A DNA stretch of 35,721 nt, taken from the NCBI GenBank assembly GCA_945828295.1, contig CALZQV010000006.1:1-35721 (forward strand), in the 5' to 3' direction. Under the pieces are notes generated by a model. That model worked only from the letters and a program-made list of their open reading frames with translations. It searched no databases and was not told the origin of the DNA. Source of the DNA: an uncultured Prevotellaceae bacterium. GTDB taxonomy: Bacteria > Bacteroidota > Bacteroidia > Bacteroidales > Bacteroidaceae. A program made the translations under genes and the position numbers. Of the stretch, positions 1 to 35,721 are shown piece after piece (within the stretch, counting starts at the first letter, position 1; every line of letters begins with the position of its first letter).

Positions 1-30
1 TTCGTTGATAGAATTTTGTTTATATGCCAT
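1..30 (-). CDS. possible 5' end of a CDS leaving the window
   Basis: An ATG on the minus strand opens a frame reading MAYKQNSINE to the window edge. It would lie downstream of ppdK on the same strand, after the ppdK terminator. Only ten codons are visible, there is no clear TAnnTTTG box upstream, and no family can be named. The call rests on the open frame and its position alone. Confidence 0.3.
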   Translation of the reverse strand, partial: MAYKQNSINE

Positions 31-114
31 ATTATTATACTTTGACTATGCTAATGACCTATCATAAAGCATTCCCTGCTTTCGGCATACCTGTTCTTGA
101 TTATTCTGGAAACC

Positions 115-148
115 AAAAAGGGATCTGCCCAAGCGGACAGGTCCCTTT
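115..148 (-). terminator. intrinsic terminator of ppdK
   Basis: A 14-nt arm (117-130) pairs with 135-148 around an AAGC loop, with one G-U pair and otherwise near-perfect complementarity. Read on the minus strand the hairpin is followed by TTTTTGG. It sits about 25 nt past the ppdK stop, so it most likely ends the ppdK transcript. Confidence 0.8.
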
Positions 149-170
149 ATTAGGTATATTAGAGTGATAT

Positions 171-2891
171 TTACTCCTCAACGGCGGCCTGCGCCGCGGC
201 GAGGCGGGCGATGGGCACGCGGAAGGGCGAGCAAGAGGCGTAGTTGAGGCCAATCTTGGCGCAGAACTTGACGCTGGTGGGTTCACCACCGTGCTCACCG
301 CAGATGCCGGTGCGGAGGTTGGGACGAACCTGACGGCCCTTCTCGACGGCGTACTTCACGAGCTTGCCGACACCGTTTTGGTCGAGAACCTGGAAGGGGT
401 CAACCTTCAGAATCTTCTTCTCGAGGTATGCGGGCAGGAAGCTGGCGATGTCGTCGCGGCTGTAGCCGAAGGTCATCTGCGTGAGGTCGTTAGTACCGAA
501 CGAGAAGTACTCGGCTTCGGTGGCGATGCGGTCGGCGGTGAGGGCAGCACGAGGAATCTCAATCATGGTTCCGATTTCGAATTCTACCTCGATGCCGTAT
601 TCCTCGAATACTTCCTTAGCAACCTTCTGGATGATGGCCTTCTGCTGCTTCAGCTCGTAGAGGATACCAATCAGGGGCACCATGATTTCGGGTTTCGGGT
701 CGAAGCCTTCCTTCTTCAGTTCGCAGGCTGCGCTCAGGATGGCGCGTGTCTGCATGGCTGTGATTTCAGGGAAGGTGATGCCCAGACGGCAACCGCGGTG
801 GCCCAGCATGGGGTTGTTCTCGGCGAGAGAAGCGACGCGGCGCTGGATGGTCTGGAGGTCGACGCCCATTTCCTTAGCCATGGTCTCCTGGCCAGCGTGA
901 TCGTGGGGCACGAACTCGTGGAGAGGGGGATCGAGAAGGCGGATGTTGACGGGCAGTCCGTCCATAGCCTTGAGGATACCCTTGAAGTCAGCCTTCTGGT
1001 AGGGCAGCAACTTGGCCAGAGCCTTTTCGCGGCCCTCGGCGCTGTCGGCCAGAATCATCTGACGCATGGCGATAATCTTCTGGTCGTCGAAGAACATGTG
1101 CTCGGTACGTGTCAGACCGATACCCTTGGCACCGAATGCGCGAGCAACCTCGGCGTCGTGGGGAGTGTCGGCGTTGGTGCGAACCTGCAGCTTGGTGTAC
1201 TTGTCACAGAGGTCCATCAGTTCCTTGAAGTCGCCAGAGAGCTCAGCAGCCTTGGTGGGCACCTCGCCGGCATATACCTGACCGGTGGAACCGTTGATGC
1301 TGATGTAGTCGCCTTCCTTATATACTGTGCCGTCGATTTCAACAGTCTTGGCCTTGTAGTCAACGTTGAGGGAACCTACGCCGCTGACGCAGCACTTGCC
1401 CATACCACGAGCCACAACGGCTGCGTGAGAGGTCATACCGCCACGAGCGGTGAGGATACCTTCGGCAGCAGACATACCTGCGAGGTCTTCGGGGCTGGTC
1501 TCGATGCGGACGAGCACCACCTTGTGACCGTCGGCATGCCAAGCCTGTGCATCGTCGGCGTGGAATACGATCTGACCACAGCCGGCACCGGGGCTGGCGG
1601 GCAGACCCTGTGCGATGACCTTGGCCTGCGTGAGGGCCTTCTTGTCGAATATGGGGTGGAGCAGTTCGTCGAGCTTCTGGGGCTCGCAGCGCATGATGGC
1701 GGTCTTCTCGTCGATCATGCCCTCGTGGAGCAGGTCGATGGCAATCTTAACCATGGCGGCGCCGGTGCGCTTACCGTTACGGGTCTGCAGGAACCACAGC
1801 TTGCCTTCCTGTACGGTGAACTCCATATCCTGCATGTCGCGATAGTGCTTCTCGAGCTTGTCCTGCAGGGCGTCGAGCTGCTTGTAGATTTCGGGCATTG
1901 CCTCCTCCATTGAGGGATACTTGGCGGCGCGCTCTGCTTCGCTGATGCCTGCGCGCTCTGCCCAACGCTGGCTGCCCAGCTTGGTAATCTGCTGAGGAGT
2001 GCGGATGCCGGCTACGACGTCCTCACCCTGTGCGTTGACGAGGTATTCGCCATTGAATACGTTTTCACCGTTTGCGGCGTCGCGACTGAAGCATACGCCG
2101 GTGGCGCTGGTGTCGCCCATGTTTCCGAATACCATGGCCATAACGCTAACGGCTGTACCCCACTCGTCGGGTATGCCTTCCATCTTGCGGTAGAGGATGG
2201 CGCGCTCGTTCATCCAAGAGCGGAATACGGCGCAGATGGCGCCCCAGAGCTGTTCAACGGGGTCGTTGGGGAAGTCCTTGCCCGTGCGCTCCTTGATGGC
2301 CACCTTGAAGCGCTTCACGAGTTCCTTCAGTTCGTCGACGCTCAGGTCCTTGTCGAGCTTCACGCCACGAATGGCCTTCACCTGGTCGATGATTTCCTCG
2401 AACGGGTCGATGTCGGTCTTGTTCACGGGCTTCATCTCGAGCACCACGTCGCCGTACATCTGCACGAAGCGGCGATAGGAGTCGTAGACGAAGTGGGGGT
2501 TCTTGGTCTTTGCCACCATGCCCTCGGCAACCTCGTCGTTCAGACCCAGGTTGAGGATGGTGTCCATCATACCGGGCATCGAGGCACGAGCGCCCGAGCG
2601 AACGCTGACGAGCAGGGGGTTCTGGGCATCGCCGAACTTGCAGTTCATCAGGGTTTCGATGTGGCGAACGGCAGCCATCACGTCGTCGTTCAGCAGTTCC
2701 ATAATCTTCTCCTGACCAACCTCGTAGTACTCGTTACAAACGTCGGTGGTGATGGTGAAACCGGGAGGAACAGGCACGCCGATGTGGTTCATCTCGGCCA
2801 GGTTCGCACCCTTGCCACCCAGTGCCTCGCGCATCTGGGCATTACCTTCGGCCTTTCCGTTTCCGAAGGTGTAAACTCTCTTTTGACTCAT
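171..2891 (-). CDS. ppdK: pyruvate, phosphate dikinase
   Basis: This cytosolic enzyme interconverts pyruvate, ATP and phosphate with phosphoenolpyruvate, AMP and pyrophosphate, linking glycolysis and gluconeogenesis. From the ATG at 2891 the product is 906 residues, within the family range; the longer ORF in the track starts upstream, inside the promoter region, and is not supported. The N-terminal nucleotide-binding part has GGKGANLAEM and SVRSGARASMPGMMDT. The phosphohistidine domain has GGMTSHAAVVARG with the swivelling His near residue 489. The C-terminal PEP/pyruvate barrel ends with GICGEHGGEP, carrying the catalytic Cys. It stands alone between its own promoter (2934-2964) and a strong terminator, so it is probably monocistronic. 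The long antisense ORF at 291-1913 is a codon-bias shadow. Confidence 0.97.
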   Translation of the reverse strand: MSQKRVYTFGNGKAEGNAQMREALGGKGANLAEMNHIGVPVPPGFTITTDVCNEYYEVGQEKIMELLNDDVMAAVRHIETLMNCKFGDAQNPLLVSVRSGARASMPGMMDTILNLGLNDEVAEGMVAKTKNPHFVYDSYRRFVQMYGDVVLEMKPVNKTDIDPFEEIIDQVKAIRGVKLDKDLSVDELKELVKRFKVAIKERTGKDFPNDPVEQLWGAICAVFRSWMNERAILYRKMEGIPDEWGTAVSVMAMVFGNMGDTSATGVCFSRDAANGENVFNGEYLVNAQGEDVVAGIRTPQQITKLGSQRWAERAGISEAERAAKYPSMEEAMPEIYKQLDALQDKLEKHYRDMQDMEFTVQEGKLWFLQTRNGKRTGAAMVKIAIDLLHEGMIDEKTAIMRCEPQKLDELLHPIFDKKALTQAKVIAQGLPASPGAGCGQIVFHADDAQAWHADGHKVVLVRIETSPEDLAGMSAAEGILTARGGMTSHAAVVARGMGKCCVSGVGSLNVDYKAKTVEIDGTVYKEGDYISINGSTGQVYAGEVPTKAAELSGDFKELMDLCDKYTKLQVRTNADTPHDAEVARAFGAKGIGLTRTEHMFFDDQKIIAMRQMILADSAEGREKALAKLLPYQKADFKGILKAMDGLPVNIRLLDPPLHEFVPHDHAGQETMAKEMGVDLQTIQRRVASLAENNPMLGHRGCRLGITFPEITAMQTRAILSAACELKKEGFDPKPEIMVPLIGILYELKQQKAIIQKVAKEVFEEYGIEVEFEIGTMIEIPRAALTADRIATEAEYFSFGTNDLTQMTFGYSRDDIASFLPAYLEKKILKVDPFQVLDQNGVGKLVKYAVEKGRQVRPNLRTGICGEHGGEPTSVKFCAKIGLNYASCSPFRVPIARLAAAQAAVEE

Positions 2892-2933
2892 GTTAGTAAG
2901 TATAAAATTTGTGTTACCTAATATGTTTGCCTG

Positions 2934-2964
2934 CAAAGATACAAAAATGGAACGAATGTGCAAA
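2934..2964 (-). promoter_or_regulatory. ppdK promoter (Bacteroidota type)
   Basis: Read on the minus strand there is TTTG (2964-2961), a 19-nt spacer and TATCTTTG (2941-2934), an exact match to the Bacteroidota TTTG/TAnnTTTG pattern. The start codon follows about 43 nt downstream. Confidence 0.8.
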
Positions 2965-2988
2965 ATTTCTCCCCTTTAATATTTAAGA

Positions 2989-3231
2989 TTATGATGTGTC
3001 GAAAGCGTCGCTGCATCGACGGGACCTCGACAATGCATCGACGAGGCTCCATCCATGCGTCGACGAGGCTCCATCCATGCGTCGACGAGGCTCCGTCAAT
3101 GCGTCGACGAGCCCCCGTCGTTGCCAAGGCGCGCACGCGTGAGAAGCGTCGCGAGCGAAGGAACAACGCGTCGCGAGCGAAGGAACAACGCGTCGCGAGC
3201 GAGGGAACAACGCGTCGCGAGAACGGCGCCA
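2989..3231. repeat. 22-bp tandem repeat array 1 (about 11 degenerate units)
   Basis: Cutting the sequence every 22 bp from 2989 gives eleven units, with one 23-bp unit at 3143. Units at 3033, 3055, 3077 and 3099 share ATGCRTCGACGAG. Units at 3166, 3188 and 3210 share ACGCGTCGCGAG. The first unit starts TTATGATGTG, resembling the units of the array at 22949. Neighbouring units are most alike, as expected of growth by local duplication. The array fills the space between the divergent ppdK and PH-protein promoters. There are no constant repeats with unique spacers, so it is not CRISPR. ORFs drawn across it are not credible. Confidence 0.85.
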
Positions 3232-3299
3232 TAGCTTCACGCGCACGGACAATATATTAAGGTAAGGGAAAAAACACGCTAAATTTCCCATCATTTTTC

Positions 3300-3330
3300 T
3301 TGCTTTGTATCTGAAATTTAACTATCTTTG
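3300..3330 (+). promoter_or_regulatory. promoter of the PH-like/nth operon
   Basis: TATCTTTG at 3323-3330 is an exact TAnnTTTG box. A weak TTGC at 3300-3303 lies 19 nt upstream. It implies a leader of roughly 100 nt before the ATG at 3436. Confidence 0.65.
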
Positions 3331-3368
3331 CGATACTGAAACACATTTTTCATTAATCACGCGTCCCA

Positions 3369-3419
3369 CGGGGATAAAAGGGCTCACCCCCGACGGACCT
3401 AATACTAACTTGAGAGCCC
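3369..3419 (+). promoter_or_regulatory. possible H-type pseudoknot in the 5' leader
   Basis: CGGGG (3369-3373) can pair with CCCCG (3388-3392). The loop between them contains GGGCTC (3380-3385), which can pair with GAGCCC (3414-3419). The two stems interleave, which defines an H-type pseudoknot with an ATAAAA first loop and an A-rich third loop. It ends 16 nt before the start codon, where it could affect ribosome access. I do not recognise a known riboswitch class. The pairing is seen in sequence; the function is inferred. Confidence 0.4.
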
Positions 3420-3435
3420 GACACAAGAATACATT

Positions 3436-3873
3436 ATGGCAAACCTGAAATCTGGCCTGATTCTGAGAGAAGACGAAAACTTGGTAATGGAACTGGAAGC
3501 CGAGTTGTGGGCAACGAGCATGAATCCCCTGGCACGTCTGTGGGGCAGCATCGTGCGCATCATCAACCTTATCCTGGGCAACAAGCGCAAGGGCTTCATC
3601 GTCATCACCGACAAGCGTGTGATGGAAATCACCCAGTTCAAGGCCCTGTGGGTACTGAATGCCGGCAAGGACGTGAAGTATGTGCTCCCCAGCAGCGTGA
3701 AGGAAGTAGGCTACACCAAAGAGGGCACCTGCTTCGGATGCTTCTGCCAGCAGTACGACCTCTACTACGAGTCGTTCACACAGCGCACCAGTGTTATGCT
3801 TCCCGTTCAGGGAGAGGCTGAGGCTCAGCGCGTAGTAGATTCATTCTACAAGGCCATCTCTGCAGCTCAATAA
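3436..3873 (+). CDS. PH-like conserved hypothetical protein
   Basis: The 145-residue product has no signal peptide or obvious membrane span. The stretch GFIVITDKRVMEITQF followed by alternating hydrophobic strands (VKYVLPSSVKEVGY) resembles bacterial PH-like domains, where a strand pair reads xFIxTDKRVxxI. That assignment is by pattern only. A hydrophobic patch (ARLWGSIVRIINLIL, about residues 32-46) could associate with membrane. A Cys-rich CFGCFC lies near residue 97. It is the first gene of a tight cluster: the next ORF starts 9 nt later, followed by another membrane protein and nth. The ATG at 3436 follows the promoter and structured leader. The function is not known; it may act with the two membrane proteins. 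Confidence 0.75.
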   Translation: MANLKSGLILREDENLVMELEAELWATSMNPLARLWGSIVRIINLILGNKRKGFIVITDKRVMEITQFKALWVLNAGKDVKYVLPSSVKEVGYTKEGTCFGCFCQQYDLYYESFTQRTSVMLPVQGEAEAQRVVDSFYKAISAAQ

Positions 3874-3882
3874 ACGTACGGC

Positions 3883-4329
3883 ATGGGACATCGGAAGCAC
3901 AGCATTTCCACGTTTCCGAGATTCCTTTATCTCAACAGCTATGCCTTCCTCCTCCTCGCGATGGGGGTGGGCATAGCTATTGTTCCCTGTTACAGGATGG
4001 GCGGATGGTGGTTTGTCGTGCCGCAGGCCATAGTCGCCCTGACATGCCTCAAGGGCGCATGGCGCATACTGCACTCATGGGGCGACAAGAAGCGCAAGTA
4101 CCACGTGCTGATGGAACGCAACACCCCCACCCTTCGCCCCGAGACCTTCAGAGAATACATGCAGGCCCCCTGCGGCAGGCTACTCACTAAGACGGTGCTC
4201 TACGACCTGGGAAAGCGTGAGGCTTACCGCGAGCTGAAAGCACTGGAAGAGCCGCTGCCCCGCCGGCTGAGGAAAGCCTGCAAACCACAGAAAACGACTA
4301 TCTACATCAACAAAGACTTCCAACCATGA
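3883..4329 (+). CDS. hypothetical membrane protein, two predicted TM segments
   Basis: A 148-residue protein with two hydrophobic segments, near residues 17-36 (YAFLLLAMGVGIAIVP) and 41-60 (WWFVVPQAIVALTCLKGAW). A strongly basic C-terminal half follows (KRKYH, RRLRKACKPQK) and is probably cytoplasmic. No catalytic motif or known family is recognised. It lies 9 nt after the PH-like gene, and its stop overlaps the next start by 4 nt (ATGA), which suggests coupled translation. It may work with its neighbours in an uncharacterised envelope function, but nothing in the sequence shows which. Confidence 0.7.
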   Translation: MGHRKHSISTFPRFLYLNSYAFLLLAMGVGIAIVPCYRMGGWWFVVPQAIVALTCLKGAWRILHSWGDKKRKYHVLMERNTPTLRPETFREYMQAPCGRLLTKTVLYDLGKREAYRELKALEEPLPRRLRKACKPQKTTIYINKDFQP

Positions 4330-4967
4330 GTATCTTTCTCGTCATCCTCTTCGTCCTGCTGGTTCCGGCCTGCGCCGCAGCATTTGTCCACTACCTTGTG
4401 CGCCCCATGGAAAAGTCCACCCACAAAACGATGCTCTACGTGCTGAGCATAGGGGGTGCCGTGCTGTTCGACGTGCTGCTGGTGCTCACGGCCCTGATTC
4501 CGGGCAAGGCCGAAACGTTTCTCTCCAGCGGCATCGCCAAGATAGAGGGAAACATCAACAACATCTCGCCCGACTATGCCTACCAGGAACTGGACACGGC
4601 ACAAATAAAGACGCTGCTCTCGGACAGCAAGCAGATAGAGTCGTACCTCAAGACCAACGACGGGGCACGACTGGTTGTCCGCCTCATCGGCGTGCATGCC
4701 TACATCGACTACCTGGAGTCGTTCACCAACTCTATGGACAGCAACCTGCAGGAGATGCAGGAACAGCACACGCCCGTCACCCTGCACAACGTCTTCACGC
4801 ACATACAGGAGAAAAGCCGCCAACCCATATTGCATGCCACCAAGACGCTGGAAATCCTGCTCCTGGTAGCGATGTTCATCTACGCAGGATTCTTGCTTTT
4901 CAGCTATTTCAGCATGAAACGGGGGTGGGACTCCGAGGCGTCGGTGACCCTGGGAGAGGATGTCTGA
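4326..4967 (+). CDS. hypothetical membrane protein, three predicted TM segments
   Basis: The 213-residue product has an N-terminal hydrophobic segment (residues 2-22), a second near 38-60 and a third near 172-195. The middle, about 110 residues, is polar and helical and by topology probably faces one side of the membrane as a compact domain. No family is recognised. Its ATG overlaps the previous stop by 4 nt, and nth begins 6 nt after its stop, so all four genes are probably on one mRNA. Association with the DNA glycosylase may reflect only shared transcription. Confidence 0.7.
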   Translation: MSIFLVILFVLLVPACAAAFVHYLVRPMEKSTHKTMLYVLSIGGAVLFDVLLVLTALIPGKAETFLSSGIAKIEGNINNISPDYAYQELDTAQIKTLLSDSKQIESYLKTNDGARLVVRLIGVHAYIDYLESFTNSMDSNLQEMQEQHTPVTLHNVFTHIQEKSRQPILHATKTLEILLLVAMFIYAGFLLFSYFSMKRGWDSEASVTLGEDV

Positions 4968-4973
4968 ACGACT

Positions 4974-5615
4974 ATGAAGAAGAAAGAACTATACGAGCAA
5001 GTGACGGCCTACTTCATGCAGGCCATGCCCGAGGCGAAGACGGAACTGCACTACGGCAACAACTTCCAGCTGCTGGTGGCCGTGATGCTGAGTGCCCAGT
5101 GCACCGACCGGCGCGTGAACATGGTCACCCCGCGCCTGTTTGAGGACTACCCCACCGCCGAAGCCATGGCCGAGGCCACTCCCGAGGTGCTGCTCGACTA
5201 CATCGGTTCCGTCTCCTACCCCAACAGCAAGGCTGCCCACCTGGTTGCCACGGCAAAGATGCTACAGGCTGAATATCAGGGCGAAGTGCCCAGCACGCTG
5301 GAGGAACTGACAAGGTTGCCCGGCGTGGGGCGGAAGACGGCCAACGTGGTGCAGAGCGTGGCCTTCCAGAAGGCAGCAATGGCGGTGGACACACACGTCT
5401 TCCGCGTCTCCCACCGCATAGGCCTGGTGCCCGCCCGATGCACAACCCCCTACGCCGTCGAGCGCGAACTGGTGCGCAACATCCCCAAGGAACTCATCAC
5501 CCGCGCCCACCACTGGCTCATCCTCCACGGACGCTACGTCTGCCAGGCCCGCCGCCCCAAGTGTGAGCAATGCGGCCTGCGCCCCTACTGCGAGAGGAAT
5601 TTAAGAAAATTGTAG
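4974..5615 (+). CDS. nth: endonuclease III (DNA glycosylase/AP lyase)
   Basis: This base-excision repair enzyme removes oxidised pyrimidines and nicks abasic sites. The 213-residue length matches the family. The helix-hairpin-helix is LPGVGRKTANVV with catalytic Lys121, and the active-site Asp is in VDTHVFRVSHRIG (Asp139). The C-terminal [4Fe-4S] loop has Cys190, Cys197, Cys200 and Cys206 with the expected C-x6-C-x2-C-x5-C spacing, so the protein should be active. It is the last gene of the PH-like/membrane-protein operon. A new promoter just after the stop separates it from pgk. Confidence 0.96.
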   Translation: MKKKELYEQVTAYFMQAMPEAKTELHYGNNFQLLVAVMLSAQCTDRRVNMVTPRLFEDYPTAEAMAEATPEVLLDYIGSVSYPNSKAAHLVATAKMLQAEYQGEVPSTLEELTRLPGVGRKTANVVQSVAFQKAAMAVDTHVFRVSHRIGLVPARCTTPYAVERELVRNIPKELITRAHHWLILHGRYVCQARRPKCEQCGLRPYCERNLRKL

Positions 5616-5625
5616 ACAAGAGATA

Positions 5626-5655
5626 TTGACATTGAGAATAATTTTCGTATCTTTG
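5626..5655 (+). promoter_or_regulatory. pgk promoter
   Basis: TATCTTTG at 5648-5655 is an exact TAnnTTTG box, with TTGA at 5626-5629 eighteen nt upstream. It starts 10 nt after the nth stop and about 70 nt before the pgk ATG, whose A-rich upstream region (AAAAAACAACTAAAT) is typical of Bacteroidota translation starts. Confidence 0.75.
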
Positions 5656-5725
5656 CCGACGTAAACAGACAAAGCCACGAAACGTCAAATACTACACAAA
5701 TAAAAAACAACTAAATCTACAAGTT

Positions 5726-6994
5726 ATGACAATCAAAGATTTCAATTTTGCCGGCAAGAAGGCAATCGTGCGTGTAGACTTCAACGTGCCCCTCGACGGC
5801 AACGGCAACATCACCGACGACACCCGCATCCGTGGTGCCCTGCCCACCCTGAAGCACATCCTCGCCCAAGGCGGCGCTCTCATCATCATGAGCCACATGG
5901 GCAAGCCCAAGGGCAAGGTTAACCCCAAGCTCTCGCTGGGCCAAATCAAGGACGCCGTTGCAAAGGCACTGGGAGCCGACGTGAAGTTCGCCCCCGACTG
6001 TGCTAAGGCTCAGGCCGAAGCCGCTGCCCTGAAGGCTGGCGAAGTGCTGCTGCTCGAGAACCTGCGCTACTATCCCGAAGAGGAAGGCAAGCCCGTGGGC
6101 ATCGACAAGGAAGACCCCGCCTACGAAGAGGCTAAGAAAGCCATGAAGGCAAGCCAGAAGGAATTTGCCAAGACACTGGCTTCATACGCCGACTGCTACG
6201 TGATGGACGCCTTCGGCACCGCACACCGCAAGCACGCCTCAACGGCCGTCATCGCCGACTACTTCGACGTCGACCACAAGATGCTCGGCTTCCTCATGGA
6301 GAAGGAGGTAGAGGCCGTCGACAACGTGCTGAACAACATCAAGCGCCCCTTCGTGGCCATCATGGGCGGCTCCAAGGTGAGCACCAAGATTGGTATCATC
6401 GAGAACCTGCTGGGCAAGGTCGACAAGCTCATCCTCTGCGGTGGCATGACCTACACATTTGCCAAGGCTCACGGCGGCGAAATCGGCGAGAGCATCGTCG
6501 AGCTGGACAAGCTGGACGTAGCCCTGGGCGTAGAGGAACTGGCTAAGAAGAACGGCGTGGAACTCGTACTGGGCACCGACTCTGTCTGCTGCACCGGTTA
6601 TGACTTCTCCACGTTCAGCGTGAAGCCCGGAGCACAAATCAAGACATTCCCCTCAAACGCCATCGAGGCAGGTTGGGACGGCCTCGACGCTGGTCCCGAA
6701 AGCCGTGAGAAGTTCGCCAAGGCCATCGAAGGCGCAAAGACCATCCTCTGGAACGGTCCTGCCGGATGCTTCGAGTGTGACGAGTTCACCGCAGGCTCTC
6801 GTGCCGTAGGCGAAGCAGTGGCCAAGGCAACTGCCGAAGGCGCCTTCTCGCTCATCGGCGGTGGCGACAGCGTAGCCTGCGTCCACAAATTCGGTCTGGA
6901 AGACAAGGTTAGCTACATCTCAACCGGTGGTGGTGCCCTGCTCGAGGCCATCGAGGGCAAAGTGCTTCCCGGCGTAGCTGCCATCAAGGGATAA
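5726..6994 (+). CDS. pgk: phosphoglycerate kinase
   Basis: This cytosolic glycolytic enzyme transfers phosphate between 1,3-bisphosphoglycerate and ADP. The 422 residues cover both lobes. The N-terminal substrate lobe has [17 protein letters not shown] and [12 protein letters not shown]. The C-terminal nucleotide lobe has [24 protein letters not shown] and the glycine-rich GGGDSVACV and STGGGALLE. All expected substrate-binding residues appear present. It has its own promoter, and 42 nt after its stop a lipoprotein gene begins. An inverted repeat in that gap may reduce read-through. Confidence 0.97.
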
Positions 6995-7008
6995 CCCCCA
7001 AATATCTT

Positions 7009-7068
7009 AAAGTAAAAAGTAAAAAGTAGGAATCACATGAAACACCGTGCATTTTTACTTTTTACTTT
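7009..7068 (+). repeat. 17-bp AT-rich inverted repeat around a start codon
   Basis: AAAGTAAAAAGTAAAAA (7009-7025) is exactly complementary to 7052-7068, with a 26-nt loop that contains the ATG of the next gene (7037). The right arm encodes part of that gene's signal peptide. As RNA it could hide the ribosome site or, with the U-rich 3' arm, weakly terminate pgk transcription. The pairing is seen; either role is inferred. Confidence 0.6.
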
Positions 7069-8005
7069 TTGCTTTTTATTAGCGTTCGCCGCATGCCAGA
7101 AACAGGTCGAGACCATCTCGCCCGAAGAACTGGCAAGGCGCGACTCACTGGCGCTGCACGTAGCCGTGATGCCCGTCCTCGACTGCCTTCCCATCTACTA
7201 TGCCCAACAATGCGGAATGTTTGAGAGCGAAGGGCTCGACGTGCGACTCCACGAATACCTGTCGCAGATGGATTGCGACACCGCACTCCAGTTCAGCCAC
7301 GCCCAAGTGGCCTACACCGACATCATGCGCCTGCTCCAAATGAGCGACAACACCAGCGCCATAGTCACCCTGCAAGGCAAAATGAGCCTGCTGACGGCAC
7401 GCACCAAACGCATCCGCCAGCTCAAGCACCTGGGCGAACGCCTTGTGGCTCTCGACCGCCTGAGTGCTACCGACTACTGGAGCGACCAGCTCATGGAGGA
7501 GGCTGGGTTGGACATAAACGACATCTATCGCCCCCAAATCAACGACATACAGCTGCGCACGACCATGCTCACGGAACAGCTCGTCGATGCCGCCCTGTTG
7601 CCAGAGCCCTACGCCACACAGGCCGAAATGCAGGGCAACCGCCGGCTGCGCTCCAGGCTGGAGGGCGACTCACTGCCCCACTTCACCTGCCTGGCAATCC
7701 AGCGCCCAGTCCTCGCCGACACGATGCGCCACCGGCAAATCAAGCAATTCCTTGCCGCCGTCGCCAAGGCCGCCAGGCAGATGAACAGCGCAGAATGCCA
7801 AGAAGACTCCATCCGCAACATTCTGAAAATCCAATACGCCCTGCCGGGCTCCGTTGCCGACTCCCTGAAGTTTACCCGCTTCCCCGCCCCGCGGGAGGCA
7901 AAGGCAAAGGATATCGACGAGGCCGTCAGATGGCTCACAAAACGCGAGCGCGCACCGAAGAAACAACGACGCGACTCGCTGCTGTGCAACCCTATGGAAC
8001 CATGA
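7037..8005 (+). CDS. solute-binding-protein-like lipoprotein (NMT1/SsuA-like)
   Basis: The 322-residue protein starts with a lipoprotein signal peptide ending LLAFAAC, so Cys20 would be lipidated. The mature part resembles periplasmic binding proteins of the NMT1/SsuA type: VAVMPVLDCLPIYYAQQCGMF early, then IMRLLQM, a hinge-like GERLVALDRLS, and LVDAALLPEPYAT. These place it in an ABC-transporter substrate-binding fold, but the ligand is not evident. No ABC permease or ATPase gene lies nearby. The C-terminus is basic. Its TGA overlaps the next start (ATGA), so it is coupled to the TPR gene. It may have been co-opted for sensing rather than import; that is conjecture. Confidence 0.75.
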   Translation: MKHRAFLLFTFCFLLAFAACQKQVETISPEELARRDSLALHVAVMPVLDCLPIYYAQQCGMFESEGLDVRLHEYLSQMDCDTALQFSHAQVAYTDIMRLLQMSDNTSAIVTLQGKMSLLTARTKRIRQLKHLGERLVALDRLSATDYWSDQLMEEAGLDINDIYRPQINDIQLRTTMLTEQLVDAALLPEPYATQAEMQGNRRLRSRLEGDSLPHFTCLAIQRPVLADTMRHRQIKQFLAAVAKAARQMNSAECQEDSIRNILKIQYALPGSVADSLKFTRFPAPREAKAKDIDEAVRWLTKRERAPKKQRRDSLLCNPMEP

Positions 8006-10125
8006 AGCAGCCCTTCAACAACATCGACGAGGACACCTTCTCCCAACTTGCCAACCACATTGAGGCCGAACTGGAGAAGAACCACCTGAGCACAGCACTG
8101 AACCTGCTCTCGCAACTGCTCGACATGGTCGCCGAACTGCCAGACTACAACAAGGCTCGCGAAAGCACCGAAACAGCAGCTGCCGACTACCACCGACTGC
8201 TCCACTACATGGCCGAGGGCACAGAAGACCCACAACGCCACGCCGTGCAGAGCAACCTCGTGCAGAAGACCTTCCGCATCATGCAGGACCTGCGTCGCAG
8301 CTTCCACATCGCCACGCAGAAAAACATTTACTCCTCTACGGCCACCCTGACATCGGAGCACGAGCAGCAGAGCCTTCACACCATACTCCAAGCCGCGCAG
8401 CTGGCAAGCGACCCTGCCCTTCAGGACATCCTTTTCGACTGCATCTGGACGGCCCCGCAACTGACAGCAGCCGAAGAGAACGAACTTCGCCTGGCACTCT
8501 ACGCCGCGCCCCTGAACGTGCAGGCCTACGTAATGAGTGCCCTCACGATGGCGCTGCTCCACTATTTCGACCCCACAAAGTTTCGCCTACTCCTCTCTTA
8601 TGCCAGCGCACAGGAAAAGGAAGTGAGCGCACGAGCCATGGTGGGAACATGCATCGTCACGCAGATTCACGCCACGCGCCTCACGCTCTTCCCCCAGCTG
8701 GCCGACGAAGTGACCCAACTCCTGCAAGCGCCTCAGCGCATGGAGGACATGACGCTGATTCAGCACTTCATCTGCCTCTATCTGGAAACCGAGCGCATAC
8801 AGCAAAAGTTTGAAAAGGAAATCATACCCACACTCATCAAGCTCGGCCAGCAACGCAAGAAACTCGGGTTCGACGACATGGAACTCGACCTCACCGACCC
8901 CGAATCCACCCCCGAAATAAGCCGAAAGACCCGCCACATGCTGAACGACAGCATGCAGGAAATGGCGCAGCTCTTTCACGAAGGCATGGACCTCAACCTC
9001 CACACATTCACCTCGCTGAAGTCGTTTCCCTTCTTCCATCGCGTCGGACACTGGCTGGCACCCTACGACGCATCGAGGTCCGACATTGCCGACCATGCAC
9101 TCATTCGCCTGCTGCCCATCTGCGACAGCGACAAGTATTCCGTTGCCGCACTGTTCAAGCACATCGCCGAGGAACAGCGTGAGGCCATGAAGAAGAACAT
9201 CGACAAGCACGCCGAAATCTTCGCGATGCACCAGCACGAAACAGGTAACGAGTTCCAAAATGTCATCCAATGCCTCTATCGCCTGCTCAAGCGCTCCCCG
9301 TGGACCTCGCTATGGCCTCAGGTCTTCAGCCCCGACATGCTGTTCATCAATAATCCCATCCTTCACCGGATGGTGGAAGCCACGCCTAAGTTCTTGCTCG
9401 AGACGGGAACGATGCTGCTGCGCCACAAGTTCTACGATGCTGCCGAGAAGCACCTGAGCCTCTATGCCCAAAGTGCCGGAGCCGACGTTGCACTACTCCT
9501 CAAGCTGGGACTCTGCGCCCAACAGCAGGGCAAATACTCGACAGCCATACGCCACTATCAGCAGGCCGCCTTGCTCGACCCCAACAACACGAACGTGACC
9601 TACCGTCTGCAATACTGCTATGCCCAGACGGGGCGCTATCAGGAACAGCTGGACTGCCTGCTCAGCCTGGAAAAGGCCACGCCCGACGATGCGAGGGTGC
9701 TCATGGAGACTGGTCTCTGCTGCATTCAGCTCAAGAAGTGGGAAGAAGCCGAACGCCGTTTCTATAAGCTCGAATTTAAGGGAAAACACGTCATTCCCTC
9801 CGTTCGGTCAATCGCTTGGTGCTGCCTGAACCGTGGGGATTACGAAGCGGCGAAGAAAAACTACCTGCGCATTTTCAACGAAGCGCCAACAGAAGCAAAC
9901 TGGGAAGACTACCTGAACATGGGCCACACCACATGGCTGTTAGGCGACACGCCTGCTGCCCTGGCCTTCTACGCCGAATATGCCCACCGCTATCTCATCG
10001 CACAACCGGAGGCCAAGGACGCGCTGATGCCCTTCATCGAGGACGCTGCGCTACTGCGCTCAAAGGGGAAGTTGCAGAACGACATCGACCTGATGTACGA
10101 CCTCATTACCGAACAACTTTCGTAA
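8002..10125 (+). CDS. TPR-repeat protein
   Basis: The ORF track begins at 7273, but that part overlaps the lipoprotein gene in another frame. The ATG at 8002 overlaps the preceding stop as ATGA and gives 707 residues. There is no signal peptide, so it is probably cytoplasmic. The first 480 or so residues are helical and unrecognised. The C-terminal part carries tetratricopeptide repeats, for example LGLCAQQQGKYSTAIRHYQQ followed by LDPNN, then repeats with GRYQEQL and KWEEAERRF. Such repeats mediate protein contacts; the partner is unknown. It ends 3 nt before the convergent PLD gene's stop, leaving no room for a separate terminator. Confidence 0.8.
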   Translation: MKQPFNNIDEDTFSQLANHIEAELEKNHLSTALNLLSQLLDMVAELPDYNKARESTETAAADYHRLLHYMAEGTEDPQRHAVQSNLVQKTFRIMQDLRRSFHIATQKNIYSSTATLTSEHEQQSLHTILQAAQLASDPALQDILFDCIWTAPQLTAAEENELRLALYAAPLNVQAYVMSALTMALLHYFDPTKFRLLLSYASAQEKEVSARAMVGTCIVTQIHATRLTLFPQLADEVTQLLQAPQRMEDMTLIQHFICLYLETERIQQKFEKEIIPTLIKLGQQRKKLGFDDMELDLTDPESTPEISRKTRHMLNDSMQEMAQLFHEGMDLNLHTFTSLKSFPFFHRVGHWLAPYDASRSDIADHALIRLLPICDSDKYSVAALFKHIAEEQREAMKKNIDKHAEIFAMHQHETGNEFQNVIQCLYRLLKRSPWTSLWPQVFSPDMLFINNPILHRMVEATPKFLLETGTMLLRHKFYDAAEKHLSLYAQSAGADVALLLKLGLCAQQQGKYSTAIRHYQQAALLDPNNTNVTYRLQYCYAQTGRYQEQLDCLLSLEKATPDDARVLMETGLCCIQLKKWEEAERRFYKLEFKGKHVIPSVRSIAWCCLNRGDYEAAKKNYLRIFNEAPTEANWEDYLNMGHTTWLLGDTPAALAFYAEYAHRYLIAQPEAKDALMPFIEDAALLRSKGKLQNDIDLMYDLITEQLS

Positions 10126-10128
10126 GCG

Positions 10129-11355
10129 CTACAACAGTCCCTTTATGGGCTGGAACATCCGACCCACGAAACGACGCTTCAGCGAGAAACGTTGCCTGAA
10201 GTTCTTGGGTGTCAATATCTGGCTTTGCAGGGCACTCCGACGAAAGATTTCATTCAGCTCCTTCGTCACCTGAGGGTCGAAGACAACAGCATTCACTTCA
10301 TAGTCGTAGCGAAGGCTGCGCCCGTCCAGATTGGCCGTTCCGATGATGCCAATCTCATTATCCACCGTCATAATCTTGCTATGATGGAATCCTCCCTCAA
10401 AGTAGTATACCTCGGCTCCGCGGCGCATCATCTTCTTCATCTGAATGCCTATGACCTCAGGCACAATTTTATTGTCAGAATTTGCCGACACCATGATTTT
10501 CATGCGTATGCCCCTTCGCAGAGCCTGCTTCATGGCACGACGCACGCTGTGGGTGTTCGTAACATAGGGATTAATGATGCACACCTCTTGCTTTGCAGCC
10601 TTAAGGGCTGCGACCAGCGACTGCCGGATTTGGCGGTTCGACACCTTGGGCTCACGGTTCACTATCGAAACGACGCTACTGCCATAAGCTTCAGGCTCAC
10701 GTGTGGCTCGATACTGCCGAGGGGCGAGCGATTCGCCCGTTGTTTTGTTCCAAATGCGAATGAAGATGTTCCCGAAATCATCCACCACAGGCCCCTCGAA
10801 GCGAGCATGCAAGTCGTGCCACGCTCCCGTCTGTTTCGTCCCGTGGATGTAGTAGTCAGCCACGTTCATGCCACCCGTCCAGGCATAAAGCCCGTCGACG
10901 ACAACAATCTTGCGGTGGTCGCGATGCAGCATATTAGGAATCCAGGGGAAACGCAGGGGATCGAAGACGGCAAAATGGATTCCCAACTGCCGAATGCTGT
11001 CCATCTGTTCCTCGGTTATCGGATCAGATGCCTTCCAGTTTCCATAGGCGTCAATCAGCAGGCGCACCTCCACGCCCTGCTCCACCTTCTCGCGAAGCAA
11101 GTTAATCAGTTCGCCGCCTATTGAATCATGGCGAAAAATAAAATATTCGAGGTGGACGAAGCGTTCAGCCTTGCGTATGACTGAAAACATGTCGGCATAC
11201 TTCTCCCTTGCAGACGGAAGTAAGGTAACCCTGCAACTGTCGTACTCCGGGTTTCCCTGCTCAATGAGTACACGGCGCAGCACCTCCCCAGATGTCTGGG
11301 AAAAGGATAGTTGGGGTATAAGAAGGAGCAGGAGGAGCAGAAGCCGGCTGTTCAT
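10129..11355 (-). CDS. phospholipase D-family protein (cardiolipin synthase-like)
   Basis: The start is the ATG at 11355, which overlaps the kdsD stop as ATGA; the track's longer version uses an upstream TTG. The 408-residue product begins with a leucine-rich signal sequence ending near SFSQ, so it is likely exported, unlike typical cardiolipin synthases with two N-terminal membrane helices. Both HKD motifs are intact: HRKIVVVD (His147, Lys149, Asp154) and HSKIMTVD (His325, Lys327, Asp332), each followed by a GG/GT-N motif. It should catalyse phosphatidyl transfer or phosphodiester cleavage. Its place behind kdsA and kdsD suggests an envelope-lipid role, but the substrate is not shown. Confidence 0.85.
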   Translation of the reverse strand: MNSRLLLLLLLLIPQLSFSQTSGEVLRRVLIEQGNPEYDSCRVTLLPSAREKYADMFSVIRKAERFVHLEYFIFRHDSIGGELINLLREKVEQGVEVRLLIDAYGNWKASDPITEEQMDSIRQLGIHFAVFDPLRFPWIPNMLHRDHRKIVVVDGLYAWTGGMNVADYYIHGTKQTGAWHDLHARFEGPVVDDFGNIFIRIWNKTTGESLAPRQYRATREPEAYGSSVVSIVNREPKVSNRQIRQSLVAALKAAKQEVCIINPYVTNTHSVRRAMKQALRRGIRMKIMVSANSDNKIVPEVIGIQMKKMMRRGAEVYYFEGGFHHSKIMTVDNEIGIIGTANLDGRSLRYDYEVNAVVFDPQVTKELNEIFRRSALQSQILTPKNFRQRFSLKRRFVGRMFQPIKGLL

Positions 11356-12302
11356 AGCATACAACTGAAATTGTCTACAATGCCTAACAATTGCTGCTGG
11401 GCATCGACAACCAAAACGGCATGAATCTTATTAAGTTGCATGATGCGTTGTATGTCACTAATCTTCGTGTCCGGACCGACGGACTTGGGGCTTCGGGTCA
11501 TCACTGAAGATACGGGCATCTTGAAGAAGCGCTCCTGCAGTTTCTGCATGGCACGACGCACATCGCCGTCCGTGATAATTCCCTGTATCTGTCCGTCTTC
11601 TACAATTACGCACAAGCCCAGGCGACCTTCGCTCACATGAACAACCGTCTCCGGAAGGGGTGTGTCGGGCGAGATGACGGGGAGGTCTTCGCTTCGCATG
11701 ACGTCGCGGGCACGAGTGAGCAAACGTTTGCCCAGCGAACCGCCGGGATGGAATCTTGCAAAGTCGCGCTCCTTGAATTGGCGGCGCTCAATCAGAGCAC
11801 AAGCCAATGCATCGCCCATGGCCAGCGTGGCCGTGGTACTGCTTGTGGGGGCAAGGTTCAACGGGCACGCCTCGTGGCTGATGCCAACATTGATATGACA
11901 CGTCGAGTTGCGCGCAAGCAGGCTGTCCGGATTGCTGCTGATTCCAATCAGCGTGATGCCCTCGTCGATAAGGAACGGAACGAAGCGCAGCAATTCGTCG
12001 GTCATTCCGCTATGGCTAATGGCTATCACCACGTCGTCTGTCGTGATGACCCCTAAATCGCCGTGATACAAGTCCAGCGGAGATACGTAGAAGGCAGGGG
12101 TGCCCGTACTGCTCAGTGTTGCCGCAATCTTGGCACCAATATGCCCACTCTTTCCAACGCCCGTCAGTATGACCTTACCCGAGCAATTATATATCATGTC
12201 GACAGCCTTGTCGAATTGTTCGTCGAGCTGCGGTATCAGGCTTAGTATAGCTTGCGCCTCATCGCGGAGGCATTGTGATGCAATTTCTCTATTTGTCATC
12301 AT
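11352..12302 (-). CDS. kdsD: D-arabinose 5-phosphate isomerase
   Basis: This enzyme converts ribulose 5-phosphate to arabinose 5-phosphate, the precursor used by KdsA for Kdo of lipopolysaccharide. The 316 residues have an N-terminal SIS sugar-isomerase domain (GVGKSGHIGAKIAATLSSTGT, ISHSGMTDELL, SSTTATLAMGDALA) and, after FHPGGSLGKRLL, two CBS domains ending in NKIHAVLVVDAQQQLLGIVD. The start overlaps the kdsA stop (ATGA). A GutQ-type paralogue is possible by sequence, but adjacency to kdsA makes KdsD/KpsF the natural reading. Confidence 0.93.
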   Translation of the reverse strand: MMTNREIASQCLRDEAQAILSLIPQLDEQFDKAVDMIYNCSGKVILTGVGKSGHIGAKIAATLSSTGTPAFYVSPLDLYHGDLGVITTDDVVIAISHSGMTDELLRFVPFLIDEGITLIGISSNPDSLLARNSTCHINVGISHEACPLNLAPTSSTTATLAMGDALACALIERRQFKERDFARFHPGGSLGKRLLTRARDVMRSEDLPVISPDTPLPETVVHVSEGRLGLCVIVEDGQIQGIITDGDVRRAMQKLQERFFKMPVSSVMTRSPKSVGPDTKISDIQRIMQLNKIHAVLVVDAQQQLLGIVDNFSCML

Positions 12303-13051
12303 AAAAGGGATTTCACAACTGTTTCAAAGTCGTGCAAATACAACATATTGGGCCCATCGCTCAGGGCTTCTTCGGGGTTGGGATGAATTTCGAAGAAGTA
12401 CCCAGTGGCACCAAAAGCCTTTGCGGCCAGCGCCATAGCGGGCACGAACTCGCGGTTACCACCCGTCTTGCCCCCAGCACCGCCAGGACGCTGGACAGAG
12501 TGCGTGCAATCCATTATCACACGTGGAGTCCATTGTTTCATGTCCGGGATGTTGCGGAAGTCGACAGCAAGATTGTTATAGCCGCACATGTTGCCACGCT
12601 CCGTCAGCCACACGTCGACAGCTCCGCTTTCGCGACATTTCTCTACGGGGTATTTCATGTCCTGGCCAGAAAGGAACTGCGCCTTCTTGATGTTGACAGG
12701 CTTGCCCGTCCTGGCTGCAGCCACGAGCAAATCGGTCTGCCGACACAGGAAAGCAGGAATCTGAATGGCATCCACGACGCGGCCGACAGGCTCTGCCTGA
12801 CAGCTTTCATGAATGTCTGTAATCAAGGGAAGGTGGTATTTCTCGCGTATGTCTGCCAGCATCTGCAGTCCTCGTTCCATTCCCGGTCCGCGATAACTGC
12901 TCAGACTCGTGCGGTTTGCTTTGTCAAAAGAGGCTTTGAAATAGATGTCCAGCGAATAGGCCGTGCGCAATCTCACTAATTCGCGTGCTACCGTTTCTAA
13001 GCAATCCATGTTTTCAATAACACATGGGCCAGCTATAAAAATAGGTTTCAT
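12299..13051 (-). CDS. kdsA: 3-deoxy-D-manno-octulosonate 8-phosphate synthase
   Basis: It condenses phosphoenolpyruvate with arabinose 5-phosphate to give Kdo-8-phosphate. The 250 residues are slightly short for the family but contain the full barrel: FKASFDKANRTS-like, TDIHES, IPAFLCRQTDLL, LTERGNMCGYNN, DCTHSVQRPGG and FEIHPNPEEALSDGP. Cys10 in AGPC, the His of THS, the Glu of FEIHP and the Asp of LSD match the four metal ligands of the metal-dependent class, as in Aquifex, rather than the Asn-bearing E. coli class. The usual KKGQF reads KKAQF here. It leads the kdsA-kdsD-PLD operon. Confidence 0.95.
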   Translation of the reverse strand: MKPIFIAGPCVIENMDCLETVARELVRLRTAYSLDIYFKASFDKANRTSLSSYRGPGMERGLQMLADIREKYHLPLITDIHESCQAEPVGRVVDAIQIPAFLCRQTDLLVAAARTGKPVNIKKAQFLSGQDMKYPVEKCRESGAVDVWLTERGNMCGYNNLAVDFRNIPDMKQWTPRVIMDCTHSVQRPGGAGGKTGGNREFVPAMALAAKAFGATGYFFEIHPNPEEALSDGPNMLYLHDFETVVKSLL

Positions 13052-13068
13052 CGGTTGCTTATTTTTTG

Positions 13069-13076
13069 CAAAAATA
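13069..13076 (-). promoter_or_regulatory. -7 box of the kdsA operon
   Basis: TATTTTTG on the minus strand matches TAnnTTTG, 17 nt upstream of the kdsA start codon. No good -33 TTTG is seen at the right distance. The box lies back to back with the maoC-like promoter. Confidence 0.5.
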
Positions 13077-13098
13077 CAAAAATATTCTCAATTTTCAC

Positions 13099-13106
13099 TA
13101 ACTTTG
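13099..13106 (+). promoter_or_regulatory. -7 box of the MaoC-like gene
   Basis: TAACTTTG matches TAnnTTTG, 38 nt before the ATG at 13145. A matching -33 element is not clear in the AT-rich stretch upstream. Confidence 0.55.
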
Positions 13107-13144
13107 CCGTCGAAAGACAACGATAAGCAGATAAAACTACTATT

Positions 13145-13606
13145 ATGATAACGATTCAATCCTACGAAGACTTTAAACGACTCGAAGGCTCCGACCTGGG
13201 CAAGAGCGAAAACATTCATGTAACGCAAGAGCGCATCAACCAATTTGCTGACGCCACACTCGACCACCAGTGGATTCACGTCGACGAAGAGCGCTGCAAG
13301 CGTGAGAGTCCCTTTGGCCAAACCATTGCCCACGGCTACCTCACGCTATCGCTGCTTCCCGTTATGTGGAATCAGATTATAGCAGTAGAGAATCTGGAGC
13401 GCCAGATGAACTACGGAATGGACAAACTCAAGTACATCCAACCCGTGCTCTCTGGCCAGCATGTCTTCATGACGGCTCACCTCGAGGAGGTCTTGAACCT
13501 GCGCGGAGCCATCAAGACGACCGTAAAAATTACCATTTGGATTGACGAGACAAAGAAGAAAGCCCTCGAAGGACTTGCTACTTTCGTCTACTACTTCAAA
13601 GCATAA
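13145..13606 (+). CDS. MaoC-family (NodN-like) hydratase
   Basis: The 153-residue single hot-dog domain resembles (R)-specific enoyl-CoA hydratases and NodN. The hydratase motif is DATLDHQWIHVD with Asp40 and His45, followed by FGQTIAHGYLTLSLLP, which carries the conserved AHG. It would hydrate 2-enoyl-acyl thioesters; the physiological substrate is not evident. The gene is monocistronic, facing away from kdsA and converging on dapA 30 bp later. A small GGGCGC/GCGCCC hairpin lies between the two stop codons. Confidence 0.88.
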   Translation: MITIQSYEDFKRLEGSDLGKSENIHVTQERINQFADATLDHQWIHVDEERCKRESPFGQTIAHGYLTLSLLPVMWNQIIAVENLERQMNYGMDKLKYIQPVLSGQHVFMTAHLEEVLNLRGAIKTTVKITIWIDETKKKALEGLATFVYYFKA

Positions 13607-13618
13607 ATTCCCGGCTGG

Positions 13619-13637
13619 GGGCGCAAGCATGGCGCCC
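13619..13637. terminator. weak hairpin between convergent maoC-like and dapA genes
   Basis: GGGCGC (13619-13624) pairs with GCGCCC (13632-13637) across a 7-nt loop. Neither strand has a T tract after it, and it touches the dapA stop codon. A terminator role is only suggested by position. Confidence 0.3.
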
Positions 13638-14521
13638 TAAGCCAGGTTCTTCAGAATCTCCGCAATACGGGTGTCAGTGCGTTCCGTGACAGGAACCAAC
13701 GGCAGCCGTACTACGTTTTCTATTCGTCCCAGACTATGCAATGCCGATTTCACGCCAGAGGGATTACCATCGATAAACATCAGGCTGTATAGTTCAAACA
13801 GTTCATCGTTGATAATCTTGGCCTCGGCCAAACGACCCTCTTGCATAAGGTGCACCATGCGACTGAATTCTGCGGGAATGGCGTTGCCCACAACACTTAT
13901 GATGCCACAGCCACCAGCCTTCATGACTGTCAGAGTCAGGCTGTCGTCGCCTGAAATCACGTCAAAGCCCTTGGGACGCTTTTCCAGTATCTCCTTTATC
14001 TGATCAATCTTTCCGCTTGCCTCTTTAATCGCCACGATGTTGGGAAAATCGTAGGCCAGTCTCAAGGTGGTGTCGGCTGTCAGATTAACCCCAGTCCGCC
14101 CCGGCACATTATACAGCACCACGGGCAGCGGGCTTGCCTCTGATATGGCCCGATAGTGTTGGTAGAGTCCCTCCTGCGAGGGCTTATTATACATTGGACA
14201 CACGCTCAGTATGCCGTCGATACCGGTCCAGTCTGTCATCTTGATTTCCTCGGCCACGGCCGACGTGCAGTTCCCGCCGCAACCCATCAAGATGGGCATC
14301 CGGCCACCCACGTGTTTCACAATCGTCTGCTTTATCGTCTGTTTCTCCTCTCGGGTGAGGCATGGCGTCTCGGCAGTGGTGCCAAGGATACACAAAAAGT
14401 CCACACCACTCTTCATGTGGAAATCGACGAGCGATAACAGCGCTTCGTAATCAATACTGCCGTCTGTCTTAAACGGAGTAATCAGGGCAATACCCAATCC
14501 CTTGAATTTATTCTCTTTCAT
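13637..14521 (-). CDS. dapA: 4-hydroxy-tetrahydrodipicolinate synthase
   Basis: It condenses pyruvate with aspartate semialdehyde, the first committed step to diaminopimelate and lysine, feeding peptidoglycan. The 294 residues match the family. The Schiff-base lysine is Lys166 in VAIKEASG, the catalytic triad is represented by Thr49 (GTTAET), Tyr137 (YNVPGRTG) and Tyr111, and SGDD follows. GTTAET replaces the more common GTTGE. It is the last gene of a minus operon after ligA, 8 nt away. Confidence 0.96.
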   Translation of the reverse strand: MKENKFKGLGIALITPFKTDGSIDYEALLSLVDFHMKSGVDFLCILGTTAETPCLTREEKQTIKQTIVKHVGGRMPILMGCGGNCTSAVAEEIKMTDWTGIDGILSVCPMYNKPSQEGLYQHYRAISEASPLPVVLYNVPGRTGVNLTADTTLRLAYDFPNIVAIKEASGKIDQIKEILEKRPKGFDVISGDDSLTLTVMKAGGCGIISVVGNAIPAEFSRMVHLMQEGRLAEAKIINDELFELYSLMFIDGNPSGVKSALHSLGRIENVVRLPLVPVTERTDTRIAEILKNLA

Positions 14522-14529
14522 ATAATAAG

Positions 14530-17565
<3,036 letters not shown>

Positions 17566-17582
<17 letters not shown>

Positions 17583-17907
17583 CTTCCGCCTCGGATTGGC
17601 TGTCCAAAGTACCATCCATGAACACATACACGTCCTCGTCTGGGTACTTCATAAGGTATACCTCACGAGCCACACGCACAACCTCTTCCTGTTTGCTCTC
17701 CAAGGCCTCCAAGGCACGTGTGTCCTGCTCATATCGATTCTGATACTGGCGCATTTCGTCCTTTAAGGCCGATATCTCCTGAATGCGCTGATAGCGGGCC
17801 CAGAAACTATCCTCATCTATAATGCCCACTTCTAATGCAAAGAAGGCTAATACGACAAAATACTTATATTTACGCAGGAATTCCCATACGGTCTGAATAC
17901 TACTCAT
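17566..17907 (-). CDS. FtsB/DivIC-like cell-division protein
   Basis: The 113-residue single-pass protein has a short cytoplasmic N-terminus, one membrane helix (YFVVLAFFALEVGII, about residues 16-30), a coiled coil (residues 36-82) and the conserved end AREVYLMKYPDEDVYVF. This is the architecture of septum-formation initiators, which bridge division proteins in the periplasm. It is the first gene of a minus operon continuing with the DUF4369-like fusion, ligA and dapA. The acidic tail after VFMDG is variable. Confidence 0.88.
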
Positions 17908-17929
17908 ATTCCTTATTTATTTTACGACG

Positions 17930-17937
17930 CAAATATA
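17930..17937 (-). promoter_or_regulatory. -7 box of the divIC-ligA-dapA operon
   Basis: TATATTTG on the minus strand matches TAnnTTTG, 22 nt upstream of the start codon. The -33 region is AT-rich without a clean TTTG. Confidence 0.55.
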
Positions 17938-17979
17938 CGAATAATTTTATATTTTGAACCATATATTTGAATTAATTTG

Positions 17980-17987
17980 TATCTTTG
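17980..17987 (+). promoter_or_regulatory. -7 box of the dnaX operon
   Basis: TATCTTTG is an exact TAnnTTTG box, 21 nt before the ATG at 18009. TTTG occurs 23 nt upstream, slightly far. It faces away from the divIC-operon promoter. Confidence 0.65.
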
Positions 17988-18008
17988 CAACGATTATTAA
18001 CAATCAGC

Positions 18009-19760
18009 ATGGAACAATATATTGTATCGGCCCTAAAATATCGTCCAGCAACCTTTGACAGCGTTGTGGGCCAACGGGCACTTACCACCACCCTACTCAA
18101 TGCCATACGCACAGGCAAACTGGCCCACGCCTATTTATTTTGCGGACCGCGAGGGGTTGGCAAGACCACCTGCGCCCGCATTTTTGCCAAGACCATAAAC
18201 TGCGAACATCTGAACGAGAATGGCGAACCTTGTGGCACGTGCGAATCATGCCGTGCATTCGACGAGGGGCGCTCACTGAACATACATGAACTCGATGCCG
18301 CCTCGAACAATTCTGTCGACGACATCCGCGAGCTTATCGATCAAGTTCGCATTCCGCCTCAGGTAGGGCGCTACAAGGTGTTCATAATCGACGAGGTCCA
18401 CATGCTGTCGCAACAGGCTTTCAACGCCTTCCTCAAGACGCTGGAGGAGCCACCACGCTACGTTATCTTCATTCTGGCCACTACTGAAAAACATAAGATT
18501 CTCCCCACCATTCTCAGCCGCTGTCAGGTTTACGACTTTCAACGCATAACCGTTAAGAATACCGTAGACCACCTGAAATACGTTGCCGAGAAGGAGGGCT
18601 ACCAAGTGGAGGAAGAAGCGCTCGCACTGATTGCCCAAAAGGCCGACGGAGGAATGCGTGACGCCCTTAGCATCTTCGACCAGATGGTAAGTTTCACTGG
18701 TGGGAACGTCACCTATCAGTCCACCCTGCAGAACCTGAACATCCTAGACTCGGAATACTACTTCCGCGTGGCGGACAACATGCTCAACCATGATGTCGAA
18801 TCATCGCTCCTGCTCCTCAACGAAGTCATGGAAAAAGGCTTCGACGGAGGAAATTTCATTGCCGGACTGGCCGACCACTTCCGCAACTTGCTTGTGAGCC
18901 GCGACGCCAAGACTCTCCCCCTGCTCGAGGTGAGCGAAACACAGCGTCAGCGCTATCACGAACAGGCCATGCGCTGCAAGCCTCAGTTCCTGTTCCGCGC
19001 CATAAAGCTCTGCAACGAATGCGACATCAACTACCGCCAAAGCCGGAACAAGCGGCTGCAGGTGGAATTATGCCTCATACAAACCACACAGAGCACAGAT
19101 GATGATGGGGCCAGCGCGGGGCGTTGCCCTGCCAAGACTATAAAACCCCTATTCACTCAGCAGCCCACTCAACAACAGGCTCTCACTAAGATAGTGGAGA
19201 GCACATCGGCTGCGCCCAAGCAAGAAAAGCCCGCAACACCGAAGCCCACGCTTCGCAACCTTGACCTGAACGCTACCAGCATACGCAGCAACGTGGCGCC
19301 AAGGAAGCCGTCGCCAGTAAAAACTGAGAACACACCTGCCAATAGTACCACCACACAGGCACCCTCTGTCAGCGCCCCACAGGCAACAGCCCAGCAGCAA
19401 CAGCTCGACGCCGAACGACTCACTGCCGCCTGGCATCATTTTGCCAATATGCTGCCGAAGTCTGAGATTGCCATTGCCCAGCGCATGCGCAGCACCACGC
19501 CACAATTAGTGTCGCCCAAGAGTTTCTCAATCACCGTAAGCAACCCGCTCGTCGAAAAGAGCTTACAGAAGTTCCGACCTAAAATCGAAGCTTTCATCAA
19601 ACAAGAGTACAAGACAGAGGATATTAGCATGCAAATTCTGGTGGCTGAGCCCGAAGTAATGATAAAGAACTACAGTAGGCCCGATCAATTCCGCCACATG
19701 CTCAAGACCAGCCCCAGCTTTGCCAAGCTCCACGAGATATTCTCACTCGAACTCGCCTAG
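18009..19760 (+). CDS. dnaX: DNA polymerase III gamma/tau subunit
   Basis: This clamp-loader ATPase places the beta clamp on DNA. The track starts at an upstream TTG inside the promoter; ATG 18009 gives 583 residues. The AAA+ part has Walker A GPRGVGKTT (residues 46-54), a zinc module CEHLNENGEPCGTCESC, Walker B with DEVH, the LEEPP loop and the arginine-finger SRC motif. After about residue 370 there is a Gln/Thr/Pro-rich linker and then a C-terminal domain (WHHFANMLPKSEIAIAQRM) corresponding to the tau-type extension. I see no A-rich slippery site that would mark a gamma frameshift. It heads a four-gene operon. Confidence 0.96.
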   Translation: MEQYIVSALKYRPATFDSVVGQRALTTTLLNAIRTGKLAHAYLFCGPRGVGKTTCARIFAKTINCEHLNENGEPCGTCESCRAFDEGRSLNIHELDAASNNSVDDIRELIDQVRIPPQVGRYKVFIIDEVHMLSQQAFNAFLKTLEEPPRYVIFILATTEKHKILPTILSRCQVYDFQRITVKNTVDHLKYVAEKEGYQVEEEALALIAQKADGGMRDALSIFDQMVSFTGGNVTYQSTLQNLNILDSEYYFRVADNMLNHDVESSLLLLNEVMEKGFDGGNFIAGLADHFRNLLVSRDAKTLPLLEVSETQRQRYHEQAMRCKPQFLFRAIKLCNECDINYRQSRNKRLQVELCLIQTTQSTDDDGASAGRCPAKTIKPLFTQQPTQQQALTKIVESTSAAPKQEKPATPKPTLRNLDLNATSIRSNVAPRKPSPVKTENTPANSTTTQAPSVSAPQATAQQQQLDAERLTAAWHHFANMLPKSEIAIAQRMRSTTPQLVSPKSFSITVSNPLVEKSLQKFRPKIEAFIKQEYKTEDISMQILVAEPEVMIKNYSRPDQFRHMLKTSPSFAKLHEIFSLELA

Positions 19761-19769
19761 CCCCACCAA

Positions 19770-20540
19770 ATGATGGAACTAAACCTTCAACAACTAACTA
19801 TCGCTGTCTGTCAAGTTGCCTGTCAGGCAGGAGCCTACATACGTCAGGAACGCACTAAATTCTCCACCGACAAGGTGGAACGGAAGCATGCCCACGACTA
19901 TGTGTCGTACGTCGACAAAGGTTCGGAACAAATCATCATCTCCGCCCTCAAAACACTCCTGCCAGAGGCTGGATTCATCACCGAGGAAGGACTGGCCACA
20001 CATGCAGACGAGCAATGCCTATGGGTTGTCGACCCTCTTGACGGCACGACCAACTTTATCCATAGCTTTTCGCCATATGCCGTATCCATAGCCCTCACCC
20101 AGAGCAACGAGATTCTGCTGGGTGTGGTCTACGACGTCTGCTCCGACGAATGTTTCTATGCGTGGAAGGGAGGTGGCGCCTTCGTCAACGGACAAGCCAT
20201 TCATGTTTCGGCCCACCGACTCGACGACGCCCTGCTTTGCCTGCAACTGCCATACAACAGCAAGGCCTATACACCCGTCATCCATCGTCTTATCGACCGG
20301 TACTACGGCAATGTGGGCAGCATTCGCATGATTGGCTCTGCGGCAATAGCCTTGTGCTACGTTGCAGCCGGGCGGCTCGACGTATATGCCGAAAAGTATC
20401 TGGGGCAGTGGGACTACATGGCGGGAGCGCTAATCGTCAGGGAGGCAGGCGGCCTTGTTACCAGTTTCGAAGGCGATGCCGAATTTATGACGAGTGGTGG
20501 CATACTGGCCACTAATGGCCTCTCCTTCACCACAACCTAA
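19770..20540 (+). CDS. inositol monophosphatase family protein
   Basis: The 256-residue metal-dependent phosphatase has the family signatures: ITEEG (metal-binding Glu pair), WVVDPLDGTTNF (two Asp and the substrate loop) and WDYMAGALIVREAGG near the C-terminus. Members act on inositol monophosphate, 3'-phosphoadenosine 5'-phosphate or fructose-1,6-bisphosphate. The sequence does not settle which, so SuhB or CysQ names are avoided. It starts 9 nt after dnaX (ATGATG, first ATG chosen) and 10 nt before the methyltransferase gene. Confidence 0.92.
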   Translation: MMELNLQQLTIAVCQVACQAGAYIRQERTKFSTDKVERKHAHDYVSYVDKGSEQIIISALKTLLPEAGFITEEGLATHADEQCLWVVDPLDGTTNFIHSFSPYAVSIALTQSNEILLGVVYDVCSDECFYAWKGGGAFVNGQAIHVSAHRLDDALLCLQLPYNSKAYTPVIHRLIDRYYGNVGSIRMIGSAAIALCYVAAGRLDVYAEKYLGQWDYMAGALIVREAGGLVTSFEGDAEFMTSGGILATNGLSFTTT

Positions 20541-20550
20541 GTTTGAAATT

Positions 20551-22014
20551 ATGAGTAGAAAAAGAAAAGAACTGCCCGTATTGGAGCAGATAGAGATTAC
20601 TGACGTGGCTGCCGAGGGCAAGGCACTAGTAAGGGTTGACGAACTGGTGGTATTTGCGCCCTGGGTGGTCCCTGGCGATGTAGTGGACTTGCGACTTACC
20701 AAGAAGAAGCACCACTATGCCGAGGCTGAGGCCATACGCTTCCACAAATACAGCGAACAGCGCACAGAACCCTTCTGCCGCCACTTTGGCGTGTGCGGCG
20801 GTTGCAAGTGGCAGATGCTGCCCTACGACGAGCAGCTCCGCTGGAAACAGAAGCAGGTGATGGACGCCCTGACGCGAATCGGCAAAGTAGAACTGCCCGA
20901 GCCTCACCCCATCATGGGAAGCTGCAAGACACGCCAGTACCGCAACAAGCTCGACTTTGGATGTAGCAACAAACAATGGCTCACGTGGGAGCAAATGAAG
21001 GAGGGCGTTCCTTTTAAGCCCGGCATCGGTTTCCACATCAGCGGGGCCTTCGACAAGGTGCTGCCCATCGAGAACTGCGGCCTAATGGACGACCTGAACA
21101 ATGACATCCGCAACTGGCTCTTCGACTACGCTATTGCCAATAATCTTACTTTCTACGACCTCAGAGCCCAAGAGGGCTTCTTGCGCGGCATCGTGATGAG
21201 GAACTCGCTCTCGGGCGAATGGATGGTAACCGTGCAGTTCGGCCCGAAGGCTCGCGTGGAAGCGAGCAAGGAGGCTGCCGAGGAAGAGACGCGCACAGAG
21301 AGCCTGTTTGACAGGGAGGAGGCCACGAGGCTGCTCGAGGCCATGCACGTGCAATTCCCTCAAATTACGAGCCAGATGTACGTCTATAATCCCAAGTGCA
21401 ACGATACATTCAACGACCTCGACGTAAAGTGCTATCACGGTACACCCTTCATCTATGAGCTCATGGAAGACCTGCGGTTTAAGGTGGGCCCCAAAAGCTT
21501 CTACCAGACCAATACGGAGCAGGCCTATGAGTTGTATAAGGTTGCAAGAGAGTTTGCCGGGCTCACTGGCCACGAGTTGGTCTACGACCTCTACACCGGC
21601 ACAGGCACCATCGCCAACTTCGTAGCCAGAAAGGCCAGCAAGGTCATCGGCATCGAATACGTTCCTGAAGCCATCGAGGACGCCAAAGTGAATGCCGAAC
21701 TAAATGGCATCACGAACACAACATTCTATGCTGGAGACATGAAAGACATCCTGACGGAAGAGTTTATCAACCAGCACGGAAGGCCCGACGTTATCATCAC
21801 CGACCCACCACGAGCAGGCATGCACGCCGACGTGGTTGCCACCATCCTGCAAGCCGCGCCACAGCGCATCGTCTACGTCAGCTGTAACCCTGCGACACAG
21901 GCTCGAGACCTCAACCTTTTGGACGTGGCCTACCGCGTAGCAAAAATTCAGCCCGTCGACATGTTCCCTCACACACAGCACGTCGAGAACGTCGTTTTAC
22001 TTACAAGAAAATAA
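20551..22014 (+). CDS. rlmD: 23S rRNA (uracil-5)-methyltransferase, RlmD/RumA family
   Basis: The enzyme would methylate C5 of a uridine in 23S rRNA using S-adenosylmethionine. ATG 20551 gives 487 residues; the longer track version overlaps the upstream gene. An N-terminal TRAM-like domain (EITDVAAEGKALVRVDELVVFAPWVVPGD in outline) is followed by the iron-sulfur cysteines CRHFGVCGGC, a substrate domain, the SAM loop DLYTGTGTIANFVA, DPPRAGMH, and the catalytic Cys in YVSCNPATQARDL. The terminal HVENVVLL is typical. Whether it is RlmD, RlmC or a TrmA-like variant cannot be decided here. Confidence 0.9.
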   Translation: MSRKRKELPVLEQIEITDVAAEGKALVRVDELVVFAPWVVPGDVVDLRLTKKKHHYAEAEAIRFHKYSEQRTEPFCRHFGVCGGCKWQMLPYDEQLRWKQKQVMDALTRIGKVELPEPHPIMGSCKTRQYRNKLDFGCSNKQWLTWEQMKEGVPFKPGIGFHISGAFDKVLPIENCGLMDDLNNDIRNWLFDYAIANNLTFYDLRAQEGFLRGIVMRNSLSGEWMVTVQFGPKARVEASKEAAEEETRTESLFDREEATRLLEAMHVQFPQITSQMYVYNPKCNDTFNDLDVKCYHGTPFIYELMEDLRFKVGPKSFYQTNTEQAYELYKVAREFAGLTGHELVYDLYTGTGTIANFVARKASKVIGIEYVPEAIEDAKVNAELNGITNTTFYAGDMKDILTEEFINQHGRPDVIITDPPRAGMHADVVATILQAAPQRIVYVSCNPATQARDLNLLDVAYRVAKIQPVDMFPHTQHVENVVLLTRK

Positions 22015-22026
22015 GAACCCGAGAAT

Positions 22027-22890
22027 ATGAAATCTACGGCCATACTCCTGCTCCACTGCCCCGACAGGCCAGGCATCATCAGCGAAGTCACCAAATTCAT
22101 CACCGATAACCATGGCAACATCGTCTACCTCGACCAGTATGTCGACCGCGAAGACGGCGTTTTCTTCATGCGCATAGAATGGGAACTCGACGGTTTCCTT
22201 GTACCCAAGGAGAAAATCAAGGAATACCTCTCCACACTCTACGCCCAGCGCTACCAGATGACGTTTAACCTCTACTTCAGCGACGAACGCCCGCGCATGG
22301 CAATCTTCGTGAGCAAGATGAGCCACTGCCTCTACGACCTGCTGGCTCGCTACAAAGCCGGCGAATGGAACGTGGACATCCCATGCATCGTCTCCAACCA
22401 CGAAGACCTTCAATACGTGGCCGAACAATTCGACATTCCCTATTACGTGTGGAGCATCAAAAAAGACCACTCCAACAAAGCCGAAGTGGAACAAGCCGAG
22501 ATGGAACTACTGCGCGAAAAGCGCATAACATTCATCGTGCTGGCCCGCTACATGCAAATCATTAGCGACGATATGATTGCCAAATACCCCCATCATATCA
22601 TCAACATCCACCACTCCTTCCTGCCAGCATTCGTGGGTGCAAAGCCCTACCACCAAGCATGGGCGAGAGGCGTTAAAATCATCGGCGCAACAAGCCACTA
22701 CGTAACGGCAGAACTGGACGCCGGCCCCATCATCGAGCAGGATGTGGCCCGCATCACACACAAGGACACACCCGAAAGCCTCGTGCTGAAGGGCAAAGAC
22801 CTGGAAAAGATTGTGCTGTCGCGAGCCGTGTCGAAACACATCGACCGCAAAATCCTCACCTACAAAAACAAAACCATCATCTTCAGTTAA
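22027..22890 (+). CDS. purU: formyltetrahydrofolate deformylase
   Basis: It hydrolyses 10-formyltetrahydrofolate to formate and tetrahydrofolate, balancing one-carbon units and supplying formate for purine synthesis. The 287 residues comprise an N-terminal ACT domain (LLLHCPDRPGIISEVTKF), probably a regulatory sensor, and a formyltransferase-like catalytic domain with NIHHSFLPAFVGAKPYHQA and the catalytic Asp in AELDAGPIIEQD. It closes the dnaX operon. Past its stop there is a perfect hairpin and then repeat array 2. Confidence 0.95.
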   Translation: MKSTAILLLHCPDRPGIISEVTKFITDNHGNIVYLDQYVDREDGVFFMRIEWELDGFLVPKEKIKEYLSTLYAQRYQMTFNLYFSDERPRMAIFVSKMSHCLYDLLARYKAGEWNVDIPCIVSNHEDLQYVAEQFDIPYYVWSIKKDHSNKAEVEQAEMELLREKRITFIVLARYMQIISDDMIAKYPHHIINIHHSFLPAFVGAKPYHQAWARGVKIIGATSHYVTAELDAGPIIEQDVARITHKDTPESLVLKGKDLEKIVLSRAVSKHIDRKILTYKNKTIIFS

Positions 22891-22920
22891 CAAGCACGTT
22901 AACGCAACGAATCATCCTTC

Positions 22921-22949
22921 GCGACGCGTCACTGTGAGTGACGCGTCGC
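22921..22949. repeat. perfect 13-bp inverted repeat after purU
   Basis: GCGACGCGTCACT (22921-22933) is followed by GTG and its exact complement (22937-22949). It lies 31 nt beyond the purU stop. No T tract follows on either strand, so as a terminator it would be atypical. Its ACGCGTCGC core also occurs in array 1. Confidence 0.75.
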
Positions 22950-23115
22950 TATGATGTAAGCGACACGATGCTACGATGCGAACGGCGCGACGCAATAATA
23001 CAAACGTCACGACGCTATGATGCAAACGCAACAACGCTATGATGTGAACGCAACAACGCTATGATGTGAACGACGAAACGCTATGATGTGAGCAGCGTGG
23101 CGTTATGACGACTAC
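22949..23115. repeat. 22-bp tandem repeat array 2 (about 8 units)
   Basis: Units begin every 22 bp at 22949, 22971, 22993, 23015, 23037, 23059, 23081 and 23103. The consensus is roughly CTATGATGTGAACGCAACAACG; the units at 23015, 23037 and 23059 differ from each other by only a few bases, and the outer units diverge. The last unit is partial. The array lies between the convergent ends of purU and the XRE gene. No coding frame runs convincingly through it. There are no spacer-like unique segments, so it is not CRISPR. Confidence 0.85.
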
Positions 23116-23172
23116 GCTACTGCATAATAACGGAGCACTAATAAAGTATCTTGGAAAGAAGAATTGCGGACC

Positions 23173-23643
23173 TCAACGACCGGGGAAAGTCTGGAAGGTT
23201 CCATCATCAAAGAAAATACGAATCTCTGTAATTACACGCTGCGGTTTGTCAACATATTTTACCACCTCGCGAATTACGGGCACTCGTGGGGTCCCCCCAG
23301 CGAGGTCGAACGACAAATCTGCAGGATCACTCCCAGCAGCCGACGAAGTTCCATCACCCATCTCTAATCCGGGGAACAACCCGCCACTCAAATCAGTTGA
23401 ATCAGAACTGCCACTGTTTTCAGCGCGCTTTTCGCTCTGATACATATCGCCCTCACCAAAAAGCAACCACGACATATTAAGCTTCGGAAAACGACGATGG
23501 AGAGCTTCCGCGTGATTAAGCGTGGGGCTGGTTCGTCCGTTGAAAATACTTGACAAAGTTGCTGGGCTGATTCCTGTGGTAGCAGCGAACTCTTTTTGGT
23601 TGAGTCCCTCCTGCTTCATGATTTGGAATATACGATCTTTCAT
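23173..23643 (-). CDS. XRE-family helix-turn-helix regulator
   Basis: The start at ATG 23643 (MKDRIFQIMKQEGLNQ) is chosen over the longer track version because the promoter and a hairpin-like leader lie just upstream. The product is 156 residues. Residues 1-65 form a Cro/CI-type helix-turn-helix (NQKEFAATTGISPATLSSIFNGRTSP). A low-complexity Ser/Gly/Asp linker follows, then a conserved-looking tail (VVKYVDKPQRVITEIRIFFDDGT). The DNA-binding role follows from the fold; the target is unknown. Its neighbours are repeat array 2 and an AT-rich gene-free stretch, giving it an accessory setting. Confidence 0.88.
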   Translation of the reverse strand: MKDRIFQIMKQEGLNQKEFAATTGISPATLSSIFNGRTSPTLNHAEALHRRFPKLNMSWLLFGEGDMYQSEKRAENSGSSDSTDLSGGLFPGLEMGDGTSSAAGSDPADLSFDLAGGTPRVPVIREVVKYVDKPQRVITEIRIFFDDGTFQTFPGR

Positions 23644-23697
23644 CTTAGCGTACTGGGGGTAGGGTGAGCACCCCGATTTTAGATTTCTAACTTGATA

Positions 23698-23729
23698 CAA
23701 AGTTACAAAAATTGATTTATACCGCCAAA
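23698..23729 (-). promoter_or_regulatory. promoter of the XRE gene
   Basis: On the minus strand TTTG (23729-23726), a 20-nt spacer and TAACTTTG (23705-23698) match the Bacteroidota promoter. Between it and the start codon lies a near-palindrome, GGGTGAGCACCC, that could be an operator for autoregulation. Confidence 0.75.
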
Positions 23730-23733
23730 TTTA

Positions 23734-24363
23734 AATCTCTATAATTAAATAAATAGATTCAGGTTTTACTTTTAATTAATGAATCAATACGTAAAAATCA
23801 CGGAGGCGCAGCAGTTCAGCATTCAGAAAACGAATTTAAGAGACTATTATCAATATATCTAAAGCAAAAGCTTGCACAATTCAGCATAAACAACTGGTAA
23901 TTCGGTAGATAATACCGATAATAAAAGCCAAATCGGGCGATATGAATATTGCCCTCTTATAGGCGAGGTTATACCCTGTTGCTTTATATGATTAAACTCA
24001 CACTAATCGTTGATTTTCTACTAATTATCGTTTAGTGTAATATTAGAATGGATATTCATTCACACATATGGACGCAAGTGTTGCGATTCGTAAAATCAAC
24101 ATCAAGGAAACAATACCAGCGTTTCGGGTTGCTTAATTCGGAACTCTATACGTCAAAGAACGCTTCGAGGTCGTTCATGTTTCAAAACTTCAATTCAGGT
24201 TTGATGGAATTTAGAGTTCTAAAACACGAATCGCCGAGAAGCGATTTTTGCTGAATTTTGAATCCTTACGTTATTTGCCTACAACTGGGCGCTTGGAAAA
24301 ATCTACGCGATTCTCAGGGCACATGAATTGGCGTCAAAGCCTTTTCAGATAGCGCTTTACGCG
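23734..24363. other. AT-rich stretch without a recognisable gene
   Basis: About 630 bp with no ORF I would accept; the 68-codon ORF at 24048 has no promoter box and no recognisable family. It holds several hairpins: CGGTA/TACCG (23903-23917), GGGCGATAT/ATATTGCCC (23935-23954) and, at 24229-24249, AATCGC/GCGATT followed by TTT on the plus strand. The base composition is clearly poorer in G+C than the flanking genes. It could be an acquired remnant or a small-RNA locus. I see no TAnnTTTG box on the plus strand. Confidence 0.5.
24229..24249 (+). terminator. terminator-like hairpin in the gene-free stretch
   Basis: AATCGC and GCGATT enclose a CGAGAA loop, and the second arm runs into TTT on the plus strand. 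No plus-strand gene precedes it. Confidence 0.4.
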
Positions 24364-24393
24364 AAAAAAATTGCCTCACCGACGGCGAGGCAA
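24364..24393 (-). terminator. intrinsic terminator of the amn-holA operon
   Basis: On the minus strand TTGCCTC, a 9-nt loop and GAGGCAA are followed by TTTTTTT, a textbook hairpin plus T tract. It begins 11 nt after the holA stop codon. Confidence 0.9.
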
Positions 24394-24404
24394 ATAGAAA
24401 GAAA

Positions 24405-25427
24405 TTAGTGAAGAATATAGAAAATAAGTTCCTTCAGGAGGTCTCCAGGCGAAGATTTGCAGCCCCCTACCCCCTTAGATTTGGCATCGGTTTGGCGTAT
24501 TTCACTTAATATATCCATCACCTTCTTTCCAGAGTAATTTCGGCGCGCTGGAATGAGTGCACGCCGAGCCACCCATGTCGACTTACCCAAATACTGGGCA
24601 ATACCATCGTCGGTTTGTGAGGGTGCGAAATACGCCATCAGGACGTCGGAAAAGAAATTAAAAAGTGAAGACAGCGTGATAGGGAGAGCAAATGTGCGAG
24701 GATTGCTGTCAAAATATTTTACTATCTGATTTGCCTTATAAACATCGCGAACGGCCAGGGCATTATGAAGCTCAAAGTTGTTAAAGTCCTTGCTCATGCC
24801 CGTAAGCTCTTCAACCAGCCGCGCCCCCACCCTGTTCTCTCCTTGCGGAAGAGCCATGAGCAATTTGTCCATCTCTGCAACGAGACGCGAAAGGTCGCTG
24901 CCCACATGGTCGCACAGCATCTGCGCTGCAGCCGGCTCAATTGTCTTCTGGTGGCGCTGCATATAGTTGTTGACAAACGGCGGAAGCTCGTTGTCGTAGA
25001 GTCGCTTGCTCTCGAACACCACGCCCTGACGTTTGATTTCCTGCGCCAGCGCGCGGCGGGTGTCATATTTACCGTGCTTATGGCACAGTATGAGAATCGT
25101 GGAGAGCGTGGGATTCTTGGCATAGGCCGCCAGCGTATCCTTGTCGTTGAGCGACTGAAATTCGCGTACGAGCACCACGCGCCGATCCGCCATCATGGGA
25201 TATTGCCGCGCCACGTTGATAATGTCGTTGGCACGCGTTTCGGCACCGTATAGCAAGTCGTAGTTAAAATCGCGTTCTTCAGCCTTGAGGGCATTATCAG
25301 CAATAAACTGACTGAGCATGTCGATATAGTAGTCCTCGTCTCCCATGAGCAGGTAAATGGGTGCAAACTTCCCAGCTCGCACATCCTTCACGATGTCCAT
25401 GTAGTTTAGGCCAGCTTCCTTTGCCAT
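24405..25427 (-). CDS. holA: DNA polymerase III delta subunit
   Basis: This clamp-loader subunit opens the beta clamp and partners DnaX, also present in this window. The 340 residues match the family: the N-terminal PIYLLMGDEDYYIDML strand and loop, VVLVREFQSL, then the collar region with GSDLSRLVAEMDKLLM, FELHNALAVRD and the C-terminal bundle ending in LLKELIFYIL. Delta lacks a functional Walker A, as here. The region 65 nt upstream of its start is pyrimidine-rich. It is probably cotranscribed from the amn promoter and ends at a strong terminator. Confidence 0.93.
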   Translation of the reverse strand: MAKEAGLNYMDIVKDVRAGKFAPIYLLMGDEDYYIDMLSQFIADNALKAEERDFNYDLLYGAETRANDIINVARQYPMMADRRVVLVREFQSLNDKDTLAAYAKNPTLSTILILCHKHGKYDTRRALAQEIKRQGVVFESKRLYDNELPPFVNNYMQRHQKTIEPAAAQMLCDHVGSDLSRLVAEMDKLLMALPQGENRVGARLVEELTGMSKDFNNFELHNALAVRDVYKANQIVKYFDSNPRTFALPITLSSLFNFFSDVLMAYFAPSQTDDGIAQYLGKSTWVARRALIPARRNYSGKKVMDILSEIRQTDAKSKGVGGCKSSPGDLLKELIFYILH

Positions 25428-25492
25428 AGTTTTCTGTTACCTGTTTCCGGCTTTCTGCTTTCCGTTGCTTGGTTCTTTCTTCCTGCTTCCGA

Positions 25493-26269
25493 CTAATAAT
25501 CGAACTTCAGGTGGCGAACGGTCTTCTTCTCCTGCTTGATCATCTCCAGTGCCTCGATGCCGATTTCCACATGTTTCTCGACATAGCTGGCCGTAACGAT
25601 ATTGTCGCTGGCTGCCGTCTTCACACCCTCGGGCGTCATGGGATTATCGGAGACGAGCAAGAGGGCGCCCGTCGGGATATGGTTGGCAAAGCCGCAGGTA
25701 AAGAGTGTGGCAGTTTCCATGTCGACTCCCATGGCGCGTGTCTTACGCAAATACTTCTTGAAATCGTCATCGTGCTCCCACACACGGCGGTTTGTGGTGT
25801 AGACGGTGCCCGTCCAATAATCCATCCCCATATCGCGGATAGCACTGGATACGGCACGCTGCATCATAAATGCGGGCAGCGCAGGCACTTCGGGAGGAAA
25901 GTAGTCGTTCGACGTACCCTCGCCTCGTATGCCGGCAATGGGCAGAATAAGGTCGCCTCGCTTTGTCTTGTTAGAGATGCCTCCGCACTTACCCAGGAAC
26001 AGGCAAGCCTTGGGGCTGATAGACGAGAGGAGGTCCATGATAATCGCAGCATTGGGCGATCCCATGCCGAAGTTGATTATCGTGATGCCCTCGGCCGTTG
26101 CCGAACGCATGTTGGCCTTATAGTCAGGGCATTCGATGCCGTAGCGATTGCAAAAGATATCAACGTAGTTATTAAAATTGGTTAGTAGGATGTACTCGCC
26201 AAAATCTTCCAACGGACGATTTGTGTACCTTGGCAACCAATTCTGAACAATTTCTTCTTTTGTCTTCAT
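25493..26269 (-). CDS. amn: AMP nucleosidase
   Basis: It cleaves AMP to adenine and ribose 5-phosphate. ATG 26269 gives 258 residues, the length of the short Bacteroidota-type enzymes that lack the N-terminal domain of the E. coli form; the track starts 16 codons too early, inside the promoter. It has the nucleoside-phosphorylase-like fold: INFGMGSPNAAIIMDLL, FLGKCGGI, and MGVDMETATLF, which carries the purine-binding Glu, then LLLVSDNPMTPEG. Related 5'-methylthioadenosine or uridine phosphorylases are less likely given KCGGI and the overall pattern. holA follows on the same strand. Confidence 0.88.
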   Translation of the reverse strand: MKTKEEIVQNWLPRYTNRPLEDFGEYILLTNFNNYVDIFCNRYGIECPDYKANMRSATAEGITIINFGMGSPNAAIIMDLLSSISPKACLFLGKCGGISNKTKRGDLILPIAGIRGEGTSNDYFPPEVPALPAFMMQRAVSSAIRDMGMDYWTGTVYTTNRRVWEHDDDFKKYLRKTRAMGVDMETATLFTCGFANHIPTGALLLVSDNPMTPEGVKTAASDNIVTASYVEKHVEIGIEALEMIKQEKKTVRHLKFDY

Positions 26270-26294
26270 ATTCCTTATTATATATAATACCTCG

Positions 26295-26302
26295 CAAAGA
26301 TA
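26295..26302 (-). promoter_or_regulatory. -7 box of the amn-holA operon
   Basis: TATCTTTG on the minus strand, 25 nt upstream of the amn start codon, is an exact TAnnTTTG box. The -33 element is not clear. Confidence 0.65.
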
Positions 26303-26334
26303 GCGAATTATTTTCAATTTCGATTTTTAATTTC

Positions 26335-26342
26335 TATTTTTG
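26335..26342 (+). promoter_or_regulatory. -7 box placing a leaderless start at 26348
   Basis: TATTTTTG matches TAnnTTTG and ends only 5 nt before the ATG at 26348. With transcription starting a few bases after the box, the mRNA would begin at or next to the start codon. Confidence 0.5.
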
Positions 26343-26347
26343 TCGTC

Positions 26348-26797
26348 ATGTTGACGTTAAACCTACCGCAAACCGACCTGAGACTGGAAAAAAGAGGCGA
26401 CACGATGTACGTTTTCGACATTCTGCGCCGTCGCTACATCAAGGTGACTCCAGAGGAGTGGGTAAGGCAACATTTCGTACACTTTTTGCTTGAGCACAAA
26501 GGCTATCCCACGGGCCTCATGTCAAACGAGGTGTCGCTCTCGCTTAACGGCACCACCAAGCGATGCGACACCGTGCTCTACGACCAACATGCAAGCCCTC
26601 GTATGATCGTGGAATACAAGGCGCCCCATATTCAGCTAAGCCAGAAGGTATTCGACCAGATTTCGCGCTACAACATTGTGTTGCGAGTGCCCTACCTCAT
26701 TGTGTCGAACGGCATAGCGCACTACTGTTGCCACGTGGACTACGAGCACGAGAACTACCAGTTCCTGCGCGATATTCCCCGCTACGAAGATTTATAA
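26348..26797 (+). CDS. stand-alone type I restriction R-subunit N-terminal-like domain
   Basis: The 149-residue product resembles HSDR_N_2, the PD-(D/E)xK nuclease-like N-terminal domain of type I restriction enzymes, without any helicase part. It has EEWVRQHFVHFLLEHKGYP, then KRCDTVLYD and the core RMIVEYKAPHI, where Asp and the E-x-K pair fit the nuclease motif, and YLIVSNGIAHYCCHVDY. No methylase or specificity gene is near, so it is not a restriction system here. It is probably a housekeeping nuclease-like protein of unknown role. It faces away from amn-holA and converges on cstA 25 bp later. Confidence 0.82.
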   Translation: MLTLNLPQTDLRLEKRGDTMYVFDILRRRYIKVTPEEWVRQHFVHFLLEHKGYPTGLMSNEVSLSLNGTTKRCDTVLYDQHASPRMIVEYKAPHIQLSQKVFDQISRYNIVLRVPYLIVSNGIAHYCCHVDYEHENYQFLRDIPRYEDL

Positions 26798-26822
26798 GAA
26801 AGGGATTACGCCGTGTAAGGAC

Positions 26823-28292
26823 TTACGCCGTGTGCTCGGCACCGGCCTGACGGCGATACCACAGCGCGAACCACACGAGGGCCACGAGCAGGCAGACCAT
26901 TCCCAACGGATAGCCAATCGAGCCAGGCAGGAACAGCATCAGCTTCGACACGAAGAAGAAGGTAGTGCAGACGGCAGTCATGAAGAGGGCCGGGATGAGT
27001 GTAATCCAGAAACATTTGCGTTGGCGCACCATGTAGACGGTGGCCGTCCACAGCATGATGGCTGCCAGCGTCTGGTTGGCCCACCCGAAATACTGCCACA
27101 CGACCTTGAATCCGTCGGCGTTCTCAATCTGCCACACCAGGATGGCGATAGAGGCAAGGAACAAGGGCACGCCGATGAGCAGGCGCTTATGGATGGGACG
27201 CTGGTCGAGCGTCAGGCCCTCGGCAACAATCAGGCGAGCCGAGCGGAAGGCCGTGTCGCCGCTGGTGATGGGCGCTGCCACCACACCCAGGATAGCCAGC
27301 ACGGCGCCGAACGTGCCCAGCCAGTTGTTGCAAACCAACGTAACCACGTCAGCCGCCGAAGTGCGGAAGCCAGCCTGTGCCTCGGGAATCATGGAGTATC
27401 CCGTCTCAGGCGAGTTGTAGAAGAACCACGAAGCCACGCTGGCCCAGATGAGGGCCACGATGCCCTCGGTTATCATTGCGCCGTAGAACATCGGGCGCCC
27501 CATGTGCTCGTCCTTCGTGCAGCGGGCCATAAGTGGCGTCTGGGTGGCGTGGAAGCCAGAGATTGCGCCACAGGCAATCGTGATGAAGAGGCACGGGAAG
27601 ATTTGGTCGGTCCATGTGTCGGGAGCCGTTTCTGCCCCCATGTTGTAGAGGTGGTCCCACACCTCGGGGATGGCCGGCCAGTTGATAAACATCACTGCCA
27701 TCAGGGCTGCCGCCATGAACAGCAGCGAGAAGGCGAAGAGGGGGTAGATTTTACCGATAATCTTGTCGATGGGGAGCATGGTGGCAATGATGTAGTAGAC
27801 GAATATCACGCCCACCCACATCATCTTGCTACCTCCCATGTCGCTGAGTATCTGGGCCGGCGAATAGACAAACACCGTGCCCACCATGAGTAAGAGGAAT
27901 ACCGTGAACGCGAGCACCAGCAGGCGCGGCCAACGGCCCAGGTAGCGCCCCGCCAGTTCGGGCAGTCCCTCGCCGTCGTGGCGCATGGAGAGCATGCCTG
28001 CCATGTAGTCGTGGACCGCACCGGCAAAGATGCAGCCCAAGACTATCCACAGGTAACTGACCGGCCCGAACTGGGCCCCCATGATCGCTCCGAAGATAGG
28101 GCCCGTGCCAGCGATGTTCAGGAACTGAATCATGAACACCTTCCAGCCCGGCATGACGATGAAGTCGACACCGTCGGATTTGCTCACTGCAGGGGTGACT
28201 CTGTTGTCAGGCCCGAACTTGCGTTCTACGAAACGCCCATAGAAACGGTAGCCCAACACGAGGGCTACCATACTAATCAGGAACGATATCAT
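26823..28292 (-). CDS. cstA: carbon starvation protein A-like transporter
   Basis: The 489-residue polytopic membrane protein belongs to the CstA family, whose characterised members take up peptides or pyruvate. Family signatures include YGRFVERKFG, the early loop FQFLNIAGTGPIFG-like segment, GAVHDYMAGMLSMRHDGEGLPEL, and GFHATQTPLMARC in the middle. It is shorter than the roughly 700-residue E. coli proteins. The missing part is at the C-terminus. A strong AGGAGG lies 10 nt before the ATG, unusual in this phylum. It follows the zinc-ribbon gene by 43 nt and is probably in its operon. The substrate cannot be told from sequence. Confidence 0.9.
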   Translation of the reverse strand: MISFLISMVALVLGYRFYGRFVERKFGPDNRVTPAVSKSDGVDFIVMPGWKVFMIQFLNIAGTGPIFGAIMGAQFGPVSYLWIVLGCIFAGAVHDYMAGMLSMRHDGEGLPELAGRYLGRWPRLLVLAFTVFLLLMVGTVFVYSPAQILSDMGGSKMMWVGVIFVYYIIATMLPIDKIIGKIYPLFAFSLLFMAAALMAVMFINWPAIPEVWDHLYNMGAETAPDTWTDQIFPCLFITIACGAISGFHATQTPLMARCTKDEHMGRPMFYGAMITEGIVALIWASVASWFFYNSPETGYSMIPEAQAGFRTSAADVVTLVCNNWLGTFGAVLAILGVVAAPITSGDTAFRSARLIVAEGLTLDQRPIHKRLLIGVPLFLASIAILVWQIENADGFKVVWQYFGWANQTLAAIMLWTATVYMVRQRKCFWITLIPALFMTAVCTTFFFVSKLMLFLPGSIGYPLGMVCLLVALVWFALWYRRQAGAEHTA

Positions 28293-28302
28293 GCTACTCT
28301 AT

Positions 28303-28308
28303 CCTCCT
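28303..28308 (-). promoter_or_regulatory. canonical Shine-Dalgarno of cstA
   Basis: AGGAGG on the minus strand, ending 10 nt before the cstA ATG. Most starts in this window have A-rich upstream regions instead, so this perfect match stands out. Confidence 0.6.
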
Positions 28309-28335
28309 CTTACTTAGAAAGTTCTTTGTCGAAGA

Positions 28336-29166
28336 CTATTCCTCCTCGGTCGTATTCTTGGCCGTGCGGCGAGCCGAGCGCTTGGGCTTCTCGGCAGCTG
28401 GCTTTTCAATCTTCACGCCGGCGAGTTCGCTGTCAATCATGATGCGGCCGCAGTATTCGCAGACGATAATCTTCTTGCGCATGCGGATGTCGAGCTGGCG
28501 CTGGGGCGGAATCTTGTTGAAGCAACCGCCACAAGCATCGCGCTGCACGTAGACGATACCCAGTCCGTTGCGGCTGTTGCGGCGGATGCGCTTGAAGGCG
28601 GCCAGCAGGCGCGGCTCGATTTGTGCCTCCAGGCTCTTGCTGCGCTCGCGCAGTTTCTCTTCCTCGGCCTTCGTCTCCGAGATGATTTCGTCGAGCTCCG
28701 ACTTCTTGATGTCGAGGTCGGTGCGGCGTTCTGTCACGTTCTCGCTGCTCTGGGCCAGTTCGTCAGTCTTCATGCGGATGGCCTCCTCGGCCTCGCGAAT
28801 CTTCTTCTGGTTCAGTTCAACGTCGAGTTGCTGGAACTCGATTTCCTTGTTCAGGCTGTCGTATTCGCGGTTGTTGCGCACGTTGTCCATCTGCTCCTTA
28901 TACTTGGCGATGGCGGCGTTGGCGTTCTCGATGGCGGCCCGGCGGTCGGCAATCTCGCGCTTCAGTTCCACGATTTCGTTCTGTATCTTCTCGATGCGCG
29001 TGGTCAGGCCTTCGATTTCGTCCTCCAGGTCCTGCACTTCCAGGGGCAGTTCGCCACGGAGGGTCTTGATTTTGTCAATCTCGCTGAGCATGGTCTGCAG
29101 TTGATAGAGGTTCTTCAGTTTCTCCTCAACGGTCAGTTCTGCGGGGTCTTTTTGTTTTGTTGCCAT
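28336..29166 (-). CDS. coiled-coil protein with C4 zinc ribbon
   Basis: The 276-residue protein is almost entirely coiled coil from residue 13 to 190, then a C4-type zinc ribbon with Cys212, Cys215, Cys236 and Cys239 (CGGC and CEYC) and a basic Lys/Arg/Ala tail. This is the zf-RING_7/DUF164-like arrangement. The region around CFNKIPPQRQLDIR is the conserved ribbon core. Its function is not settled; a nucleic-acid-binding role is plausible from the ribbon and basic tail. It lies between nif3 and cstA on the same strand. Confidence 0.87.
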   Translation of the reverse strand: MATKQKDPAELTVEEKLKNLYQLQTMLSEIDKIKTLRGELPLEVQDLEDEIEGLTTRIEKIQNEIVELKREIADRRAAIENANAAIAKYKEQMDNVRNNREYDSLNKEIEFQQLDVELNQKKIREAEEAIRMKTDELAQSSENVTERRTDLDIKKSELDEIISETKAEEEKLRERSKSLEAQIEPRLLAAFKRIRRNSRNGLGIVYVQRDACGGCFNKIPPQRQLDIRMRKKIIVCEYCGRIMIDSELAGVKIEKPAAEKPKRSARRTAKNTTEEE

Positions 29167-29211
29167 AATGTTATGATATGATTTTATGTGATTATGTCCT
29201 TTTATATATAT

Positions 29212-30015
29212 TTATATAAGGTATTGTATCGGGTTCGTGTCGACGTTGGTCATGAACAGGGGCAGTTCGGGCCATCGGTCACCAATAATCTGGTAGAAGA
29301 TTTCCTTCGTGTACTGCTCGCTCTGATAGTGACCCATGACGGCAATCTGTATCTCCTGCTCGTGGCCGAAGAACTGGTGGTACGACATTTCGCCCGTCAG
29401 GAAGGCATCGGCCTCCAGGCGTATGGCCTCGTCCAGCATGAAGGCCCCAGCCCCACCACACAGGGCCACCGACTGTATGGGCCGCCCCAGCAGTTCGTTG
29501 TGCTGCAGAGCTTCGATGTGGAACACATCCTTCACGCGCTGCAGGAAAGCCAGCGAGTCCTCCGCCGCCGGCAGGTAGCCGATGAGCCCCGAGCCGGCCA
29601 CGACGTGGCGCTCGCCCACGCTCACCGTGTGCCGCTGCATCATGGCCACGTCCACCAGTCCCAACTTTTCAGCAATGCGGTAGTTCACACCGTCCTCGGC
29701 ATTGTCCAGGTTGGTGTGGGCGGCATAGATGGTGATGTCGTTCTGGATGGCCAGTCGCACGCAGCGCTCCACCTGTGTGCGCTCAGTAACCTGACGCAGG
29801 GGGCGGAACAACAGGGGGTGGTGACTGATGATGAGGTTACAGCCGAGGTCTATGGCCTCGCGTATCACCTCCTCGGTAACGTCCAAACACAATAATGCCC
29901 CTGAGGCTTCCTGCTCCGCTGTCAGTCCAACTTGCAGGCCGGCATTATCGTAGCTCTCCTGCAGTGGCAACGGCGCAAAACGTTCAAGGGCGCTAATTAT
30001 CTCCTTAATTTTCAC
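29212..30015 (-). CDS. NIF3-like dinuclear metal centre protein
   Basis: The 267-residue protein belongs to the NIF3/YbgI family, which forms hexameric rings with a two-metal site. The ligands are visible: His65 and His66 in ISHHPLLF, His100 and Asp104 in AAHTNLD, and His229 and Glu233 in GHYQSEQYT. The N-terminal PLPLQESYDNAGLQVG is typical. The biochemical role is uncertain; GTP cyclohydrolase I-type 2 is a frequent but weak annotation. It leads the nif3/zinc-ribbon/cstA operon and is 45 nt from the zinc-ribbon gene. Confidence 0.92.
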   Translation of the reverse strand: MKIKEIISALERFAPLPLQESYDNAGLQVGLTAEQEASGALLCLDVTEEVIREAIDLGCNLIISHHPLLFRPLRQVTERTQVERCVRLAIQNDITIYAAHTNLDNAEDGVNYRIAEKLGLVDVAMMQRHTVSVGERHVVAGSGLIGYLPAAEDSLAFLQRVKDVFHIEALQHNELLGRPIQSVALCGGAGAFMLDEAIRLEADAFLTGEMSYHQFFGHEQEIQIAVMGHYQSEQYTKEIFYQIIGDRWPELPLFMTNVDTNPIQYLI

Positions 30016-30049
30016 GCTGTACGTAATATGTATGGTTCTAAAACCGCCG

Positions 30050-30081
30050 CAAATTTACAACAAATCTCCGTCATTCACAAA
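30050..30081 (-). promoter_or_regulatory. promoter of the nif3 operon
   Basis: On the minus strand TTTG (30081-30078), a 20-nt spacer and TAAATTTG (30057-30050) match the Bacteroidota pattern. The start codon is 34 nt downstream of the box. Confidence 0.75.
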
Positions 30082-30139
30082 TTTAGTGAATATTATTTCC
30101 CCGACGGCAGTCTATGGGCAGGTCGAGAGGCAGACGGAA

Positions 30140-30169
30140 GGAGCCGCTATCCTCGCGGACGGCGGCTCC
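30140..30169. terminator. GC-rich hairpin between the peptide gene and nif3
   Basis: GGAGCCGC (30140-30147) pairs exactly with GCGGCTCC (30162-30169), enclosing a 14-nt loop. Neither side has a good T tract; on the minus strand only TTCC follows. It may be a second stop for transcription from the surface-protein operon. Confidence 0.4.
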
Positions 30170-30192
30170 CTATTGAAACAAAAAAATTACTT

Positions 30193-30214
30193 AAAACACA
30201 CGCAACAACGTGTG
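30193..30214 (-). terminator. terminator of the surface-protein/peptide operon
   Basis: CACACG and CGTGTG pair across a 6-nt loop and are followed on the minus strand by TTTTAAG and shortly by a seven-T run. It lies about 42 nt beyond the small peptide's stop. Confidence 0.6.
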
Positions 30215-30255
30215 CGCTGTCGCCAGCCCCAGGCGGGGCCGGCATATCTCAATCA

Positions 30256-30444
30256 TTACTCTTCGCTGGCATCCTCATTGTCCCAGATGTCCCAGCCCTT
30301 GTTCTCGTGTACCTCGAAATCTCCAGGCGCAACGCCGTCAGCTGACTTGTCTACACTTACACCAGGGTTGCTGGTTGTAAGGAGAGTATTATTCAGTTCT
30401 GTCTTAATCACTACCGTTTGAGGCTGTATATATGTCATTTTCAT
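30256..30444 (-). CDS. short WDIWD-type conserved peptide
   Basis: The 62-residue product starts MKMTYIQPQTVVIKT and ends GWDIWDNEDASEE. Short Prevotella and Bacteroides proteins with an MKKTYIQP-like start and a Trp-Asp-x-Trp end resemble it; I recall this family from general knowledge and know no assigned function. There is no signal peptide or Cys. It lies 18 nt after the large surface-protein gene on the same strand, so both are likely on one mRNA behind the structured leader. It could be a precursor peptide, a small structural protein or an antigenic tag; nothing decides between these. Confidence 0.7.
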   Translation of the reverse strand: MKMTYIQPQTVVIKTELNNTLLTTSNPGVSVDKSADGVAPGDFEVHENKGWDIWDNEDASEE

Positions 30445-30462
30445 GTCGTTATTCCTCCTTTC

Positions 30463-33400
30463 TTATTTTACTAAAATCTTTTTACCATTCACGATGTTTA
30501 CACCCTTGTGCATACGGCTCATGCGCTGGCCTGCGAGGTTGAAGATAGCTTCCACCTCCTCACGAGTGGCAGTGCGAGTTTCCGTGATGCCAGTGGTTTC
30601 ATCCTCAAACACAAGAGTGAAGTCTTTCACACCAGTACCAGTCGGGATGCTCGTCTCTTTGATATATGCCTTGCCGGCAGAGATATTACCTGAACCGTTG
30701 TTGACAACAAATTTGTTGCCCGACAGGCCATAGGCAGTACCAGCTTCAACGTATGTGGGAGCGAGGGTGCCTACAAGTTTGTTGTCGTTGGAATCGAACT
30801 CGGTTGTGCCGTCAGCAAAAGTAACTGTAACGTTGCTGGTGTTCACACCGTCAGCGTCCTTGTTGTAGAGGACGACGCCCTGACCACCCTTAATCTTATC
30901 CGCAATCTTTTTAAACGTAATAGCGCCCTCGCTGGTAATTTCGCTTACACGCCAAGCGGTATAGCCCGTTGTGTTCGTGAAGTCGATGGGGTTCACTGAG
31001 CAGTATGTAGCATATCCATACTTATTAAGAGTAACATTGGCTGAAGGTATATTATATGCCTTTATGGTGAAGTCCTTTACTTCCCACATACCATTTGCAT
31101 TCGTTCCACTGGGAGTATAGCGGAAAATGAAGTGTACTGTCTTCCCAGCATAGTCGCTAAGGTCGATATCGCCCGAATTAACAAAAGTCCAGTTGGTACC
31201 GCCGAACCAATTAGGAATTGTTAGTTCAACCGGAGTTTCAGAACCTTCTTGAACAAACAACTTACATACTGTTTTCTTATTGGAGGATATTTTGTTTCCT
31301 ACATGGCTAAAGTAAACAAACGGCTCGCAATAACCTGACAAGTCAAAGTCCTCAGTAACCATGTCATAGTTTGTATCTTCGACTCCATTGTTTGTTGTTT
31401 CACGGCCAGCAACGGCTCCATATTTGGCTTCATAATGCCACAAGTTACCTGCGTCTGTAGTCCAGCCAGCAGGCAGGCCTGTGCCCTCGGTTTCAATACG
31501 CTTATAAAGTTGAATAGCATCACCCACAGGGAATTCTGTGAGGCCGGCAGGAGCATTGACAGTCACAGGAATCACTACAGGGCTACCTGCGGTATAGAGG
31601 TTTTCTGCGTCGGCAGGGGCTGTGATGGTGATAGTTGTTGAACCAACGGCTACGGCAGTCACCTCTCCACTGGCGTTAACAGTGGCAACGGACGTATTGG
31701 CACTTTCGTAGGTTAGTGTTCCAGCATAGTCGGCAGATACGGCGGCACCAATAGCCTCGGCAGCATCGCCGTAAGTCATATCTACATCGTTTGCCGTAAC
31801 AGCAACAGGAGCCGACACGCTAACACTGCGTTTTACGCTCACCATTCCATAGTTCTCCGTATCCACGGGAGTAATGGTACAGGTTATCGTTGCTGTACCA
31901 CGACCAACTGCAGTGTATGCGCCAGTCGAGGCATTCGTAATCTCAATTACACTGCTATTACTTGAAGTCCATGTCTTTGTGCAATCATCGGCATCGGTAG
32001 AAGTCGCAGCAAATGTACCCGTAGCATCTTTAGCCAACGTGCCGGGATCAGTAATTGTCACATCTGTTGAGATTGGAGTCTTCAGCGGAGTGATGGTGAT
32101 GCCAGTAAACACTGCATATGTACCATCTCCCTGTATTGTGATGGTTGTGCTGGTCTTTGTTGTGGTCAAAGAATTCGTTCCGCTATTTGTTCCATCGGAA
32201 ATGATAACATTGTTGGTCTTTTTCGTCGTTCTGATGGTGAAGCCATGATTACTTTTAATCGTAGGAGATGTAACCTTGCCAGTTGTAACCTTAATTTGCC
32301 AGCCATCATTATTGTAATAACCGTTAACCTCTTTCCATGTATAAGAGTTCCCATCGGAGCCTACTATTTCACAATCCCGGTTTCCATACGAATCCCCAAG
32401 CATGGTTTGATTCCACGAACCAAACGTTATTCCCTCCCCAGTCGTCCTTAAATCAATAGCGCCGTCAGAGACGGTAACTACGCAAGCAGCAGACTTAGTA
32501 TTATCTGCATTCGATTTAGCGGTGATGGTGGCCGTACCGAGGGCAATCGCTGTTACCACACCTGCGGAAGAGACAGTGGCCACGCCTGTGTTATCCGATT
32601 CCCAGTTCACGGTCTTATCTGTAGCATTTGTAGGAGATACGGTTGCGGTCAGTGTCAGATACTTCCCTACCATTAATAAGGCAGTGGCCCTATTTAATGA
32701 AACACTGGATACAGCTGTGGGTTTAACCGTGACGGCGCAGGTTGCGGTCTTTGTGTCATCTGCCACGGACTTCACGGTGATGGTGGCCGAGCCAACGCCA
32801 ACGGCCGTTACAACGCCATCAACTACAGTAGCTACGTCCTCGTCACTCGACTCCCATGTCACAGCCTTGTTTGTGGCATCAGCAGGAGAGATGGTTGCGG
32901 TCAGAGTCTCGGCGTCGCCTGCCTCCATCGTTACAGAGGTCTTATCGAGCGTAACGTCAGTAACGGCAATGGGAGCCGTTACGGTTACGGTGCATTCAGC
33001 CTTAATGCTGCCATTAGAAGGCGACTTGGCACGGATAGTTGTGGAACCAACTGCTACGCCAGTTACAACGCCATTGCTCACCGTGGCAATATCCGTATTA
33101 TCAGACTCCCACATAACGGTTTCACTCGTGTTTGCTGGGGCAACAGTCGGAGTCAGAGTCACATTACCACCAACAGCGACACTTGCCGTTGCGTCCATCG
33201 TGATTGACGTAATGGCAACGACTGCTCTCTTCTTGTATATATAAGGTTTGCTTTGTCCTGACGTATACTGAGAGAATAATTTACTCGTACCATTAAATGC
33301 TAAATAATATGAAGTGTTTTTCACATTTTGAACAGTAAAGACACTGTTGGCAGCAGACAAGGTCCACGCAGAAGTAGTGGTGGGTGCAGTAGACGCCGCT

Positions 33401-33765
33401 GTCGTGTTCGTCTTAAGATTATTCTTTGAAGTGCTTGCAGAATAAATATATCCGCTGCCCGTGTGGAAGCCAAAATTACTGCCATTCTTCTTTACTACAA
33501 ACACCTGCACATTATCAGAAGAAGAATAGGTGTAGGTGTGGTCAGTAACTGTAATTGATACCGGTGTGCGGTTGTTTGTGTTTTGTGTTGTTCCACAAGC
33601 ATGGGTCTCAGCCTGATTAACAAAGATGACTTCGTCACCATCGGCCAAACTGGTCGCATCTGAAATGCGTTCAAAGACGTCTCCGTTACTTACAGCCCAC
33701 GAGGTTGTGGAGCCTGCTACGAGGGAGAATAGCAGGAGCATTGTTTTAAGTAAAAGTTTTTTCAT
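30463..33765 (-). CDS. large secreted multi-Ig (BIG_2-like) surface protein with T9SS-like tail
   Basis: The 1,100-residue protein has an N-terminal signal peptide (MKKLLLKTMLLLFSLVAGST, cleavage near SWA). After a roughly 150-residue N-terminal region there are at least three BIG_2-like Ig domains, about residues 183-263, 267-347 and 352-432, each with a WESDN/WESSD core and VVTxVxVGxATI. Two more divergent ones appear later, near YTAVGRGTATI and VTAVAVGSTTI. A jelly-roll-like segment follows (PAGWTTDAGNLWHYE...). The end, IFNLAGQRMSRMHKGVNIVNGKKILVK in outline, resembles Prevotella type IX sorting tails, so it is probably exported to the cell surface. A structured leader precedes it and a short peptide gene follows. 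The ligand is unknown. Confidence 0.88.
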   Translation of the reverse strand: MKKLLLKTMLLLFSLVAGSTTSWAVSNGDVFERISDATSLADGDEVIFVNQAETHACGTTQNTNNRTPVSITVTDHTYTYSSSDNVQVFVVKKNGSNFGFHTGSGYIYSASTSKNNLKTNTTAASTAPTTTSAWTLSAANSVFTVQNVKNTSYYLAFNGTSKLFSQYTSGQSKPYIYKKRAVVAITSITMDATASVAVGGNVTLTPTVAPANTSETVMWESDNTDIATVSNGVVTGVAVGSTTIRAKSPSNGSIKAECTVTVTAPIAVTDVTLDKTSVTMEAGDAETLTATISPADATNKAVTWESSDEDVATVVDGVVTAVGVGSATITVKSVADDTKTATCAVTVKPTAVSSVSLNRATALLMVGKYLTLTATVSPTNATDKTVNWESDNTGVATVSSAGVVTAIALGTATITAKSNADNTKSAACVVTVSDGAIDLRTTGEGITFGSWNQTMLGDSYGNRDCEIVGSDGNSYTWKEVNGYYNNDGWQIKVTTGKVTSPTIKSNHGFTIRTTKKTNNVIISDGTNSGTNSLTTTKTSTTITIQGDGTYAVFTGITITPLKTPISTDVTITDPGTLAKDATGTFAATSTDADDCTKTWTSSNSSVIEITNASTGAYTAVGRGTATITCTITPVDTENYGMVSVKRSVSVSAPVAVTANDVDMTYGDAAEAIGAAVSADYAGTLTYESANTSVATVNASGEVTAVAVGSTTITITAPADAENLYTAGSPVVIPVTVNAPAGLTEFPVGDAIQLYKRIETEGTGLPAGWTTDAGNLWHYEAKYGAVAGRETTNNGVEDTNYDMVTEDFDLSGYCEPFVYFSHVGNKISSNKKTVCKLFVQEGSETPVELTIPNWFGGTNWTFVNSGDIDLSDYAGKTVHFIFRYTPSGTNANGMWEVKDFTIKAYNIPSANVTLNKYGYATYCSVNPIDFTNTTGYTAWRVSEITSEGAITFKKIADKIKGGQGVVLYNKDADGVNTSNVTVTFADGTTEFDSNDNKLVGTLAPTYVEAGTAYGLSGNKFVVNNGSGNISAGKAYIKETSIPTGTGVKDFTLVFEDETTGITETRTATREEVEAIFNLAGQRMSRMHKGVNIVNGKKILVK

Positions 33766-33819
33766 ATTAAAATATTTTAATGATGAGTTAAAAGTTCAAT
33801 AAGGTTGGCGTAGGGGCAC

Positions 33820-33892
33820 AAAAAAAGCGCAGGTCTTCACCATACGCTACTCGGGTCTAGGCCAACCCCCATCCACTATGGGAGACCTGCGC
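33820..33892 (-). terminator. intrinsic terminator inside the surface-protein leader
   Basis: On the minus strand GCGCAGGTCT (33892-33883) pairs perfectly with AGACCTGCGC (33836-33827), and the second arm is followed directly by TTTTTTT. The 46-nt loop holds a smaller CCCAT/ATGGG hairpin. It ends 54 nt before the surface-protein start codon, so it could attenuate that operon. Confidence 0.75.
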
Positions 33893-33994
33893 ATACGCGC
33901 ATGTCCCATATGTGGGTGGTATTGTTCTTTCACTTTTCGAGGGCCTAGTTCGAGTAGCGACATGAACAACAAAAAGGTATTTCCGCCGAAATAC
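33820..33994 (-). ncRNA. structured leader or small RNA upstream of the surface-protein gene
   Basis: A promoter (33999-34030) and terminator define a minus-strand RNA of about 175 nt. It opens with a GTATTTC/GAAATAC hairpin (33994-33977). CGCTACTCG (33959-33951) then pairs with CGAGTAGCG (33853-33845), and CTAGGCC (33948-33942) with GGCCTAG (33863-33857), forming a long stem with a small internal loop. That stem encloses the first terminator arm, so stem and terminator interleave: they are either alternatives or a pseudoknot. I recognise no known class (not tmRNA, RNase P, SRP or 6S by its motifs). No second promoter precedes the surface-protein gene, so an attenuator is favoured over a stand-alone RNA. 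Confidence 0.65.
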
Positions 33995-33998
33995 GCTG

Positions 33999-34030
33999 CA
34001 AAATTACTACTTTATTTTGTCATAGCCAAA
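33999..34030 (-). promoter_or_regulatory. promoter of the leader RNA/surface-protein operon
   Basis: On the minus strand TTTG (34030-34027), a 20-nt spacer and TAATTTTG (34006-33999) match the Bacteroidota pattern. Transcription would start close to the first leader hairpin. Confidence 0.75.
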
Positions 34031-34132
34031 GGAATGGAGGATTTTAATACTGCCAACGCGCGACACCACATCACATCGATGCAGGGTTGCATTTGCTTAC
34101 ATCCACGAGACGGAATGCGCGAGGGAAGTATT

Positions 34133-34326
34133 TTAATTGAGGGCCTCTTTGGCCAAGATTGAGATTTTGTCGAGAAAAGCCTCCGTCGGCTCGATATAAG
34201 GGAGGACATCTGCCTCAGTGAGACCAAAGCGATCGCTATAGTCTCCTTTCAATCGCATCGTCAGCAAGTGGTTCAATAAATTCTATATGAGACAATGTCC
34301 TTCCTATTTTCGTCCTGAAGACTCAT
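34133..34326 (-). pseudogene. HEPN-domain gene with internal deletion
   Basis: The ATG at 34326 overlaps the MNT stop (ATGA) and reads MSLQDENRKDIVSYRIY before a stop at 34273. In another frame from about 34270 to 34133, HLLTMRLKGDYSDRFGLTEADV and PYIEPTEAFLDKI match the C-terminal end of HEPN proteins, with its GDY motif. The middle, roughly 75-80 residues by comparison with family length and including the R-x4-6-H catalytic motif, is absent. This is an internal deletion with a frame change, so the toxin or partner function should be lost. The length of the missing part is an estimate from memory of the family. Confidence 0.8.
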
Positions 34327-34646
34327 AGCCTGATTCCTTCCCTCGTAACGTTTTCGTAGAATGGACTTGCCATATCATGCTTCCACTCTTCCTTGGTATA
34401 TAGTATGGTATTTATTGTTTCCCCAAATTCCCAACCGAGCTCTCTCATTGGATATGTCAAGTCATCAATGTCGGCAGGCATAACCTGTTTTTTGTCTACG
34501 AGCATCAGTATGTCCCAATCCGAGTCCTTGCGGGCATCGCCTCGCGCCTGCGACCCAAAGAGTATAATTTCGGTCCCCTTGGGTGCAATGGATTTTGCCT
34601 TGTCGGCAATTGCTTTAATTATGTTCTTACGTCTCAGTTCGGTCAT
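34323..34646 (-). CDS. MNT-type nucleotidyltransferase
   Basis: The 107-residue minimal nucleotidyltransferase has the diagnostic loop ILFGSQARGDARKDSDWDILML: Gly31-Ser32 and the paired metal-binding Asp43 and Asp45. In MNT-HEPN toxin-antitoxin pairs this protein modifies or neutralises its HEPN partner. Here the partner gene overlaps it but is broken, so MNT is left alone. The C-terminal part (YTKEEWKHDMASPFYENV) matches the usual MNT end. The ATG at 34646 lies 25 nt after a recognisable promoter box. Confidence 0.9.
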   Translation of the reverse strand: MTELRRKNIIKAIADKAKSIAPKGTEIILFGSQARGDARKDSDWDILMLVDKKQVMPADIDDLTYPMRELGWEFGETINTILYTKEEWKHDMASPFYENVTREGIRL

Positions 34647-34670
34647 CGGACTTATGCCTATCTCACGCTG

Positions 34671-34701
34671 CGAAGTTAATACTTTATTTTATAATTGCAA
34701 A
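34671..34701 (-). promoter_or_regulatory. promoter of the MNT-HEPN pair
   Basis: On the minus strand TTTG (34701-34698), a 19-nt spacer and TAACTTCG (34678-34671) match the Bacteroidota pattern with one mismatch in the -7 box. The box is 25 nt upstream of the MNT start. Confidence 0.5.
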
Positions 34702-34723
34702 GGGAACAGCAGGAAAATGAGCT

Positions 34724-34832
34724 TTAAGTTAGGGCGGAGGTTAAGTTAACTTAGGACGGAGGTTAAGTTAACTTGAGGCGCGAGGTTAAGTTAAGTGGGA
34801 GGCGGGGGTTAAGTTAACCTGCGCCGCGGGGG
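34724..34832. repeat. 22-24-bp tandem repeat array 3 (about 5 units)
   Basis: Units start at 34724, 34741, 34763, 34786 and 34809, each with TTAAGTTA(A) followed by a G-rich block such as CGGAGG or GGCGGGGG. Spacings are 17, 22, 23 and 23 bp. The TTAAGTTAACTTA part is nearly palindromic. The array separates the rsmF-like stop from the MNT promoter. Its sequence is unrelated to arrays 1 and 2, but the period is the same. Confidence 0.8.
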
Positions 34833-34835
34833 CTG

Positions 34836-35721
34836 CTAAAGGAAGAGCTGAGGCAGGGGAAGGGAGGGGCTGTAGGTAGTGCGGATGCGCCACTCGGACG
34901 GGTAGAGGTTGTTGAGGCGCGAGCCGACGCTCTTGGCCGGACCAAGGGGCAGGGAGCGATAGGTGACGACGAGGGGGCCACGGGGAGCAGCGACGTGGAG
35001 CGCCTCGCGACGCAGGTAGGCAATGGCCTGGTCGTAGGTGAGCTCGAAGCGCGGAGCGTCGTCGGCCACGGAATCAAGGCCCACGGAGGCCAGCGACGTG
35101 AGTCCCTTGAGGAAGCGCGGCGGGCGTGAGAGGTCGGAGGGCTGGAGAAGGCCGGGGCGGCGCAGGGCGGCAAAGTAGAGCCCCTCGCCGCGGTCGCGAC
35201 CGGGAAGGAAGTGGCGCTCCTCGAGCAGTTGCAGGCCATAGTCGGCCATGAGCCAACGCACCTGGTCCTCGTCCTCGTGGCGGTTGAAGGTGCAGGTGCT
35301 GTAGACGAGCAAACCGCCGGGCTTGAGCGTGGGAAGGATGGCGCGCAGGATGTCGCGCTGGCGCTGGGCACACTGGCGAACGTTGTCGAGGCTCCACTCG
35401 CTGAGGGCCACGGGGTCCTTGCGGAACATGCCCTCGCCGGAGCAGGGAACGTCGGTGAGGATGAAGTCGAACGTATCGCTGAAACGGGCGAATTCATCGG
35501 GGAAATTCTGGGTCACCACGACGTTGGCCGACGACGAGCGACGGGCTCCGGCGCTGACGGGGCTGCACCACTTCTGCATGTTCTCGGCCAGGACCTGGGC
35601 TCGCTTGCGCATGGGCTCGTTAGAGACGAGCAGACTGCCCTCGGGCAGATGGCTGGCCAGGAGGGTGCTCTTGCCGCCCGGGGCGGCGCAGAGGTCGAGG
35701 GCAAGGAGGGGCGGTAGAGGG
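34836..35721 (-). CDS. RsmF-like 16S rRNA (cytosine-5)-methyltransferase, 5' end outside the window
   Basis: The open frame runs past ORF-track start 35612 to the window edge, so the N-terminus is missing. At 35.66 kb it reads LDLCAAPGGKST, the SAM-binding motif I of the NOL1/NOP2/Sun family. Next are FDFILTDVPCSGEGMFRKDP with the release Cys and YSTCTFNRHEDE with the catalytic Cys. The GEGMFRKD variant points to the YebU/RsmF branch rather than RsmB. The C-terminal part (YLRREALHVAAPRGPLVVTYRSLPLG) resembles the RNA-binding PUA-like tail of that branch. This gene is richer in G+C than the MNT region beyond array 3. Confidence 0.93.
   Translation of the reverse strand, partial: PLPPLLALDLCAAPGGKSTLLASHLPEGSLLVSNEPMRKRAQVLAENMQKWCSPVSAGARRSSSANVVVTQNFPDEFARFSDTFDFILTDVPCSGEGMFRKDPVALSEWSLDNVRQCAQRQRDILRAILPTLKPGGLLVYSTCTFNRHEDEDQVRWLMADYGLQLLEERHFLPGRDRGEGLYFAALRRPGLLQPSDLSRPPRFLKGLTSLASVGLDSVADDAPRFELTYDQAIAYLRREALHVAAPRGPLVVTYRSLPLGPAKSVGSRLNNLYPSEWRIRTTYSPSLPLPQLFL

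Follow-up and report, generated by a model that had tools for sequence, protein, structure and literature searches.

Organization of the Locus

The window, i.e., the whole 35,721-nucleotide stretch of DNA analyzed here, belongs to an uncultured Prevotellaceae bacterium (contig CALZQV010000006.1) whose genome is incomplete at 1.93 Mb. For a conserved neighbour gene, the nearest named relatives come from metagenome-assembled genomes of rumen Bacteroidaceae and Paraprevotella (84% and 79%). The minus strand carries, from 5′ to 3′, a structured leader RNA, a large surface-protein gene, referred to here as the cargo gene, and a short peptide gene, with the following features:

33820–33973, minus strand: conserved structured leader RNA of ~155 nt in the operon's 5′ untranslated region (folding, covariation, copies)
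30463–33765, minus strand: cargo gene, encoding a 1100-aa protein with a signal sequence, Big_2 Ig repeats, a C-terminal module and a T9SS-like tail
30571–31050, minus strand: ~160-aa all-β module of the cargo, about residues 906–1065 (tracked by the peptide; AlphaFold2)
30466–30567, minus strand: T9SS-type-A-like tail of the cargo, ...IFNLAGQRMSRMHKGVNIVNGKKILVK, with a KxxxK end
30445–30462, minus strand: 18-nt intergenic gap between the cargo gene and the peptide gene
30256–30444, minus strand: gene for a 62-aa peptide, the putative YxxP/WDIW partner (ORF call, homologues, dN/dS)
30421–30432, minus strand: YIQP, the YxxP motif of the peptide, residues 5–8 (148/150 family members)
30271–30294, minus strand: WDIWDNED, an acidic, Trp-containing C-terminal motif of the peptide, residues 51–58 (family pattern)
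30202–30223, minus strand: weak terminator-like hairpin 3′ of the peptide gene (sequence)

The first-pass annotation had called the short gene as an open reading frame of 62 residues lying 18 nt after a multi-Ig gene. Both statements hold: the frame is on the minus strand and translates as MKMTYIQPQTVVIKTELNNTLLTTSNPGVSVDKSADGVAPGDFEVHENKGWDIWDNEDASEE, and the stop codon of the cargo gene lies 18 nt upstream, with no promoter-like site found around the gap. The same annotation took GWDIWDNED for the end of the peptide; the motif is indeed located there, but the true terminus is ...GWDIWDNEDASEE, and NED is not terminal.

A Large Family of Small Acidic Peptides

The frame is more than a chance occurrence because homologues exist in other species (45% identity, about equal length, E = 1e-8), many copies are present per genome, and dN is lower than dS in 66 of 67 usable close pairs, with a median ratio of 0.19 (the pairs are not independent). 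Homology and dN/dS rule out a stray ORF, and the family is, judging from its substitution pattern, under purifying selection.

The distribution is narrow. A single-sequence search of 61 genomes recovered homologues in most genomes of the same genus and almost none outside it, and a direct contig search with the single peptide as the query gave no match. A family profile (A1) built from 55 members had matches in 156 of the 251 genomes sampled from the taxonomic family, with copy numbers reaching at least 26 per genome, versus only two of 297 genomes in an even phylum-wide sample. The earlier view that such peptides recur in the phylum was thus too wide; on this sequence evidence, the family is one of gut and rumen relatives of Prevotella. 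No convincing Pfam or NCBIfam model match was obtained for any of the 55 members, the NCBIfam RiPP models gave no match (best of 55 members, E = 0.05), and literature searches found no description of the peptide. The family is large, unnamed, and previously undescribed.

Family members share two conserved ends separated by a variable linker. Of 150 members, 148 have the YxxP motif, the two exceptions reflecting the start codons chosen by our script, and a Trp falls within the last 15 residues in 144 of 150. The median member has 57 residues, a pI of 4.3, and no hydrophobic stretch; the mean net charge is +0.9 over the first 25 residues and −4.4 over the last 20. No signal peptide or membrane segment was found in the peptide. 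AlphaFold2 predicts a largely disordered chain, with pLDDT ~85 for residues 1–20, ~60 elsewhere, and a pTM of 0.21. A search for fusions between peptide and cargo found none, the sole long frame being a read-through upstream of the start codon.

Two variants of the arrangement were seen along the way. At one locus (L041:4240–4600), a tandem pair of YxxP peptide genes lies behind a single cargo gene. Short YxxP peptides with a similar N-terminus also occur at three loci (L094, L096, and L097) of genome G062, from another family of the same class, where a tail-bearing gene upstream is absent; these are possibly a distant branch with another role.

The Cargo Protein Ends in a β-Module and a T9SS-Like Tail

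The 1100-aa cargo has an N-terminal Sec signal sequence (MKKLLLKTMLLLFSLVAGSTTSWA, identified by eye and hydropathy) and Big_2 repeats (E = 1.7e-46). Its ~160-residue module, located directly before the tail, follows the pattern GYAT...GVxAY...PAGxPVLLKG...GFY...AGKAYL...GVKxF. AlphaFold2, given the last 206 residues of the cargo and 72 relatives, predicts an essentially all-β structure with a pLDDT of 90.8 and a pTM of 0.77, and a Foldseek search of the module against the PDB returned no significant fold match (best E = 0.18). This module is common to many surface proteins with unrelated bodies, which include Big_2, LRR_5 (BspA-type LRR), sulfatase, cleaved adhesin, fn3, and others.

The last ~30 residues, the tail proper, read G-x-RV...KG-I-Y-I-V-N-G-KK-VLVK and have a KxxxK end. 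Searching a tail profile against the PDB placed gingipain C-terminal domain chains among the ten best matches, all weak (E between 0.13 and 1). The curated type A sorting models TIGR04183 and PF18962 gave no match in the window's cargo protein and detected just one of 38 tails (E = 0.023 and 0.071, respectively). Because the gingipain matches are weak and the curated models scarcely detect the tail, we label it T9SS-type-A-like rather than a proven member of that class. SprA, the T9SS translocon, is encoded in the same genome (2665 bits).

The Peptide Is Paired with the Module

Within the taxonomic family, about 95% of peptides are encoded directly behind a gene ending in a T9SS-like tail. A tail-bearing ORF precedes 96 of 106 distinct peptides (those found by sequence with at least 300 nt upstream), at gaps of −4 to 239 nt, against a background of 13 tails in 456 ORFs of at least 250 aa at the same loci. 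Three of the ten exceptions come from a single distant genome, and the upstream proteins at L199 and L201 are tail-like by eye. The neighbour tally proposed in the first-pass annotation therefore comes out in favour of shared neighbours, and its suggestion that the peptide has a role tied to the surface protein is borne out more strongly than was guessed.

Since the tail profile was derived from peptide-linked proteins, the pairing was re-tested without the peptide as the starting point. Tails by themselves do not call for the peptide: the window's genome has 42 of them, only two with a peptide. The module is found in 102 of 107 peptide-linked tail proteins versus ten of 60 unlinked ones, using a module profile grown from the window's cargo by homology rather than by peptide presence, from a sequence pool that included linked proteins. 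Among loci drawn by tail, 13 had both module and peptide, three the module only, none the peptide only, and 39 neither (p = 4e-10). When loci were instead drawn by module (four genomes from four genera), a peptide followed 39 of 60 full modules, and 32 of the 37 scoring at least 109 bits; the 21 modules without a detectable peptide were mostly low-scoring. For one of these peptide calls (L286), the loose pattern had matched a wrong frame; a peptide at that locus is nevertheless supported by the family profile. The same order of module gene and then peptide gene is found, for instance, in CACZCZ010000005.1 of the rumen MAG RUG12512. An association with the Ig repeats is ruled out by the variety of cargo bodies, and one with T9SS-like tails in general by the absence of the peptide from all 39 module-less tail proteins; the partner is the combination of module and tail. 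The link between cargo and peptide is thereby sharpened to, and at the level of sequence confirmed for, a C-terminal module class.

The peptide also co-occurs with SprA: 149 genomes have both, seven the peptide only (some of these incomplete or scored on part of the candidates), 46 SprA only, and 49 neither (p = 3e-18), a correlation to which shared ancestry contributes. In within-genome permutations, peptide similarity tracks module similarity (rho 0.40, p = 0.026). The relationship persists within genomes when only cargos whose bodies are unrelated are compared (rho 0.38, p = 0.024), where that between peptide and tail is lost (rho 0.03, p = 0.33), so that peptide–tail coevolution is weak at best. 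Such similarity is compatible with module, tail, and peptide forming a 3′ cassette placed on different bodies, with or without contact between its products, and may reflect joint descent of that cassette rather than contact.

A Structured Leader RNA Precedes the Cargo Gene

The first-pass annotation described the operon as switchable, and inverted repeats lie upstream of the cargo gene (33803–33959). As a claim of DNA inversion, the description is not borne out: the repeats are helices of a leader RNA that cross one another, carry compensatory changes, and keep the same direction as the genes, and an invertible promoter was rejected on these grounds. The region folds far better than shuffled sequences (z −5.3), and a DNA search of 139 genomes of the same genus found many copies, several per genome in some. 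An alignment of 17 copies supports four helices and a pseudoknot, with 92% of pair cells standard (32–40% paired in slid alignment controls) and changes on both sides in 24 of 37 pairs (shuffled mean 15.4; none of 500 as high). A covariance model recovered one to eight copies in each of 13 genomes tried, from four genera; the sole match in G436 is weak (E = 0.06). Most copies lie 55–100 nt ahead of the start codon of a gene encoding a lipoprotein or a protein with a signal peptide, and in the cases examined the RNA is on the 5′ side of the gene and shares its orientation.

No match to Rfam 15 was obtained at the gathering threshold, and no relevant weak match. Possibly, the RNA is one of the 3161 human-microbiome RNA candidates listed in PMC8040213. 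Strong copies head the peptide operons of the window, L034, L074, L077, L083, L086, and L092, among those examined, and L201 has a weak one; as only some peptide operons have it, the RNA does not belong to the peptide system in general. Its covariation speaks against DNA inversion and in favour of control of the cargo–peptide operon at the RNA level, and switching at that level is possible. A near-invariant GACCUGCGC-U-run is found at its 3′ end, which could pair with the P4 strand in a terminator-like manner.

What the Peptide May Do

The one-gene-behind pairing, its dependence on the module and not the cargo body, the selection on the peptide, and the co-occurrence with SprA are observations made directly on genome sequences. 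They make it very probable that the peptide is a dedicated partner of module-bearing cargo. Because it is encoded right behind module-bearing surface proteins, it is probably a dedicated helper in making or exporting them, and we lean, with less assurance, towards an action on cargo biogenesis or export. A cargo-dedicated partner working as an adaptor or chaperone is our best explanation, offered tentatively as a whole; the specific role of a cytoplasmic adaptor or chaperone of the module is put forward more guardedly still.

In mechanistic terms, the peptide would be made from the same mRNA as the surface protein with module and T9SS-like tail, and its product would stay in the cytoplasm as a small adaptor or chaperone. 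The YxxP end, presumably strand-like, would grip freshly synthesized module, and the acidic Trp-rich end would attach to a general factor; the cargo would thus arrive in an export-competent state, first at the Sec machinery and next at the T9SS. At the sequence level, the two conserved ends and the variable linker between them resemble the design of an adaptor, and the peptide has the traits of secretion chaperones, being small, acidic, adjacent to the cargo gene, and one-to-one with it. Against an adaptor stands its predicted disorder (pTM 0.21), whereas chaperones in other systems are folded. The module, moreover, is predicted to fold confidently alone, so that there would be no missing strand to supply. 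Strand mimicry of the module, suggested by a shared T-[YF]-x-x-P look, was rejected when a profile comparison showed no resemblance. We know of no Sec cargo with dedicated cytoplasmic chaperones of such size.

The main rival reading is that of a RiPP-like precursor, because YxxP is also the RRE-binding motif of lasso and LPP leaders. An RRE-domain protein from another locus would recognize the YxxP leader, and the matured portion would be exported to act with the cargo at the surface. RREs bind the YxxP leaders of lasso peptides, and LPP precursors of Bacillota share a YxxP...S N-terminal motif with similar spacing (PMC13381572). Like these precursors, the peptide is small, with YxxP in its N-terminal part and a variable middle, and a hydrophobic-x(1–3)-Ser/Thr stretch follows the motif by ~10–20 residues in 148 of 148 members, by a loose pattern. 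In contrast to them, no linked maturase was seen: maturation, export, or RRE genes are not apparent among the window's ORFs, and the copies are scattered, one per cargo. Its acidic Trp end is conserved rather than hypervariable, and the NCBIfam RiPP models do not match it. On balance, we regard a precursor as unlikely.

A regulatory peptide is a less promising idea. It would signal that cargo is being made or that its export is blocked; module that has not been exported might, for instance, capture the peptide, which in its free form would bind a regulator. In agreement with this, each cargo is paired with a peptide on its own message, the product is acidic and lacks an export signal, its conserved ends could serve for partner binding, and the cargo mRNA also bears a regulatory-looking leader RNA. 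Some genomes, however, have more than 20 paralogues, each tied to its own module, and no regulator gene is linked, which leaves this role improbable.

We give about the same low credence to shared ancestry alone, i.e., to a 3′ cassette of module, tail, and small ORF copied behind different bodies without functional contact between peptide and module. Near-identical paralogous cassettes exist (L066/L069 and L049/L054), and the correlation of peptide with module similarity is what copying would leave behind. The peptide is nevertheless kept in diverged cassettes across genera, and it is absent from module-less tail genes (0/39). Finally, the ORF could act solely by way of translation or message stability at the 3′ terminus of the cargo mRNA, the peptide being functionless. 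This would suit a short frame that is nearly always behind the cargo gene and often overlaps or lies near its stop codon, but it is very hard to reconcile with purifying selection on the amino acids and with a YxxP that stays invariant, and ends that stay conserved, even among highly diverged members.

Comparison with Known Secretion Systems

The cargo-dedicated partner that we favour has two instructive counterparts. In type III secretion, chaperones are small acidic proteins encoded beside the exported protein that they serve; they are larger than this peptide and form folded dimers. The peptide resembles them in being small, acidic, and adjacent to its cargo gene, and differs in being mostly disordered by prediction and in serving a cargo with an N-terminal signal sequence.

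In the T9SS, the type B cargo SprB of Flavobacterium johnsoniae has a PorP/SprF-like shuttle, SprF, encoded adjacent to it (PMC12618676). Here as there, the cargo class is set by a C-terminal region, the gene of the cognate partner often adjoins, several pairs exist per genome, and some cargos are orphans. In contrast to the SprF-like proteins, which are outer-membrane shuttles, the peptide has ~57 residues and no signal peptide or membrane segment, and its cargo's tail resembles type A rather than type B. The peptide itself was rejected as a PorP/SprF-like shuttle on account of this size, the lack of a hydrophobic segment, and the lack of a Pfam or NCBIfam match. With type A cargo (TIGR04183/PF18962), the window's protein shares a genome encoding SprA, and its tail may resemble gingipain C-terminal domains, to judge from the weak profile matches; it departs from that class in that the curated models barely detect the tail, which is preceded by a ~160-aa module with no significant fold match in the PDB.

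Bacteria of this group expose very many proteins on their surface in the gut and rumen, and the pairing would bear on how different classes of T9SS cargo are handled. The C-terminal module marks a new cargo class, and the peptide family, with at least 26 copies in some genomes and an almost one-to-one relation to that class, offers a directly testable cargo–partner pair. It also helps to annotate hundreds of small ORFs now listed as ‘hypothetical’. Independently of the peptide, the leader RNA may represent a new class of cis-regulatory RNA controlling envelope genes. A broader proposal, which we hold to be doubtful in its full extent, is an undescribed export-linked system of Prevotella-like bacteria. 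In it, β-module surface proteins would mostly have their own YxxP peptide on the same message, acting either as an export-licensing adaptor or as an in-trans-matured YxxP-leader precursor that ends with the cargo at the surface, and some operons would begin with a pseudoknotted leader RNA of a new class.

Other Features of the Window

Upstream of the operon, the minus strand encodes an MNT-type nucleotidyltransferase (34323–34646; NTP_transf_2, E = 6e-10), followed by a short 47-aa ORF (34133–34276), possibly what is left of a HEPN partner; together, they may be a degraded MNT-HEPN toxin–antitoxin pair. Positions 34724–34818 hold a tandem array of about four 22–23 bp units (GGCGGAGGTTAAGTTAACTTGA) with TTAAGTTAACTT inside.
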